DNA of 64,000 bases from Bryobacterales bacterium. GTDB lineage: Bacteria > Acidobacteriota > Terriglobia > Bryobacterales > Bryobacteraceae. Both the position numbers and the translations under genes were made by a program. Below the pieces are notes generated by a model. The model was not told the DNA's origin and did no database searches. It worked only from the letters and a program-made list of their open reading frames with translations. Below, piece after piece: positions 1-64,000 of the stretch (position 1 is its first letter; every line of letters begins with the position of its first letter). The DNA lies in assembly GCA_009697505.1 (NCBI GenBank), contig SHUD01000001.1:1-64000 (forward strand), in the 5' to 3' direction.

Positions 1-222
1 GAGAGCTAGCCTGCATTTCGCACAACGTCCCAAGGTAGATCAGAAAGAGCCATACCGGGGCCCAGCGTGGAGCGGGCTTTAGCCTGCAACGGAGGCTTCA
101 GCCTCCGCAGCGGTATAACCACACTTCGAACCGGGGACTTAAGTCCCCGTCGCAGGCTCAAGCCCGCTCCACGTTGGGATCTGCTCCTCCGTAAGCAATC
201 TCGTGTGAGAAATGCAGGCTAG
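1..222. repeat. MITE-like palindromic repeat, copy 1
   Basis: This non-coding segment is bounded by 19-bp imperfect inverted repeats at 6-24 and 204-222 (18 of 19 match; left end begins ctagcctgcatttc). Nested inside at 66-173 is a second palindrome whose arms read gtggagcgggct and the near-complement agcccgctccac, with two smaller hairpins, one of them built on ggggact/agtcccc. Bases 1-196 recur at 5090-5285 with two mismatches that I can see. No transposase is present, so if mobile it would be a non-autonomous element. I see no clear target-site duplication. Bases 223-299 show no further feature before the acyltransferase gene. Confidence 0.75.
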
Positions 223-299
223 ATGTGCGGCGTGAAATCCCACAGTACCGCCCCGAGTCACGCTAAGCTAATTGTTTTATTCTCTTCCGGTCCGCCCAG

Positions 300-1400
300 A
301 TGCAAAACCTCGGTACTCGAAAGAACCTTCAGCTGGCAGCTCGTCTGGCGCTCGCGTATTACTGCGCGGCGCTGGTCGTAATGGTTTATGGTTTGTGGAA
401 AGGCCACGCTCTGGAACTTCCTGGTTTTCTGATGGGCTTTGCCTCGTCCGTTCTTGTCGTGCGGAGGTATTCGCGGATTGCCGTGGAAATTGGTTGGGTC
501 GGCATTGGTTCTCTGCTGCTGGGAATCCTCTGCAGCGCCGCGTGGGCGGCCGGAGGGAACGTTCCGTGGGCAGTCGCCGCCGCGATCGCCCTGGGCATGG
601 CCAGTGGACTTTGCCTGCTGCCTCTGTTCGCCTATCGCGGGATTGCCTCCAGACCAGCCTTTGCGGTTTTGGGCGTCTTGTGTGGCGCGGCTATTCCGGC
701 TGCCCCTATGTCCCGCGGCGCGTTGCTGCTATGGGTAGGCGTGGCGACACTCGCTTTCACCGCGGGCCTGTTCGCTTACGAAAAAGAGTTTATGATCCGC
801 AGCGGGTTGTTCTTGGGCGGGCGGGTGATCTCGGGGATCCGCGTGGTGGGCCAGCATCACGTACCTGCCAGCGGCGGGGTCCTGCTGGTCTCCAACCACG
901 TCACGTTCATCGACGGCTTTCTCATCGGATCGAGTCTCCCCCGGCTGGTGCGCTACATGATCTGGAAGCCGTATTTCGAGCTGCCTGTCGCGAACTGGGT
1001 GTGCCGGACGATTGAGGCGATTCCCATGTCGGAAACCGGGCCCCGCGAAGTGGTGGCTTCCCTGCGGCGGGCGCGCGAGAAGCTGGGGCAAGGCGAGGTG
1101 GTGTGCATTTTCGCCGAGGGCTTCATCACGCGCAACGGCGAGATGCTGCCCTTCAAACGGGGAATGGAAAAAATCGTACATGGCCTCGACGTCCCCATCA
1201 TTCCCGTGCATCTCGACGGACTGGCCGGCCGGACGCTCAGTTTCCTCAACGGCAAGCTGGTGTACCGCTGGCCGCAGTGGGGGCGCCAGCCGGTCACCAT
1301 CTCATTCGGGCCCGCGCTGGCCGCCAGAGCCGGCGCTGGGGAAGCGCAGCGCGCTGTCGAAGAACTGGCAATGGCGGCGGCACAGTGGCGCGGACGCTAG
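300..1400 (+). CDS. Membrane-bound PlsC-like 1-acylglycerol-phosphate acyltransferase
   Basis: The 366-residue protein has about six hydrophobic segments in residues 16-158 followed by a PlsC/LPLAT catalytic domain. The HX4D motif is His200 to Asp205 (NHVTFID). The second conserved block FAEG is at 271-274 and a PVHLDG block is at 302-307. This family acylates lysophosphatidic acid or a similar lysolipid at the membrane. The N-terminal membrane half is longer than in plain PlsC and resembles MFS-acyltransferase (Aas-like) fusions, so the exact substrate is uncertain. It ends one base from the convergent FmdB-type gene. Confidence 0.8.
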   Translation: MQNLGTRKNLQLAARLALAYYCAALVVMVYGLWKGHALELPGFLMGFASSVLVVRRYSRIAVEIGWVGIGSLLLGILCSAAWAAGGNVPWAVAAAIALGMASGLCLLPLFAYRGIASRPAFAVLGVLCGAAIPAAPMSRGALLLWVGVATLAFTAGLFAYEKEFMIRSGLFLGGRVISGIRVVGQHHVPASGGVLLVSNHVTFIDGFLIGSSLPRLVRYMIWKPYFELPVANWVCRTIEAIPMSETGPREVVASLRRAREKLGQGEVVCIFAEGFITRNGEMLPFKRGMEKIVHGLDVPIIPVHLDGLAGRTLSFLNGKLVYRWPQWGRQPVTISFGPALAARAGAGEAQRAVEELAMAAAQWRGR

Positions 1401-1401
1401 G

Positions 1402-1686
1402 TTATGTTTTCTTCGGGGGCGGTGGCGGCGGAACTTCGCCCATGTGCTCGCGGATATCATCCGCCTCCGCGACCTGCTTATCTTTCACGTCCTTGCTGGC
1501 GATGTATCTGGCACGCGCCTTCTTCACCCTGGCCCGGCTCATGGCTTCCGTGCTCACCGAAAAGGCGGAGAGCATCTGCTCCAGGTCCGCGCTGGCGCAG
1601 GAAGGGCAGGCGATCACCGTCCCTTTTAGAACAATCAACTCAAATTGGTTGCCGCATCCGCGGCACCGGTAATCGTAGATCGGCAT
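1402..1686 (-). CDS. FmdB-family zinc ribbon protein
   Basis: A 94-residue protein that opens with the family hallmark MPIYDYRC and has two CxxC knuckles (Cys8-Arg-Gly-Cys11 and Cys27-Pro-Ser-Cys30), a likely zinc site. FmdB regulatory-type zinc ribbons are common small bacterial proteins of unclear function, sometimes linked to amidase or formamidase regulation. The C-terminal half is basic and helical and ends in a run of prolines before KKT. The ATG at 1686 is chosen because the zinc ribbon starts there; the reading frame stays open upstream through the tRNA and antisense to aroDE, which is not coding. It lies 13 bp downstream of tRNA-Val on the same strand. Confidence 0.85.
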   Translation of the reverse strand: MPIYDYRCRGCGNQFELIVLKGTVIACPSCASADLEQMLSAFSVSTEAMSRARVKKARARYIASKDVKDKQVAEADDIREHMGEVPPPPPPKKT

Positions 1687-1699
1687 ATTTGCGTTCTCG

Positions 1700-1776
1700 T
1701 GGTGGGCGCGCAGGGATTCGAACCCCGGACCCCCTCGGTGTAAACGAGGTGCTCTAACCAGCTGAGCTACGCGCCC
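1700..1776 (-). tRNA. tRNA-Val (anticodon TAC)
   Basis: Read on the minus strand, the acceptor stem GGGCGCG (1770-1776) pairs with CGCGCCC, followed by discriminator A at 1703 and a genome-encoded CCA at 1700-1702. The D-arm contains AGCTCAGCTGGTTAGAGC. The anticodon stem CCTCG/CGAGG encloses loop TTTACAC, giving anticodon TAC for valine GTA codons. The T-arm contains GGTTCGAATCC. All canonical positions are present at 77 nt. Confidence 0.97.
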
Positions 1777-1884
1777 GGAGAACTTCACTTTAACATGGGC
1801 AGACTCGCCATCCCCGCCGCGAAGCGCCGATTTCCGGTGGCCGGAAAAAGCCCCTGGCAACGTGTTATGCTGTCTTGACTTCCG

Positions 1885-3408
1885 ATGCCGCCGCGGGCCC
1901 CCTTTCCACGGATCTGTATCGCTCTTGGATTTCCCGACGCCGAGACGCTGCTGGCGCACGCCCGTAGCGAATACGAAGATGGCGAGCGCTTCTTCGAGTT
2001 CCGTCTCGACTATCTGCCCAAACCCGAGCAGGGCATTGCCGTGCTGCGCAAGTTTTTGTCCCGCCACGCCGATTGCACCATCCTGGCGACCTGCCGCAGG
2101 CACCAGAACATGGGGCGTTTCAACGGCAGCGTGGAGGAGCAAATTCGCGTTCTGGAAGACGCCATCACAGCCGGCGCGAAAGCCGTCGACGTCGAAATTG
2201 AAAGCGCGGAAGTGTGCGGCCCGCGGTTGGAGAACCTGCGTTCCCGCGCCTACTTGCTGCTGTCCTATCACAACTACGGCGGCATGCAGGCGCCGGAGGC
2301 CGTGTTGCGGCGCCTGCAACGCGTGCCCGCCGACGGTTACAAGATTGTCACCACGGCTAAGAAACCTTCCGATAACTGCAAGCTGCTCGACGTGGCGCGT
2401 GCCCATCCGCGAATCCAGATGGTGCTCCTGGCCATGGGCGAGATCGGATTCCCGACGCGCGTGCTCTCCACCAGCTTTGGCGGCCTGTATACCTATGCCG
2501 CGCCCAATGCGGCAGCGGGCACCGCCAAGGGCCAGGTCTCGGCGCGGCTGCTGCGGAACTTGTATCGTGTCGAGAAGATTTCGTGCGATGCCAAGATCTT
2601 CGGCGTGATCGCCGACCCGGTGTGGCACTCCATCTCACCGGCCGTGCATAATCGCGCATTTCAAGCGCGCCGGATCGACGCCGTGTATCTGCCGTTTCTC
2701 GTGCATTCCGTTCAGCTCAAGGATTTTTTCCAGTTGGCGCAGAAACTGCCGCTGGCGGGATTCAGCGTGACCCTGCCGCACAAGCAGAAAATCCTGCGTT
2801 ATCTGGATCACGTCGATCCGCTGGCGCGGCGCATCGGCGCGGTGAACACCGTCTGGCGTAAGTCCGGGAAGTGGCGCGGCGCCAATACCGACGCCGACGG
2901 CGTCACGCGGCCTCTGGCAAAGCGTCTTAAATTGGCGAAGGCCTCCGTGCTGGTGGTGGGAAATGGCGGCGCGGCGCGGAGCGCGGCTTATGCACTGGCC
3001 GAAGCCGGCGCCAAGTTGGCGATCACCGGCCGCAACGTGGATCGCGTCCGTGTGCTGGCGCGTGCCTCCGGCGCGGAACTCTTGACGCGCGAGCAGGCGG
3101 AAGCCCGTACGTTCGATGTTCTGGTGCATGCCACGCCGCTGGGGATGTATCCACGCGTCGATCAGTGTTTTTTCCCGGGACGGATTCCCGCCGAGATGGT
3201 CTTCGACATGGTGTACAACCCCCTGGATACCGTGCTGCTGCGTAAAGCCAAGAGCCAAGGGGCGGAGATCGTCAGTGGCTTGGAGATGTTTATCGAACAA
3301 GCGGTGCGCCAGTTCGAAATTTTCACCGGGGAAAGCGCTCCCAAGGCCGTGATGGAACGCGCGGCGATGGAAGCGCTTACAGCGGCGCGCAACGATCGCG
3401 GGCGCTAG
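1885..3408 (+). CDS. aroDE: Bifunctional 3-dehydroquinate dehydratase (type I) / shikimate dehydrogenase
   Basis: This 507-residue fusion carries out steps 3 and 4 of the shikimate pathway. Residues 8-230 are a type I dehydroquinase: EFRLDY at 38-43, general base His129, and Schiff-base Lys153 in YKIVTTA. Residues 235-500 are shikimate dehydrogenase: HSISP at 248, catalytic Lys300 in TLPHK, AVNT at 319-322, NTDADG with Asp336, and the NADP-binding loop GNGGAA at 359-364. The last helix has GLEMFIEQAVRQFE. Type I AroD fused to AroE is known from plants, chlamydiae and some Acidobacteriota and Planctomycetes. aroA is 34 kb away, so the pathway is not clustered. Confidence 0.95.
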   Translation: MPPRAPFPRICIALGFPDAETLLAHARSEYEDGERFFEFRLDYLPKPEQGIAVLRKFLSRHADCTILATCRRHQNMGRFNGSVEEQIRVLEDAITAGAKAVDVEIESAEVCGPRLENLRSRAYLLLSYHNYGGMQAPEAVLRRLQRVPADGYKIVTTAKKPSDNCKLLDVARAHPRIQMVLLAMGEIGFPTRVLSTSFGGLYTYAAPNAAAGTAKGQVSARLLRNLYRVEKISCDAKIFGVIADPVWHSISPAVHNRAFQARRIDAVYLPFLVHSVQLKDFFQLAQKLPLAGFSVTLPHKQKILRYLDHVDPLARRIGAVNTVWRKSGKWRGANTDADGVTRPLAKRLKLAKASVLVVGNGGAARSAAYALAEAGAKLAITGRNVDRVRVLARASGAELLTREQAEARTFDVLVHATPLGMYPRVDQCFFPGRIPAEMVFDMVYNPLDTVLLRKAKSQGAEIVSGLEMFIEQAVRQFEIFTGESAPKAVMERAAMEALTAARNDRGR

Positions 3409-3437
3409 CGATCACGGGCGACAGCTATAATGGCCGT

Positions 3438-3659
3438 ATGAAAATGACGCGACGGGCGCTGGCCGGCATGGCGGCGTTGTCCGCCGTTCCTCTTACGAAG
3501 TCTGCTGCGCAGGCGCCGGCGAAGTCCGCCGCGCAGGCACCTGTACCGGCCGCGGCTCCTGCCAATTCCGCGACCCGGCAGTTTCAAGACGCCGCGCGGC
3601 AGTTGGCGTCCGTGAAGCTGGCGCGAACCGTTGAACCGGCGTTCCGCTTCGAGGCCTAG
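3438..3659 (+). CDS. Tat-signal leader segment, probably the displaced N-terminus of the amidase
   Basis: A 73-codon frame opening with MKMTRRALAGM, a twin-arginine-like signal, followed by an Ala/Pro-rich low-complexity stretch and ending EPAFRFEA. It stops nine bases before the amidase ATG, in another frame. Reading the amidase frame upstream across the stop gives LAAVMAIPSG, so one base missing near 3655-3656 would join the two as EPAFRFEA-LAAV-MAIPSG. From memory, related acidobacterial amidases carry an EPAF-type segment just before the amidase domain. I therefore favour one exported amidase gene split by a frameshift; a separate small exported protein is the alternative. Confidence 0.5.
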   Translation: MKMTRRALAGMAALSAVPLTKSAAQAPAKSAAQAPVPAAAPANSATRQFQDAARQLASVKLARTVEPAFRFEA

Positions 3660-3667
3660 CAGCGGTC

Positions 3668-5098
3668 ATGGCGATTCCTTCCGGGGACATCTTCTTTGCA
3701 AGCATCAGTGAGCTTTCGGCAAAGCTCCGCGCCAGGGAATTCTCGGCCGTGGAACTCACGCGCGCCTTCTGCGATCGCCTGGAGAAAATCGGCGCGGCGC
3801 ATCACGCGTTGGCGCTTTCCCTGCGCGATACCGCGATCAAGAAAGCCCAGGACGTCGACGGCGATTTGAAGCGGGGCCGCACGCGCGGTCCGTTGCAGGG
3901 GATTCCTTACGGCGCAAAAGATCTGCTGGCGGTCAAGGGGCAGCCCACCGAATGGGGATCGCGTGCCTTTGCCGGGCAGAAGTTCAACGAAGACGCCTTC
4001 GTAATCAAGAAGCTTGCTAGCGCGGGCGCCATCCTGATCGGCAAACTTGCCATGATCGAACTCGCCGGCGGCGTCGGCTATGGTTCGGCGGCGGCATCGG
4101 CAACCGGCGCGGCACTGAATCCGTGGGACCGCTCGCGCTGGGCCGGCGGCTCGTCGAGCGGCTCGGGTGTTGCAGTGGCGGCGGGGCTTACCGGCTTCGC
4201 GTTGGGCTCGGAGACGTCAGGCTCGATCCTGACACCGGCTGCGTATTGCGGCGTGACCGGGTTGCGCCCGACCTATGGACTCGTGAGCCGGCGCGGAGCC
4301 ATGTCGCTGGCTTGGACCATGGACAAAATCGGGCCCATGTGCCGGTCGGCGGAGGACTGCGGCCTGGTGCTGCATGTGATCGCGGGTGCGGATGAGGAAG
4401 ACCCGGGTTCGGCGCGCAAGCGATTTGCCTACGTGCCCCAGTTCGACCGCCAGGTTTCGGATTTCACCATTGGCTACGCGCCCGTGGATTTTGAACGTGC
4501 CGCGCCGGGCACGCAAGCGGCATTCCGGGCCGCGCTCGACGTGGTGAAAGGCCTGGGCGTGAAGCTGAAGGAAGTGGAAATTCCCGATTTCCCGTACGGC
4601 GCTCTGGTGGAAACCGTGATTGGCGCGGAAGCGGCTGCGATTTTTGAGGACTTGATTCGCAGTCCGAAGCTCGAGACGATGGCCGACCCGAGCCAGGCCG
4701 CCGCCTTGAAAGCCGCGCTCGATATCCCGGCTGTGAATTATCTGAAGGCCATGCGCATCCGCACGCTGGTGCGCGAGGCGTTCCAGAACCTGCTGTACCG
4801 CGAAGTGGACATGCTGCTGACTCCGTCCAGGATGGAAACCGCCCCGCCCATCGGCAGCTTAGATGGCGGCGACGATAGGCCGATTGCCGGCAAGCGTGGA
4901 CTCGGAGACCTGATTCCCGCCGCCAACTTGGCTGGATTGCCCGCCATCTCCCTGCCGTGCGGGCTGGCCGGAGGGCTCCCCGTGGGAATTTCCCTGGTGG
5001 GCCGCGCGTTTTTTGAAAACCATCTGATCGGCGTCGGGCGTGCCTTTCAGGCGCAGACCGACTGGCACAAGCTCAAGCCGCCGGTTACGGAGAGCTAG
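3668..5098 (+). CDS. Amidase signature family hydrolase (GatA/AtzF-like)
   Basis: A 476-residue amidase signature enzyme that hydrolyses a C-N amide bond. The Ser-cisSer-Lys triad is visible: Lys84 in YGAKDL, the cis-Ser within GGSSSGSG (161-168), and nucleophile Ser186 in GSETSGSI. The conserved TMDKIGPMCRSAEDC block follows at about 218-232. No gatC or gatB lies nearby, so it is unlikely to be the tRNA amidotransferase subunit; the substrate is unknown. The preceding leader frame may supply a Tat signal. The stop codon TAG lies in the left terminus of repeat copy 2, and the last coding bases are shared with copy 1. Confidence 0.85.
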   Translation: MAIPSGDIFFASISELSAKLRAREFSAVELTRAFCDRLEKIGAAHHALALSLRDTAIKKAQDVDGDLKRGRTRGPLQGIPYGAKDLLAVKGQPTEWGSRAFAGQKFNEDAFVIKKLASAGAILIGKLAMIELAGGVGYGSAAASATGAALNPWDRSRWAGGSSSGSGVAVAAGLTGFALGSETSGSILTPAAYCGVTGLRPTYGLVSRRGAMSLAWTMDKIGPMCRSAEDCGLVLHVIAGADEEDPGSARKRFAYVPQFDRQVSDFTIGYAPVDFERAAPGTQAAFRAALDVVKGLGVKLKEVEIPDFPYGALVETVIGAEAAAIFEDLIRSPKLETMADPSQAAALKAALDIPAVNYLKAMRIRTLVREAFQNLLYREVDMLLTPSRMETAPPIGSLDGGDDRPIAGKRGLGDLIPAANLAGLPAISLPCGLAGGLPVGISLVGRAFFENHLIGVGRAFQAQTDWHKLKPPVTES

Positions 5099-5285
5099 CC
5101 TGCATTTCGCACAACGTCCCAAGGTAGATCAGAAAGAGCCATACCGGGGCCCAGCGTGGAGCGGGCTTTAGCCTGCAACGGAGGCTTCAGCCTCCGCAGC
5201 GGTATAACCACACTTCGAACCGGGGACTCAAGTCCCCGTCGCGGGCTCAAGCCCGCTCCACGTTGGGATCTGCTCCTCCGTAAGC
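5090..5285. repeat. Palindromic repeat, copy 2 (right terminus missing)
   Basis: It matches window bases 1-196 at an offset of 5089 with two visible mismatches (around 139 and 153 of copy 1). It keeps the left inverted terminus and the internal gtggagcgggct palindrome (5155-5262) but diverges at 5286, before the right terminus. It overlaps the last nine bases of the amidase, including the stop codon, and ends on the first base of the ZIP gene's stop codon. The whole amidase-ZIP intergenic space is therefore this repeat. Confidence 0.8.
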
Positions 5286-5998
5286 TAGAGTCCGCCAAAG
5301 AGCCGGAAGACGCTAGGGCTGGCGATACCCGCCAGTGCCGGGTAGAGGGCTGTGGACAGCCCGCGCCGCCGGAACTCACCGTGCACGGCGTGGCCTCCAA
5401 GATACAGGAACGTACCGCCCGCTACCGCCAGGAGTGCGTGCAGCACCCGGGGACCAAGGTAGGGCGCCAACACCATCTCGGATGCCGCCCCCAGCAGCGT
5501 AGTCCCTTCGGCAAGTGCACACCACGCCAGCGCGGAGCCACGGGAATCGACTGCGGCGCGCATGATGACTCCAAGAGCTAATCCTTCTGGAATCTTATGG
5601 ATGGCTATCGCCGCCACCAACGGGACCGCAATCCCCGCAGCGCCATTTGCGGCGGAGACGCTCCAGCCATCCAGGGCGCTGTGAAGCGCCGCGGCGATCA
5701 GCAACGGGGGAGCGAAGCCGTGCAGGGTGGACGCGCAGTGGTCGTGGTCATGAGGATGGGAGCAGGCCGGGCATACGGGATAAATCCAACGGTCCACCAT
5801 CCAGAGCACGGCACAGCCCGCGCCTATCCATGCTAAAGTATTGATCCAATGGAATAAAGATGCCATTTCCGGAAGCACCCAAAAGAGTGTAATCCCAATA
5901 AATAGGCCTCCACTGAAGGCCACCAGGCGGCGCGACCAGGCGTGAATCGAGGTAAGCCAAATGCCCCCTGCCGCGCTCAAGGTGGCGGCTATCGTCAT
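5285..5998 (-). CDS. ZIP family divalent metal transporter
   Basis: A polytopic membrane protein with the two ZIP metal-binding helices HSALDGWS and HKIPEGLALG, which form the intramembrane Zn/Fe site. Between an early pair of helices is a His/Asp/Cys-rich loop (CPACSHPHDHDHC) expected to bind metal. The ATG at 5998 gives a 237-residue protein that begins directly with the first helix. A GTG at 6046 would add 16 residues read from a duplicated stretch and is less likely. It is transcribed away from the Rieske gene; the substrate is probably zinc or another divalent cation. Confidence 0.85.
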   Translation of the reverse strand: MTIAATLSAAGGIWLTSIHAWSRRLVAFSGGLFIGITLFWVLPEMASLFHWINTLAWIGAGCAVLWMVDRWIYPVCPACSHPHDHDHCASTLHGFAPPLLIAAALHSALDGWSVSAANGAAGIAVPLVAAIAIHKIPEGLALGVIMRAAVDSRGSALAWCALAEGTTLLGAASEMVLAPYLGPRVLHALLAVAGGTFLYLGGHAVHGEFRRRGLSTALYPALAGIASPSVFRLFGGL

Positions 5999-6173
5999 GA
6001 AAAATGGCAAAGAGAGGGGCAGGGGTACTCCCGTATGACAAGCCACCGGGTCTCATCCGCCCGGATGTCTCATTGTAACGTGAGCCGCCCCGGACTCCGG
6101 AGCGGATAGGCGCGGGTAGCTACAATCAGCTGCCTTTGAACAGGTCAAATGGCAATGAGAGAGGCAGGGGGCG

Positions 6174-6191
6174 CCCCCGTATAATCGGGGG
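6174..6191 (+). promoter_or_regulatory. Possible -10 element inside a short hairpin before the Rieske gene
   Basis: A perfect TATAAT (6180-6185) forms the loop of a hairpin with arms cccccg and cggggg, 21 bp before the Rieske ATG. No good -35 box sits 16-18 bp upstream. The stretch around 6149-6187 resembles 6003-6040 at the start of the ZIP gene (aaatggcaa, gagag and ggcagggg are shared), suggesting a local duplication between the divergent genes. Confidence 0.3.
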
Positions 6192-6206
6192 ACTTACTTG
6201 ACCGAA

Positions 6207-6686
6207 ATGACACTACATACGCGTAGAAGCTTTTATTCCGTGCTCCTCTCCAGCCTCGGGTCAGCCGTTGCGGCTGCTCTGGCGGTCCCGGCAGGTATCT
6301 AACTCCTCTGCGGCGGCGCTTCGAAAAGCCGCGGCACGTTCGTGGAAGCCGCCGATCTCGCCCAGTTGCACGTGGGCAAGCCCCAGGAAGTCACGTTTGA
6401 GCGGACGCGCGTGGACGGCTGGCGCGTCTTGAAAGAGAAAGTGATTGCCTGGGTGGTGCGTACCGACGACAAGAATGTGGTCGCTTACTCGCCGCAGTGC
6501 ACGCATTTAGGTTGCGCTTACCATTGGGAAGAAGAGCGAGATAAGTTTGTGTGCCCCTGCCACGAGTCGCTGTTCACGATCGACGGGAAGGTCGTCGGAG
6601 GGCCGGCGTCGCGCCCGTTGGACCGTTACGCCGTGCGCGTGGAAAACAGCAAGCTGCTCATTGGCTCCAAGATCATCAAGGCATAG
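6207..6686 (+). pseudogene. Rieske [2Fe-2S] protein of a cytochrome bc complex, interrupted by TAA
   Basis: The frame from ATG 6207 begins MTLHTRRSFYSVLLSSLG, a twin-arginine signal anchor, and runs through a hydrophobic segment to AGI, where codon 32 is TAA (6300-6302). The same frame then continues LLCGGASKSRG into an intact Rieske domain with cluster motifs CTHLGC and CPCHESLF. Family members normally have an aromatic residue where the stop lies (GIY), so one base change from TAT or TAC explains it. A GTG restart at 6342 would give a 114-residue soluble domain without export signal or anchor. The next gene, cytochrome b, starts three bases after the stop. The loss could be real or a sequencing error. 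Confidence 0.85.
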
Positions 6687-6689
6687 ATT

Positions 6690-7712
6690 GTGATGCACCG
6701 GCGCGTGCTCGATTGGCTCGAAGAGCGAACCGGAGTCGAGTCCGCCATCAAGCATTTCTTCTACGAAGACATTCCTGAATCCTCCGGTTGGCACCAGGTC
6801 TTTGGAAGCGTGGCTATGTTCGCGTTTCTGGTGCAGGCGCTGACCGGAATCCTGCTTTCACTCAACTACGCGGCGACGCCGGGCGAAGCCTACGACAGCC
6901 TGCGCTACATCATGACCCAGGTGACCGCCGGCCCGCTGATCCGGGGGATGCACCACTGGGCGGCGAGCTTGATGATCATTGTTGTCGTGCTGCACATGAT
7001 CCAGGTGTTCCTGTGGGGTGCCTATAAAAGGCCCCGCGAGGCCACGTGGATGTCCGGAGTGGTTCTGTTGCTGTTGACGCTGGCCTACGGCCTGAGCGGA
7101 TACCTGTTGCCGTGGGACAACCGGGCTTATTGGGGAACCGTGGTGGCCACGCAAATCGCCGAGCTGGCGCCAGGGCTGGGCCCTTACATGCTGCGCCTGC
7201 TGGGCAGTGATGGAACTTCGATTGGAGCGGTGACGTTCACGAGATTTTATGCGGCGCATGTATTGTTGTTGCCCCCGTTGACCATGTTGTTGATCGGACT
7301 GCATGTGTATCTGGTGCGGCGGCACGGCGTGGCGCCCACTCCCGCCGATGAAGGCCGGCCCAAGAAGAAGTTCTATCCGCAACAGGTGGCGATGGATACG
7401 GTAGCCATCTTCGTATGGTTCGCCGTGCTAATGGGGATGGCGATCCTGGCACGCGTTCCGCTGGGACACGTCGCCGATCCTACGGACCTGAGCTTTGTCC
7501 CGCGGCCGGAGTGGTACTTTCTGTTTCTCTTTCAATTCCTGACGTGGTTTGAGGGACCGCTCGAAGTCGTCGGCGCCGTGATCCTCCCGACTCTGGCGAT
7601 TGTGGCCTTGCTGCTGGTTCCTTTTGTCGACCGGGGCAAGATGGCGTTTGTGCGGCAACGCACGGGCGCGCTCGCGGTGGTTATCCTGGGACCATTTTCT
7701 GGGGCGGGCTGA
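6690..7712 (+). CDS. Cytochrome b subunit of the bc complex (3' end frameshifted)
   Basis: A 340-residue membrane protein that transfers electrons from quinol to the Rieske centre and the low- and high-potential b hemes. Heme-ligand histidines are visible in RGMHHWAASL with LHMIQ, and in FYAAHVLL with GLHVYLV. The quinol-oxidation-site motif PEWY lies at about residue 272. The last residues (GPFSGAG) are out of frame. A frame starting at 7691 continues the protein as TIFWGGLTAKAVIG, so one base appears to be missing in the GGG at 7688-7690. The intact gene would continue into the cytochrome c domain downstream. Confidence 0.85.
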   Translation: MMHRRVLDWLEERTGVESAIKHFFYEDIPESSGWHQVFGSVAMFAFLVQALTGILLSLNYAATPGEAYDSLRYIMTQVTAGPLIRGMHHWAASLMIIVVVLHMIQVFLWGAYKRPREATWMSGVVLLLLTLAYGLSGYLLPWDNRAYWGTVVATQIAELAPGLGPYMLRLLGSDGTSIGAVTFTRFYAAHVLLLPPLTMLLIGLHVYLVRRHGVAPTPADEGRPKKKFYPQQVAMDTVAIFVWFAVLMGMAILARVPLGHVADPTDLSFVPRPEWYFLFLFQFLTWFEGPLEVVGAVILPTLAIVALLLVPFVDRGKMAFVRQRTGALAVVILGPFSGAG

Positions 7713-7799
7713 CGGCGAAGGCGGTTATCGGCACACCCGTGACACGCGAGATGGATATGTCGTTGGTCCAGTCCTGGCAGGAAATCTCGGCCGGGAATC

Positions 7800-8288
7800 T
7801 TGCATCCATTTGGTTACTTCCGCCAGGCCCAGTGCGGTAGCTGTCACGAGTTTGGGAAGCCAGCAGCGGGGCCCGACTTGACGGCGGCGCCTTCCAAGCG
7901 CCCGGCCGAATGGCTCCGGGAACACTTCAAGTCCAACCCGAAAGCATCCGGTGTTCTGAAAGACGCGCAGGTCGATATGCTGGTGACCTTTGTGGCAAAA
8001 CGGAGCGAGAAGGCCGTGGATGCCTGGCAGAACGCGCCGCCGAGCGCCGTGGAGGGCGCACTTATCTATCAGGCCAACGAGTGCGCCACCTGTCACAAAC
8101 TCAACGGTGTTGGCGATGAGTTGGGGCCCTCATTGAACGGCGTCGGGGAGCGGCACGAGCGCGCATGGATTGAGCAACATTTTGCCGACCCGGCCAAGTT
8201 CTCGCCGGAGTCCATGATGCCTGCCACCAAGTTCAAGCCGGAAGACCTCAAGTTCATCACGGATTACATCACGTCGATTCCGAAGTAA
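7800..8288 (+). pseudogene. Cytochrome c domain, broken 3' part of the cytochrome b/c fusion
   Basis: This frame has two c-type heme sites, CGSCH near its start and CATCH about 80 residues later, and a likely Met ligand in SPESMMPATKF. The connecting region 7691-7808 is coding in another frame (REMDMSLVQSWQEISAGNLASI). An extra T in the TTT at 7809-7811 restores the cytochrome b frame. Thus 6690-8288 reads as one cytochrome b plus diheme cytochrome c polypeptide with a one-base loss and a compensating one-base gain 120 bp apart. The isolated frame has no start of its own better than TTG and no export signal. Confidence 0.75.
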
Positions 8289-8325
8289 CTGAGACAAACT
8301 CCTAGCCCAACGCACTTTGGGGTTA

Positions 8326-9459
8326 ATGGGGAAAATACCCGCAGACCGTAAGGTGTTATTTGTCTTCGGGACCAGACCGTAAGCGATCAAGCTCTGCCCG
8401 GTCATCCTGTACTTCCGCCAACACTTGCCATGGCTTACGGTGCGCGTTTGCGTGACGGCACAGCATCGCCAGATGCTCGACCAGGTATTGCCGGTTTTCG
8501 CGGTCCGGCCCGATCACGACTTGGATGTGATGCGGCCTGGTCAGACATTGGCCGCCCTCAGTGGCCGCATGCTGGCGGAACTCGAAGGTGTGATCGCATG
8601 CGAACGGCCGGAGTTGGTCGTGGTGCAAGGCGACACCACAACGACGCTCTGCGGCGCGCTCGCCGCATTTTACGCCCGCGTTCCCGTGGCCCACGTCGAA
8701 GCCGGGCTGCGCACCGGAGATGTGGGGCAACCGTTCCCGGAAGAAATGAATCGCGTGCTGGTGGCCCGTCTCAGCGCCGTTCACTTCGCGGCGACCCAAG
8801 GTGCCGCGCGGCATTTACGCGATGAGGGCATACCTTGCCGGGCGATTCATGTGACCGGGAACACGGGTATCGACGCCGTATTGCATGTTTGCCGGCAACT
8901 AGACCAAGGTTCGGTGCGCGGAGGAGATTGGAGTTTCCTCGCTGTGCGCCGCAAGTTGATCGTGGTTACCGCGCATCGCCGGGAAAGTTTCGGCGAGGGA
9001 TTCGAGCGGCTGTGCATGGCGATTGGCCAGCTCGCGCAACGGCGCGATGTGCAGATCGTGTATCCGGTGCATCCCAATCCCAACGTGACGGAACCGGTGC
9101 GGAGGCATTTGGCGGATCACCGGAACATTGCTTTGGTGGAGCCTCTCGATTACGTGTCTTTTGTGGATCTGGCGCGCCGGGCGTATCTGATATTGACCGA
9201 CTCCGGCGGTGTGCAGGAGGAAGCGCCTTCGCTGGGGAAACCAATTCTGGTATTGCGCGACAAGACCGAACGGCCCGAGGCAGTGGAAGCAGGCACGGCA
9301 ACGCTGGTCGGCACGGACGTGGGGAAGATCATGGCGGCCGCCACATGCCTTCTGGACGATCCTGACGAATACGCGCGCCGGCAGAAGATTCACAATCCGT
9401 ATGGCGACGGACATGCAAGCGAGAGGATTGCGGATCTGGTCACCAGAATGCTGGGTTAG
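8326..9459 (+). pseudogene. wecB: Non-hydrolysing UDP-N-acetylglucosamine 2-epimerase, interrupted by TAA
   Basis: The enzyme interconverts UDP-GlcNAc and UDP-ManNAc for surface polysaccharide synthesis. The frame from ATG 8326 reads KVLFVFGTRP, then TAA at codon 19 (8380-8382), then AIKLCPVILYFRQHLP. The family motif is GTRPEAIK, so a single G-to-T change (GAA to TAA) accounts for the stop. The rest is intact: VTAQHRQML, VQGDTTTT, HVEAGLRTGD, PFPEEMNR, TGNTGIDA, TAHRRES and TDSGGVQEEAPSLGKP. A restart at TTG 8425 would lose the first beta strand and nucleotide loop. A UDP-sugar dehydrogenase that could use its product lies at 46.8 kb. Confidence 0.9.
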
Positions 9460-9471
9460 AGTTCATTCGGT

Positions 9472-9575
9472 ATCGATTCTCTCGCCGTACACAATGGCGA
9501 CGCATACCTGGAAAGCAAGCTGCGTTCGATCCTCGCGCCGGAGTATCCGCCAGCTAAACTGGAAATCCAGTTAGG
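9472..9575 (+). other. Orphan coding-like fragment before the composite repeat
   Basis: Between the epimerase and the repeat, one frame reads IDSLAVHNGDAYLESKLR followed by SILAPEYPPAKLEIQL. This looks like ordinary protein sequence but has no start and runs into the repeat at 9582. It may be the surviving end of a gene cut by repeat insertion. I do not recognise the family. Confidence 0.3.
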
Positions 9576-9581
9576 TGTGTG

Positions 9582-9861
9582 GTGGAGCAGGCTTCAGCCT
9601 GCTACGGTGGCTTTAGCCGCCGCTGGGTGCGGAAAAACGCGTCGAGAAGAGTCTCGACGTTGCGCGCATGAGTGCGCACGCCACGCCAGTGATTGTGGCG
9701 CAAGCTCGCAGCTTGCGTCGTACTTGAAGCAGAGCCCGCCACTCTTGGCGACGCCCGGAGGCGAGAAGACCAGTTTCCGCACCCTATTTAGCCACCGCTG
9801 GGTGTGGATCAGCAAGAGATCGGGGACTGAAGTCCCCGTTGCAGGCTAAAGCCCGCTCCAC
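9582..9861. repeat. Composite palindromic (REP-like) repeat
   Basis: The outer arms gtggagcaggcttcagcctgc (left) and gcaggctaaagcccgctccac (right) match the arms of the repeat at 66-173 and 5155-5262. The right arm also carries the shared ggggact/agtcccc hairpin. The 280-bp interior is a chain of further short palindromes: cgtcgaga/tctcgacg, tgcgcgca/tgcgca, gccac/gtggc and gcaagct/agcttgc. It fills the space between the epimerase and the convergent gene at 9872. Confidence 0.7.
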
Positions 9862-9871
9862 GCGGGGGCCA

Positions 9872-11512
9872 TTACTGAGCCCGCCGGCAGTAGTCTTTCC
9901 ATTCGTCGATGGTCTTGCGCGGGGCAATGCTGATCGGGGTGGTCTGGGTGGCAATGGCACGCACGGCGGCCATGGCGCGTGGCTTGGGGTCCCAGGTCAC
10001 GTCGATTTCAAAGGCGGCGGGATCGGAAAGGTGAGGACAGACGGCGGGGAGCAATTCCTTGCGGCCCGCGAATCCGGCTTTGTCCAGCAACTGGCTGAGG
10101 AACGTGGCTTGTTGCGGTGTCAGCTGTTCCGGAACGGGCTGGCTCAACTGGTTGCGAATGCTTTCCAGATGAGTGGTGGAGCCGAGGCGGGCCATGGCGG
10201 CTTCGCTGGCATCCTGAATTCTGCGCCCGCCCGCCCACACGGCTCCGGAGCGAAAGCGCTGCTCCAGAAGCGCGATATCTTCGGCGGTACCGCTGAGACC
10301 CAGCGTGTGCATCGCCAGTTCCACGGTTTCCGAGGCAGTGCTTGGAACGGAAAGGATACGCAAGGCCGCCGCGTGCGCGTCCGAGCGGGCCGGACCTTTG
10401 GCTGCGGGAGTATAGTGACGGACAAACCAGATCAAACCGAGGCGCTCGATATTCGCTCCGGAGCGGGGCATCGAGGCGAGAAGCATGCGCATGGCCCGTT
10501 CCTCATCCAGAGCCAGCATGGCGTAGGCGGCATCGTTGCCTAGGTCGAAATCCGTCAGGTAACTTTCCAGGGCGGGGAACGGATCGAAGTCCAGGGTCTT
10601 CAGAGCGGCCACGTGTTGCAGCGCGGGATCGGCGCGCCGGTCCTGATTCGGCTCGCGGAGGATCAGCCCGACTTCGTCGCGCGGCGTCTGCGCGAACACC
10701 AGCCGCGCCTGCCTCGCCGAAACATTTTGATCCATTCCCCATAGCACGACCTGAGTTTCAAACGCGCCTTCCGGATTCACGTCGGAAGGATGAATGAAGA
10801 TGTAGTCCGTTTCCAGGCGCAGAGCCACTTCATCCGCGAGCCCGGCCAGGCCGTGGACTGCCACGGCTAACTTGGCGTTGCTTTGCGGGGTGGTCTTGAT
10901 GTCCAGCGCGCGCAGGTCCCCCTGCTTTTCCACCGAGCCTTTCCGCAACGTGTAAGCCACTGGGCCGACGGCGTGTTCGGGGGCGCGGACGACGACTTTG
11001 CGCGGAGACTCCGCAAGCACGCGGGCGGGCTCGCCGCCAATCAGCATCGCGGTGGTGCCGGAGTCTCCGTCAAACGGCCCCAGGATCGGAGCGGAGTGTC
11101 CGGCGTGGACGAATTTTGGAAAACGAAAGGCGGCGTGCGCCGGACCAGGGGCGGCGACCCGCACGGAGGCGCGGCCTAACTCCTGGCCCCGGAAATCCTT
11201 GAGGACCAAGGGCACGAATTCACCGGGCTCCCCCGCGGGCATGACCCAGGAGAAATCCCGCTCGCCCACGCGCGCGCTCTGGCCCCCCAGTTCAAATACG
11301 AAATTGGGTGGTCCTTCCAAGGTCCCGGAGAAGCGCTCGCCGGGAGCCACGTCGTCGGGCACATACGCTCGCACCTGGTTGCCGCGGACGGAAAAGGTAA
11401 ACGCCAGCAACCCAGGTCCAGCCTGCACTTGCAACGAATACGGCGTTATTTGAGCCGCGGCATGTCTCGCGAGGAGACCCGCCAGGACCCACATCAGCAC
11501 AGCCCGTTTCAT
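9872..11512 (-). CDS. Secreted protein of unknown function with a C-terminal helical repeat region
   Basis: A 546-residue protein opening with a typical signal peptide (MKRAVLMWVLAGLLARHAAA, cleavage after AQ likely). Residues 25-210 look beta-rich with two immunoglobulin/TIG-like stretches (for example FVHAGHSAPILGPFDGDSG). Residues from about 300 onward are alpha-helical, with HEAT-like pairs (DDIALLEQRF, AAMARLGS, LESIRNQL). No catalytic motif is evident. I do not recognise the family; the arrangement suggests a binding or scaffold role outside the cytoplasm. It is divergent from the histidine kinase gene. Confidence 0.75.
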   Translation of the reverse strand: MKRAVLMWVLAGLLARHAAAQITPYSLQVQAGPGLLAFTFSVRGNQVRAYVPDDVAPGERFSGTLEGPPNFVFELGGQSARVGERDFSWVMPAGEPGEFVPLVLKDFRGQELGRASVRVAAPGPAHAAFRFPKFVHAGHSAPILGPFDGDSGTTAMLIGGEPARVLAESPRKVVVRAPEHAVGPVAYTLRKGSVEKQGDLRALDIKTTPQSNAKLAVAVHGLAGLADEVALRLETDYIFIHPSDVNPEGAFETQVVLWGMDQNVSARQARLVFAQTPRDEVGLILREPNQDRRADPALQHVAALKTLDFDPFPALESYLTDFDLGNDAAYAMLALDEERAMRMLLASMPRSGANIERLGLIWFVRHYTPAAKGPARSDAHAAALRILSVPSTASETVELAMHTLGLSGTAEDIALLEQRFRSGAVWAGGRRIQDASEAAMARLGSTTHLESIRNQLSQPVPEQLTPQQATFLSQLLDKAGFAGRKELLPAVCPHLSDPAAFEIDVTWDPKPRAMAAVRAIATQTTPISIAPRKTIDEWKDYCRRAQ

Positions 11513-11592
11513 GGTTCTCCCATTATCCTCCTAGCCTGGCGGCCGCGGAAGGGTACTAATGGGAGGGCCTTAATCCGCCGATTCAGCGTATA

Positions 11593-13188
11593 GTGCAGAG
11601 TGCGCAGCTTTCCCCCGAACTAGCCGATGCGGCGGATGTATTAAGCGACCAGTTGCGGGTCCACTTGCACCGGCTGGCGGTTCTACTGCAGCCGCATGCC
11701 GAACAGATTGACCGCCGGTTTCTAAGCCGGCTGCGGGAACTCCAGTTCGAGCCCAAGCAGAGGATGGCACTGGCCCAGATTACGCCGGGCGCGGCGGCTC
11801 GTATTCTGGCTCGCGGCAAGGCCCCGCTGCATTTTATCGAGCAGGTGGAATACAGCGGGCGCCGGCTGGCCAAGTTGAATCTGCCACCCAGCGCAATCCT
11901 GGAAGCGCTTCAGGAATATGACAAGCTGCTGGCGCCGATGATTGCGGAATGGACGCCGGATGAGGATTCCAACTTCCAGTGGGTGCGCGAGCAGTTGCAC
12001 TTCTGCGTCATCCTGACGCTGAACAACGCCTACTACCAGGTTCGCGAGGCCGAAACCCAGGCATTCTACGAACTGTTCCGCATTGAGCTCGAATCGCGCA
12101 ATCTCGAAGAGCTGCTGCGCCGGTTCCTGGAATCTCTCGTGCATGTTTGCAAAGCCGACGCTGGGCGGCTGTACTTATTGAACGAGGATGGATCCGCCTG
12201 GGTGTTGAAGACGGGTACCCCTAAACCGGCCAACCTCACGATCGCCAACCGGCCCGGGCTGGTGCGGAAACTTTCCAAGCCGCACTATCTGAACGGAAAC
12301 GGGAGGCCGGCCGCCGGCGTAAGGGACGAAAAGTGGAGCGACCGGTACCAGTCCTGCTGGTCGATTCCCTTGGCCGCGGATGGGCGTACCGCCGGCGTCA
12401 TGCAATTTGGTTTTGCCAAAGCCTATGAGTGGCTGCCGCGCGAGCAGGAGCTATTGGCTGCCGCCGCGGAGCGCTGCCTGATGGCGGCCGAGAAGGCCCG
12501 GCTCATGGAAGATCTGGCGCATCGCGAAGAACAAATCCGCAGCCTCGCCGAACACATGCTGCACGTGGAGGAAATGGAGCGCCGCCGGATCAGCCGCGAG
12601 CTTCATGACGAGGCGGGGCAGAGTTTGTTGTGTATCCGGCTGCAACTGGAGTTACTGGAACAGGCACTGCCCGAAAGTGCGCGCGAGTGGCGCGATAAGT
12701 TGGGTGACGCCCGCGATTTGACGGAGCGCACGATCTTGGAGATGCGGCGGTTGATCGCCGCGCTCAGTCCCGCGGTACTGGAGCAGCTTGGGCTCGGCGC
12801 GGCGTTGCGGCAGTTAATCAATCGCTTTCAGCGGCTGCATTCCTGCCGGGTAAAGCTCCAGTTGAACAAGATGGGGGCTCTTCCGCAGCAGACCGAAGTA
12901 ATCGCCTATCGCCTAGTACAGGAATGCTTTAACAACATCGGCAAGCATGCCTCGGCCACCCTTGTAAACATTTCCCTGGCTTCGGCCGATGGATTTCTGA
13001 AGCTGATGGTTGAAGATAACGGCGTGGGGTTCCACGTTGCAGCAGCCTTTCAAAAGCGCGAGTCCTTCGGACTGGCGGGAATGCGGGAACGAGTGGCGCT
13101 GCTGGGTGGCGCGTTCCAGGCGGAAAGCCGTACAGAAGGACCGAAGACGGGTACAAAGATTTCCATCGAACTGCCGATAGCTAAGTAA
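11593..13188 (+). CDS. NarL-system sensor histidine kinase (helical N-domain, GAF, HisKA_3, HATPase)
   Basis: A 531-residue cytoplasmic kinase with no membrane helix. Residues 10-155 are all-helical, somewhat like globin-fold or RsbR-type sensor domains. Residues 160-300 are a GAF-like domain. The HisKA_3 dimerisation helix has RISRELHDEAGQ with phospho-acceptor His338. The ATPase domain shows N-box ECFNNIGKHA, EDNGVGF and GLAGMRERV. It starts with GTG at 11593. The response regulator follows 58 bp downstream on the same strand, forming a two-component pair. The signal could be a gas or redox change, but no heme ligand can be assigned. Confidence 0.9.
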   Translation: MQSAQLSPELADAADVLSDQLRVHLHRLAVLLQPHAEQIDRRFLSRLRELQFEPKQRMALAQITPGAAARILARGKAPLHFIEQVEYSGRRLAKLNLPPSAILEALQEYDKLLAPMIAEWTPDEDSNFQWVREQLHFCVILTLNNAYYQVREAETQAFYELFRIELESRNLEELLRRFLESLVHVCKADAGRLYLLNEDGSAWVLKTGTPKPANLTIANRPGLVRKLSKPHYLNGNGRPAAGVRDEKWSDRYQSCWSIPLAADGRTAGVMQFGFAKAYEWLPREQELLAAAAERCLMAAEKARLMEDLAHREEQIRSLAEHMLHVEEMERRRISRELHDEAGQSLLCIRLQLELLEQALPESAREWRDKLGDARDLTERTILEMRRLIAALSPAVLEQLGLGAALRQLINRFQRLHSCRVKLQLNKMGALPQQTEVIAYRLVQECFNNIGKHASATLVNISLASADGFLKLMVEDNGVGFHVAAAFQKRESFGLAGMRERVALLGGAFQAESRTEGPKTGTKISIELPIAK

Positions 13189-13246
13189 AGGGTAAGGCGT
13201 TCGCTTACGGGCGCGGTAAGAATAATAACGGAGACGGGCACAAATC

Positions 13247-13912
13247 ATGGCGAAAATTCGAATCATGCTGGCGGACGATCACACACTGTTCCGTCAAGGA
13301 ATCCGGACGCTGATTTCCTCGGAAGCGGACATGGAAGTGGTCGGTGAAGCAGCCAATGGCGGCGACGCCGTCAGTAAAGCCGAGGAGGCACGCCCCGATG
13401 TGGTTCTGATGGACATCGGCATGCCTGGTCTGAGCAGCTTTGAAGCCACGCGCCAAATCAAGAAGAACCGGCCGGAGACCAAAGTGCTGTTCCTCACCAT
13501 GTACGACGACGAAGATTATCTCGTCGAAGGCATGGAAGTGGGCGCCAGCGGGTATGTTCTCAAGGACAGCCCCAGTCAGCAGCTGGTGGCGGCCGTGCGT
13601 GACATCTGCCGGGGCGGCAGCTATTTGAGTCCGCGCATGTTGTCGCAACTGGTGGACGATTTCCGCAGCCGGATTAAGTCGGCCAATCGCCTGCCGCGGT
13701 TTGCCACGCTCACCACCCGCGAGCGCGAAGTGCTGAAGATGCTGGCCGAAGGCAACTCGGTGAAAGAGATCGCCTGCGACCTGAACCTCAGCGTCAAGAC
13801 CGTGGAAGCGCACAAGTTCAATCTGATGCGCAAGCTGGACATCCACAACAAAGCGCAACTGGTGCAGTACGCCATCCAGAAAAAGATCATCAAGATCCCG
13901 AATTTGGTGTAA
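13247..13912 (+). CDS. NarL/FixJ-family response regulator
   Basis: A 221-residue transcription regulator. The receiver domain has acidic residues Asp10/Asp11, phospho-acceptor Asp56 in LMDIGMPG and the conserved Lys in YVLKDS. The LuxR-type helix-turn-helix is at about 150-210 (LTTREREVLKMLAEGNSVKEIA and SVKTVEAHKFNLMRKL). Its partner is the kinase just upstream. It probably acts as a phosphorylation-dependent dimer on promoters outside this window. Confidence 0.93.
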   Translation: MAKIRIMLADDHTLFRQGIRTLISSEADMEVVGEAANGGDAVSKAEEARPDVVLMDIGMPGLSSFEATRQIKKNRPETKVLFLTMYDDEDYLVEGMEVGASGYVLKDSPSQQLVAAVRDICRGGSYLSPRMLSQLVDDFRSRIKSANRLPRFATLTTREREVLKMLAEGNSVKEIACDLNLSVKTVEAHKFNLMRKLDIHNKAQLVQYAIQKKIIKIPNLV

Positions 13913-13926
13913 GCAGCCGCAAGGCC

Positions 13927-13957
13927 CATATCGGTATGGTAGTATGGTACTGATATG
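13927..13957. promoter_or_regulatory. Putative autoregulatory operator of the vapBC-like pair
   Basis: An inverted repeat catatcggta (13927-13936) and tactgatatg (13948-13957) matches at 9 of 10 positions and includes the antitoxin start codon. Inside lies a tandem gtatggta repeat (13934-13941 and 13942-13949). Ribbon-helix-helix antitoxins commonly bind such sites over their own promoter. Confidence 0.5.
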
Positions 13958-14242
13958 GCAACCACCAAGGTAACCTTTACCTTTGATCCCGCCACCATCG
14001 CCCGGCTGAACGATGCCGCGCAACGCCTCGCCAAACCCAAGAGCGAAATTGTCCGCGAGGCAATCCACGAATACCACCAGCACATTGGCCGCCTGAGCGA
14101 GAGCGAAAAGCAGCGGATGCTGCGGGCGCTCGATGAATTCGCCAAGTTGCCGCCCACGCGCACACAAGCGGAAGTCGATGCAGAACTGAAGGAGATCCGG
14201 CGGGCGCGGCGTCACGGTGGCCGGAGACACCGCTACGACTAG
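13955..14242 (+). CDS. Ribbon-helix-helix antitoxin
   Basis: A 95-residue protein whose first 45 residues fit the RHH/CopG DNA-binding fold: a short beta strand (KVTFTFD), then two helices around LNDAAQRLAKPKSEIVREAIHEYH. The charged C-terminal tail would wrap the toxin. Its stop codon TAG shares its last base with the GTG start of the PIN toxin gene, so the pair is translationally coupled. The palindrome at its start codon suggests autorepression. Confidence 0.88.
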   Translation: MATTKVTFTFDPATIARLNDAAQRLAKPKSEIVREAIHEYHQHIGRLSESEKQRMLRALDEFAKLPPTRTQAEVDAELKEIRRARRHGGRRHRYD

Positions 14243-14619
14243 TGGTCGTCGACACCTCCATTTTGGTGGATAGCCTAACTGGTCCCAGACGTTCCTACCC
14301 ATTGCTATGGCGCTTACTGGATAGGGGACACAAGCTATATATACCCACCGTCGTGCTGTACGAATGGAGGCGAGGGCCACGGACCAAGCCAGAGATCGCA
14401 ATCCAGGAGGTTCTGTTCCCCAGCGAATCGGCGATACTCTTCGGAGTTCACGAGGCGGTCATCGCCGCGCGGCTTTACCAGCAAGTGGCCCGCTCGCGGG
14501 GCCGGGAGATGGATCTCGCCATCGCCGCCTGCGCCATCGCGCGCGAAATTCCCCTGTGGACCCTGAATCGCGGCGATTTCAAAGACATCCCCGGTCTGGC
14601 GCTGGCGAGCCTAGACTAA
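14242..14619 (+). CDS. PIN-domain toxin (VapC-like ribonuclease)
   Basis: A 125-residue PIN domain protein, starting at a GTG that overlaps the antitoxin stop. The acidic metal-binding residues are visible: Asp in VVDTS near the N-terminus, Glu in LYEWRRG, and Asp residues in GREMDLAIAACA and in NRGDF. VapC toxins cleave RNA, often tRNA or rRNA, until neutralised by the partner RHH protein. It ends seven bases before sppA. Confidence 0.9.
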   Translation: MVVDTSILVDSLTGPRRSYPLLWRLLDRGHKLYIPTVVLYEWRRGPRTKPEIAIQEVLFPSESAILFGVHEAVIAARLYQQVARSRGREMDLAIAACAIAREIPLWTLNRGDFKDIPGLALASLD

Positions 14620-14626
14620 GGTAGGT

Positions 14627-16384
14627 ATGAAAAAGTTCCTGCTCGGGTTCGTCATCGGCATTCTCTTTGTCGCCCTGACGGTTGTTGTCCTGATTGCCGC
14701 GGCGGTTCGCTACGGGGGAACGCGCCGGCCCACGGTTGCCGCCAACTCCACCCTGGTCCTGCAACTGGAAGGCGAACTGCCGGAGCAGATGCCGGTGGAT
14801 CTTCCGATTCCCTTCCTGCAGGAACAGCAGCCCCTCTCGATCGTTGAAACTTGGCAGCTCCTGCGCGGCGCCGCCACGGATTCCCGCATCAAGGCCATCG
14901 TCCTCGAACCGCGCGGTCTGCAAATCGGCTGGGCCAAGCTGGAAGAACTTCGTGGCGACCTTCTCAATTTCAAGAAATCCGGCAAGCCTATTTACGCCTA
15001 CCTGCGGAGTGCCGGCACGAAAGAATACTATCTGGCCACGGCCGCGGACCAGATCTTCATGTCGCCGGAAGACGAGCTGGATGTGAAAGGCCTGCGCGCG
15101 GAAATGGTGTTTGTCAAGGGGACCCTCGATAAGCTCGGCGTGCAAATGGAATTCGAACACGTCGGCAAGTATAAGGACGCGCCCGACATGTTCACCAAGA
15201 CCGAATCCAGTCCCGAGACGCGCGAAGTCTTGAATCAGGTGCTGGACCAGTTTTACGGCGATTGGGTGAGCGCCGTTGCCGAAGGCAGGAAAAAACAGCC
15301 GGCGGCGGTGCGCGCGCTGATCGACAACGGGCCTTTTGCCGGCAAGGAGGCGCTGAACGGCGGTCTGGTGGACGCGTTGTTGTACGAGGACGAAGTCCAC
15401 GAACGGCTGAAGCAGCAGCTCAAACTCAATCAACTCGATAAGATTGGCGAGCACAACTACGTCCACGCGATGCCCAAAGAAGATGGCGGCGCGACGCGGG
15501 TTGCTCTGGTGGTCGGCGAGGGCGATATCACGCGAGGAGCCACCAATGACGCGGGCAACTCCGGCATCACGACCGCCGGGATGATCCGGAGACTGCGCCA
15601 GGTGCGCGATGACGCCTCGATCAAAGCGGTGATCCTGCGCATTGATTCCCCGGGCGGCGACGGGATCGCCTCCGATGACATCCTGCACGAAGTAAAGCTT
15701 CTGAGCCAGAAGAAGCCCACCGTGATTTCGATGTCCGATCTGGCGGCCTCCGGCGGCTATTTCATCGCCATGACGGGCGACCCCGTGGTGGCCTACCGTA
15801 ACACGGAGACCGGATCCATCGGCGTCTTCTTCGGCAAAGTGAATCTGCGCGGTTTGTACGACAAACTGGGAATCAAGAAGGAAATCATCAAGCGGGGCCG
15901 TTTCGCGGATATCGATACGGAGTACGCTCCGCTGAACGAGGAGCAGCGCGCCAAACTGCGCACCGAAATCGAGACCTTCTATCGCGGCTTCGTCCAGCGC
16001 GTCGCCGACGGCCGCAAGCGCAAGTACGACGAAGTGGAGCCTCTGGCGCAAGGCCGCGTATGGACCGGGGCGCAGGCGAAGAAGAATGGTCTGGTGGATG
16101 AATTAGGCGGCATCGATCGCGCGATTGAGCTGGTAAAACAAAGAGCCAAGATGCCGGCTTCGGAAAAGATCACTTTGGTGGCGTATCCGCCGCGGAGGAA
16201 CCTGATGCAGGTACTGTTGGACCGCGACATGGACCTTACGCTGCTGGAATCACGAATCTTCGAATCCAGGATGGAGCGGCGGATCGCGGAGCGGATGAAG
16301 CAGGTGCTGGGGGATCTGCCGCTAGGCGCCCTTAGTCAGGGCGGCATTCTGCGGCTGATGCCGTACAACATCGTCGTTAGATAG
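14627..16384 (+). CDS. sppA: Signal peptide peptidase SppA, 67K type
   Basis: A 585-residue inner-membrane serine protease that degrades cleaved signal peptides. There is one N-terminal membrane anchor (residues 4-27) and two tandem ClpP-fold domains, as in the long enterobacterial form. The Ser/Lys dyad is split between them: general base Lys183 in GKYKDAP and nucleophile Ser375 in AASGGYF. The substrate-strand block RIDSPGGDG is at 338-346. The end overlaps the convergent gene by 63 bp. Confidence 0.93.
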   Translation: MKKFLLGFVIGILFVALTVVVLIAAAVRYGGTRRPTVAANSTLVLQLEGELPEQMPVDLPIPFLQEQQPLSIVETWQLLRGAATDSRIKAIVLEPRGLQIGWAKLEELRGDLLNFKKSGKPIYAYLRSAGTKEYYLATAADQIFMSPEDELDVKGLRAEMVFVKGTLDKLGVQMEFEHVGKYKDAPDMFTKTESSPETREVLNQVLDQFYGDWVSAVAEGRKKQPAAVRALIDNGPFAGKEALNGGLVDALLYEDEVHERLKQQLKLNQLDKIGEHNYVHAMPKEDGGATRVALVVGEGDITRGATNDAGNSGITTAGMIRRLRQVRDDASIKAVILRIDSPGGDGIASDDILHEVKLLSQKKPTVISMSDLAASGGYFIAMTGDPVVAYRNTETGSIGVFFGKVNLRGLYDKLGIKKEIIKRGRFADIDTEYAPLNEEQRAKLRTEIETFYRGFVQRVADGRKRKYDEVEPLAQGRVWTGAQAKKNGLVDELGGIDRAIELVKQRAKMPASEKITLVAYPPRRNLMQVLLDRDMDLTLLESRIFESRMERRIAERMKQVLGDLPLGALSQGGILRLMPYNIVVR

Positions 16385-16765
16385 AACGGCGTGCGCCAGC
16401 ACTTTGCGGAGGCCGCTCCACTCCTCGCAAAGCAACATGGAATCGGCCGGGTTCCGCGTGGAGTACTTCATTCCAGCCATGCCGATAAGACGCTCCGGCG
16501 CCGACGGAAGCAGACTCCGCAAACTGGTGATGTCCTGCGACGCCGTGTACTGCACTCTACGAACGGTGTAGGTGTAGAACAGGGTCTCTTCGGTCCCTTC
16601 CGTGACCAACGCGTCACCAATGCGTCCCGTGGCATGCAGCGTCAGCCTGCGGCGCTGTTCGCGTTTCTCCGGCGTCGAAGACTTGCGGCGGATGGCCCAC
16701 ACGGCCAGCGCGGCCACCCCAGCGGCCAGAAAGCACAGGGACCCGATCTGCAAGCCAATGGGCAT
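16322..16765 (-). CDS. Small membrane protein, DUF3592-like
   Basis: A 147-residue protein with one N-terminal membrane helix (LQIGSLCFLAAGVAALAVWAI), a basic segment, and a beta-rich domain with FYTYTVRRVQYTASQDI and KYSTRNPADSMLLCEEW. The KY.PRNP-like block is typical of DUF3592 proteins, whose function is unknown. Its 3' end overlaps the sppA end tail-to-tail, but the DUF3592-like core lies outside the overlap, which supports it being real. Confidence 0.65.
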   Translation of the reverse strand: MPIGLQIGSLCFLAAGVAALAVWAIRRKSSTPEKREQRRRLTLHATGRIGDALVTEGTEETLFYTYTVRRVQYTASQDITSLRSLLPSAPERLIGMAGMKYSTRNPADSMLLCEEWSGLRKVLAHAVLSNDDVVRHQPQNAALTKGA

Positions 16766-16822
16766 GGTAGTTTTAATCGGAAGACAACCCGATTATAGTC
16801 GACGAATAACCACCTGCGTGAA

Positions 16823-17713
16823 CTACGCCGGCGCGGGTAGCGCCACCAGTTGCTTCTTGGAATAGGTAGACTGCCCGGCTTCGAAAGCTTCTACTCCATG
16901 GCAGGTGATCTCAAAGCGGTTGTTGTCCGAGCGGATAATGCAGCGCTGCTCTCGCAAGAACCACAGCGCGAATTCCAGATGCTCAATGGGGCAACCCAGC
17001 AGTTCCACGAAGTCGCGGGCGCGCAGGGAGGATTCCCGGGTATCGGTCATGCGTTTGGCGTAGAGCAGCCGGAGAATCCCCTGGCGCTTGCGGAGTTCCG
17101 CTTGCACGCCTTCCGTGCTTTGCAGGGAGTCGAAGATGCGGTACCGGCTCTTATCTTGCGAAGCGAGTTGCACATCGAAGGCCGCGCGTTTTTCTGGATC
17201 GCCGAGAATCGCGTGCGCCTCCACCACCCTGCGAAACTTCTCGTCGTTGCCGGTGTCGATGTTGTCGGGATGATAGCGCTGCGCCAGCACATGAAAGACG
17301 CGGCGGATGGTGTCCGTGTCGGCGGAGCGGCTCACTTGCAGAATCTCGTAGTAGTCCGCGTCGTCCGTCGAGCTGGGAGCGGGCGCGTTGACCGGCTCCT
17401 CGCGGACCGCCTCGGGCGCCAGCTCCGCCTGATATTTTCCGATTCCGGTAATCCGGCAAGAAAGAACGCGGTATTGACCCAGCAGTGGAGCGCGGCCCTT
17501 GCCGGTATCCACTTCGCCCGCGATGCTCACCAGGAGACTTGCTCCCAGCGCCGTGTTCAGTTGGACCCGGATGGTACCTTCGCCGTGCCCTAAAAGGCGG
17601 CCCCGCAGCCGCGAAGACGGGCCGCCGCTCGCATCCAGAATGACGGTCAATTCGGGATGGGCATCGAGGGATTCTCGAATACGAAGCCGGGCCTGCGTGG
17701 ATCCTGTCTGCAT
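16823..17713 (-). CDS. J-domain (DnaJ-like) protein with an N-terminal PilZ-like domain
   Basis: A 296-residue protein. The N-terminal part (RLRGRLLGHGEGTIRVQL) has PilZ-like strands. The J domain follows at about residue 118: YYEILQVSRSADTDTIRRVF, with the HPD tripeptide in RYHPDN that stimulates DnaK ATPase. The C-terminal 100 residues are helical (ILRLLYAKRMTD, FVELLGCPIEHLEFALWFL) and look like a winged-helix or protein-contact module. ATG 17713 is preceded at good spacing by AGGAG; upstream in-frame starts read through short repeats. It may direct DnaK to a specific client. Confidence 0.85.
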   Translation of the reverse strand: MQTGSTQARLRIRESLDAHPELTVILDASGGPSSRLRGRLLGHGEGTIRVQLNTALGASLLVSIAGEVDTGKGRAPLLGQYRVLSCRITGIGKYQAELAPEAVREEPVNAPAPSSTDDADYYEILQVSRSADTDTIRRVFHVLAQRYHPDNIDTGNDEKFRRVVEAHAILGDPEKRAAFDVQLASQDKSRYRIFDSLQSTEGVQAELRKRQGILRLLYAKRMTDTRESSLRARDFVELLGCPIEHLEFALWFLREQRCIIRSDNNRFEITCHGVEAFEAGQSTYSKKQLVALPAPA

Positions 17714-17729
17714 CTGGTCTCCTGTCGTT

Positions 17730-17796
17730 GATCTAGCGGGACGATCTAGCGAGCCGATCTCGCGAGGCCGCGCTGCCAATCGACGTTGATCTATCG
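17730..17796. repeat. Short 13-bp-spaced repeats upstream of the J-domain gene
   Basis: GATCT-based nonamers occur at 17730 (gatctagcg), 17743 (gatctagcg), 17756 (gatctcgcg) and 17788 (gatctatcg). The first three are exactly 13 bp apart. They lie just upstream of the J-domain gene's ribosome binding site and could be regulator sites or simple sequence expansion. Confidence 0.45.
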
Positions 17797-17913
17797 GACA
17801 ATTTGCGCGCGAAAGATAGTACGTGGAATGCCCTAGCACCGCCGCCTAAGGTTAACGTATAGGTCTGCCGGCGGTGGCACTCGGCAAGCAGGGGAACGCG
17901 CGTTTCCGATATA

Positions 17914-19569
17914 ATGAAAGCGTCACGTTACTCAATGTTGACCGTTTCCTTGTCCCCCGCATTCCTATTGTTGGCAAACGGTGTATTTGCGAGCGCCAGC
18001 CGGCTCGTCGACGCTCTGCTTGACACCACGTTTACCGATATTTACCGCCTCCAGCCCTTCGATTACGCCATTCTGGTGCCGTATTTCGCCGTGCTCACCG
18101 TGCTGTCGTGCTACGGTCTGCACCGCTATCACATGATCCGGGGCTACTGGAAGTACCGCAAGCAGATGCCCACGGAGGCGCCGCAAAAGTTCGAGCAGCT
18201 GCCCAGGGTTACCGTTCAGCTACCCATCTATAACGAACAGTACGTGGTAGAGCGCCTGATCGAGGAAACCTGCAAGCTGGATTACCCCCGCGACCTGCTG
18301 CAAATTCAGGTTTTGGACGACTCCACCGACGAAACCCATCCCTTCACCGAGCGCCTCGTCGCGCAATACCAGGCCGCCGGCTGGCCCATCGAGTACATCC
18401 ACCGCGGCAACCGCCAAGGCTACAAGGCGGGCGCTCTGCAAAACGGATTGAACACGGCAACCGGCGAGATCGTCGCCATCTTCGATGCGGATTTCATTCC
18501 ACCGGTGGACTTTTTGCGCCGCACGGTGGATTACTTCGCCGATCCGAAAGTCGGCATGGTACAGACGCGCTGGGGTTATTTGAACCGCCACTACAACGTG
18601 CTCACCGAAGTACAGGCCATGTTGCTCGACGGCCACTTCGTGCTGGAGCATGTGGCGCGCTCCGGCGGCGGCCGCTTCTTCAACTTCAATGGCACGGCCG
18701 GCATTCTCCGCAAGTCCATGATCGAAGATGCCGGCGGCTGGCAGCATGATACGCTGACCGAGGATTCCGATCTCAGCTATCGCGCGCAGCTGAAGGGCTG
18801 GCAGTTCGTCTACGTCCCTTCGATCGAGTGCTTATCGGAACTGCCCGTTGAAACGTACGGTTTCCAAGTGCAGCAATCGCGTTGGGCCAAGGGTCTGACC
18901 CAGGTGGCGATGAAGCTGCTGCCGGCCATCTTGAAGTCGGACGTTCCCTTCAAGGTCAAAGCCGAAGCGTTTTTCCACCTGACGCCAAACATTTCTTACC
19001 CGCTGATGATCCTGGTGAGCGCGCTGATGCTGCCGGTAATGATTGTGCGTTTTTACATGGGCTGGTTCCAGATGATTGTGATCGACCTGCCGCTCATCAT
19101 CGCGTCGTTCTGGTCGATATCGGCGTTTTACGTGGTGGCGCACCGCGAACTTTTCCCGCGGAACTGGAAGCGGGCGTTCCTGTTCCTGCCCGCGTTAATG
19201 GCGGCGGGCGTGGCGCTCACCATCATCAACTCTCGCGCGGTGATCGAAGCGCTGTGTGGATATCAGACCAGCTTCGCGCGCACGCCCAAGTATGCCATCG
19301 GTGGAACGCAACGGGTGAAGATCGAAAACATGCAGTACCGGTGCCGCAGCGGCTGGCTGCCCTACGCCGAGCTCGCGGCCGGTACCTTCTTCCTGGGCAT
19401 GACGGCGTTTGCCATCGAGTCCTTTAACTTCCTCGCGGTGCCGTTCCTGCTGCTCTTTGTGGGCGGCTATTACTGGGCCGGCGCAACGACGCTATGGGAA
19501 GAATATCAGGGCAAGTTGGCGTGGCAGAAGCAGCAGGCCCTGGCGGCCGCTCAGCAAGCCAAGGCGTAA
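17914..19569 (+). CDS. Cellulose-synthase-like family 2 glycosyltransferase
   Basis: A 551-residue processive glycosyltransferase. Two N-terminal membrane helices (12-28 and 52-70) precede the GT-A domain, which has DDS (135-137), the metal-binding DAD (191-193), the catalytic-base TED (282-284) and the processivity motif QQSRW (320-324). Four or more C-terminal helices follow to residue 530. It most likely polymerises and exports a beta-linked polysaccharide. The layout resembles glucomannan synthase-like and CESA-like bacterial proteins, but no bcs partner genes are adjacent. It faces mutS2 tail-to-tail with a four-base gap. Confidence 0.88.
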   Translation: MKASRYSMLTVSLSPAFLLLANGVFASASRLVDALLDTTFTDIYRLQPFDYAILVPYFAVLTVLSCYGLHRYHMIRGYWKYRKQMPTEAPQKFEQLPRVTVQLPIYNEQYVVERLIEETCKLDYPRDLLQIQVLDDSTDETHPFTERLVAQYQAAGWPIEYIHRGNRQGYKAGALQNGLNTATGEIVAIFDADFIPPVDFLRRTVDYFADPKVGMVQTRWGYLNRHYNVLTEVQAMLLDGHFVLEHVARSGGGRFFNFNGTAGILRKSMIEDAGGWQHDTLTEDSDLSYRAQLKGWQFVYVPSIECLSELPVETYGFQVQQSRWAKGLTQVAMKLLPAILKSDVPFKVKAEAFFHLTPNISYPLMILVSALMLPVMIVRFYMGWFQMIVIDLPLIIASFWSISAFYVVAHRELFPRNWKRAFLFLPALMAAGVALTIINSRAVIEALCGYQTSFARTPKYAIGGTQRVKIENMQYRCRSGWLPYAELAAGTFFLGMTAFAIESFNFLAVPFLLLFVGGYYWAGATTLWEEYQGKLAWQKQQALAAAQQAKA

Positions 19570-19573
19570 GCGC

Positions 19574-21964
19574 CTAGCTCTTCAACTCCACGATCGTAGC
19601 TCCCGATCCGCCTTCTTCCGGTGGCGCGATGTAAAACTTCTCCACATGCGGGTGTTGGGCGAGCAGATCCGCCACGGCTCTCTTGAGAATGCCCATGCCG
19701 TGACCGTGAATGATGCGGATGCGGTCCACGGCCGCGAGCGCGGCACTATCCAGGAGCTTGTCGACATGAGCGCAGGCCTCCTCGGCCCGCTGTCCGACGA
19801 TGTTGATCTCGCGGAAAGTCCCTTCAAAGCTGGGACCCTGACGGAATGTGACACTGGGCCGCGCGGCGGGTGCTCCCGCAGGCGCAAGAACCTCCTCTAC
19901 CTCGGTCTCGGGAACTTTCATTTTGAGAAACCCGGCATCCACCTCGAGCATTCCGTTGGCTAAGACGCGCCGTACCGTCGCCGGCTGGCGGATTCCTTTC
20001 AGGCGCACACGGACGCCTTCGGCCAGCTTTACCCGCGCGGGTTCTCCCGCCGCGACGGCCCGCTTGGGGGTCAATGTTTCCACTGCGGCTTCCACTGCCT
20101 CTTGGAATTCCCGCCGCGTCTTGGTGATTTTCACGCGCGCCTTCTGGCTCAGCTCGCCGAGCGTCTCTTGGGCCTGCTTTTCAAAGCCCGCGGAAAGCTC
20201 GGCGGCGCGGTCTTCCACTTCGCGAATTTTGGCCGCGAACTTTTTCTCCCAGGTTTGATCGAGAGACTGCTCGCGGGCGGCGAGGGCTCGCTCCTTGGTT
20301 GCAACGCCAGAGCGCTCGCTTTCCAACTCGTCGAGCTTTTGCTGCATTTCATTCAGGAAGTGCGCGATATCGCGTTCGGTGGTGGTCAGGCGGGCGCGGG
20401 CATCTTGGATGAGTGCCGGATCCAAGCCCAGGCGGCTCGCGATATCGAGACCGGCGGACTTACCGGGAGCGCCGAGCCGCAGCACGTAGGTTGGCTGCAG
20501 CGTCGCGTCGTCGAAGCCCATCGAGCCGTTGCGAACGCCCGCCGTTGAAGCGCCGTAGAGTTTTAGTGCAACCAGATGGGTCGAAGCCAGCGTGAACGAG
20601 CCGCGCTTCAGAAAGGCATCGAGCACGGCCGTACCCAGCGCGCCGCCTTCCTCGGGATCAGTGGCGCGGCCCAGCTCGTCGATCAAGACCAGCGAATCCG
20701 GCGTGGCGTGCTCCAGCATCCCGCGGATGGCAACGATGTGCGCGGAAAAGGTGCTGAGGCTTTCTTGCAGCGACTGATGGTCACCGATATCGGCCAGAAC
20801 ATCGTCAAACAAGGGGAACTCGGCGTCCGCCGCCGGAACCGGCAAACCCGCGTGTGCCATCAGAGCCAATAGACCCGCGGTCTTGAGCGTGACCGTCTTG
20901 CCGCCCGTGTTGGGACCGCTGATCAATAACGTGCGCTGCTGGCCGTCGAGATCGAACGTCACCGGCACCACCGCTTTGCTGTGCCTGCGCAGGATGTCTT
21001 CGAGCAGCGGATGGCGCGCTTCCCTGACGATCATGCGCCTACGATCACCCGGGCTGATGCGCGGGACCACGCAGCGGAACTCCAGCGCGAATTCGGCTTT
21101 CGCAAAGATCCATTCCAGCCGCGCCAGCGCCCGGGTGGTGGCCGCGATCTCCGGGGCGTGCGCGCGCAGCCGGTCCGTGAACTCGCGCAGGATGCGATGG
21201 ACCTCGCGGGCTTCCTCTTCGCGCAGCCGGACCAGCTCGTTATTGAGCTCGATGGTTTCGAGCGGCTCGACGAACAACGTGTGGCCGCTGCCGCTGGCGC
21301 CGTGAATCACGCCCTGCACGCGCCGCTCGCGACCCGTGACCACGGGGACTACGAAGCGGTCGTTCCGGATGGTGACGAAATCCTCTTGCAGCGTTCCGTC
21401 CTCGTGATGCGCGCGCAGGAAGCGCTCGAGCGAATGCTGAATCGCCTGCCGCTGCTTTTCCGCGTCGCGCCGTAGGCGGGCCAGCGCCACGCTGGCATGA
21501 TCGGCCAGCACTCCGCCGGGCAGAATCTTCCCGGAAAGTTCATGGGCGAGCTCGCGCAAATCGGCAATCGTGGCTCCCTGCGCTCCCAGGCGAGGAAACC
21601 GGGAAGCGGCGGCGACCAGGATGCCGCGCACTTCCGCCGCCAGATCCAGGACGCGTGTCAACTCGAAGATCTCTGGCCCATCGAGTGTCGCGCCTGCGAT
21701 GCGCAACCGGCCAACGGCGGCGATGGGGTCGACGATATCGCCGAAGTTTACGCGAATGGCCGCCCCGCGGCCGGCCGGTTGTGGCTGCGAGGCCGCGCGC
21801 AGGTACTCGATGCCTTCCGATGTTTCGGCAAGCGCCGTTTCTATCGTTGCACGATCACCGGAGGGAGTTACGCTGGCGAGTTCTCCGCGCCCCAGGGGAC
21901 TGCGCAAATAGCGGCCGAGGAGTGCCCGCAACGCTTCGAATTCCAGAACCTCAGCCGCGTGCAT
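19574..21964 (-). CDS. mutS2: Endonuclease MutS2
   Basis: A 796-residue MutS-family ATPase without the mismatch-recognition domain. Walker A is GPNTGGKT at 350-357 and Walker B is LVLIDELGRATDPEEGG. A coiled-coil clamp-like region lies at about 520-620. The C-terminal 80 residues are an Smr nuclease domain (INIVGQRAEEAC, IRIIHGHGMGILK). MutS2 is linked to suppression of recombination and, in some species, to rescue of collided ribosomes. Its start overlaps the NUDIX gene end by 14 bp, so it is the last gene of the leftward row. Confidence 0.95.
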   Translation of the reverse strand: MHAAEVLEFEALRALLGRYLRSPLGRGELASVTPSGDRATIETALAETSEGIEYLRAASQPQPAGRGAAIRVNFGDIVDPIAAVGRLRIAGATLDGPEIFELTRVLDLAAEVRGILVAAASRFPRLGAQGATIADLRELAHELSGKILPGGVLADHASVALARLRRDAEKQRQAIQHSLERFLRAHHEDGTLQEDFVTIRNDRFVVPVVTGRERRVQGVIHGASGSGHTLFVEPLETIELNNELVRLREEEAREVHRILREFTDRLRAHAPEIAATTRALARLEWIFAKAEFALEFRCVVPRISPGDRRRMIVREARHPLLEDILRRHSKAVVPVTFDLDGQQRTLLISGPNTGGKTVTLKTAGLLALMAHAGLPVPAADAEFPLFDDVLADIGDHQSLQESLSTFSAHIVAIRGMLEHATPDSLVLIDELGRATDPEEGGALGTAVLDAFLKRGSFTLASTHLVALKLYGASTAGVRNGSMGFDDATLQPTYVLRLGAPGKSAGLDIASRLGLDPALIQDARARLTTTERDIAHFLNEMQQKLDELESERSGVATKERALAAREQSLDQTWEKKFAAKIREVEDRAAELSAGFEKQAQETLGELSQKARVKITKTRREFQEAVEAAVETLTPKRAVAAGEPARVKLAEGVRVRLKGIRQPATVRRVLANGMLEVDAGFLKMKVPETEVEEVLAPAGAPAARPSVTFRQGPSFEGTFREINIVGQRAEEACAHVDKLLDSAALAAVDRIRIIHGHGMGILKRAVADLLAQHPHVEKFYIAPPEEGGSGATIVELKS

Positions 21965-22382
21965 GGGTGAATGCTCGTTCCACCGCTTCGATCGTGCCTG
22001 ATGTGACCTTGTAGTCGCGCAGGTGCGCGCAAGGCACCCATTCGACGCGGCTCACGTCATCGCCCGCGTGAAGTTCCCCGCCCGCGGTGCGGCAAATATA
22101 GTCAACCAGGACGTAGTGGTATTCGGCGCGACCCCCGGCATCGCGCATGATACGCTCGAAAAGATCGAAGCGGGAAAGGATTTCCACGGTCAGACCGGTC
22201 TCTTCCAGTACTTCGCGGCGCAGAGCGTCCTCGAGCTTCTCGCCAGTCTCCAGCAAGCCGCCGGGAATCGACCACCAACCTTTCAGCGGCTCGCCCGCGC
22301 GCTCGACCAGCAACACCGTGTCGCCTTCGAAGATGATCGCGCCGACGCCCAGGAGCGGATGCGGCGGATATTGGCGGCTCAT
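21951..22382 (-). CDS. NUDIX hydrolase
   Basis: A 143-residue pyrophosphohydrolase with the complete Nudix box GGLLETGEKLEDALRREVLEETGL (Gx5Ex7REUxEExGU), which binds the catalytic divalent metal. The N-terminal HPLLGVGAIIF strand and the later EYHYVLVDYICR strand fit ADP-ribose or nucleotide-sugar type hydrolases, but the substrate cannot be set. It overlaps mutS2 downstream and starts one base from the SMP-30 gene stop upstream, so the three are probably co-transcribed. Confidence 0.9.
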   Translation of the reverse strand: MSRQYPPHPLLGVGAIIFEGDTVLLVERAGEPLKGWWSIPGGLLETGEKLEDALRREVLEETGLTVEILSRFDLFERIMRDAGGRAEYHYVLVDYICRTAGGELHAGDDVSRVEWVPCAHLRDYKVTSGTIEAVERAFTHARG

Positions 22383-22383
22383 C

Positions 22384-23259
22384 CTAGTAGGGAAGCGCCC
22401 CTTTCACGCCCAAGCGCACGCGGTACACGCCGGTGCGCGCCGTGATATACAGCGAGGCCAGGTCCTGATCCCCAAACGCCAGGTTGGAGGGCGGCTCGCG
22501 CAGAGGCACCTCTCCCAAGAGCTTCGCGGGTCCGTTGTTCGGAAGCGCGTAGACCAGTACGCCTCTTGCCGCGACGTACAGATTCCCCTTTTCGTCGGTG
22601 CGGATGCCGTTAGGAACGCCAGGAATCCTCTCCACAACCGTGCGCTCTTTAGACGCCGCGCCTTTGCCATCCAGATCGTAGGCGCGCACGACGCGTGCGT
22701 CGGAATCGGAAACGTAGAGCGTCCGGCCATTGGGGGAGAGCGTGATGCCGTTGGGGCGCGTCTTCCACTTCGCGACCACGTCGATCTCGCCCTTGGGTGT
22801 AACGTGGAACACGCCGTAGTAGTCCATCTCGCGCGCATCCTGCTGCGCGCCGAAGGCGGGATCGGTGAAATAGACGTGGCCGTCGCGCCGCACCACAATA
22901 TCATTGGGCGCGTTGAAGCGCTTGCCTTCGAAGCGCGCCGCCACGATCTCGATCTTCCCGTTTTTCAAAGTGCGCGTCACGCGGCGCTCGCGAAACTCGC
23001 AGGTGTAAAGGCGCCCTTCCACGTCAAACGCGTTACCCATAACTCCGCCGGCTCGCTCGGCGAACACGGTATCCCCGGCCGCGCTCAGCTTGTGAATCTT
23101 GTCGACCACCGAGTCGCTTACCAGCAGGTAGCCGTCGTAGGACCACACCGGGCCTTCGGCGAAATGCAATCCGCCACCCACCCTGTCCACGGCAATGTGG
23201 CTGAAGTCTTGCGCGGTGAGCGCGGTCGCGGCCGCCAATGCTAGGAGCGGAATCTTCAC
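22384..23259 (-). CDS. SMP-30/gluconolactonase-like beta-propeller protein, exported
   Basis: A 291-residue protein with a short signal peptide ([17 protein letters not shown]) and a six-bladed propeller. Family motifs include LHFAEGPVW with the metal-binding Glu, NAPNDIVV with Asn and Asp, [19 protein letters not shown] with the metal Asp, and [17 protein letters not shown]. Members are lactonases (gluconolactone and similar) needing a divalent ion. Being periplasmic, it may open a sugar lactone made by a dehydrogenase. Its position downstream of the exporter-like genes does not reveal a substrate. Confidence 0.85.
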
Positions 23260-23263
23260 CTAC

Positions 23264-24469
23264 TTAGAAACTATAGCGAACGGCAAGCGACAGGTAGGAA
23301 TTGCGGTGGTATTGTCCCAGGAAATCGCTCGCGCTGCCGCGAATCCAGGCGACGCCCGGAGTTACACGCCAGTGCTGACCAAAGGTCTGCGAATATTCGA
23401 AGCGCACGAAGGAACCGCCCGCGCGCACGGCGGATTCGACGACCAGGCTGCGATTCACGTCGATGGTGAGGGCGGCGCGGCCGACGAAAGATTTCGCGAA
23501 GCCGCGATCCGGGGTGAAGCGGAGCGGGTTATTGGCGCCTTGCGTAACGGTTTCGCCCGCATAGCCTCCCACCAGGGACCATTCCTTCACCTGGCGCTCC
23601 ACCTGAAGCACGTAAAGAACGTAATTCTGCGCGCCCGGCGTAGAGGTCGTGAAGTATCCGGCCTCGCCTTTCACGGTTACCCAGGGCAATTGGACCGCCA
23701 TGTCCGCCCCGTACATGCGCATCGTGGGATAGAAGCGCTGCGCGCGAACCACGGCGGTTCTGGGATCGAACTGCGCATCGAAGAGCGGCAGCGAATTGAA
23801 GCCGTCGAAGTAGGAGAGCGAGTACTCGTAGCCGGAGGCAATGTGATTCCAGCGCGCGCCGTATTGTCCGCGTCCCGGATAGCGTGCGCCGGCATCCACA
23901 ATCGCGACACCATTCGATCCCGGAGGCAGCGCGGTCCCGCGCTGATTGAGCAACGGTGTTCGGCTGGGAGTAAACCAGGGCTGCCAGATCACATCGAAAG
24001 AATCGTTGGCGCCGGCGACGGTGACGCGCGCCGCCGTGACGCCCAGGAAGTCACTGTCGACCACGCTGCTCAAGTAGTCTCTCGGCGCAAAGCGGTCCGT
24101 GGGCGTGAGGATGTCGGTCTTCCCCCAGCGGATCAACTGCCGCCCCAGTTCCGCCGTGACCTTGTCCTTGTGGATGGTGGCGCTGAGCTGCCGCAGCGCG
24201 AGCGCGGGCCTCTGCGTGGTACGGTCGTCCAGACTCACGCGCAACTCGCGGTCCACTTGCCGGTGCGTGTCGAGGCGCGCGTCGAAGGAACCGTTGAATT
24301 TCAGCCACGACGCGGATTTATAGGACCCTTCCCAGCGGAGGAGAGATTGATTGACCCCTTGCGCGCTGTCATTCGGCGCGTCTTGCGGAAACAGCAGAGC
24401 GCGGCTTTCGAGGAAGCCGCGCTGGTCGATGCTTTGCGCGAGCAACGCCAGTAATAACAACTCCGTCAT
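23264..24469 (-). CDS. Outer-membrane beta-barrel protein, DUF1302-like
   Basis: A protein of about 401 residues with a signal sequence (MTELLLLALLAQS) and alternating amphipathic strands throughout. It ends in ...SLAVRYSF, the C-terminal aromatic signature used by the BAM machinery. The block GRQLIRWGKTDILTPTDRFAPRDY matches DUF1302-type porin-like proteins, which are often encoded beside LolA-like carriers and an export pump. ATG 24469 is preferred over a GTG at 24493 because it places the signal peptide at the N-terminus. It follows the LolA-like gene and overlaps nothing. Confidence 0.8.
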   Translation of the reverse strand: MTELLLLALLAQSIDQRGFLESRALLFPQDAPNDSAQGVNQSLLRWEGSYKSASWLKFNGSFDARLDTHRQVDRELRVSLDDRTTQRPALALRQLSATIHKDKVTAELGRQLIRWGKTDILTPTDRFAPRDYLSSVVDSDFLGVTAARVTVAGANDSFDVIWQPWFTPSRTPLLNQRGTALPPGSNGVAIVDAGARYPGRGQYGARWNHIASGYEYSLSYFDGFNSLPLFDAQFDPRTAVVRAQRFYPTMRMYGADMAVQLPWVTVKGEAGYFTTSTPGAQNYVLYVLQVERQVKEWSLVGGYAGETVTQGANNPLRFTPDRGFAKSFVGRAALTIDVNRSLVVESAVRAGGSFVRFEYSQTFGQHWRVTPGVAWIRGSASDFLGQYHRNSYLSLAVRYSF

Positions 24470-24505
24470 GCACCCGGCGTCCTCATTGCGCACCCCACCG
24501 TCTCA

Positions 24506-25240
24506 TCACGCACCCCGCCGCAAGGCATCCAGTGTGAAGTCGGGGTCCTTCCTGGGGATGTTGTACTCCAGCTTGTCGTACTTGAGAATGGTCCGGCTAT
24601 TGCGGGTGACATCGTGTACTTCAGTTGTGCGCGCCGTCCAGATGCCCTTCACTTGCTCGAAGTCGCGATAGTCAATGACGCGGACCAGTCCCTTCTTGTT
24701 GTACGACTCGATCTTTACGATCGTGTAATTGTCTTTCTTCACCCAAAGATATCCGTAGGTGTATTGAGACGACTTGCGGGGAGTGGATTGCAGCTTCCAC
24801 GCGCCGGCTTCTTCGCCGAGGAACTTGTAGTCGTACTGCTCTACGTCGCGCTCCTCCAGATCTTCGAAACTGAAATCGGTACCGAAGAAGCGCGTAGAGC
24901 GGTCCTGCAAGGCGATGCGCTGTTCGCGGCCGATGGCGGGCCGCCAGATCCATTGATCGCTGGCGCGGTCGGGATGATTGACGATCAGCAGCCCCACGCC
25001 TTTCACCTCGGCCGGCACAGTGAAGCGCAGCACGCCTTTGCTTGCGCCGAAATCGCCCAGCCGATCGAAGGTCCAGCGCTTGGTGGCGATGCGGTTGCCG
25101 CCGCCGATCACTTCCAGCGTTCCTTCATAGTGCTGCGATGTGGAATGCTGGCGCTTTTGCACTTCCTGCATGATCTGCCGGGCGTCCTGTGCATGCACGC
25201 ACGAGGCAACCAGGGCGAGCGCGAAGAGCATCCTATTCAT
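24506..25240 (-). CDS. LolA-like outer-membrane lipoprotein-sorting family protein
   Basis: A protein of about 244 residues with a signal peptide (MNRMLFALALVASCVHA) and a LolA/LppX-type half-barrel: strands such as YEGTLEVIGGGNRIATKRWTF, GVGLLIVNHPDRASDQWIW and KYDKLEYNIPRKDPDFTLD. Such proteins shuttle hydrophobic cargo, lipoprotein or lipid, across the periplasm. ATG 25240 overlaps the permease stop by eight bases, showing coupling; a second ATG at 25231 is possible. With the permease, ATPase and barrel it fits a transport chain. Confidence 0.85.
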   Translation of the reverse strand: MNRMLFALALVASCVHAQDARQIMQEVQKRQHSTSQHYEGTLEVIGGGNRIATKRWTFDRLGDFGASKGVLRFTVPAEVKGVGLLIVNHPDRASDQWIWRPAIGREQRIALQDRSTRFFGTDFSFEDLEERDVEQYDYKFLGEEAGAWKLQSTPRKSSQYTYGYLWVKKDNYTIVKIESYNKKGLVRVIDYRDFEQVKGIWTARTTEVHDVTRNSRTILKYDKLEYNIPRKDPDFTLDALRRGA

Positions 25241-27773
25241 ATTCGAGCGCCTCCACCAGCGATCCCCGCACCGCGCTCTCGGAGGGTCCAACGGCGGCTA
25301 AGAACGCGGCGATCAGGATTACGGGCGCCAAAGCCAACGCTGTGCGGAACGGATACGCGTACCCAATATCAATGCCAACCAGATCGCGGCGCGAAATCTC
25401 GATGGCGTAGTACAACTCCACCGCGCCCAGCAGCAGACCGAGAACCAGGCCGATAAAACCGATGGCCGCCGCCTCCATCCACACCGTGTGCCGGATCTGC
25501 CGGCGCAAACCGCCAACGGCCTGCAATACACCCAACTCGCGCCGCCGGTCCGTGATGGAAACGGTGAGCGCATTCACGATGCCCAGAATCGCCACCAAAA
25601 CCGCCACGGCGATCTGAACGTAAGTCAAGCCGAACCACTGATCGGTCAAACGCGTCACGTAGTCACGCACGTCTTTATTGGTCAGCACGAAAAGCCGCTG
25701 CTGTTTACCGAATGTATCGAGAATGCGTTGCCGCACGTCCGAATCGCGCGCGCCCTGTTTTACATAGACGCGGAACACGTTCACGGAATCGTCGTTCCAG
25801 GCGCGAATGTAGGCTTCGCGTGAAATCAGCAAACTGCCCTGTTGATCCGAAAAATCACGCACGATGCCGGCGATAGGCAATTTGAGCATGCCATTGGGAG
25901 CGGCGATTTCCAGCACCTCGCCGAGCTTGCCGCCGTGCAGGCGCACGAAATTTTCCGAAGCCAGCACGGCTTCGCCGCGTTCGGTCCGGCGGTACATGCT
26001 GGCCGCGTCGCCTTCCACGGGCGGCAGCTTTGCGCGCCGTTCCACCGACCCCACGTCCAGCGCCACCAACATCACCGGGCCGCCTTTCACGGGAACCCGC
26101 ACGCTGCGCACCAGTTGCACTTCGTCCACACCGGGAATCGCGCGCAGGCCATCGCCGAGCGACGCCGGAAACACGAAGGTCCGCGAGGTCACGCTCTGCG
26201 CCGTAGTGACGAACAAATCCGGATTGAGCGCGATCCGCATCCAATCGGCCAGAGAGTCGTAGCTGGCGCGCGCCAAGCCGCCCAACGAGATCACGAGTGC
26301 CAGAGACAACATGAGCGCCGCCACCGTGCCCGACGTGCGCCGCGGACTTTGAATCAGGCTATCGGCGGCCAGCGTTCCTTCCACCGGCCGGGCCACCGCT
26401 AACAGCGGCCGCAAGACGCGCGAGAGCCACAGCGTCAGACTCGGAGCGAGCAACACAGCGGCGACACCACTCAGAACGAATCCGGCATAGAAGATAACTG
26501 TACTGCGGCTGAAGACGACTGCGACGACAGCCATCCCCGCGCAGTCTAGCGCAGCCCAGCGCCGGAGCAAGCTCTCGCCTTCGGACAAAGCTTGATTGCG
26601 GCCTTTCTGCAAGGCCTTCACGGGATCGACGTAAGCCGCGGCGCGCGCGGGAATGACCGCCGCAAACAGACTGGTCACGATGCCCATCGCCCAGGCACCT
26701 GCGATCAGAACCGGGTCCACCTGGATGCCGTCGGCCCGCTGCGCGACGCCGTAGACGTCAGTCAGGATGTTCCCGATGTAGCTGGCCATGGCCCGCGCCA
26801 TCAGGATTCCAAACAAGACGCCGAGCCCGGAGCCGATGGACCCCGCGATCGCGCTTTCCGTCAAGAACAAGGCGCGGATTTGTGAACGCGTGGCCCCCAG
26901 GGCGCGCAGGATGCCAATCTCCGAGCGCCGTTGCGTAACCGCAATGGCGAAGGTGTTGTAGATGATGAACATCCCAATAAATAGGGCGAAGATGCTAGTG
27001 ATGTTCGAAGCCAGCGAATAAATACGCGAGGTCTGCTCGAATTGCTCGCCGCGGGAACTGGGAGGACTTACTTCATAACCGGGTCCGAGGAGATTCCGCA
27101 ACTTTGCGGCGCCGGCGACTAGCGTCACGCCATCCCGCAGGGCCAGATCGACGCGGTCGAAGCGACGGCCGCGCCCGAAAAACTTCTGTGCGGCATAGAT
27201 GTCCATGATGGCCAGGTCGCCTCCGAAGGCGCTGGCCAGGCCGCCCGGCTTCATGATCCCGCGCACGGTAAAGATCAGATCGCCTTGCATGGTGCGCATG
27301 GGCACGCGGCTGTTGACTTGCAATCCGTTTCTCCCGGCGAACGTCTTGGTCACGATCAGGGAATCTGCCTGTGCCAGGAACACGAGTGGGTCGTCGATCG
27401 CTTCGTCGGTGCCTTCCAGATCGTAGGTGCGCAGGCTGCGATCACCCAGCATGTCGACGCCGAGGATCAGAAGATTGCCCTGGCCAGTGGAGACGGTCGC
27501 TTCGATCACGGGCGCGGCGGCGCGCACCTCCGGCACGCTCTGCACTTTCTCGAGAACTTCTTCGCCGAATCCCGGCTCACCCGCCGTAATCTGCAACTGC
27601 GTGGTCCCGGCGACCTTGTCGATGGTTTCACGAAACGCGGCGAGCACGCTTTGGTTCGCCGTGTGCATGCCGACAAACACGCCGACGCCCAAGACAATGC
27701 CGGCCATCGTGAGCATCCAGCGCAACCGGTGTTTGCGCGCGTACGGCCAGCTGATGAGGCGCAGGAGCATCAT
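25233..27773 (-). CDS. ABC transporter permease with two FtsX/MacB domains
   Basis: An 846-residue permease. It has an N-terminal helix (MLTMAGIVLGVGVFVGM), a MacB-like periplasmic domain at about 45-260, a first FtsX block (LFIGMFIIYNTFAIAVTQRRSEIGILRALGATR), a central helix pair, a second periplasmic domain, and a second FtsX block (VSITDRRRELGVLQAVGGLRRQIR). The duplicated, single-chain layout matches FtsX-type exporters that move lipoproteins, peptides or lipids rather than small solutes. Its start overlaps the ATPase gene by four bases (ATGA), a strong sign of a single complex. Confidence 0.9.
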   Translation of the reverse strand: MMLLRLISWPYARKHRLRWMLTMAGIVLGVGVFVGMHTANQSVLAAFRETIDKVAGTTQLQITAGEPGFGEEVLEKVQSVPEVRAAAPVIEATVSTGQGNLLILGVDMLGDRSLRTYDLEGTDEAIDDPLVFLAQADSLIVTKTFAGRNGLQVNSRVPMRTMQGDLIFTVRGIMKPGGLASAFGGDLAIMDIYAAQKFFGRGRRFDRVDLALRDGVTLVAGAAKLRNLLGPGYEVSPPSSRGEQFEQTSRIYSLASNITSIFALFIGMFIIYNTFAIAVTQRRSEIGILRALGATRSQIRALFLTESAIAGSIGSGLGVLFGILMARAMASYIGNILTDVYGVAQRADGIQVDPVLIAGAWAMGIVTSLFAAVIPARAAAYVDPVKALQKGRNQALSEGESLLRRWAALDCAGMAVVAVVFSRSTVIFYAGFVLSGVAAVLLAPSLTLWLSRVLRPLLAVARPVEGTLAADSLIQSPRRTSGTVAALMLSLALVISLGGLARASYDSLADWMRIALNPDLFVTTAQSVTSRTFVFPASLGDGLRAIPGVDEVQLVRSVRVPVKGGPVMLVALDVGSVERRAKLPPVEGDAASMYRRTERGEAVLASENFVRLHGGKLGEVLEIAAPNGMLKLPIAGIVRDFSDQQGSLLISREAYIRAWNDDSVNVFRVYVKQGARDSDVRQRILDTFGKQQRLFVLTNKDVRDYVTRLTDQWFGLTYVQIAVAVLVAILGIVNALTVSITDRRRELGVLQAVGGLRRQIRHTVWMEAAAIGFIGLVLGLLLGAVELYYAIEISRRDLVGIDIGYAYPFRTALALAPVILIAAFLAAVGPSESAVRGSLVEALEYE

Positions 27774-28459
27774 TTTCGAAGAAGCTCCCGGTGGACATCG
27801 GTGACAATGCGGCCGTCGCGGATGCCGATAGTTCTGGGGCAGCTTTCCGCCACCGCCGCGTCGTGCGTGACGATCAGAACCGTTGCGCCCAAGCGGTCAT
27901 GCAGATCGTGGATCAGCTTCAATATCTCCGCGCCGGTGTGGGTGTCCAGGTTGCCGGTGGGCTCGTCCGCGAGCAGGACCGGCGGAAACACGCTCAGGGC
28001 GCGGGCGATGGCCACGCGCTGGCGCTCCCCTCCGGAGAGTTCATCGGGAAGATGCTCCAGGCGCGCGCCAAGCTGCACCAGGTCGAGCAATTCGCGGGCG
28101 CGTTCGTCGATTTTCTTGCGAGGCCATCCGCGCAGGTGCAGCGGCAGCGATACGTTTTCCAGGCACGACAGAGTCGGCAATAAATTGAAGAACTGGAAAA
28201 TGAAACCGATCTTGTCGCGGCGGACGCGAGTGAGTTCGTCGTCGCTGAGCACGGAAAGCGCCTGGCCGTCGATCTTGATTTCACCTTCCGTGGGCCGGTC
28301 GAGACCGCCGATCAGATTCAGCAGGGTCGATTTGCCGGAGCCCGAGGGGCCGACAATCGAAACCATCTCGCCGCGCGCGATGTGCAGGTCCACGCGTTCC
28401 AGCGCGGTGACTCTTCGCTTGCCGGCAAATTGCTTGGTAACACCCTGGAGATGGATCAC
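27770..28459 (-). CDS. LolD/MacB-type ABC transporter ATP-binding protein
   Basis: A 229-residue nucleotide-binding subunit. Walker A is GPSGSGKST at 37-45, the Q-loop lies in FIFQFFNLLP, the signature is LSGGERQ at 141-147, Walker B is VLLADEPTGNLD at 161-172, and the switch His is in IVTHD. This is the family that partners FtsX-type permeases (LolD, MacB, FtsE). It is first in the leftward row and is divergent from hyuA with an 81-bp gap that must hold both promoters. Confidence 0.93.
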   Translation of the reverse strand: MIHLQGVTKQFAGKRRVTALERVDLHIARGEMVSIVGPSGSGKSTLLNLIGGLDRPTEGEIKIDGQALSVLSDDELTRVRRDKIGFIFQFFNLLPTLSCLENVSLPLHLRGWPRKKIDERARELLDLVQLGARLEHLPDELSGGERQRVAIARALSVFPPVLLADEPTGNLDTHTGAEILKLIHDLHDRLGATVLIVTHDAAVAESCPRTIGIRDGRIVTDVHRELLRK

Positions 28460-28540
28460 CTGCTTCTATCATGACGCACGAACGGGATGCCGCACGCGCG
28501 CCCGGGGACGCGAATTTCGCGCATGTAAAATAGAAACTCA

Positions 28541-30466
28541 ATGCGCATCGGGGTCGACGCCGGGGGAACGTTTACCGATTTCGTGGTTCTGCATGACGAC
28601 GGTCAACTGGAAACCTTCAAGCTGCGCTCCAGTCGAACCGATCCCGCGCGGGTGATTCTGGAAGGACTGGCGCGGGCCGCCGGCAAACGCAAGGTGGAAG
28701 TAGTGCATGGTTCCACGGTTGCGACCAATGCCCTGCTGGAGCGCAAAGGCGCGCGTACTGCGTTCGTAACCACGGCCGGGTTCGAGGATCTGCTGGAAAT
28801 CGGGCGGCAAAACCGGGCCGAGCTTTACAACCTGACCCCGGCTCCGCGGCGCCTGCTGGCCGATCCGAAGCTTTGTTTTGGCGTGCGCGAACGGACCTAC
28901 CATGACGGCGCCATCGCGTTGCGCCCCACGGCGGCGGAACTCGCGCGCCTGTCTGCGAAGCTCCGCCGCGCGCGCGTGCAAGCAGTCGCCATCTGTTTTC
29001 TGCACTCGTATCAAAACGCGGCCAATGAGCGAGCCGTCGTCAAGCAGTTGAACGCGGCGCTGGCGCTGAACGGCGTCTACCTATGTTCCTCGCATGAGAT
29101 TAGCCCGGAGTTTCGCGAATACGAGCGCAGCTCGACGACGTTCGTGAACGCCTACGTCGGCCCGTTGATGGAAAGCTACCTCGACAATCTCTCCCGCGCG
29201 CGCAACTACCGCATCGCCATCATGCAATCGAATGGCGGATTCCTCTCCGCCAAGGCCGCGGCCAAACACGCCGTGCGCACGGTGCTCTCCGGACCCGCGG
29301 GAGGTGTTGTGGGAGCGCTCGAGACCGCGCGCTTGAGTGGATTCCGCCGCGTGCTCGGCTTCGATATGGGCGGCACTTCGACCGACGTGAGCCTGGCCGA
29401 CGGAGCCCCGCGTGAGACCACGGAAGCGATGGTCGATGGTTATCCCATTCGCATTCCGATGCTGGATATTCACACGGTGGGAGCGGGCGGCGGGTCCATC
29501 GCCCGTGTGGATGCCGGAGGCCTGCTGCGCGTGGGTCCGCAAAGCGCGGGAGCCGATCCCGGGCCGGCCTGTTACGGTGCCGGTACTGACGCCACCGTGA
29601 CCGATGCGCATGTGGTCCTGGGACGCATCGGCGCCGCGCAGTTACTCGGCGGAGCGATGTCGATTGACGTCGAGCGCGCTGCCGCGGCCGTGGACCGCAT
29701 TGCGCGGGGCCTCAAACTGGACCGCAGTGCTGCCGCAGCCGGGATTCTGCGCGTCGCCAATGCCAACATGGAGCGGGCGATTCGTGTGGTTTCCGTGGAG
29801 CGTGGGCATGACCCCCGCGATTTCGCGCTGGTGGCTTTCGGAGGTTCCGGCGGCCTGCACGCCTGCGAGATTGCCCGCGAACTCGGCATCCGCACGGTGA
29901 TTGTGCCGGAACACGCGGGCGCATTATCCGCCCTGGGAATGCTGATGGCCGATGCGGTGCGCGATTATGCCGCGGGGGTACTGGGGCGCATTAGCTTTGA
30001 AAAAACCTTCGGCGCCCTCGAACGCCTCGCGCGCAGAGAGTCGCCGAGTGCGGAAATCGAGCGCAGCGCGGACCTGCGCTATCGCGGGCAGAGTTATGAA
30101 CTGAACGTACCCTGGAATGCCGCCAATCCAGTCCGGGCCTTCCATCGCGAGCATGAGCGCATTTACGGTTACGCCACGCCCGAACGTGAGGTCGAAATCG
30201 TAACCATCCGCGTGCGCGCGCGCCAGCGCCTCGCCAAGCCGGCGCTGCGCCGGACGCCCTGCAGGAAAGGGCATCTCGAAACGCGCCGTGTATGGCTGGA
30301 CGGCGGATGGAGGACGATTCCCGTGCCGCAACGCGCGCAGGTGGTTTCGCGCGATAACGCGGGCCCCGCTTTGGTTCTGGATTATGGCTCGACTACGTTA
30401 ATTCCGTCCGGTTGGAAATACCGGAACGACCGCGCCGGGAATTTGATCGTAACCAGTAGCGCTTAG
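28541..30466 (+). CDS. Hydantoinase/oxoprolinase A-type subunit (HyuA family)
   Basis: A 641-residue ATP-dependent cyclic-amide hydrolase with an actin-like fold. The N-terminal phosphate loop is VDAGGTFTDF (5-14), followed by HGSTVATNALLERKGA. The second loop is GFDMGGTSTDVSLADG, then DIHTVGAGGGSIARVD, SAGADPGPACYG and AFGGSGGLHACEIA. The family includes N-methylhydantoinase, 5-oxoprolinase and acetone carboxylase subunits and normally pairs with a HyuB subunit. No hyuB is adjacent here, so the substrate and partner are unknown. Its end overlaps the convergent phosphatidyltransferase by four bases. Confidence 0.85.
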   Translation: MRIGVDAGGTFTDFVVLHDDGQLETFKLRSSRTDPARVILEGLARAAGKRKVEVVHGSTVATNALLERKGARTAFVTTAGFEDLLEIGRQNRAELYNLTPAPRRLLADPKLCFGVRERTYHDGAIALRPTAAELARLSAKLRRARVQAVAICFLHSYQNAANERAVVKQLNAALALNGVYLCSSHEISPEFREYERSSTTFVNAYVGPLMESYLDNLSRARNYRIAIMQSNGGFLSAKAAAKHAVRTVLSGPAGGVVGALETARLSGFRRVLGFDMGGTSTDVSLADGAPRETTEAMVDGYPIRIPMLDIHTVGAGGGSIARVDAGGLLRVGPQSAGADPGPACYGAGTDATVTDAHVVLGRIGAAQLLGGAMSIDVERAAAAVDRIARGLKLDRSAAAAGILRVANANMERAIRVVSVERGHDPRDFALVAFGGSGGLHACEIARELGIRTVIVPEHAGALSALGMLMADAVRDYAAGVLGRISFEKTFGALERLARRESPSAEIERSADLRYRGQSYELNVPWNAANPVRAFHREHERIYGYATPEREVEIVTIRVRARQRLAKPALRRTPCRKGHLETRRVWLDGGWRTIPVPQRAQVVSRDNAGPALVLDYGSTTLIPSGWKYRNDRAGNLIVTSSA

Positions 30467-31092
30467 ACTTTCGCCGCGCGCGATGCCGGAGCCTTGAGCT
30501 GCGCTTCCTCGAGACGCTTGGATTCCTGCCAGGTGAATATCATGCGGTGCACCACCGTCAGGTTCCCCAGCACGGCGAGCACCCACAGCACCGGAGCCAT
30601 CCGGTCAAACAGCGCGCCAATAATCACCAGTACTACTCGCTCGGGCCGCTCCAAAAATCCCACCTTGCACATGGGGATCGAGTTTTCCGCACGGGCGCGC
30701 GTGTAGCTGATCATCACCGAGGCGATCATGGCGATCGCGGTCAGCACCACATACGCCGGACGGTTGATGGAGCCGTACCAGACCAGCAATCCCACCAGCA
30801 GCGCCAGATCCGAATAGCGGTCCATCACGGAATCGAAGAAGCCGCCAAAGCGGGTTACGCGGTTGGTTTCGCGCGCCACGCGGCCGTCCACCATGTCGAA
30901 CAGACCCGCGCCGATGATCACGGCGCTGCCCCAGCGGAACTGGCCCACCGCCAGCAGGTAGGCCGCTACAATGTTGATTACCAGTCCCAGGAAGGTCAGT
31001 ACGTTGGGGTGAATCCGGGATAACGCCAGCCCGCGCACAATCAGCCGGATCGCTTTGCTGCAGACGTATCCGATGCCGTGCGTGAGCGTCAT
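30463..31092 (-). CDS. CDP-alcohol phosphatidyltransferase family membrane protein
   Basis: A 209-residue membrane enzyme with the complete CDP-OH-P motif D66-x2-D69-G70-x2-A73-R74-x8-G83-x3-D87-x3-D91, which binds CDP-diacylglycerol and Mg2+. Several helices flank it. Homologs make phosphatidylglycerophosphate, phosphatidylinositol phosphate or related lipids; the acceptor cannot be read from the sequence. It overlaps the greA-like gene by four bases (ATGA) and probably shares its mRNA. Confidence 0.88.
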   Translation of the reverse strand: MTLTHGIGYVCSKAIRLIVRGLALSRIHPNVLTFLGLVINIVAAYLLAVGQFRWGSAVIIGAGLFDMVDGRVARETNRVTRFGGFFDSVMDRYSDLALLVGLLVWYGSINRPAYVVLTAIAMIASVMISYTRARAENSIPMCKVGFLERPERVVLVIIGALFDRMAPVLWVLAVLGNLTVVHRMIFTWQESKRLEEAQLKAPASRAAKV

Positions 31093-31565
31093 TTTGAGCC
31101 GTTGCTCTGATGAATGGTGATCAGTTCGATGATTTCCATGTTCCGCACCCCGCCCGGAATCTCAATCCGCACGGTATCGCCCACGTTCTTGCCTAGCAAT
31201 CCGCGGCCGATGGGGGAACTGGTCGAGATGAGGCCTTTGGCGACGTCCACATCCTCGCTGGTCACCAGTTTGTAACGGATTTCTTCATCTTTGGCGATAT
31301 CCAGCACCGTCACCGTGGACCCCAGACCCACGCGGTCATGCGGGATCTTGGACATGTCGATCATGGAGACTTCGCGCAAGCGGGCGTGAAGCTGGCCCAG
31401 GCGCGCGCTGACGAAAGCCTGGCGCTCCTTGGCGGCGTGATACTCCGCGTTTTCACTCAGGTCGCCATGGGCCCGGGCCTTGAGAATTTCCCGCGGAAGT
31501 TCCACCCGCAACTCGACTTCGAGCAGCGAAATCTCTCCCTGGAGCCGCTTAATGACTTCTTCCAT
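31089..31565 (-). CDS. greA: Transcription elongation factor GreA
   Basis: A 158-residue factor that binds the RNA polymerase secondary channel and stimulates cleavage of backtracked RNA. The N-terminal coiled coil carries the hallmark ARAHGDLSENAEYHAAKE, with the acidic tip residues that position Mg2+. The C-terminal FKBP-like domain has SPIGRGLLGKNVGDTVRI. The length is normal for GreA. It is the first gene of a two-gene unit with the phosphatidyltransferase. Confidence 0.93.
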   Translation of the reverse strand: MEEVIKRLQGEISLLEVELRVELPREILKARAHGDLSENAEYHAAKERQAFVSARLGQLHARLREVSMIDMSKIPHDRVGLGSTVTVLDIAKDEEIRYKLVTSEDVDVAKGLISTSSPIGRGLLGKNVGDTVRIEIPGGVRNMEIIELITIHQSNGSK

Positions 31566-31639
31566 TTACAGTGCGATTATACCGCGCCCCCAATCCTTAA
31601 AGTAACGTAATCCGGCCGGGCCGTATCCAGCTAATAGCC

Positions 31640-31894
31640 ATGTCTACCGCCGCCGAGGTTAAGACCGCTAACCGCTCTCACACCAGTCTGTTAGCCGAGG
31701 TTGAGAAACGCACCCTGATCTGGATCGCCGAGCGCCTGCCGGCCGGGGTGAACTCCGACCACCTGACCGGGCTCGGATTCGTTTCGCTGGCCCGAGTCCG
31801 CAACCGGCTGCGGCCGCGCTACGGCTTTATATCCATCACATTCCAAGCGACGGTTCGACACACACGGGAACTCTATAAGGAAGAAACGCGATGA
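31640..31894 (+). pseudogene. Internally pruned relic of a CDP-alcohol phosphatidyltransferase
   Basis: An 84-codon open frame that appears to join three separated pieces of one family. The N-terminal piece is EKRTLIWIAERLPAGVNSDHLTGLGF. Next, LARVRNRLRPRYGF matches the region after the DG of the CDP-OH-P motif in a distinct set of homologs (usually DGTLARVR...RPRYGFYVDH). The last piece is RHTRELYKEE, like their C-terminus. The catalytic aspartates and nearly all membrane helices are missing, so it cannot be active, yet the frame stays open. The match to the pieces is from memory of the family. Confidence 0.55.
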
Positions 31895-31904
31895 CTCCGT
31901 TGTC

Positions 31905-32432
31905 ATGCTGGTCTCGGTAAGCGCTACCTTGGGTCAGAATCCAGCTGCGCCCACGCGATTACAGACAGCGGCCCGCGTCGCGTCAGAGCGAATGCAGTCC
32001 GTGATACTCCATGACAGGGGTGCTCGCCACGTCGGGTCATGGCCGGAGCTGCCCATCGAGACACGCCTTGCGATCGTTGTCTCTTCAACAACACGTGATG
32101 GATGGGATCAGGATACAGCCACGATCGTCAATAGAGACAATTCAGAAGTGCGCGTGCTTGAAAAGAAGAATGAAATCAGTTTCAACCAGCTCATCACGCC
32201 TGAGTGGGCGGCACATGCCATACGTGCCGAACAGGTCATTCGGTCCACTGTCGGCCCCAAACTCCAGGCGACTCACGAGCGATTGACGGCTGCAATTCTT
32301 AACCGATTCAATCAGCGTTCGGAACTCCTGAAGGCTTTCGCGGAGGAAAAACCTGTTTCTAGCAAGCTGAAACAGTCACGCGCAGCCGTGAAAGCAATGC
32401 TGGACGACGCGCGGAAGAAACAAGGGCGCTGA
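31905..32432 (+). CDS. Hypothetical protein
   Basis: A 175-residue frame of unknown family, predicted mixed alpha/beta with a charged helical C-terminus (KLKQSRAAVKAMLDDARKKQGR). The segment LAIVVSSTTRDGWDQDTATIVNRDNSEVRVLE looks like genuine protein. The start is uncertain: the frame is open upstream of ATG 31905 (DDSVV precedes it) and overlaps the phosphatidyltransferase relic. Base composition seems less G+C-rich than the flanking genes, which would fit acquired DNA. I cannot assign a function. Confidence 0.5.
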   Translation: MLVSVSATLGQNPAAPTRLQTAARVASERMQSVILHDRGARHVGSWPELPIETRLAIVVSSTTRDGWDQDTATIVNRDNSEVRVLEKKNEISFNQLITPEWAAHAIRAEQVIRSTVGPKLQATHERLTAAILNRFNQRSELLKAFAEEKPVSSKLKQSRAAVKAMLDDARKKQGR

Positions 32433-32641
32433 CCTTCGAACCGCGAATTCCGGGCGAGGTGCTGCGATCCTCGAAGGCAAGAGTAGCGCTCCGCATTTCG
32501 GTCGTCGTTTCTTCCTGAATCACGCAACGTCTCACGAATCCGTCCGGCCTTTTGAATTGGCATGCCGGAGAATAGCAAACTCGAACCCGTCGTCGGGGTT
32601 GATGCATCGATGCGGCGTGCAACGGCCTATAACTTAGCTCG

Positions 32642-32962
32642 CTACGCAGTGCGTCGGATCGGGACAAACCGGATCTCGACCCTCTTATTCAACGCACCGG
32701 CGATCCTCCGCAGCATGGCCAACGAATGCCCTTCGTAGTCGGAGTCCTCCAAGCGGCAGATCACCGACGCCGTCGTGCCGATCACTTTGGCGAGCTGGGC
32801 GTGCGTCAGACCTGCCTTGGTACGGAGTTCGAAGATTTTCTGGGCGACCTCATCGTCTGCCCGGGCTTCCTCCAAGGCCTTCAACCGCTCCGGTTTCCCC
32901 TTGAAGTACCGGCGGTGAATCATCTCCACGGCATCGGTCAAGTTCTTGGGTTTCCTAGTCAT
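32642..32962 (-). CDS. XRE-family antitoxin (HigA-like)
   Basis: A protein of about 106 residues with a Cro/C1 helix-turn-helix: FELRTKAGLTHAQLAKVIGTTASVICRLED. The N-terminal helix (AVEMIHRRYFKGKPERLKALEEARADDEVAQKIF) is typical of antitoxins that pair with RelE/HigB-type toxins. ATG 32962 has AGAGGAGG at good spacing upstream and overlaps the expected stop of the toxin gene. The toxin is frameshifted, so the antitoxin may be a remnant of a disarmed module. Confidence 0.85.
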   Translation of the reverse strand: MTRKPKNLTDAVEMIHRRYFKGKPERLKALEEARADDEVAQKIFELRTKAGLTHAQLAKVIGTTASVICRLEDSDYEGHSLAMLRRIAGALNKRVEIRFVPIRRTA

Positions 32963-33334
32963 CCGCAACCTCCTCTGATCGACTATGCTTGGCCGGATTG
33001 GCCGCAAAGACCTTCTTTCGCTGGATCACGCGGTCAATCTCCCTCGGCGGAACAGCGCGCTCCTTCACGATTCCATGTGCCACGACCGCCGCCACCGTAC
33101 CATGGAAAAATAGAGAATCCTGTAATGGATACCTTGCAGGCTGACCCTGAGTTCATAAATTCCATCTCGCAGCAGATCCGCCCCTGGTCGCCGCGGTTCG
33201 TGCCCGAGTTCGCGCAGGCGTTCCAGCCGAAGGAGGCGCTTAGCCTGGGCTTTGACCGACAATTCGTCGAGCCATTCCAAGCAGGGACATGAGCCGTCTT
33301 CCTCGCAGTACAGGACGACCGCCGTCTTTGGCAT
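32955..33334 (-). pseudogene. RelE/HigB-type toxin (phage Gp49-like), frameshifted
   Basis: The frame from ATG 33334 encodes VVLYCEEDGSCPCLEWLDELS and RDGIYELRVSLQGIHYRILYF, typical of the PF05973 toxin family, then goes out of frame and stops at 33065. One extra base in the five-base A run at 33106-33110 (plus strand) restores FHGTVAAVVAHGIVKERAVPP followed by EIDRVIQRKKVF, ending in VADD and a TAG at 32955-32957. That stop overlaps the antitoxin start, as expected for an intact toxin-antitoxin operon. As written the toxin lacks its C-terminal catalytic residues. Confidence 0.8.
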
Positions 33335-33505
33335 CTAGTTACAGACTAATTTCAAAATTGCGATAACGCAAACTCCCCGTGCTAACAGCGGACTCGGACT
33401 CGCCGGTGAACTCGCCACGAACTGGGCCAATGCGTCGATCAAGAACGTCATCGACAACCTATCGAGCGTGGCGGCGGCGGCCGCCAGGGTTCGGAGAGCG
33501 AGCGG

Positions 33506-33646
33506 CTACGAATCGCCCGCGGGCTTGAGCACCGCCGACAACTCCGTCATGCCGCGGTAAATACCGAGATCGTACGCGGTCTTGCCTGCAAACCCCGGCG
33601 CGCCAGTTCCTCCCAAGGTGAGGTCGGAGCCGGCGTCGGCCAAGAG
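33506..33646 (-). pseudogene. Ankyrin-repeat relic
   Basis: Directly after the stop of the next gene and in the same frame, the minus strand reads LLADAGSDLTLGG, then GKTAYDLGIYRGMTELSAVLK and a TAG. The spacing of LLADAGSD, GKTAYDLG and TELSAVL fits one and a half ankyrin repeats at the C-terminal end of a lost protein. The remaining bases 33335-33505 hold no gene I can support; a plus-strand stretch there (NSGLGLAGELATNWANASIK) may be another fragment. Confidence 0.5.
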
Positions 33647-34381
33647 TTAGCGCAACGCCCGGACGGTAGCTTCCAAAGTGTCCTGCAAAGACTCCCGCGG
33701 GACGCTGATCAGCATCGGCTTCACCACCCAGAGCAGCGCCACCGGCACGTCGCGCGACATGGAAATGGCGCGGCATTCGATATAGACGCCTTCCGCCCGT
33801 TGCTCCAGCACCCAGTAGGCGTTCAAGCGCCACAGGAATCCATGCCCCTGGCCCACGGGCAACTCGCGGCCGTCATCGATTTCCGCGACCTTCGTCGAGC
33901 GGGAAAGAATGCCCCACCGCGACGGCCCCAACGGGCGGTATTCAATATCGTAATCGGTGTTCAAGTTGGTGGTGAACACATTTTTTTTGTAGAGCTTGAG
34001 AAACACCCGCCAGATATTGCCTTCGTGGCTGTAAACCTTGGCGGCGGTTACCTGCGGCGCGTAATGCCGCGGATAGCCGTCGTAGGCCTGTAACAACGCG
34101 ATCAGTTTCTCAATCCTGGCGCGGGGAGCGACAACCGCGGCGCGCCAATCGTGGATCAGGGCGCCGTCGAGGACCACCAAGGATTCCGTTGCGCCCGGGA
34201 CGATCTTCACGGTGCCCGCGTCGACGCTGACGCGCGGCTGCCAGTCGAGTCCGCTTTCCAGGTTCTTAATGTAATGATCGAAGGCGCGGTCCGCTTGCGG
34301 CGCCAGCTTGGTCATCAACTGTGCCGGCAGCGGACGGGGCAGTGCACAGACCAGGAGAACAGTGGCGATAAGGCGGCCCAC
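33647..34381 (-). CDS. Secreted protein of unknown function
   Basis: A protein of about 244 residues from GTG 34381, whose start (MGRLIATVLLVCALPRPLPAQ) is a clear signal peptide. The frame is open farther upstream to 34465, but that would overlap the HD-GYP gene. The mature domain has conserved-looking blocks NIWRVFLKLYKKNV, ELPVGQGHGFLWRLNAYWVLEQRAEGVYIECRAISMSRDVP and PRESLQDTLEATVRAL, reminiscent of START/SRPBCC-type helix-grip folds that bind hydrophobic ligands. I recall similar proteins in Acidobacteriota, without a known role. Confidence 0.75.
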   Translation of the reverse strand: MGRLIATVLLVCALPRPLPAQLMTKLAPQADRAFDHYIKNLESGLDWQPRVSVDAGTVKIVPGATESLVVLDGALIHDWRAAVVAPRARIEKLIALLQAYDGYPRHYAPQVTAAKVYSHEGNIWRVFLKLYKKNVFTTNLNTDYDIEYRPLGPSRWGILSRSTKVAEIDDGRELPVGQGHGFLWRLNAYWVLEQRAEGVYIECRAISMSRDVPVALLWVVKPMLISVPRESLQDTLEATVRALR

Positions 34382-34401
34382 ACCCCTATTGTAAGCGGTG
34401 C

Positions 34402-35523
34402 TTACTTGGTAAGCTCGCGGCGCATGTTTTCGAGCGAATTTTGCATCTCGCCATCGGCCGGCCACGGAGAGCCGGTGGGATCACCCGCGGGCCTGGTAAC
34501 CTCGGCGAACAGAGGGATCAGCTCCGGATCGCGCCATCCCCGGCCGGCTTCTTCGAGCATGATATCGAGCGCGTGCTGATGCGAAAACGCCGGCTTATAG
34601 GAGCGCGCGGTCGTGAGCGCATCGTAGATGTCGGCCACCTGCAGGATACGCGCGAGCCAAGGGATTTCTTCGCCGCGCAGGCCGTCCGGATAGCCCGAGC
34701 CGTTCCAGCGCTCGTGATGGCCGCGGATGATGGGAAGCACCGGCGCCAGCGATTTCATGGGCCGGCAGATCTCTTCTCCGCGCAATGTGTGCTGGCACAT
34801 GATCAGCCACTCTTCATTGCTCAGCATGCCGCTCTTGAAAAGGATGGCATCCGGGATACTTACTTTGCCGATGTCGTGGAGATAGCCGCCGCGATACAGA
34901 GCCAATTGATCGGCTTTGGACACGCCCAGCGCCTGGCCCAGCCGGATGCTATAGGCCGCGAGCCGCTCGCAGTGCAGCCCGGTGTAGTTGTCGCGCGCTT
35001 CCACGGACTTGGCCAGAGCGAACAGGATGGTTTCGGCTTCATCCAGCGAATCTGTCAGCGCCTTGTTGCGCAGCATTCTGCGGATGCGCGTGCGCACCAG
35101 CGCCGGCTTCAGGGGCTTCAGCAGAAAGTCATCGGCGCCGGAATCAATTCCCGCGATCTCGTTTTCCGTGCCCTGCACGCCCGTGGTCATCAGGATGGGG
35201 ATCAGGTGGGTGCGGCGGTCCGCTTTCAGCACACGGCAGAAATCGGGTCCACTCATCCCTGGCATTACCAGATCGACGACCACGAGATCCACACTCTGCT
35301 GCCCCAGGATGTCCATTGCTTCCTCGGGACGCGTGGCTTCCATGATGCGGTACTCTTCGGTTTTCAACATGGCGTTGAGCACGCGCCGGTTGATCTCCAG
35401 GGCGTCGACGATCAGGATGGCGGCGGCCTGGCTGGGCTCTTCGAAGGCGTTGTCCCAATGGGGGAGGCGCGACTCCGCGTTCGTCGCTCCAAGTCCTTTC
35501 GATACTGCTTCAATCTCGGCCAT
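34402..35523 (-). CDS. Response regulator with HD-GYP domain (cyclic-di-GMP phosphodiesterase)
   Basis: A 373-residue protein. The receiver domain (36-155) has phospho-acceptor Asp84 in VVVDLVMPGMSG and Lys137 in LLKPLKP. The HD-GYP domain (165-340) has HDIGK at 216-220 and HHERWNGSGYP at 269-279, with the GYP triplet intact. It should hydrolyse c-di-GMP to GMP under control of phosphorylation. Its sensor kinase is not adjacent. It is divergent from the cupin gene. Confidence 0.92.
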   Translation of the reverse strand: MAEIEAVSKGLGATNAESRLPHWDNAFEEPSQAAAILIVDALEINRRVLNAMLKTEEYRIMEATRPEEAMDILGQQSVDLVVVDLVMPGMSGPDFCRVLKADRRTHLIPILMTTGVQGTENEIAGIDSGADDFLLKPLKPALVRTRIRRMLRNKALTDSLDEAETILFALAKSVEARDNYTGLHCERLAAYSIRLGQALGVSKADQLALYRGGYLHDIGKVSIPDAILFKSGMLSNEEWLIMCQHTLRGEEICRPMKSLAPVLPIIRGHHERWNGSGYPDGLRGEEIPWLARILQVADIYDALTTARSYKPAFSHQHALDIMLEEAGRGWRDPELIPLFAEVTRPAGDPTGSPWPADGEMQNSLENMRRELTK

Positions 35524-35621
35524 GACCTATGCGGCCTTACACCCATTCCTGAAAGTAGTATCGGTAAAACCCTAGGAAATATTTAGGGCTATGCCCTTGG
35601 CCTAAGCTAAAATACGCAGAT

Positions 35622-36092
35622 ATGGCTGATCCGGCAACACCCGATTGGAAAGCACACGGAATCCGCATAGTCCGGGCGGGTGAGTTGGATACCAACACTC
35701 CGCAGACCCCCGGGATGTTGCGGGCCGCGGCCATCACCCACGCGCGTACGGGAGCGAGTAAGTTATGGGCGGGCACGGTGGTGGTCGAGCCCGCGGTGCG
35801 AACCGCCGCCCATCATCACGGTGAGCTCGAGACGGTTCTCTACATCGTCCGCGGCCGCGCCCGCTTCCGCTGGGGCGATCATCTGGAATACGTGGAAGAA
35901 GCCGGTCCCGGCGATTTCATTTATGTGCCGCCTTACGTGCCGCACCAGGAGATGAACGCGCGCCCTGACGAACCGGTGGAAGCGGTGATCGTCCGCAGCG
36001 GCCAGGAGCCGATTGTTGTGAATCTCGATATTGTCAGCCCCGAGCCCGGCGATTCCGGTCCCAACCTCTTTCATGCGAAACCGCATTCGTAA
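35622..36092 (+). CDS. Cupin-domain protein
   Basis: A 156-residue single cupin. Motif 1 has His64, His65 and His66 with Glu70 (AAHHHGELE), and motif 2 has PGDFIYVPPYVPHQE with His108, giving the usual three-His, one-Glu metal site. Such proteins may be metal-dependent oxygenases, isomerases or simple binding proteins. The flanking genes do not narrow this down. Confidence 0.83.
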   Translation: MADPATPDWKAHGIRIVRAGELDTNTPQTPGMLRAAAITHARTGASKLWAGTVVVEPAVRTAAHHHGELETVLYIVRGRARFRWGDHLEYVEEAGPGDFIYVPPYVPHQEMNARPDEPVEAVIVRSGQEPIVVNLDIVSPEPGDSGPNLFHAKPHS

Positions 36093-36179
36093 GATTTCAA
36101 TCCATTCACCTACAGCTAAGTTGCAGGACCAATCCGCGATGAGCGCAGTCTGACCTTCGTCTATACTAAGACGACCTTC

Positions 36180-37730
36180 ATGAGCTTCGCCTATGCGTGG
36201 TTGGCTTTGAATCTCATCTCGTTGCGGCAGGCGCCGCCGGGCGCGCAACTCCATATCCGGCTTACGACCGCCGTCAGCTCTTACGCCAGCCGGGCGGGAG
36301 ACCCCGTCACCGCCGTACTGATTGCACCGGTCACCTTCGGCTTTACCGTCGCGCCATCGTTGGGCGAGCAAATCATACTCCCTCAGGGCAGCGTGATTTC
36401 CGGCACAGTCAAGTCCGTTCAACGTGTGGGGTTGGGACTTAAACACGAAAACGCAGCCTTCGACCTCGAGTTCACTAGTGTGACCTTGCCGAATGGCGAT
36501 CGTCTTCCGGTTTCGTGCCGCGTACTCGAAGTCGATACCGGCCGCGAACAAGTAGCCTCCGACGGCAGCATTCGCGGCGTGCGGCCCACCAACACTCTTT
36601 CCTATCGCGCGGGCGGCTACATCCGAACCGCGCTCCAGTGGCAGCCGCAACTGGCAGCCGCTTCCTGGGCCATCAAGACGCTGCTGTTACAGGTGCCCGA
36701 GCCCGAGTTGTATTACCCGGCTGGGGTGGAACTCACGCTGGCCTTGACGCAACCTCTATTTGTTCCCCTTACGGCCGTGCCTGCCGTGCAAACCCAGAGT
36801 AGCTCACCTGTATCCGGCGGCCAACCTGTATCCGGCGACGAACGCGCCCTCCTGGCGGAGATAGCCGCGGCCATGCCCATGAGAACCCATACGCTGAGCC
36901 CCGACCGCCCGGACCGGAATCGCCCATCGGATCTGACCAACCTCTTGTTTATTGGCTCGCGGGAACAGTTGACTGCTGCTTTCGAAGCCGCCGGATGGAA
37001 CCAGCCGGGCTCTCCCGGCATGCGCAGCAATATCCGCAGGATTCGCGCCGTCGCCGAAGGTCACGGAGACACCGCCGCGCCCATGTCCCTGCTGGCGGTG
37101 GAAGGCTTCGCGCCGGATATGGCCTGGCAAAAAGGCTTCAATGACGTGTCCAAGCGCCACCACCTCAGAATATGGAAACAGCCGGAAACCTGGCATGGCC
37201 AGGAAACTTGGATCGCGGCGGCCACCCGCGACATCGACTTCGCCTATTTGCGGCCCGGCCAGCTGATCACTCACAAGATCGATGCGAACATCGACGAAGA
37301 GCGGGAAAAGGTCGTGAACGACCTGGTGTTCACTTCGTGCGCGGCCCTGCTGGAATCCTACGAACGCCCGGAGGTGCCAACCGTCGCGCGGAACGCAACC
37401 GGCGATCCCATGAAAACCGACACGCGGCTGGCCATCGTGGAATTGCATGAATGCAACCCGCCCTCGTATTTGAGCCATGACGACGGTCCTGTACTTCGGC
37501 GTCATGGACGCGGCATTCAGCGCTTTGCCCGGCGCGAGATCCTCAGCCTGCGCAGCGACCTTCTGCGCGAAAATCTCTACTGGCGTACCTACGAAGGGAT
37601 TCGCTGGATAGCAGTCTGGGCTCACCAGCGCCGGGGAACCGCAAATGACGGCCTTCCCGCCGGTCCAGCCACGGCTATTCTTGGTCTGGGCAGCCGCCGC
37701 TCTCGCGCGGTGCGCGAGATGCTGCAATAG
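36180..37730 (+). CDS. LssY C-terminal domain protein with an N-terminal beta domain
   Basis: A 516-residue protein. Residues 20-215 form a beta-rich domain with LHIRLTTAVSSYASRAGDPVTAVL and LPQGSVISGTVKSV, similar to barrel-like domains that coat exported or conjugation-related proteins. From about residue 250 it matches the LssY C-terminal domain: NLLFIGSREQLTAAFEAAGW, MSLLAVEGFAPDMAWQKGFN, HHLRIWK and WIAAATRDIDF. In Legionella LssY this domain follows a DedA or PAP2 membrane part, absent here. The N-terminus is hydrophobic and may be a weak signal sequence. Function unknown. Confidence 0.7.
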   Translation: MSFAYAWLALNLISLRQAPPGAQLHIRLTTAVSSYASRAGDPVTAVLIAPVTFGFTVAPSLGEQIILPQGSVISGTVKSVQRVGLGLKHENAAFDLEFTSVTLPNGDRLPVSCRVLEVDTGREQVASDGSIRGVRPTNTLSYRAGGYIRTALQWQPQLAAASWAIKTLLLQVPEPELYYPAGVELTLALTQPLFVPLTAVPAVQTQSSSPVSGGQPVSGDERALLAEIAAAMPMRTHTLSPDRPDRNRPSDLTNLLFIGSREQLTAAFEAAGWNQPGSPGMRSNIRRIRAVAEGHGDTAAPMSLLAVEGFAPDMAWQKGFNDVSKRHHLRIWKQPETWHGQETWIAAATRDIDFAYLRPGQLITHKIDANIDEEREKVVNDLVFTSCAALLESYERPEVPTVARNATGDPMKTDTRLAIVELHECNPPSYLSHDDGPVLRRHGRGIQRFARREILSLRSDLLRENLYWRTYEGIRWIAVWAHQRRGTANDGLPAGPATAILGLGSRRSRAVREMLQ

Positions 37731-37793
37731 TACAGTCCGTGCCCACAGCAGCTTCCGGGGATTCCCCCGGGAACCGTTACACTGAAAGATTCC

Positions 37794-39080
37794 ATGCAAG
37801 AAACTGTTTCCCCCGCCAAGTCCATCGAGGGGGCCATCACTCTTCCCGGCGATAAATCGATTTCTCACCGTTACGGAATGCTGGGCGGCATTGCCGAAGG
37901 CGTCACCACGATCCACAACTATTCGACCGGCGCCGATTGCCAGTCGACGCTGGGCTGCATGGCGGCGCTGGGCGCGAAAGTGGAGCGAGTGGACGGCAAG
38001 GTGGTCATCCACGGGGGCAAGATACACGAGCCGGCCGCGCAGTTGGATGCCGGCAACTCCGGCTCCACTATCCGCATGCTCTCCGGAATTTTGGCCGGGC
38101 AGGCGTTTACCAGCCGCATTGCCGGTGACGAATCCCTGGCGCGCCGCCCCATGGACCGCGTTATCCGGCCGCTGACCGGAATGGGCGCGCACGTGGAGGG
38201 GGCGAGCCTTGAGGGACGCCAGGGCACGTTCCCGCCGCTCACCATTCGCGGAGGCGCGCTGCACGGCATCGACTACACGCTTCCGGTGGCCAGCGCGCAG
38301 GTGAAGAGCTGCGTTTTATTTGCCGGGCTGTTTGCGAAAGGAAATACCGTTGTCCGCGAGTCGATTCAGACGCGCGATCACACGGAAATCGCGCTGCGCG
38401 AGTTCGGCGCGGAGGTCGAAGTCCAGCAACGTGTCATCACTCTGACGGAAGGCGCGCAGCTCACTGGCCGCGAGCTGGTGGTTCCCGGCGATCTGTCTTC
38501 GGCGGCATTTTTCCTGGTCGCCGCGCTGCTGATGCCGGAGTCGAATCTGGTGATTCACAATGTCGGGTTGAATCCCACGCGTTCCGCGCTACTCGATTTT
38601 CTGACGTCGATCGGCGCGTCAATCAAAGTGGTCGACGTGAAACAAAGCGGCGGCGAGTTGATCGGCAGCCTGCGCATTCGCGCGTCGAAGATCGCCGGCG
38701 GCGTCATTGAAGGCGCGCTCACCGCCGGTCTGATCGATGAGATCCCCGCGCTGGCCGTGCTGGGCGCGGCGAGTTCGGGAGGATTGGTCGTGCGTGACGC
38801 TGGCGAGTTGCGCGTCAAGGAAACCGACCGCATCGCCACCATCGAATCCAATCTTAAGCGCATGGGCGTCGAGATCGAATCCTCGCCGGACGGCTTCCGC
38901 ATCCCCGGAGGGCAGAAGTTTCACGCGGCGGAGGTGGATTCGGAAGGCGATCACCGCATCGCCATGGCCTTCGCCGTGGCCGCGCTCGCCTCCGATGGTC
39001 CCTGCACCATCGCGGGTGCCGAATCGGCAGGGGTTTCCTTCCCCGAATTTTTTAGTACACTGCGGGAGATCGCGCACTAG
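37794..39080 (+). CDS. aroA: 3-phosphoshikimate 1-carboxyvinyltransferase (EPSP synthase)
   Basis: A 428-residue enzyme that transfers enolpyruvyl from PEP to shikimate 3-phosphate. Visible family blocks are LPGDKSISHR (18-27), LDAGNSGSTIRMLSGIL, a RRPMDR block, the DLSSAAFFLVAA strand, a KETDRI motif and the closing GDHRIAMAFAVAAL. It is full length and intact. The stop TAG is followed at once by the ATG of a small histidine kinase, so the two are translated together. Confidence 0.95.
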   Translation: MQETVSPAKSIEGAITLPGDKSISHRYGMLGGIAEGVTTIHNYSTGADCQSTLGCMAALGAKVERVDGKVVIHGGKIHEPAAQLDAGNSGSTIRMLSGILAGQAFTSRIAGDESLARRPMDRVIRPLTGMGAHVEGASLEGRQGTFPPLTIRGGALHGIDYTLPVASAQVKSCVLFAGLFAKGNTVVRESIQTRDHTEIALREFGAEVEVQQRVITLTEGAQLTGRELVVPGDLSSAAFFLVAALLMPESNLVIHNVGLNPTRSALLDFLTSIGASIKVVDVKQSGGELIGSLRIRASKIAGGVIEGALTAGLIDEIPALAVLGAASSGGLVVRDAGELRVKETDRIATIESNLKRMGVEIESSPDGFRIPGGQKFHAAEVDSEGDHRIAMAFAVAALASDGPCTIAGAESAGVSFPEFFSTLREIAH

Positions 39081-39758
39081 ATGGAAACGACGCCGGATCT
39101 AACGCTTCCCGATCTTGCCCTGCCGGACCTTACCACGCAGTGTTTGATTCACGATCTGAACAATATTTTTCAAATCTTGATGGAAGCCGCGGATCTGCTC
39201 TCCGACGACCCCCGCTGGGAGTCTTTGTCCGCCACGATTTTTCGCAGCATTGAACGCGGCAGAGACATCACTCTGAGTATGCAGGCGGCGAATCACGGTT
39301 CCGCTCCACTGGAGACGGTTCTCGATAAAGCCGTGACTTTCGTGCAGGATTCGGTCGCCATGCACCATGGTCCCAAGATCGGCTTTGCCTGCGACATTGA
39401 GCCCGGCATCGTGCTGCACCATCCTTGGGGTTGGGAGCGCGTACTGCTCAATCTGTTTTTGAACTCGGTCCACGCCATGCCGCGGGGCGGGACCATTTCC
39501 GTGCGGGCGCGGCGCACGGATCGTGAATTCGAGATGGTGGTGGCCGACGACGGCCTCGGAATCGCGCCGGACCTGTTGCCCCGCATCTTCCAGCCCAATA
39601 GCTCGACGAGAATCGGGGGCGGCTTGGGCTTGCATATCGTGAATTCGATTGTGAAAAGCGAGGACGGCACCGTGAGCGCGGCCAATCGCGAAACGGGCGG
39701 AGCGGAGTTCACGATTACCATCCCGACTGACTCAGCGATCTCCCGCGCCTCCGCCTAG
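39081..39758 (+). CDS. Minimal sensor-less histidine kinase
   Basis: A 225-residue protein with a short helical dimerisation segment containing CLIHDLNNIFQIL (probable phospho-acceptor His24), then an ATPase domain with N-box LLNLFLNSVHAMP, G1 ADDGLGIAPDLL and G2 GGGLGLHIVNSIV. There is no membrane helix or sensor domain, so it must be controlled by a partner or act as a phosphotransfer protein (compare ChpT-like folds). Its ATG directly abuts the aroA stop, an unexpected pairing. Confidence 0.85.
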   Translation: METTPDLTLPDLALPDLTTQCLIHDLNNIFQILMEAADLLSDDPRWESLSATIFRSIERGRDITLSMQAANHGSAPLETVLDKAVTFVQDSVAMHHGPKIGFACDIEPGIVLHHPWGWERVLLNLFLNSVHAMPRGGTISVRARRTDREFEMVVADDGLGIAPDLLPRIFQPNSSTRIGGGLGLHIVNSIVKSEDGTVSAANRETGGAEFTITIPTDSAISRASA

Positions 39759-39786
39759 TATTCCCTTCTCCTGTGACCAACCCGCC

Positions 39787-40470
39787 GTGACCAAGATTCT
39801 CGTAACCAACGACGACGGGTGGGACGCCGCTGGTCTCGCCGCACTCAAAAGCCTGGCGGCGGAGTTCGGCGAGGTTTACGTGCTGGCCCCGCGCGAGCCG
39901 CACTCTTACGCGGGCCACCGCGTGACCACGCATGAGACATTGACTTTGATCGAAACCGCGCCCCGGGAATTTACTCTATCCGGCACCCCCGCCGATTGCG
40001 TCCGGGCTGCCTTAACTTCCGTTTTTGAAGACATCGACTGGGTCTTGTCGGGCATCAATCATGGCGGCAACCTGGGCGCCGACTTGTATACGTCGGCAAC
40101 GGTCGCGGCCGCGCGCGAAGCCGCTTACCTGGGCAAGCCGGCCATTGCCATCTCGCAGTACATCAAGCGCGCCCTGCCTTTGGATTGGACCAGTTCCCGC
40201 GATCTCGCGCGCCCCATCGTTACCCAACTATTCGCACAAACGTGTCCCGCCAAAAGCTACTGGAACGTGAATTTGCCGCACATCGAGAATGAAAACGCCG
40301 CGCCCGTTACCATCTGTGAACCCGATAACCAGCCGCTCGACGTGCGCTTTCACCGCGAGGGCTCCCAACTCCGCTTTGGCGGCTCCTACGTCGCGCGCCC
40401 ACGCACCCCCGGCCGCGATGTCGATCTGTGTTTTGCGGGCTCCATCACCATCAGCCAGCTCCATCTGTAA
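39787..40470 (+). CDS. surE: 5'/3'-nucleotidase SurE
   Basis: A 227-residue metal-dependent phosphatase for nucleoside monophosphates. The N-terminal VTNDDG (6-11) supplies Asp9 and Asp10, followed by the active-site loop LAPREPHSYAGHRVT, SGTPADCVRAAL, and SGINHGGNLGADLYTSATVAAAREA with the metal-binding Asn. The start is GTG at 39787. It follows the small histidine kinase on the same strand by 28 bp. Confidence 0.92.
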   Translation: MTKILVTNDDGWDAAGLAALKSLAAEFGEVYVLAPREPHSYAGHRVTTHETLTLIETAPREFTLSGTPADCVRAALTSVFEDIDWVLSGINHGGNLGADLYTSATVAAAREAAYLGKPAIAISQYIKRALPLDWTSSRDLARPIVTQLFAQTCPAKSYWNVNLPHIENENAAPVTICEPDNQPLDVRFHREGSQLRFGGSYVARPRTPGRDVDLCFAGSITISQLHL

Positions 40471-40571
40471 CTGCAAGAACCATCTTGCGCCCTTTGCGGG
40501 CGATCCGGCATAGTAGAAGTGCGGGCCCATAGCCCGGTTATGCGTGCGCGCTTTATGGAACCAGGTAGTCG

Positions 40572-41813
40572 ATGGCGGAAGATATTCTGTACCTTACCGA
40601 GCTCTTCGGCCTCAAGGTCTATGACCTTAAGGGGCGCAAGCTCGGTGTGGTCAAAGATGCCGCCATTGTCCCGCTGGTGGATCCCGTCCGCGTAGACCGC
40701 TTTCTGCTGAGCGGCGATGGCACGCTGCTGACCATCCGCTTCGACCAGGTCAAGACCATTTCGCTCGACGGAATTCACTTGCGCGATGAGAATCTCACGC
40801 CGTATCATTCCGACGAATACATGCTGCGGCTGGCTCGCGATCTTCTCGATCAGCAGATTGTCGATGCGCAGGGCCGCAAAGTGGTGCGCGTCAACGACGT
40901 TACTTTTGAGCTGCGCGAGGAAAACGACGCGCAGATTCTGTGGGTGCTCGAAGTGGACATCGGAATCCGCAGCATTTTCCGCCGCCTGTTCCGCGGAATT
41001 CTGCCGCCGCGCTGGATCCGCCGCCTGCAGGTGCGCATTGCTCCGCATTCCATTCGCTGGGAATTCTGCAATATTCTGGAGCCCGACCCGCAGCGCCGTT
41101 TGCGCTTGAATATCTCCAACCGGCTGCTCGAAAACATGCACCCGGCCGACCTCGCCGACATCGTCGAAGCGCTGGGTCCGGAGGACCGCGAGGCGATCTT
41201 CGAAAATATCGACAGCGAAGTTGCCGCCGAAGCGCTTTCGGAAGTGGATCTGGAGATCCAGGCCAGCATTCTCGAATCTCTGGAAACGGAAACCGCCGCC
41301 GATATCGTCGAGGAAATGGCCCCCGATGAAGCCGCCGACGTGCTGGCCGAGCTCGAAGAAGATACCAGCGACGAAATTCTTGAAGAGATGGAGCACGACC
41401 CCAAGCATGAGGTCGAGGAGCTCATGGAATTCGCCGAGGACACGGCCGGCGGCCTGATGAACACCGAGTACGTCGCTCTGCGAGCCGATGCGACGGTTGC
41501 CGACGCACTGGCGGCCCTCAAGGAAAACGAAGATTTGCTGGAGACGCTCAATACACTGTTCCTGGTCGACGAACATGAGCGCCTGGCCGCTACGGTGCCT
41601 CTTGCGCGGCTGTTTCTGTATGAAGGCGGCGCGCGGCTGGCGGATCTGGCGTCCGAAACCCTCATCCAGGTGCCGGTCAGCGAGCGGCAGGACCGCGTCA
41701 CCGAACTCTTTGACAAATACAATCTGCTGGCGCTGCCCGTCACCGGCCACGACCACAAGCTGGCCGGCGTGATCACAGCGGACGACATTATTTCCGTGTT
41801 AAGACAGAGGTGA
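40572..41813 (+). CDS. MgtE N-domain and CBS protein without a channel domain
   Basis: A 413-residue cytoplasmic protein. Residues 1-170 contain two PRC-barrel-like segments (FGLKVYDLKGRKLGVVKDAA and QQIVDAQGRKVVRVNDV). Residues 185-300 are the MgtE N-terminal superhelix (LHPADLADIVEALGPEDREAIF-like repeats and AADVLAELEEDTSDEILEEM). Residues 300-410 are a CBS pair (AGGLMNTEYVALRADATVADAL, and LPVTGHDHKLAGVITADDI). The MgtE transmembrane pore is absent. Homologs often sit beside an NRAMP-type transporter, but here the DUF885 gene overlaps its stop by one base. Confidence 0.8.
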   Translation: MAEDILYLTELFGLKVYDLKGRKLGVVKDAAIVPLVDPVRVDRFLLSGDGTLLTIRFDQVKTISLDGIHLRDENLTPYHSDEYMLRLARDLLDQQIVDAQGRKVVRVNDVTFELREENDAQILWVLEVDIGIRSIFRRLFRGILPPRWIRRLQVRIAPHSIRWEFCNILEPDPQRRLRLNISNRLLENMHPADLADIVEALGPEDREAIFENIDSEVAAEALSEVDLEIQASILESLETETAADIVEEMAPDEAADVLAELEEDTSDEILEEMEHDPKHEVEELMEFAEDTAGGLMNTEYVALRADATVADALAALKENEDLLETLNTLFLVDEHERLAATVPLARLFLYEGGARLADLASETLIQVPVSERQDRVTELFDKYNLLALPVTGHDHKLAGVITADDIISVLRQR

Positions 41814-43486
41814 TGAAACCGGTCGCGGCAGCGCTCCTGATTGCGAGTTACCTCGCTGCCCAAGCGCCACCCGTTTCCAGCGAACTGCGCCCCCTGATCG
41901 AGCGCTATACCGCCGATCGCGATTCCCTCAGCCGGGTATACGCTATCCGTTTCAGTGAAACGCGCCGCGCGCGCTTCGACCGTTTCTACGCCGAGCAGCA
42001 AGACGCGCTCAACAAGGTGAACTTCGACTCCTTGAGTCACGATGGACGCGTGGATTACCTGTTGTTTCGCAATTTGCTCGCGCGTCAGCGCCGTCAGCTT
42101 CAACTCGATGCCGCCCGCGACCGCGACGTGGAGCAACTGCTGCCGTTCGGTAAAACCATCATCACCCTCGAAGAAGCCCGTAAGCGCATGGAGAGCATCG
42201 ATCCGCGGAAAGCCGCCGATTCCGTCGCGGCCATCCTCAAGCCTATCGACGACGGACGCAAGGCCGCCGAGGGAAACTCCAAGCCCAAGACCTTGCTGGC
42301 GATCCGCGCGGCGGAACGTCTCACCGAGCTGCGCAAGATACTCAAAGGCTGGTTTGAGTTTTACAACGGCTACGATCCCAACTTCACCTGGTGGATGGCC
42401 GATCCCTATAAACGCGCCGACGCCGCACTGGAAGCCTACGCCAAGGCGATTCAGCCTGCGGAAAACAGCACGGTGGTGGGGAGTCCCGCCGGCCGCGACG
42501 CGCTGATCAGCGACCTCAACTACAATCTGATTCCCTACACGCCGGAGGAACTCATCGAACTGGCGCGCAAGGAGCTCGCCTGGTGCGAACAGGAAATGAT
42601 CCGCGCTTCGCGCGAAATGGGCCTGGGCGATGATTGGCACGCGGCGCTCGAAAAAGTAAAGAACGACTTTGTCGAACCCGGAAAGCAACCGGAACTGGTT
42701 CGGCGTTTAGCCCAGGAAGCCCTCGATTACGTCACGCAGCGCAACCTGGTCACCGTGCCTCCTCTAGCGCGCGAGGATTGGTGGCAGGAGATGCTCACGC
42801 CGGAACAGCAGCGCTCGGCGCCATTTTTCCTGGGCGGCTACATCATCGAGCTGGCTTTCCCCACCAACATCATGACTCAGGAGCAGAAGCTGATGAGCAT
42901 GCGCGGCAACAATGTCCATTTTGCGCGCGCCACCGTGCTGCACGAGCTGATCCCCGGCCACCATCTGCAATTTTTCATGGCGGCGCGTTCCCGCACTTAC
43001 CGCCGGCCGTTCGCCACGCCTTTCTGGACCGAGGGCAACGCCTTCTACTGGGAACTTCTGTTGTGGGACCAGGGATTCGCGAAAACGCCGGAGGACCGCA
43101 TCGGCATGTTGTTCTGGCACATGCACCGGGCCGCGCGCATCATCTTTTCGCTGAGCTTCCACCTCGGCAAAATGTCCGAGCAGGAGTCTATCGACTTTCT
43201 GGTGAACCGCGTGGGCTTCGAACGCGACAACGCCACCGCGGAAGTGCGGCGCTCGTTTGATGGCTCGTATCCGCCGATCTATCAATCCGCGTATATGCTG
43301 GGGGCTTTGCAATTCAAGACCCTGCACAAGGAACTGGTCGAATCCGGCAGGATAACCGACCGCGCCTTTCACGACGCGATCCTGGAACAGAACTCGATCC
43401 CCGTGGAACTCATCCGCGCCAATCTGATCCAGCAGCCCCTCACCCGGGATTTCAAGACCGCCTGGCGCTTTTGGGAGTCGCGTTAG
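41813..43486 (+). CDS. DUF885 family metallopeptidase-like protein, exported
   Basis: A 557-residue protein from an ATG that overlaps the previous TGA (TGATG). The N-terminus MKPVAAALLIASYLAAQA is a signal peptide. The DUF885 signature HELIPGHH at 377-384 is an HExxH-like zinc site, with a downstream Glu in FWTEGNAFYWELLLWDQG completing it. The family is thought to be peptidase-like with a thermolysin-type fold; substrates are unknown. It meets the enoyl-CoA hydratase gene tail-to-tail with a four-base overlap. Confidence 0.87.
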   Translation: MKPVAAALLIASYLAAQAPPVSSELRPLIERYTADRDSLSRVYAIRFSETRRARFDRFYAEQQDALNKVNFDSLSHDGRVDYLLFRNLLARQRRQLQLDAARDRDVEQLLPFGKTIITLEEARKRMESIDPRKAADSVAAILKPIDDGRKAAEGNSKPKTLLAIRAAERLTELRKILKGWFEFYNGYDPNFTWWMADPYKRADAALEAYAKAIQPAENSTVVGSPAGRDALISDLNYNLIPYTPEELIELARKELAWCEQEMIRASREMGLGDDWHAALEKVKNDFVEPGKQPELVRRLAQEALDYVTQRNLVTVPPLAREDWWQEMLTPEQQRSAPFFLGGYIIELAFPTNIMTQEQKLMSMRGNNVHFARATVLHELIPGHHLQFFMAARSRTYRRPFATPFWTEGNAFYWELLLWDQGFAKTPEDRIGMLFWHMHRAARIIFSLSFHLGKMSEQESIDFLVNRVGFERDNATAEVRRSFDGSYPPIYQSAYMLGALQFKTLHKELVESGRITDRAFHDAILEQNSIPVELIRANLIQQPLTRDFKTAWRFWESR

Positions 43487-44241
43487 CTCTTTTTCGTGAA
43501 TCCCGCAAAGCCCCTTTTTGCGTCTTCGGTGGTGCGGGAAAGCGCGTTCACCTGTGCGCCTGCTTCGATGGCTTTTTCGAGCGTCATGCCATCGGTCTGG
43601 TACAGCAAATTCTTCAGCAAAGTCAGAGCCGTGGCAGACTTTTCGGCCAGACCCTGCACATAAGCGTCCACGCTGGCCGCGAAGTCCTCATCGGAAAGGA
43701 CTCGATTGATGAGGCCAATCGCGTGCGCCTCATCGGCGGAAACGCTCTCTCCGCTGGCCAGCAGCTCGAACATGCGCTTTTCGGTGACCGAGCGGCGCAG
43801 CAGAGCGGCGACCATGGCGGGAACAAAGCCGATCTTTACTTCCGGGTAGCCAAAGCAAGCCGATTCCGCCGCCAGGACCAGATCACACGCCGAGGCGATC
43901 CCGGCCCCGCCTCCCAGCGCCCGGCCTTGCACCGCCGCGACCACCGGATGCGGATGTTTGCGGATGGCCAGCAGCACCTCCGCCAGTTTACGCGCGGTCT
44001 CCAGGTGCTCCACGGCACTGGCAGCGTTGCCCCGGTCGAGCGCGAGCAAGTCCATACCCGCGCAGAAATCCTTGCCCGCGCCGCTGATCAGAACCACGCG
44101 CACGGCCTCGTCCGCCGCGGAGCGTTGCAAGGCATCGCGCAAACCCGCGGCCATTTCCGCATTCAAGGCATTCCGCTTTTCCGGGCGATTCAAAATAATC
44201 CGCGCAATTCCCGCCCCGGCACGGTACAAAATGAGGTCCAT
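43483..44241 (-). CDS. Enoyl-CoA hydratase/isomerase family protein
   Basis: A 252-residue crotonase-fold protein. Oxyanion-hole elements are present in SGAGKDFCAGMDLLAL and GRALGGGAGIASACDLVLAAE, and the PEVKIGFVP block supplies one of the usual acid positions. The active-site acids vary among hydratases, isomerases and methylglutaconyl-CoA hydratases, so the reaction cannot be set. No beta-oxidation genes are adjacent. It is divergent from the PpiC-type isomerase gene. Confidence 0.85.
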   Translation of the reverse strand: MDLILYRAGAGIARIILNRPEKRNALNAEMAAGLRDALQRSAADEAVRVVLISGAGKDFCAGMDLLALDRGNAASAVEHLETARKLAEVLLAIRKHPHPVVAAVQGRALGGGAGIASACDLVLAAESACFGYPEVKIGFVPAMVAALLRRSVTEKRMFELLASGESVSADEAHAIGLINRVLSDEDFAASVDAYVQGLAEKSATALTLLKNLLYQTDGMTLEKAIEAGAQVNALSRTTEDAKRGFAGFTKKS

Positions 44242-44276
44242 CGTTTGTTATTGTAGCCCCTGCTATCCTGATCCTT

Positions 44277-45167
44277 ATGAGAACTTCCTTGCTCCTGCCC
44301 GGTATTTTGGCGGCTTCCCTGTTCGCGTGGGGACAGCAGCCGGCATCGCCTCCCAAGCCCGCCGGCGCCGATCCCGTCGTGCTCACTGTCGGGACAGAAA
44401 AACTCACCAAGTCTCAATTCGAGCAAATCGTTCAGCAGATCATCGCGCAGATGCCCCCCGAGCGGCGCGCCGCGGCGAACGCACCCGACGCCCGTCGGCA
44501 ACTGGCGGAGCAACTGGCCGAGTTGAAGGCGCTGGCGCAGGAAGCGCGCCGCGAAAAGATCGACCAGACCGAAGAGGCCAAGACGCAGCTTATGATGCGC
44601 ACCGATCAGGTGATCGCCAGCCTGCTCTACCAAAAGATCGCCAAGGACGCCAAGCCGGAAGCCGCCGACCTCAAGACCTACTACGACGCGCACAAGAGCG
44701 AGTACGAAGCCGTGACCGCGCGTCACATTTTGATTCGCATGGCCGGTTCCCCGGTGCCGGTGAAACAGGGGCAGAAGGATCTGACCGACGACGAAGCGCT
44801 GGCCAAGGCCAAAGATCTGCGCGCCAAGATCACCGCCGGCGGAAACTTTGCCGATCTGGCCAAGGCCGAATCCGACGACACCGGCTCGGGAGCGAACGGC
44901 GGCTCGCTGGGCGAATTCACCCACGGCCGCATGGTCCCGCAGTTTGAAGAAGTCGCCTTCAAGCTCGCCGTCAACGAAGTCAGCGAGCCCGTGAAGACCC
45001 AGTTTGGCTACCACGTCATCCAGGTGCAGAAGCACGACAGCAAGTCCATGGACGATGTGAAGGCCGAGATCGAACAAAAGATCGGGCCGGAACTTGCGCA
45101 GAAGCAGATTGAAGCCATTAAGAGCAAGACCGCGATTACCTTCGATCAATCGTATTTCGGGAAATAG
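44277..45167 (+). CDS. Periplasmic parvulin-type peptidyl-prolyl isomerase
   Basis: A 296-residue protein with a signal peptide (MRTSLLLPGILAASLFAWGQ), an N-terminal SurA-like helical chaperone region (LTKSQFEQIVQQIIAQMPPE), and a PpiC domain at about 145-262: ARHILIRMAG, GGNFADLAKAESDDTGSGANGGSLGEFTHGRMVPQFEEVAF and TQFGYHVIQV. It probably helps fold exported or outer-membrane proteins. It is close to SurA or PrsA in plan but has only one parvulin domain. Confidence 0.9.
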   Translation: MRTSLLLPGILAASLFAWGQQPASPPKPAGADPVVLTVGTEKLTKSQFEQIVQQIIAQMPPERRAAANAPDARRQLAEQLAELKALAQEARREKIDQTEEAKTQLMMRTDQVIASLLYQKIAKDAKPEAADLKTYYDAHKSEYEAVTARHILIRMAGSPVPVKQGQKDLTDDEALAKAKDLRAKITAGGNFADLAKAESDDTGSGANGGSLGEFTHGRMVPQFEEVAFKLAVNEVSEPVKTQFGYHVIQVQKHDSKSMDDVKAEIEQKIGPELAQKQIEAIKSKTAITFDQSYFGK

Positions 45168-45200
45168 CTCCGGCATTTTAGCGAACCCAATGATGCGGTA

Positions 45201-46820
45201 ATGGAAGGCGCACCACGCAAAGGTCCACTTCCGCGCGCGGAAGTTATGCGCCATGCCGTGCACATGGCTGACGCCCTCAAAGAGGATCAGCCCGGCGGCG
45301 CTAGCTCGGACATATACAATTTCGGTTGCGCGCTGTATGAAATGCTGACGGGGCGTCCGGTTACCGGGGCGCGGCGGCGCGTGGAACCGCCGGCTCTGGA
45401 AAGCTTCCTCACGAAGTGTCTCCATCCGGACCCCGCCGCGCGCTACCAGTCCGTCGCGGAATTGCACCAGGCACTCGCCAAATTGCAGAAGGGACGCAAT
45501 ATCCGGCTTGAGTACGTCTTTATTTCCATCGCTGTCGTGACGCTGGCCCTCGGTTTGGTTCTGCTCATGATGGAGTTCCCGTCCCGCCAGCGCTTCACCG
45601 ATAAAGATGTTCTGGTGATGGCGGATTTCACCAACACCACGCGCGACCCCATCTTCGACAAGGCTCTGCGCACCGCGCTGACGATGCAGCTTCAGCAATC
45701 ACCTTTCCTCAAGGTCATGGACGACGGGAAAGTGCGCCAGCACCTGGCACGCATGGCGCGGCCGCTGGATTCCCGTATCACCGCCGCGATCGCCCATGAC
45801 ATCTGCGAGCGCGAAGGCCAAAGGGCCATGCTCGGCGGAGCCATCGCGGACTTGGGCAACGCCTTTGAGGTCACGGTACAAGTGCTGAGTTGCCGCACGG
45901 GGGCGACGCTCGCGCGCCAGCAAGTGCGCGCGGAGAGCAACCGGGACCAGGTGCTCGGTGCGATCTCGAAAGCGGCGAGCGGGATGCGTGCCGTGCTCGG
46001 CGAGCCGCGGTCTTCGCTGGAGAAATGGGACCGGCCGCTCGAGCAGGCCGCGACGGCATCGCTCGCGGCGATGCAGGCATACTCGTTTGGCGTGGAGCGG
46101 CGCAGTCTAGGTTCAGAGCTCGCCTCGGTGTCTTTCTTTGAGCGCGCTGTTGAGCTGGATCCGAACTTCGTGAACGCGCACCTGTCGCTGTTTTCCGCTT
46201 ACAACAACTTGAGCGACGACAATCGGGCCACGGAATCCCTCAAGAAGGCTTTCGCGTTGATCGACCGCGCCAGCGAGTACGAGCGCCTTCAGATCCGTGC
46301 CCTATACGAGCGCGACGTGACTCGTGATTTGAGCAAAGCACTGGCCGCCGCGCAGCTTCTCGTACGCAGTTATCCGCGATCAGGCGCGGCTCACTACGTG
46401 TTAGGAAGTATCTATGAGAGCCTCGGCCAAAACGAGCAGGCCTTGCGCGAATACCAAGCCGCCGTGGAGAATCCCGCGTACACGGCCCCTCTGATCGCCG
46501 CGTACATGCGGCTTAACCGGTTCGCGGAAGCGCACGAGGCGGCGAAAACATCAGTGGACCCCAATGTGCACCGCAACCTGCTCCGCCTGGCTTATCTGCA
46601 AGGCGATGCCACGGCCGCCGCCAAAGAAATGCAATGGTTCACGGGAAAGCCCGAGGAACACCTCAGCTTAATCGAACAATTCGAAAACGCGCGGGCTCAC
46701 GGCGACAACCAGAAAGCCGTGGCCCTCGCCGGGCAGGCTGCCGCGCTGGCCCGCCAGCACAATCTACAGGGGGTTGCGGATGAACTTCTCGCGGATGCCG
46801 CCAAGATGCGGGGGCGCTGA
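45201..46820 (+). CDS. Serine/threonine kinase-like TPR protein missing the catalytic core
   Basis: A 539-residue protein of the eukaryote-like kinase plus TPR type common in Acidobacteriota. Residues 8-25 (GPLPRAEVMRHAVHMADAL) match the helix before the catalytic loop. The frame then jumps to SSDIYNFGCALYEMLTGRPV, the segment after the activation loop. After a second shortened stretch it continues PPALESFLTKCLHPDPAARYQS. The ATP-binding lobe, HRD loop, DFG and APE motifs are all absent, so kinase activity is not possible. A membrane helix (104-125) and a long periplasmic TPR-like region follow intact. It is either a decaying gene or a repurposed scaffold or sensor. Confidence 0.75.
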   Translation: MEGAPRKGPLPRAEVMRHAVHMADALKEDQPGGASSDIYNFGCALYEMLTGRPVTGARRRVEPPALESFLTKCLHPDPAARYQSVAELHQALAKLQKGRNIRLEYVFISIAVVTLALGLVLLMMEFPSRQRFTDKDVLVMADFTNTTRDPIFDKALRTALTMQLQQSPFLKVMDDGKVRQHLARMARPLDSRITAAIAHDICEREGQRAMLGGAIADLGNAFEVTVQVLSCRTGATLARQQVRAESNRDQVLGAISKAASGMRAVLGEPRSSLEKWDRPLEQAATASLAAMQAYSFGVERRSLGSELASVSFFERAVELDPNFVNAHLSLFSAYNNLSDDNRATESLKKAFALIDRASEYERLQIRALYERDVTRDLSKALAAAQLLVRSYPRSGAAHYVLGSIYESLGQNEQALREYQAAVENPAYTAPLIAAYMRLNRFAEAHEAAKTSVDPNVHRNLLRLAYLQGDATAAAKEMQWFTGKPEEHLSLIEQFENARAHGDNQKAVALAGQAAALARQHNLQGVADELLADAAKMRGR

Positions 46821-46822
46821 GT

Positions 46823-48133
46823 TCAGAGCCGGACGATTTTTTCGGACTGATACCCCTTCAGTGCATTGCGCGTATCGACGATCAACTTCGCGCTTTCCAG
46901 AATCCGCGGGTAATCGAAGTTCCTGTGATCGGTCACGATGACCACGCAATCCGCCTCCGCCGACGCGGTTTCCGGATCCATGGAAGACATCGCCGGAATC
47001 ACTCCGTCAGCGCGGAGCTGCGGTACGTACGGATCGCTATAGGTCACCTTCGCGCCGCGCTTGTCGAGCAAGTGGATAATGTCGAGCGCCGGAGATTCGC
47101 GCACGTCGTCGATTTCCCGCTTGTAGGCCGCCCCCAAAACGTGCACGCGCGAATCTTTCAACGCCTTGGCGTGATCGTTGAGCGCGTTCTGAATCTTGTC
47201 GACCACGAAATGCGGCATGTTGCCGTTGATGTAACCGGCCAGCTCAATAAAACGCGCCTCAATGCCCGCCTGTTTGGTCTTCCATGATAAATAAAACGGA
47301 TCAATGGGAATGCAGTGGCCGCCTAGTCCCGGTCCCGGATAAAACGGCATGAAGCCGAACGGTTTGGTGGCCGCCGCGTCGATCACTTCCCACACGTTGA
47401 TGCCCATGCGGTCGCACAGCATCGCCATCTCGTTCACCAGACCGATATTGATCATCCGGAAGGTGTTTTCGAGCAGCTTGACCATCTCCGCCACGCGCGT
47501 GGAGCTCACTGGAATCACGGTCTCCAGTGCCTGCCCATAAAATGCGGCGCCCAGTTGCGTGCACGCAGGCGTAATGCCGCCCACCACCTTGGGAATGTTC
47601 TTGGTCTGATACGTCGCGTTACCGGGATCCACGCGCTCCGGCGAAAAACACAGGAAGAAATCCTCGCCCACTTTGAGGCCCGGTTTTTCAAACATGGGCA
47701 GCATCAATTCATTGGTCGTGCCCGGATAGGTGGTCGATTCCAGAATCACCAGCATCCCGGGATGAAAATGTTTGGCGATCTCCTGGCAGGAGCTGACAAT
47801 GTAGCTCATGTCCGGATCTTTGGTTTTGCGCAGCGGCGTGGGCACGCAAATGTTGATGGTGTCCAAATCCGCGACGGCCGCGAAATCCGCCGTCGCGGTA
47901 ATCTTGCCTGCTCTTACGAGAGGCGCCAATACCGAGGTGGGTACATCCTGGATATAAGACTCGCCGCGATGGATCGCCGCCACCTTTTCCGGGTCGATAT
48001 CGATCCCGGTAACGGAAAATCCGGCGTGAGCGAATTCCACCGCCAGCGGCAGCCCCACATAGCCCAAGCCGACGATGCCCGTGCGCGCCTGTTTGGACTG
48101 AATCTTCTTTTCAAGCTGTTCGAATGGACTCAC
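46823..48133 (-). CDS. UDP-sugar dehydrogenase (WecC/WbpA family)
   Basis: A 436-residue four-electron dehydrogenase that oxidises a UDP-hexose (probably UDP-GlcNAc or UDP-ManNAc) to the uronic acid. NAD-binding GLGYVG is at 22-27, followed by CVPTPLRKTKDPDMSY and STTYPGTTNEL. Nucleophile Cys274 lies in GPGLGGHCIPIDPFY, with AYKREIDDVRESPAL in the C-domain. It overlaps dapF by four bases (ATGA). The damaged UDP-GlcNAc 2-epimerase at 8.3 kb would supply a possible substrate. Confidence 0.9.
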   Translation of the reverse strand: MSPFEQLEKKIQSKQARTGIVGLGYVGLPLAVEFAHAGFSVTGIDIDPEKVAAIHRGESYIQDVPTSVLAPLVRAGKITATADFAAVADLDTINICVPTPLRKTKDPDMSYIVSSCQEIAKHFHPGMLVILESTTYPGTTNELMLPMFEKPGLKVGEDFFLCFSPERVDPGNATYQTKNIPKVVGGITPACTQLGAAFYGQALETVIPVSSTRVAEMVKLLENTFRMINIGLVNEMAMLCDRMGINVWEVIDAAATKPFGFMPFYPGPGLGGHCIPIDPFYLSWKTKQAGIEARFIELAGYINGNMPHFVVDKIQNALNDHAKALKDSRVHVLGAAYKREIDDVRESPALDIIHLLDKRGAKVTYSDPYVPQLRADGVIPAMSSMDPETASAEADCVVIVTDHRNFDYPRILESAKLIVDTRNALKGYQSEKIVRL

Positions 48134-48936
48134 GCGCCCTCATTCCCCTTCCAAAAATACTCACCGCCGGCCACCAGCTCTGCCGGACCCGCCAACAGAA
48201 GGGCGCCGTTCTCCCAGCGCAACTCCAGTGGTCCCGCGGGAGTCAATACGCGCAGCGGGCTCTCCACCAGTCCGCGCGCCATCGCCGCGGCGGCAGCGCC
48301 CGTGGAACCAGTGCCGGAACTCATGGTCTCGCCCACGCCGCGCTCGAAAAAGCGCACGTCCAGCGTGTGCCGGTCCACGATCTTTACGAAAGAAACATTG
48401 GTCCGGTTGGGAAAGCGCGGATGGCGTTGGACGCGCGCGCCCAGCGCCTGCCACTCGAAATCGAAATGATCCACCAAAAACGCGCACTGTGGATTACCCA
48501 CGTTCAGGACCACGCAGTCGCGGCCCTCGATGCTGGCCCGCAACTCTTCCACTTGCGCCGTGCCCATGTTCATCTCGAAGGAAAACTCTGGTCCCGCGCG
48601 CGCGAGAAGACGCAAACGCTTCGGTCCAGCCCCGGTGGTGATCCGCACGTCAGTGAAGGCCAAACCGGCGTCCACCAGAAGCGCCGCCGCGCAGCGTGTT
48701 CCATTGCCGGAAATCTCACTCCGGCTTCCGTCCGAGTTCCACAATTCGATGGCCGCCTGAGCATTGCCGTCCGCTGCGGAAACCAATAGCCAGCCATCCG
48801 CGCCCACGCCCGTATGCCTTTCGCAGATGGCTACGGCGACAGCCGCAAAGTCTTCGAGTCCGGAGGGAAGCTGATCGCGCCAGGTGAGAAGAAAGTCGTT
48901 GCGCGCGCCATGCGCTTTGATGAAGGGGATTTTCAT
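48130..48936 (-). CDS. dapF: DapF-like diaminopimelate epimerase with one catalytic Cys replaced
   Basis: A 268-residue protein with the two-lobed DapF fold. The first catalytic cysteine is present (Cys82 in SGNGTRCAAALL), as are ICERHTGVGADGWLLV and the substrate-phosphate-like loops. The second motif, normally ACGTG, reads MSSGTGSTGAA, placing Ser at residue 207 where the second catalytic Cys is expected. Two-base epimerisation of LL-DAP needs both cysteines, so this enzyme may be altered, act on another substrate, or use serine. It overlaps both neighbours by four bases in a tight operon. Confidence 0.85.
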   Translation of the reverse strand: MKIPFIKAHGARNDFLLTWRDQLPSGLEDFAAVAVAICERHTGVGADGWLLVSAADGNAQAAIELWNSDGSRSEISGNGTRCAAALLVDAGLAFTDVRITTGAGPKRLRLLARAGPEFSFEMNMGTAQVEELRASIEGRDCVVLNVGNPQCAFLVDHFDFEWQALGARVQRHPRFPNRTNVSFVKIVDRHTLDVRFFERGVGETMSSGTGSTGAAAAAMARGLVESPLRVLTPAGPLELRWENGALLLAGPAELVAGGEYFWKGNEGA

Positions 48937-50477
48937 TGCGAATCAGGACGCCGCCGCTGGTAAATCTCAATCACCGGCGCTCCTTCTACGATAATCTGCT
49001 TCCTTAGTTCATAGTGGGGGCCGCTGCGTGCCGCTCTCAGAAGAGTTGCGGCAGTGGCATCGCCCGCCACGGCAATCGCCCACTCTTCATGCAGAAACAA
49101 TTCCGGACGCAGCGTGGCGGCGTCCCAGGCCGGATGATTGCCCTGCTGGAGTCCTTCCTGCAGACCAATCCCGGCGGCGCGGAATACGCCCGCCAGGTCG
49201 CCGAAGGAATAAAGGATCCCATCACCGGTCCGGTAATGGGCAGCCAGATAATCGCCAGATTGCTGGGTCCAGGCGCGCCGGGCCGTCGAATTTACCTCGG
49301 ATTCCTTCCACGTCACGGGATCTCCAGCGAATACACTGGCGCCCGCGATGGAGGCGATCAACACGGCCGCGACACCCGCGCGCGCCTTCCCGCCCGCAAT
49401 CGCCACCAGCGAAGCTGCCGCCAGCGCGCACAGCGGCAGACACGCCAGCGCATAGCGCGTGTTGTACCACTGATGGGGCCACAGTCCTGGCACATAGAGC
49501 GGAGTGCCGGAAGAATGCATGCTCCACACGTAAAAGACGGGAGGTAGCGCCAGCAACAACACCGGCCACCAGGCTTTCTTGGTAATCGCCACCACGGCGC
49601 CGAGCGCTCCTACGGCCAGCAACGGCACTCCCGCAACCAGTTTCATCGCCGCGAAATAATATTGCATCGCGGTCCGCCAATCGTGATCGCCGGGATAACG
49701 AGTCACTCCCTGAGCCACCTGCCGCGCATAGATTGCCGCCGCCGAATACTCACCGTTATAAAACTCCAGTGCGTTTGAATAATAGTATTGGTTGTGCGCC
49801 AGCCAGGCCAGCGGGCCGAGCGCGGCGAGCCCCGCGAAGATCGCGCCGTGCGATCGGCGAATCCACAGAATGTATAGCGCGGCAAACGGAAGCAGGAACC
49901 AGCCCTCATAGCGCGTCAGCGAAGCCGCGTTAGAGGCCGCTGCCGCCAGCGCGAGCGCGGCCAGTGACTGAGAATCGCGATACCAGATCGTGGCCCACAG
50001 CAACGCCGCGAGCGCGGCCGCAAACACCGCCTCGCTCATTGGGGTGGCCTGCAGATACAACATGTCCGGATTGAGCGCGAACAGCAGTGCCGCGGTGACA
50101 CCGGCCGCGGTGGACGCATACAGGCGCCGCGCGGCGGCGAACAAGAACGCCCCGGCCAGCACAAAACCAATCGCCGAGGGGACCACGCCGGCCAGCCCGC
50201 TGCGCCACAAATTGTCGTGCATCGCTAAGGGCAGCATCAGCAGGTGCGGCAACGGCAACCACACCGTCCCGAACTGTTCTCCGCCTGGAGTACGCGAATC
50301 CAAGACGCGCCGCGCGATGTTCAGGTGCGCCTCCGCGTCGCCGTAGAAAAGTGTGTAGCCGCGCGAGTAGCACCAGAAAGCCGCCGTCGCGCCGATGGCC
50401 GCCAGCAGCGCTGCCACTCCCAGCAGTTCCACCGCGCTAGAACGCGGTGAACGTGCGGAACTCTTCGAAGCGGGCAT
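48933..50477 (-). CDS. Membrane glycosyltransferase (GT39/ArnT-like)
   Basis: A protein of about 514 residues with roughly ten membrane helices. The first periplasmic loop contains FYGDAEAHLNIARRVLDS, whose Asp is in the position of the catalytic Asp of GT-C enzymes, followed by GTVWLPLPHLLMLPLA. A long C-terminal periplasmic domain follows. Such enzymes transfer a sugar from a polyprenyl-phosphate donor to lipid or protein. ATG 50477 overlaps the PfkB gene end by 41 bp; a GTG at 50432 is the alternative start. Its end overlaps dapF by four bases. Confidence 0.8.
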   Translation of the reverse strand: MPASKSSARSPRSSAVELLGVAALLAAIGATAAFWCYSRGYTLFYGDAEAHLNIARRVLDSRTPGGEQFGTVWLPLPHLLMLPLAMHDNLWRSGLAGVVPSAIGFVLAGAFLFAAARRLYASTAAGVTAALLFALNPDMLYLQATPMSEAVFAAALAALLWATIWYRDSQSLAALALAAAASNAASLTRYEGWFLLPFAALYILWIRRSHGAIFAGLAALGPLAWLAHNQYYYSNALEFYNGEYSAAAIYARQVAQGVTRYPGDHDWRTAMQYYFAAMKLVAGVPLLAVGALGAVVAITKKAWWPVLLLALPPVFYVWSMHSSGTPLYVPGLWPHQWYNTRYALACLPLCALAAASLVAIAGGKARAGVAAVLIASIAGASVFAGDPVTWKESEVNSTARRAWTQQSGDYLAAHYRTGDGILYSFGDLAGVFRAAGIGLQEGLQQGNHPAWDAATLRPELFLHEEWAIAVAGDATAATLLRAARSGPHYELRKQIIVEGAPVIEIYQRRRPDSQ

Positions 50478-51354
50478 CAATTTCTTCGCGCGTGAGCGTG
50501 CGGAACCGTTCCACCCCAAAGCGTTCGCAGCAGAAGCTGCCCATCACGGACCCATAGATCACGGCGCGGCTCAGCATCCCGCGGCTGATGTGATCGCCTT
50601 CCAGGCTGAAGCCGTGCTCGGCCAGATAGCCGATAAAACCGCCCGCGAAGCAGTCGCCGGCGCCCGTCGGATCGAATACGTTTTCCAGCAGGTAGCCCGG
50701 CACGATGAAATACGAGTCGCGCCGGAACAGCATCGCCCCGTACTCGCCGCGCTTGATCACCACGGTGTGCGGACCCATGTCCAGGATCTTGGTGGCCGCC
50801 TTGCGCAGATTCGTTTCGCCCGATAACATCCGCGCTTCATGGTCGTTGATGAGCAGGAAGTCCCAGGGCTTGATGGTCTGCAGAAGTTCGTCGCGGAAGT
50901 CGCTGATCCAGAAGTTCATGGTGTCGCCGCCAACCAGCCGCAGATGCTTCATCTGGTCCAGCACACCGCGTTGCAGGCTCGGTTGAATATTGCCGAGCAG
51001 CAGGTAGCGTGCATTCTGGTAGCTCGCTGGCAGCTTGGGCTGGAAATCCGCAAACACGTTGAGATCGGTTCGCAGAGTGACGCGGTCGTTCATGTCGTCG
51101 GTATACTTGCCCTCCCAGAAGAACGTCTTCCCGGGCACGCGTTCCAGGCCTTCCAGGTCGATGTTGCGGCCGGCCAGCAGATCCGCGTCGTCCTGCGCGA
51201 AATCGTCGCCCACCACGGCCACGATGCGCACTTGCGTGAAATAACTCGCGGCCAGAGAAATATAGGTGGCGGCCCCGCCCAGCATGCGTTCCACGCGTCC
51301 GTGCGGCGTTTCCACGCCATCGTAAGCTACCGACCCGACAACTACCAGAGACAT
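50437..51354 (-). CDS. PfkB-family sugar/nucleoside kinase
   Basis: A protein of about 305 residues with the ribokinase fold. The N-terminus MSLVVVGSVAYDGVETPHGR begins the domain directly, which favours the start at 51354. The PfkB C-terminal signature DPTGAGDCFAGGFIGYL contains the catalytic Asp and anion-hole glycines. MLGGAATYISLAASYF is the first family signature region. The substrate could be adenosine, ribose or a sugar such as N-acetylhexosamine; the operon with a glycosyltransferase and UDP-sugar dehydrogenase favours a sugar. Confidence 0.87.
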   Translation of the reverse strand: MSLVVVGSVAYDGVETPHGRVERMLGGAATYISLAASYFTQVRIVAVVGDDFAQDDADLLAGRNIDLEGLERVPGKTFFWEGKYTDDMNDRVTLRTDLNVFADFQPKLPASYQNARYLLLGNIQPSLQRGVLDQMKHLRLVGGDTMNFWISDFRDELLQTIKPWDFLLINDHEARMLSGETNLRKAATKILDMGPHTVVIKRGEYGAMLFRRDSYFIVPGYLLENVFDPTGAGDCFAGGFIGYLAEHGFSLEGDHISRGMLSRAVIYGSVMGSFCCERFGVERFRTLTREEIDARFEEFRTFTAF

Positions 51355-51429
51355 TTCTTGATTGTATGCGATGGCAGTGCGCCATCGCGCACTCCTTGAG
51401 CGACGACCCACTTGAGCCGGAACGCTAAA

Positions 51430-52617
51430 ATGGGATCAGTGATTGCTCGTATCATCCGTGTTCTTCCGGACCTGATCGTGATGGTGGCCGCCTTGGCCGG
51501 ACAGTTGTTCAGCGCCTGGTGGGGTTGGCGGCACATGGCCCGCTATCCGGATCCGGCGCGCCGCCGGGCCCGCTCCGCCATCGCCGCCGCTTGCGGGATC
51601 TCCACCGCCGTCCTGTTATTCGGCGTCCTGCTCCGGTTTGATCGTGTGCTCCGCCATTTTCCCAAGGGTGACTGGCACGCATGGACACGCGGCGTCATCA
51701 TCGCCTGGATGCTGGTGTCTTTGTCCTGGCTATTGGGATTCGCCATCGTGCGCTGGCTTGCGAAACGGAGTGCCGCGCCTCACAGCGCCACCCGTCGCCA
51801 CTTCTTGCGGACGGCGCATGCCGCTGCCTTTGCCGCTCCACCCGCCGTGGTCGGAGCGATGTTTGTCCAGCGCAACCGGATCGAACTGCGCGAGCACAAG
51901 ATAGAAATACCCGGCCTGCCGCCTGCTCTGGACGGCCTGCGTCTGGTGCAGTTGACAGACATTCACATGGGCCCTTTTCTGAGCCGCCGGGATCTGAAAC
52001 GTGCCGTGGCCATGGCCAATGAAACCCGTGCCCACGTCGCACTGGTGACGGGCGATCTCATCACTAACAGCGGCGACCCACTGGATGACTGCCTGGACGC
52101 TCTGGCGGCTCTCCGTGCCGAAGCCGGTGTTTTCGGTTGCCTGGGGAATCATGAGCAATATGCCGACGCTCAGGACTACAGCGAGCGGGAAGGCGCGCGG
52201 CGCGGCCTGCGCTTCTTGCGTCAGACCGCAGCGCCTCTTCGCTTCGGCAATGCGACCCTGAATCTGGCCGGTGTCGATTATCAAAGACTGCGCCAGCCCT
52301 ATCTGGTGGGAGCCGAAAAGATGATCCAACCCGAAGCCTTCAACCTTCTGCTCTCGCACAACCCGGATGTATTTCCCGTGGCCGCCCGCCAGGGATTTCC
52401 GCTCACGATTTCCGGCCACACCCACGGCGGGCAGGTGCGCGTGGAAATTCTCAGCGCGGATCTGAATATGGCGCGCTTCTACACGCCCTACGTGGACGGG
52501 CTCTACCGGCAGGACGCCGCTTCGATTTTTGTTTCGCGCGGGATCGGCACCATAGGCATTCCGGCGCGCTTTGGCGCTCCTCCGGAAGTGTCCCTTCTGA
52601 CGCTAAAGCGCGTTTAG
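51430..52617 (+). CDS. Membrane-anchored metallophosphoesterase
   Basis: A protein of about 395 residues with three to four N-terminal helices (residues 1-110) and an RR-containing segment (ATRRHFLRTAHAA) before a calcineurin-like domain. Metal-binding motifs are LTDIHMG, VTGDLITN, GCLGNHEQY, LLLSHNPD and ISGHTHGGQV. The plan resembles YkuE/YaeI-type phosphodiesterases acting on membrane lipids. ATG 51430 is used; no strong ribosome binding site is visible. It is divergent from the PfkB gene. Confidence 0.88.
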   Translation: MGSVIARIIRVLPDLIVMVAALAGQLFSAWWGWRHMARYPDPARRRARSAIAAACGISTAVLLFGVLLRFDRVLRHFPKGDWHAWTRGVIIAWMLVSLSWLLGFAIVRWLAKRSAAPHSATRRHFLRTAHAAAFAAPPAVVGAMFVQRNRIELREHKIEIPGLPPALDGLRLVQLTDIHMGPFLSRRDLKRAVAMANETRAHVALVTGDLITNSGDPLDDCLDALAALRAEAGVFGCLGNHEQYADAQDYSEREGARRGLRFLRQTAAPLRFGNATLNLAGVDYQRLRQPYLVGAEKMIQPEAFNLLLSHNPDVFPVAARQGFPLTISGHTHGGQVRVEILSADLNMARFYTPYVDGLYRQDAASIFVSRGIGTIGIPARFGAPPEVSLLTLKRV

Positions 52618-52667
52618 TTTTCGCCCGGCGCGGGGTCGCTCAAAAGCCCTAGAATAGGAAAGTACAG

Positions 52668-54890
52668 ATGTCCTCACAAGATGGCCGCATGAGGGCCGCG
52701 GTGACGAACCCGAAAGTCGTCGTCGCGACCACCGTGGCTCTTGCCTTCATCAGTTTCTGGCGCGGAGCTTCGATCGTATTAAGCGATCTGGCGTCGTCCA
52801 TGTTCTACGCCGGCGGAGCGGCCGAGGCGGCCGTGGGCAAAGCCGCGCCCTGGTTCGTGCTGGGCGTCATGATGTTCGGATTCGCCATCCGCGGCGTATA
52901 CCTGGAAAGCTGCAGCATGTACGTGCGGGGCGGCGTGTACGTGGTGGTCGGCAACAGCATGGGGCCGGTGATGGCCAAGCTGTCGGTTTCCGCTCTGGTA
53001 TTCGACTACATCCTGACCGGACCCATCAGCGTGGTCAGCGCCGGCCAATATCTGGGCGCGCTCCTGAACGAAATCAGCGAGCTGCTCCATTCCGGCTATC
53101 ACGTCAACGTAAACCTGTTTGCCGCGGGCGTGGGGATCCTGATCACCATCTATTTCTGGTGGGCCAACATCAAGGGCATGCACGAATCCAGCGGTAAGGC
53201 GCTCCGCATCATGCAGATCACCACCGTGATGGTGGGCATTTTGTTGATCTGGTGCCTGCTCACGCTGCTGGTGGCCGGCCGCTGGCACTTGCCGCCCGCG
53301 CCGAAGCCTTCCAATCTGGTGTTCGCGGAATCCGCGCAGGGCTGGTTACAGGGCACCATGTGGATGCAAATTCCCTTGGTGGTGGTGATCATCGCCTTCG
53401 GCCATTCGCTGCTATCGATGAGCGGATTCGAAACGCTGGCGCAGGTGTACCGCGAAATCGCTTCACCCAAGATGAAGAACCTGAAGATCGCGGCCAACAT
53501 CACGTGCTGGTACGCGGTGCTGTGCACGGGTCTCGTTTCGTTGTTTGCCGTCATGATCATTCCCGACGATGTGCGGCCCCAATACATCGACAACCTGATT
53601 GGCGGATTAGCCATGAACCTGAGCGGGCCATATCTGCTCAAGCTGGGTTTCCACATCTTCGTAGTGATTGTCGGCGGGCTGATCCTGGCCGGCGCGATGA
53701 ATACGTCGATCATTGGGGCCAACGGCGAGCTGAATCGCGTGGCCGAGGATGGCGTGCTGGTTCCCTGGTTCCGGCAGCCGCACAAGCGTTACGGCACTAC
53801 CTTCCGGATGATCAACATGATCGCCCTGTTGCAGTTGGCCACGATTCTGTATAGCCGCGGCGACATGAAGGTCCTGGCGGAAGCGTACGCGTTTGGCGTG
53901 GTATGGAGCTTCTTCATGAAATCGCTGGGCGTGACCGTTCTCCGCTTCCAGCGCAGCGATCAGGAATACAAGATGCCGCTCAACCTGCGCGTGGGGCGCT
54001 TCGAAATCCCCATCGGGCTGGGTTTGACGACGCTGGTTTTGGGATCCGTGGCCATCGCCAACCTGTTTACCAAGCAGGTCGCGACTCAGTACGGCATCGG
54101 CTTTACGCTGATGCTGTTTACCTTGTTCACGGTTTCGGAAAAGGTCAACCGCCGCCGCGCCGGGGTCGAACCCAAGGGGATGGAACATTTCAATTTGGTT
54201 CACCAGTTCCAGGTCGATGCGGCAAGTCTGCATTCGCGGCCGGGGTGCGTCCTGGTGGCGGTACGCGATTACCAGCGCATGGACCACCTGAAGCGGGTGC
54301 TCGAAAAGACGAATTTGCGGCGCCACGATATCGTCGTGATGACGGTGCGCACGGTTACCGTTGGCGCAAGCGAATATGATCTGGAAGATAATCAACTGTT
54401 CAGCGGTTACGAGAAGGAACTGTTCACCCGCGTGGTGAATTTGGCCGAGAAGGAAGGCAAGCCGGTGGGATTGCTGACCGTATCCGCCACCAATCCCTTC
54501 GATGCGATGGCGGCCACGGCGGACCGGTTGCGTTCCTCGCGCCTGGTCACCGGGGTTAGCGCGCGCATGTCCTCGGAAGAGCTGGCGCGCCAGATCGGTC
54601 AGGCGTGGGAGCGGTTGCCGGAACCGCGACATCCCTTTTCGCTCGAAATTATCAGTCCCGACCGGCCGTCGGTGTTCTTCAATCTGGGCCCACACCCGCC
54701 GCGTCTGTGGCCTGAGGATGTGGATCTCTTGCATGACATTTGGCTCAACATGAGCGAGCAGGAACAATTAGGCTCCCGTCTCCACCATCGCGATGTGGTC
54801 GGGCTGGCGCTGCGCCGGCTCCGCAAGGATCTGGAGCAGGGCCGCGACGAAATTGTCACGGAGGCGCAACGGGAGTTGCGCCACGATTAA
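52668..54890 (+). CDS. APC-family permease with a C-terminal cytoplasmic domain, copy 1 (intact)
   Basis: A 740-residue protein. Residues 15-480 form about 12 membrane helices of the amino acid-polyamine-organocation superfamily: the first helix is broken by SFWRGASIVLSDL, and later blocks include GPISVVSAGQYLGALLNEIS and GHSLLSMSGFETLAQVYREIASPK. The C-terminal 230 residues are a soluble domain with UspA-like features (GCVLVAVRDYQRMDHLKRVLEKT, DIVVMTVRTV). The substrate is unknown. A strong AGGAAAG site precedes the ATG. A closely related, interrupted second copy follows 56 bp downstream. Confidence 0.88.
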   Translation: MSSQDGRMRAAVTNPKVVVATTVALAFISFWRGASIVLSDLASSMFYAGGAAEAAVGKAAPWFVLGVMMFGFAIRGVYLESCSMYVRGGVYVVVGNSMGPVMAKLSVSALVFDYILTGPISVVSAGQYLGALLNEISELLHSGYHVNVNLFAAGVGILITIYFWWANIKGMHESSGKALRIMQITTVMVGILLIWCLLTLLVAGRWHLPPAPKPSNLVFAESAQGWLQGTMWMQIPLVVVIIAFGHSLLSMSGFETLAQVYREIASPKMKNLKIAANITCWYAVLCTGLVSLFAVMIIPDDVRPQYIDNLIGGLAMNLSGPYLLKLGFHIFVVIVGGLILAGAMNTSIIGANGELNRVAEDGVLVPWFRQPHKRYGTTFRMINMIALLQLATILYSRGDMKVLAEAYAFGVVWSFFMKSLGVTVLRFQRSDQEYKMPLNLRVGRFEIPIGLGLTTLVLGSVAIANLFTKQVATQYGIGFTLMLFTLFTVSEKVNRRRAGVEPKGMEHFNLVHQFQVDAASLHSRPGCVLVAVRDYQRMDHLKRVLEKTNLRRHDIVVMTVRTVTVGASEYDLEDNQLFSGYEKELFTRVVNLAEKEGKPVGLLTVSATNPFDAMAATADRLRSSRLVTGVSARMSSEELARQIGQAWERLPEPRHPFSLEIISPDRPSVFFNLGPHPPRLWPEDVDLLHDIWLNMSEQEQLGSRLHHRDVVGLALRRLRKDLEQGRDEIVTEAQRELRHD

Positions 54891-54946
54891 AGCACGGAGT
54901 GAATGATCTGACGGATTCCACCCCGCACGGTAGCCCGAAGCTCGCG

Positions 54947-58182
<3,236 letters not shown>

Positions 58183-58189
58183 GCTTAAC

Positions 58190-58250
58190 GCTCGCAAATG
58201 GACGGGAATGGACGCGAATCGTTCACGTCTATTTACGTGCATTCGCGAGC
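58190..58250. repeat. Imperfect inverted repeat after gap
   Basis: gctcgcaaatg (58190-58200) and cattcgcgagc (58240-58250) pair at 10 of 11 positions around a 39-base loop rich in ggacg/cgaat repeats. There is no T tract after it on the plus strand, so it is not a convincing terminator; it may be a relic of a repetitive element. No other feature is visible between gap and the higB operator. Confidence 0.35.
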
Positions 58251-58280
58251 CAAAAAGCATTCTGGAACCCCGGGGCGGCT

Positions 58281-58310
58281 TGTATAGTGTGACGCCTCGC
58301 TATACACTAT
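58281..58310. promoter_or_regulatory. Putative operator/promoter of the higBA pair
   Basis: The inverted repeat atagtgt (58284-58290) and acactat (58304-58310) flanks a 13-base spacer, with tgtata and tataca overlapping them. It lies 15 bp before the toxin GTG. HigA-type antitoxins repress their own operon through such palindromes, and the AT-rich arms could serve as -10 elements. Confidence 0.5.
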
Positions 58311-58324
58311 CAACAGGTGACGGC

Positions 58325-58603
58325 GTGATCGAGAGCATCAAGCATAAAGGCTTGCGGCGGCTGTGCGAGAAGAACGACGGCAGCGGAATTCGGCCCGTTT
58401 TGCTGGACAAGGTTCGGAAGATTCTCTCGGCGCTGGAAGCGGCGCAAGGCCCGGAAGATATGGCTCTTCCCATGTTTCGCTTTCACCCGTTGACCGGCGG
58501 CCGCCGCGGCACTTACTCGGTGACGGTCAAAGCCAACTGGCGCGTCACCTTCCGTTTTCAGGAAGGGGCTGCGTTCGACGTTAATTTAGAGGACTATCAC
58601 TAG
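58325..58603 (+). CDS. higB: HigB-family toxin (RelE superfamily ribonuclease)
   Basis: A 92-residue protein from GTG 58325, preceded by AGGTGA at good spacing. Family features are IKHKGLRRLCEKND, RKILSALEAAQGPEDM, and the C-terminal RRGTYSVTVKANWRVTFRFQEGAAFDVNLEDYH, where the aromatic and basic residues form the mRNA-cleaving site. HigB cuts mRNA on ribosomes. The antitoxin follows 34 bp downstream, the usual toxin-first order. Confidence 0.9.
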   Translation: MIESIKHKGLRRLCEKNDGSGIRPVLLDKVRKILSALEAAQGPEDMALPMFRFHPLTGGRRGTYSVTVKANWRVTFRFQEGAAFDVNLEDYH

Positions 58604-58637
58604 ACCTTGGAAACACTTAAACACAGGAGTACAGATC

Positions 58638-58934
58638 ATGCCGATGAAGAAACCCAACCACCCTGGCGACCTGATCCGGGACTGTCTCGACGAGCTAGGC
58701 GCTACTGTGACGGACGGCGCCAAGGCGCTGGGCGTGACGCGCTCGGCGTTGTCGCGCGTGATCAACCGCAGGGCGGGCGTGTCCGCCGAAATGGCCGTGC
58801 GGCTCCAAAAGACCCTGGGCAGCACGGCGGGGTTTTGGCTCCGCCTGCAACTGAACTATGATTTAGCGCGGATACAGGCGCAAAGCGGGAAGATTCACGC
58901 GCGCCGCCTCGGTACTCCCGCACAGCTTGCGTAG
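58638..58934 (+). CDS. higA: HigA-family antitoxin
   Basis: A 98-residue XRE-type protein with the HigA opening NHPGDLIRDCLDELGATVTDGAKALGVTRSALSRVINRRAGVSAEMAVRLQKTLG and the closing GFWLRLQLNYDLARI. The helix-turn-helix binds the operator palindrome upstream and the protein neutralises HigB. A good AGGAG lies before the ATG. It is followed within seven bases by the tail of a second higB. Confidence 0.92.
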   Translation: MPMKKPNHPGDLIRDCLDELGATVTDGAKALGVTRSALSRVINRRAGVSAEMAVRLQKTLGSTAGFWLRLQLNYDLARIQAQSGKIHARRLGTPAQLA

Positions 58935-58940
58935 TGATGT

Positions 58941-58982
58941 GATGGCAAGGCGCATGACGTCGAGATCGTGGATTATCACTGA
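58941..58982 (+). pseudogene. C-terminal scrap of a second higB
   Basis: This frame reads DGKAHDVEIVDYH and a TGA. It is the ending typical of HigB toxins (compare FDVNLEDYH in the intact higB just upstream). Nothing of the rest of the gene remains. It sits eight bases before the truncated higA, which is the correct arrangement for a former higBA pair. Confidence 0.6.
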
Positions 58983-58989
58983 GGGACCT

Positions 58990-59172
58990 ATGGCCCAAAA
59001 AAACAAACTACTGAATCCCATCCATCCGGGCGAACTTTTGACCGAAGAGTTCATGCAACCGCTCGGTATCAGCATCAACCGCCTATCGCGCGATCTGCAC
59101 GTTCCGCCCAACCGGATTCACGGCATTGTACCCGGAACCCGCGTCCTCCCTCCCTCGCTCCCGCTATACTGA
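58990..59172 (+). pseudogene. Truncated second higA
   Basis: A 60-codon frame that starts like HigA (MAQKNKLLNPIHPGELLTEEFMQPLGISINRLSRDL, then VPPNRIHGIV) but diverges after GTR, where normal members continue with AITADTALRLARFFG and the dimerisation helix. The DNA-binding half is therefore cut near its end. The sequence difference from the neighbouring higA shows it was an independent module rather than a recent copy. It ends 21 bp before dnaE. Confidence 0.7.
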
Positions 59173-59193
59173 AGTTTCTCCCCCGCTGTTGTT

Positions 59194-62100
59194 ATGGCGA
59201 ACCCGTTCGTTCATCTGCACTGCCACACCGACTACTCCCTGCTCGACGGAGCCTGTGAAATTTCGCAGCTCATGAAGATTGTGGCGGAGCAGAAAATGCC
59301 CGCCGTCGCCATGACCGACCACGGGAACCTCTTCGGCGCCGTCGAATTCTACAACCAGGCGCACGAAAACGGCGTCCACCCGGTGATTGGCTGCGAGGTC
59401 TACGTCGCCCAGCAGGGCATCGGCGTGCGCAGCGAGGCGAATCGCTACAACCACCTCGTCCTGCTCTGCGAAAACCAGGAAGGCTACCGCAATCTCATCC
59501 AGTTGGTGTCCACCGGCTATCTCGAAGGCTTCTACTACAAGCCCCGCATCGATAAAGACCTGCTCTCGCGCCACTCCAAGGGCCTGATCGCGCTCTCGGC
59601 GTGCCTGCGCGGCGACATCAACGAAACCCTGCTCCAGGACCGCTACGAAGACGCGCGCCGCATCGCCTACGAATATACGGACCTGTTCGGCCCCAAGAAC
59701 TTCTTCCTGGAATTGCAGGACCACGGCCTGGAGCCCGACGCCAAGGTCATGCCTCTGGTGCACCGCCTGGCCTCCGACACCGGCATCCCGCTGGTGGCCA
59801 CCAACGATTCCCACTACCTGCGCAAGACCGACGCCCGCGCGCACGAAATTCTGCTGTGCATTCAGACCGGCAAGTCCATGTCCGACCTGAACCGCATGCG
59901 CTTTGAGCAGGAAGCCTTCTATATCAAGACCCGCGAAGAGATGATGACGCTGTTCGGTGAAGTGGAGCACGCCCTCGACCGCACCTATGACATCGCCCAG
60001 CGCTGCCAGCTCCAGCTCGAAAAAGTAGCCGAGCCGTTTCCCCGCTTCCCCATCCCGGAAAATCACACTACCGACACGTTCTTTGAATACGTCGCGCGCC
60101 AGGGATTCGAAAAACGCCGCGGGCGTCTCGAAGCCCTCGCCGCGCAGGGCCACCTGAAGCACGATCTGGCCGAGTACGCCGAGCGCCTGGACCGCGAGAT
60201 CAAAACCATCCAGGAAATGAAGTTCTCCGGCTACTTTCTGATCGTCTGGGACTTCATCCGCTTCGCCAAGCAGCGCGGCATACCGGTTGGCCCTGGGCGC
60301 GGTTCGGCGGCCGGGAGCCTGGTCAGCTACTCCATGGAGATCACCGACATCGATCCCCTCGCCTACGGGCTGTTGTTTGAGCGCTTCCTCAATCCCGAAC
60401 GCATCTCCATGCCCGATATCGATATCGATTTCTGCACGCGCGGGCGCGGCGAAGTGATTCAGTACGTCACCGAAAAGTACGGGCGCGAACAGGTGGCGCA
60501 AATCATCACGTTCGGCACCATGGGCGCGCGCGCGGCGATCAAAGACGTGGGCCGCGTGCTGGATATGGGCTTCGGTGAGGTTGACCGCATCACCAAGCTG
60601 ATCCCCACGCAGCCGCTCAATATCAAGCTCAAACAGGCGCGGCAGATGGAGCCGCAGCTCGACGCGCTGGCCCGCCAGGACCGCAAGGTCGCGGAAGTCC
60701 TGGAAGTCGCCGAACGCCTGGAGGGCATGGCCCGCAACGCTAGCGTGCACGCGGCCGGCGTGGTGATTTCGCCTCTGCCGCTGCGCGAGATCGTCCCGTT
60801 ATACAAAACGAATAAGGGCGAAATTGTCACGCAGTACGACATGAACGGCCTGGAGAAGCTATCGCTGCTCAAGATGGACTTTCTCGGGCTGACGACGCTC
60901 ACCATCATCGCCGATGCCCTGAAGCTGATCGAGCGTCATCGCGGCGTCAAGCTCACCGTAGAAGAGTTGCCCATTGACGACCAGAGCACCTACGAGCTGG
61001 TCTTCAGCAAGGCGCTCACCAGCGGCGTGTTTCAGTTCGAATCGCCGGGCATGCGCGACGTACTGCGCCGCTATCAGCCGGACCGCATCGAAGACCTGAT
61101 CGCTCTCAACGCGCTCTACCGCCCCGGCCCCATGGACATGATCGACGACTTCGTCGATCGCAAGCACGGCCGCAAGCAGGTGGTCTACGATGTCCCCGAG
61201 CTGAAGGAAATTCTCGAAGAAACCTACGGCGTCATGGTCTACCAGGAGCAGGTGATGCAGATCTCCAACCTCATCGCCGGCTATTCGCTGGGCGACGCCG
61301 ATCTTCTGCGCCGGGCGATGGGAAAGAAGAAGGCCGACGAGATGGCGCAGCAGCGCGAGCGCTTCGTCACCGGCGCCAAAGCCAAGGGTCACGCTCCCAA
61401 GAAGGCCGAGCGGATTTTCGACCAGATGGAGAAGTTCGCGGGCTACGGCTTCAACAAGTCACATTCGGCCGCCTACGCGTATCTGGCCTACATAACCGCG
61501 TACCTCAAGACGCACTATCCCAACGACTTCATGTCGGCCCTGCTGACGTCGGAAACGGGGAACACGGCGAAAGTCGTCAAGTACATCAACGAGTGCCGCG
61601 AAATGCGCATCCGCGTCCTCGCTCCTGACGTGAACTCCTCGGATTTCAACTTCACGCCGTGTGAAGAAGGCATCCGCTTCGGACTCGGCGCCATCAAGAA
61701 CGTCGGCGCGAACGCGGTCGAATCAATTGCAAAGGCACGCACGGAAGCTGGCCGCTTTACATCCCTCTACGACTTCTGCGAACGCGTGGATCTCGGCGCC
61801 GTCAACCGCCGCATGATCGAGAGCTTTATTAAGGCGGGTGCCATGGACACGCTCGAAGGCACACGCGCGCAGCAGATGGCCGTGATCGACAGCGCCATGG
61901 AGAACGGAGCCCGCGCCTGGAAGGATCGCGCCAGCGGCCAGTCCGGCTTGTTTGCGATGATGGCCGCGGAACAGCCGGCCTCCGAACATCCTCTCCCCAA
62001 AGTTCCCGACTGGACCGGCCCGGAAAAGCTCAGTAGCGAAAAAGAAATGCTGGGATTCTACATCACCGGCCACCCGCTCGATCAGTACAAAGACAAAGTA

Positions 62101-62655
62101 GCGGAACTCTCGACACACACCACTTCGAATCTTGAGGGGCTCCCGAAGGGCGCCGAAGTCGCCCTGTGCGGCGTTCTCTCGGGCGTTCAGCGCAAGCGCA
62201 CCAAGGAAGGCAAACCCTGGGCCGCGTTGCAGATCGAAGACCTGGAAGGCTCGGTCGAAGCCATGGTCTTCTCCACCCAGTTCGAACGCCTCAACGCCTC
62301 GCTGGTCGAAGACAAAGCCGTCCTGGTCCGCGGTCTGGTGCTGCCCGAGGAAAACGCCCCTCCGAAGATCTCGGTGCAGGAGATCGTGCCGCTCGAGGTC
62401 GCGCGCGTGCAACTTCCATCCCTGATTTCCATTAAAGTGCCGGTGAACGGGAATGGCGATGCCGACCGCGCAACCGCCCTGCGCGGCCTGTTCCTGGCCA
62501 AACCCGGAGACACTGAGGTCCGCCTGCGGCTCGAAAAGCCGCGCGATTTCTCGGTTATCCTGGATGTAACCGTCAAAGTACGGCCGGACAAGGAATTCCG
62601 CGCCGAGATCGCCCGCATCTGCGGGACCGAAGCGCTCGAGATCCTTGCAAATTGA
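59194..62655 (+). CDS. dnaE: DNA polymerase III alpha subunit
   Basis: A 1153-residue replicative polymerase of the DnaE1 type. The N-terminal PHP domain starts FVHLHCHTDYSLLDGA. The palm has PGRGSAAGSLVSY and the catalytic acids in PDIDIDF at 407-413. Further blocks are QIITFGTMGARAAIKDVGRV, YRPGPMDMIDDFVDRKHG, VMVYQEQVMQI and GYGFNKSHSAAYAYLAY. The C-terminal OB domain and beta-clamp region complete the normal length. No strong ribosome binding site is seen before the ATG. Confidence 0.97.
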   Translation: MANPFVHLHCHTDYSLLDGACEISQLMKIVAEQKMPAVAMTDHGNLFGAVEFYNQAHENGVHPVIGCEVYVAQQGIGVRSEANRYNHLVLLCENQEGYRNLIQLVSTGYLEGFYYKPRIDKDLLSRHSKGLIALSACLRGDINETLLQDRYEDARRIAYEYTDLFGPKNFFLELQDHGLEPDAKVMPLVHRLASDTGIPLVATNDSHYLRKTDARAHEILLCIQTGKSMSDLNRMRFEQEAFYIKTREEMMTLFGEVEHALDRTYDIAQRCQLQLEKVAEPFPRFPIPENHTTDTFFEYVARQGFEKRRGRLEALAAQGHLKHDLAEYAERLDREIKTIQEMKFSGYFLIVWDFIRFAKQRGIPVGPGRGSAAGSLVSYSMEITDIDPLAYGLLFERFLNPERISMPDIDIDFCTRGRGEVIQYVTEKYGREQVAQIITFGTMGARAAIKDVGRVLDMGFGEVDRITKLIPTQPLNIKLKQARQMEPQLDALARQDRKVAEVLEVAERLEGMARNASVHAAGVVISPLPLREIVPLYKTNKGEIVTQYDMNGLEKLSLLKMDFLGLTTLTIIADALKLIERHRGVKLTVEELPIDDQSTYELVFSKALTSGVFQFESPGMRDVLRRYQPDRIEDLIALNALYRPGPMDMIDDFVDRKHGRKQVVYDVPELKEILEETYGVMVYQEQVMQISNLIAGYSLGDADLLRRAMGKKKADEMAQQRERFVTGAKAKGHAPKKAERIFDQMEKFAGYGFNKSHSAAYAYLAYITAYLKTHYPNDFMSALLTSETGNTAKVVKYINECREMRIRVLAPDVNSSDFNFTPCEEGIRFGLGAIKNVGANAVESIAKARTEAGRFTSLYDFCERVDLGAVNRRMIESFIKAGAMDTLEGTRAQQMAVIDSAMENGARAWKDRASGQSGLFAMMAAEQPASEHPLPKVPDWTGPEKLSSEKEMLGFYITGHPLDQYKDKVAELSTHTTSNLEGLPKGAEVALCGVLSGVQRKRTKEGKPWAALQIEDLEGSVEAMVFSTQFERLNASLVEDKAVLVRGLVLPEENAPPKISVQEIVPLEVARVQLPSLISIKVPVNGNGDADRATALRGLFLAKPGDTEVRLRLEKPRDFSVILDVTVKVRPDKEFRAEIARICGTEALEILAN

Positions 62656-62684
62656 TGGTTCCGGCCAACTGACGTAATCGGCGC

Positions 62685-63554
62685 ATGCCTGACTCCCCCA
62701 CCTCCAAGCCTCCCGTTCCCTCGAGCCCCAGCCCCTCCAACCCCAGTTGGGAACGCGTGCAACTGGCCCGCCACCCCAAACGCCCGCATTCGCTCGATTA
62801 CATCCAGCGCCTGTTTACGGATTTCCGTGAAATCCACGGCGACCGCCGCTTCGGTGATGACCACGCCGTGGTTGCCGGCATGGGCTGGTTTGACGAGCGC
62901 CCGGTGATGGTCATCGCCCAGCAGAAGGGCCGCGATACGAAACAGAAGGTCTTCCGCAACTGGGGCATGCCCAAGCCGGAAGGCTATCGCAAGGCCATGC
63001 GCGTCATGGAGCTGGCCGCGAAGTTCAACCGGCCCATCATAAGCTTGGTGGACACGCTGGGCGCATATCCCGGCCTCGATGCCGAGGAGCGCGGCCAGGC
63101 TGAAGCCATCGCCTATAACCTGCGCGAGATGTCGCGCCTCACCGTGCCCGTCCTCGTCATCGTGATCGGCGAAGGCGGCAGCGGCGGTGCGCTGGGCGTG
63201 GCTGTCGGCAATCGCATTTACATGCTGCAGAACGCTTGGTACAGCGTAATTTCACCGGAAAGCTGCGCCGCCATCATCTATCGCGATTCCGGCCGCGCCG
63301 CGGAAGCCGCCGCCGCGCTCAAGATCACCGCTCCGGATCTGCTCGAACTCGGCCTGATCGACGGCATCATTCCGGAGCCCGGCGAGGGTGCGCATACCGA
63401 TCCCGACGCCGCCGCCGAAGCCGTGCGCGCCACTTTGCGCGCCACCCTCGCCGAGCTCTCCGGCCTCACACCCCAGCAGCTCATTGACGACCGCTACGAT
63501 AAGTTCCGCCGCATGGGCTCGTTCTTCACCGAAACCGCTGCCGCCGGAAAGTGA
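62685..63554 (+). CDS. accA: Acetyl-CoA carboxylase carboxyltransferase subunit alpha
   Basis: A 289-residue subunit that, with AccD, transfers the carboxyl group from biotin to acetyl-CoA for fatty acid synthesis. Conserved blocks are RLFTDFREIHGDRRFGDDHAVVAGMGW, GMPKPEGYRKAMRVMELA, PIISLVDTLGAYPGLDAEERGQAEAIA, IGEGGSGGALGVAVGNRIYML and SVISPESCAAIIYRD. The extra Pro/Ser-rich N-terminus replaces part of the usual helix. accD is not in the window. Confidence 0.96.
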   Translation: MPDSPTSKPPVPSSPSPSNPSWERVQLARHPKRPHSLDYIQRLFTDFREIHGDRRFGDDHAVVAGMGWFDERPVMVIAQQKGRDTKQKVFRNWGMPKPEGYRKAMRVMELAAKFNRPIISLVDTLGAYPGLDAEERGQAEAIAYNLREMSRLTVPVLVIVIGEGGSGGALGVAVGNRIYMLQNAWYSVISPESCAAIIYRDSGRAAEAAAALKITAPDLLELGLIDGIIPEPGEGAHTDPDAAAEAVRATLRATLAELSGLTPQQLIDDRYDKFRRMGSFFTETAAAGK

Positions 63555-63559
63555 GTGCT

Positions 63560-63826
63560 ATGAACAAGCCTGTCCTCGTGGGAATCGCCATTGTCGCCGT
63601 GATCCTCGGCGTCATCGTTTACTCCAGCTTCAATCTGGCCGGCCATCGCGTCGAAGTCTGCGTCAACTACAAGGGTCTGCAAGCCTGCCGCACGGCTTCC
63701 GGGTCCAGCGAAGAATTCGCGCGCCGCACGGCGACCTCCAATGCCTGCGCGCAGATTATCTCGGGCATGACCGACACCATCGCCTGCGAGCAGGCCCCGC
63801 CCGCCAAAGTGACGCTGTTAAAATAG
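63560..63826 (+). CDS. Small single-helix membrane protein
   Basis: An 88-residue protein with one N-terminal membrane helix (PVLVGIAIVAVILGVIVYSSF) and a short extracytoplasmic domain with four cysteines (VCVNYKGLQACRT and NACAQIISGMTDTIACEQ), suggesting disulfides. ATG 63560 is preferred over GTG 63551, which overlaps the accA stop. It is probably co-transcribed with accA. I do not recognise the family. Confidence 0.7.
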   Translation: MNKPVLVGIAIVAVILGVIVYSSFNLAGHRVEVCVNYKGLQACRTASGSSEEFARRTATSNACAQIISGMTDTIACEQAPPAKVTLLK

Positions 63827-63910
63827 GACCTGGAAAAAGGATTCGAAGACCTGGAATTCGGCGTCGCTTTTTCGGTGGAGGTCATGCGCGTTAAGCCCTA
63901 CACTGCTGTC

Positions 63911-64000
63911 ATGAACGCGACCGTTTTGCCCAGCCTTCCGCCCCGCCCGGAGATGGAACGGGCTTTCCTGGATTCCGATGCTTCGTTTGACGGATTGTTT
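63911..64000 (+). CDS. Ada-type methylphosphotriester/regulatory domain protein (partial, cut by window end)
   Basis: Thirty codons from ATG 63911: after a short Pro-rich start they read ERAFLDSDASFDGLF. This matches the opening of Ada/AlkA-type regulators, where AFLARDASFDG..F is followed by TAVRTTGIFCRPSC, the zinc-cysteine domain that senses methyl phosphotriesters. The diagnostic cysteines lie beyond the window, so the call rests on this short match. Confidence 0.55.
   Translation, partial: MNATVLPSLPPRPEMERAFLDSDASFDGLF

Follow-up and report, generated by a model that had tools for sequence, protein, structure and literature searches.

The closest described counterpart of the locus studied here is the bc complex with fused cytochrome b-c of Bryobacteraceae, as at locus L031 (CAMAVI010000045.1) of Candidatus Sulfopaludibacter sp. 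SbA3, which, given identical bc proteins, we take to be the nearest genome and our reference relative (G002). It has the same gene order of ZIP, Rieske, and cytochrome b-c and the same families PF00355, PF00033, PF00032, and PF00034. Our locus differs from it by one stop and two frame-breaking indels, and the stretch ahead of the Rieske start is 79 bases longer in L031. Recent bacterial pseudogenes provide a second point of comparison. As in our locus, otherwise constrained genes are hit there by a nonsense codon, by indels of single bases, and by partial deletion, but our locus is unlike them in holding several inactivating lesions without the accompanying missense changes that would be expected. 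A third system is alternative complex III with caa3 oxidase, as described for Acidobacteria (PMC8407424), which carries out the same task as the bc complex, from quinol to cytochrome c; its family is unrelated to bc, and it was not found in our 65%-complete bin. Among the matches listed for literature on bc loss or pseudogenes in this group, nothing dealt with this case. What we describe is probably ordinary recent pseudogenization.

The window, by which we mean the whole 64,000-nucleotide stretch of DNA that was analyzed, is contig C6:1-64000 of a metagenome bin (G000) that amounts to 2.56 Mb in 87 contigs and is 65% complete. It was compared with bins assigned to Bryobacteraceae, Bryobacterales, Terriglobia, or Acidobacteria, and it aligns with G002 over 59.1 kb at a mean identity of 85.8%; DNA identity at the bc locus itself is 84%. 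The Rieske Fe-S protein gene (6207..6686, forward strand) starts with ATG at 6207 and is broken by an in-frame TAA at 6300-6302, which is codon 32, with the PF00355 match lying on the part downstream of the stop. The original prediction, that this TAA occupies a usually aromatic site, is borne out by 94 distinct homologs, 90 of which have Tyr in this column and 2 have Phe, the remaining 2 being gapped, and the Rieske frame of L031 is unbroken. As read, the Rieske product is predicted to stop ahead of the Fe-S domain, leaving no membrane-anchored Rieske protein.

The adjoining gene, a fusion of cytochrome b and cytochrome c (6690..8288, forward strand; PF00033/PF00032 and PF00034), is broken by two indels. 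In L031 the two cytochromes lie in one 533-codon open frame, relative to which the cytochrome b part of the window lacks one base; BLAST places the gap at 7691-7692, directly after GGG 7688-7690, where the frame had been said to be lost, and the shifted frame ends at a premature TGA at 7710-7712. One extra base relative to L031 in TTT 7809-7811, where the cytochrome c frame had been said to return, restores the first frame. Close homologs (E <= 3.5e-132) occur in 26 other genomes, and in 24 of these the gene is open over at least 506 codons, the two exceptions being G007 (315 codons, with the match ending at query residue 300) and G053 (360 codons). Three lesions in the bc locus had been noted, with cytochromes b and c taken as separate genes. 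The lesions stand, but since relatives carry both cytochromes as one fused ORF, both indels fall in one gene and the genes hit number two, not three. The cytochrome b product, as read, would end before the cytochrome c half. The Rieske cysteine/histidine motifs, PEWY, and two CxxCH (heme) motifs are all present on our reading of the sequence, as had been claimed; the complex is thus represented by PF00355, PF00033, and PF00032 with their motifs, while full-length translatable subunits are absent. Only one copy of cytochrome b was found in the bin. From the known architecture of bc complexes, a Rieske protein ending before its Fe-S domain and a cytochrome b ending before the cytochrome c half would not be expected to yield a working complex.

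The damage had been described for 6207-8288, but it runs on beyond 8288. Downstream, wecB (UDP-GlcNAc 2-epimerase; 8326..9459, forward strand; PF02350, TIGR00236) starts with ATG at 8326 and is broken by a TAA at 8380-8382 that replaces a Glu conserved in 19 of 19 homologs, and the sequence after this TAA still matches the epimerase family almost completely (TIGR00236). Behind it, comparison with L031 reveals an 82-base remnant of a family 2 glycosyltransferase (9468..9549, forward strand) with a further missing base near 9481; the L031 gene is an intact 379-aa open frame. L031 in turn keeps only a 268-base remnant of wecB (L031 9625-9892) with an internal stop, and opposite members of the wecB/glycosyltransferase pair have been lost in the two lineages. 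The broken block therefore spans approximately 6207-9549 and comprises Rieske, the fused cytochrome b-c gene, wecB, and the glycosyltransferase. The genes on either side are unbroken: on the left a ZIP-family transporter (5285..6046, reverse strand; PF02535) without a frame-breaking indel relative to G002, and on the right a 546-aa gene without a Pfam match (9872..11512, reverse strand), likewise without a frame-breaking indel.

With moderate confidence, we favor the reading that this four-gene block was inactivated very recently in the lineage of the window. It builds on lesions present in the assembled sequence, on their clustering, on the deletion of most of the glycosyltransferase, and on the fact that relatives have each of the four genes unbroken. 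We infer that the bc lesions are present in the cell as well. Frames are broken where those of relatives are open (the bc gene in 24 of 26, the Rieske gene in L031, and the wecB Glu in 19 of 19), and on sequence grounds we regard the genes as putative pseudogenes.

The substitution pattern bears directly on the age of the lesions. Differences from L031 at codon positions 1/2/3 number 13/5/53 in Rieske and 43/16/201 in cytochrome b-c. Missense changes were polarized against outgroup loci, six for cytochrome b-c and five for Rieske. At outgroup-invariant sites, the branches of the window and of G002 carry 6 and 5, respectively, in cytochrome b-c (14 and 11 by majority), and 1 each in Rieske (2 and 1 by majority). 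Residues rare among homologs are slightly commoner in the window than in G002: of the sites that differ, cytochrome b-c has 49, with 8 such residues versus 6, and Rieske has 13, with 5 versus 3, one of them being an Ala at a column that is 99% Gly. At 95%-conserved columns, the window deviates at 1 of 35 in Rieske (rank 12 of 94), at 2 of 141 in cytochrome b-c (rank 29 of 99, compared with 3 of 141 and rank 11 for G002), and at 1 of 119 in wecB. There is thus no clear missense excess on the window branch over its sister G002 in Rieske or cytochrome b-c, nor a clear excess at the wecB columns, so that either the block began to decay very recently or the lesions in bc are artefacts of this locality. 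The suggestion that the damage is very recent or artefactual agrees with these mostly third-position differences; the bc lesions appear to be either very young or not real, and the constraint data fit both. Under a simple mutation model, each inactivating lesion should be accompanied by 3.0-8.7 missense changes, and each nonsense codon by about 23, so that three or four lesions with almost none would be odd for neutral decay.

In a doubtful but serious competing explanation, the point lesions in bc, perhaps together with the stop in wecB, are local assembly or sequencing errors, due for instance to low coverage or a mixture of strains, and the bc complex of the cell works. The genes do look fully constrained apart from the lesions, the source is a 65%-complete metagenome bin, and that bin yielded a cbb3-like oxidase but no second cytochrome c reductase. 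Against this, the lesions are concentrated in a single block well away from the start of the contig, and random errors numerous enough to create two stops should also bring many missense errors, which are not seen. The adjoining glycosyltransferase is moreover lost by a deletion, which a base-call error does not explain, and wecB has decayed in G002 too, marking this as a place that is losing genes in both lineages. Together, the glycosyltransferase deletion and the wecB decay in both lineages favor real decay of the stretch over base-call error, although the decay of these two genes is no proof of decay in bc.

Real lesions that are polymorphic, with the block broken in part of the population and unbroken in the rest, would account for inactivation without missense erosion, a metagenome bin being a consensus sequence. 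The bin showed no second allele, however, and three separate lesions on one allele would still need time, so we consider this explanation improbable.

How exceptional is the block within its surroundings? A frame-by-frame scan of G000 against G002 covered 95 ORFs trusted in G002, or 110,325 bases. They came from the window (59.1 kb aligned), from 100 kb of contig C55 (48.4 kb aligned), and from 10 kb of contig C15 (9.4 kb aligned). The scan flagged seven ORFs in G000, and the reverse scan of G002 flagged none. Two flags were kept, namely cytochrome b-c and a permease with a TAG at 55409. Of the five dropped, those in window 46826-48328, 50440-51542, and 3431-5095 and in C55 71934-73441 concern stop-to-stop ORFs and are located 135-189 bases from the ORF's beginning, so that they coincide with or precede the probable start codon; the first two were judged solely by where the ORFs start. 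The fifth, at C55 80448-80834, has 129 codons and resembles a shadow frame. Because the scan ignores the first 120 bases of each ORF, the Rieske stop was not flagged by the scan itself, which also missed the deleted wecB of G002 and may have missed comparable cases elsewhere. The permease flag belongs to two tandem amino-acid permease genes (window 52668-57136; PF13520), the second of which carries at 55409-55411 an in-frame TAG in place of a Gln codon of G002; apart from this it resembles its G002 counterpart.

That TAG is the one accepted lesion outside the block in the 110,325 bases, and the block holds four of the five accepted point lesions when wecB is added to the compared coding bases. 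Under uniform placement, the chance of finding three of four lesions within 1.51 kb is about 0.002, a figure computed after the cluster had been seen. The chance of four of five within 2.08 kb is 0.0001, likewise computed after the fact and counting wecB, whose 5' part has no G002 counterpart. Even if as many as 4.74 lesions are allowed for elsewhere, as an upper rate, at least three would fall within 2.08 kb with a chance of 0.0001, with the caveat that counting all five dropped flags would put the rate slightly above 4.74. One other lesion in 110 kb makes uniform error unlikely, and we reject both window-wide error and genome-wide decay as the main cause.

There is very little room for the idea that the genes are functional through stop read-through combined with ribosomal frameshifting. 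The strong constraint outside the lesions speaks for it. But the two TAA codons replace different residues, Tyr in Rieske and Glu in wecB, only one other in-frame stop (the TAG for Gln) was accepted in the 95 compared ORFs, the bc gene lies in one open frame in 24 of 26 relatives, and no slippery sequence was seen by eye. We regard this explanation as scarcely credible.

Very recent inactivation would be easier to understand if the complex can be spared, and relatives offer some indication that it can. A close bc homolog (E <= 5.6e-140) is found in 17 of the 22 other genomes of the genus. Three of the 22, G005, G010, and G021 (listed completeness 88%, 100%, and 89%), are without Rieske and cytochrome b-c beside the same aroDE-amidase pair, and these absences may represent one shared loss. 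The absences in G006 and G015 were withdrawn, as both genomes keep bc sequence cut by a contig end. Judging from gene content, the bc complex looks dispensable in the genus, and its work is presumably done by alternative complex III instead. As a check for another quinol oxidizer, NrfD-family genes were sought and found in 22 of the 22 other genomes, in 19 of which NrfD and COX1 lie within approximately 7 kb of each other. In G002, the cluster on contig C9 (about 33-45 kb; L219 5753-17992) encodes a multiheme cytochrome, a 1046-aa Fe-S/molybdopterin-type subunit, NrfD, a cytochrome c, and a caa3-type oxidase. We read this cluster, whose gene content was examined in G002 only, as a putative alternative complex III-type locus. 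This is in line with the alternative complex III associated with a caa3 oxidase that is described for Acidobacteria (PMC8407424).

In the 65%-complete G000 bin, neither NrfD nor a bd oxidase was found, the latter being present in 10 of 23 genus genomes; the incompleteness makes these absences weak. Contig C15 of G000 matches the DNA adjacent to the cluster in G002, but beyond this match it continues for only 494 bases, in unrelated sequence, before it ends. The bin also contains one cbb3-like COX1, which scores below the NCBIfam family cut-offs. A cbb3 oxidase needs cytochrome c, and keeping one with no NrfD or bd oxidase found in the bin therefore argues against loss of the bc complex. The claim that the cell has lost its bc complex is nevertheless plausible to the extent that the Rieske protein and the cytochrome c half could not be made as read and that one cytochrome b was found in the bin. 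On this preferred reading of very recent inactivation, the nonsense and frameshift lesions would inactivate the complex, and the loss would be tolerated as electrons could still reach cytochrome c via an alternative complex III, which is present in relatives and may have been left out of the incomplete bin. We think it rather unlikely, if worth raising, that the genome has been caught giving up its bc complex in favor of alternative complex III, with lesions preceding any measurable missense erosion; were it true, it would point to fast, possibly selected, block-wise loss instead of slow drift. If the lesions are real, they add one more sign that the bc complex is expendable in these acidobacteria, with the loss seen at an early stage. 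The case also cautions that motifs alone are poor proof that a bc complex is present, just as an incomplete bin is poor proof of absence.

Some further features surround the block. The 79 additional bases of L031 (approximately 7429-7507, corresponding to window 6197-6206) separate a stretch with a TATAAT from the start codon of Rieske; other relatives gave no alignment by eye across them, and they were either lost here or gained in L031. Promoter and terminator scans gave no excess over shuffles. An apparent frame break in the amidase (3438-3659 / 3668-5098) was rejected as a lesion, as L031 has the same arrangement. The small ORF at 3438-3659, just upstream of the amidase in another frame, has a signal-like start and no Pfam match, and also occurs in L031. 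Finally, related palindromic REP-like repeats flank the broken block at 5147-5267 and 9590-9870, with arms of 47-50 nt that are 81-88% alike, and short motifs of the same kind also occur near window 74-104.
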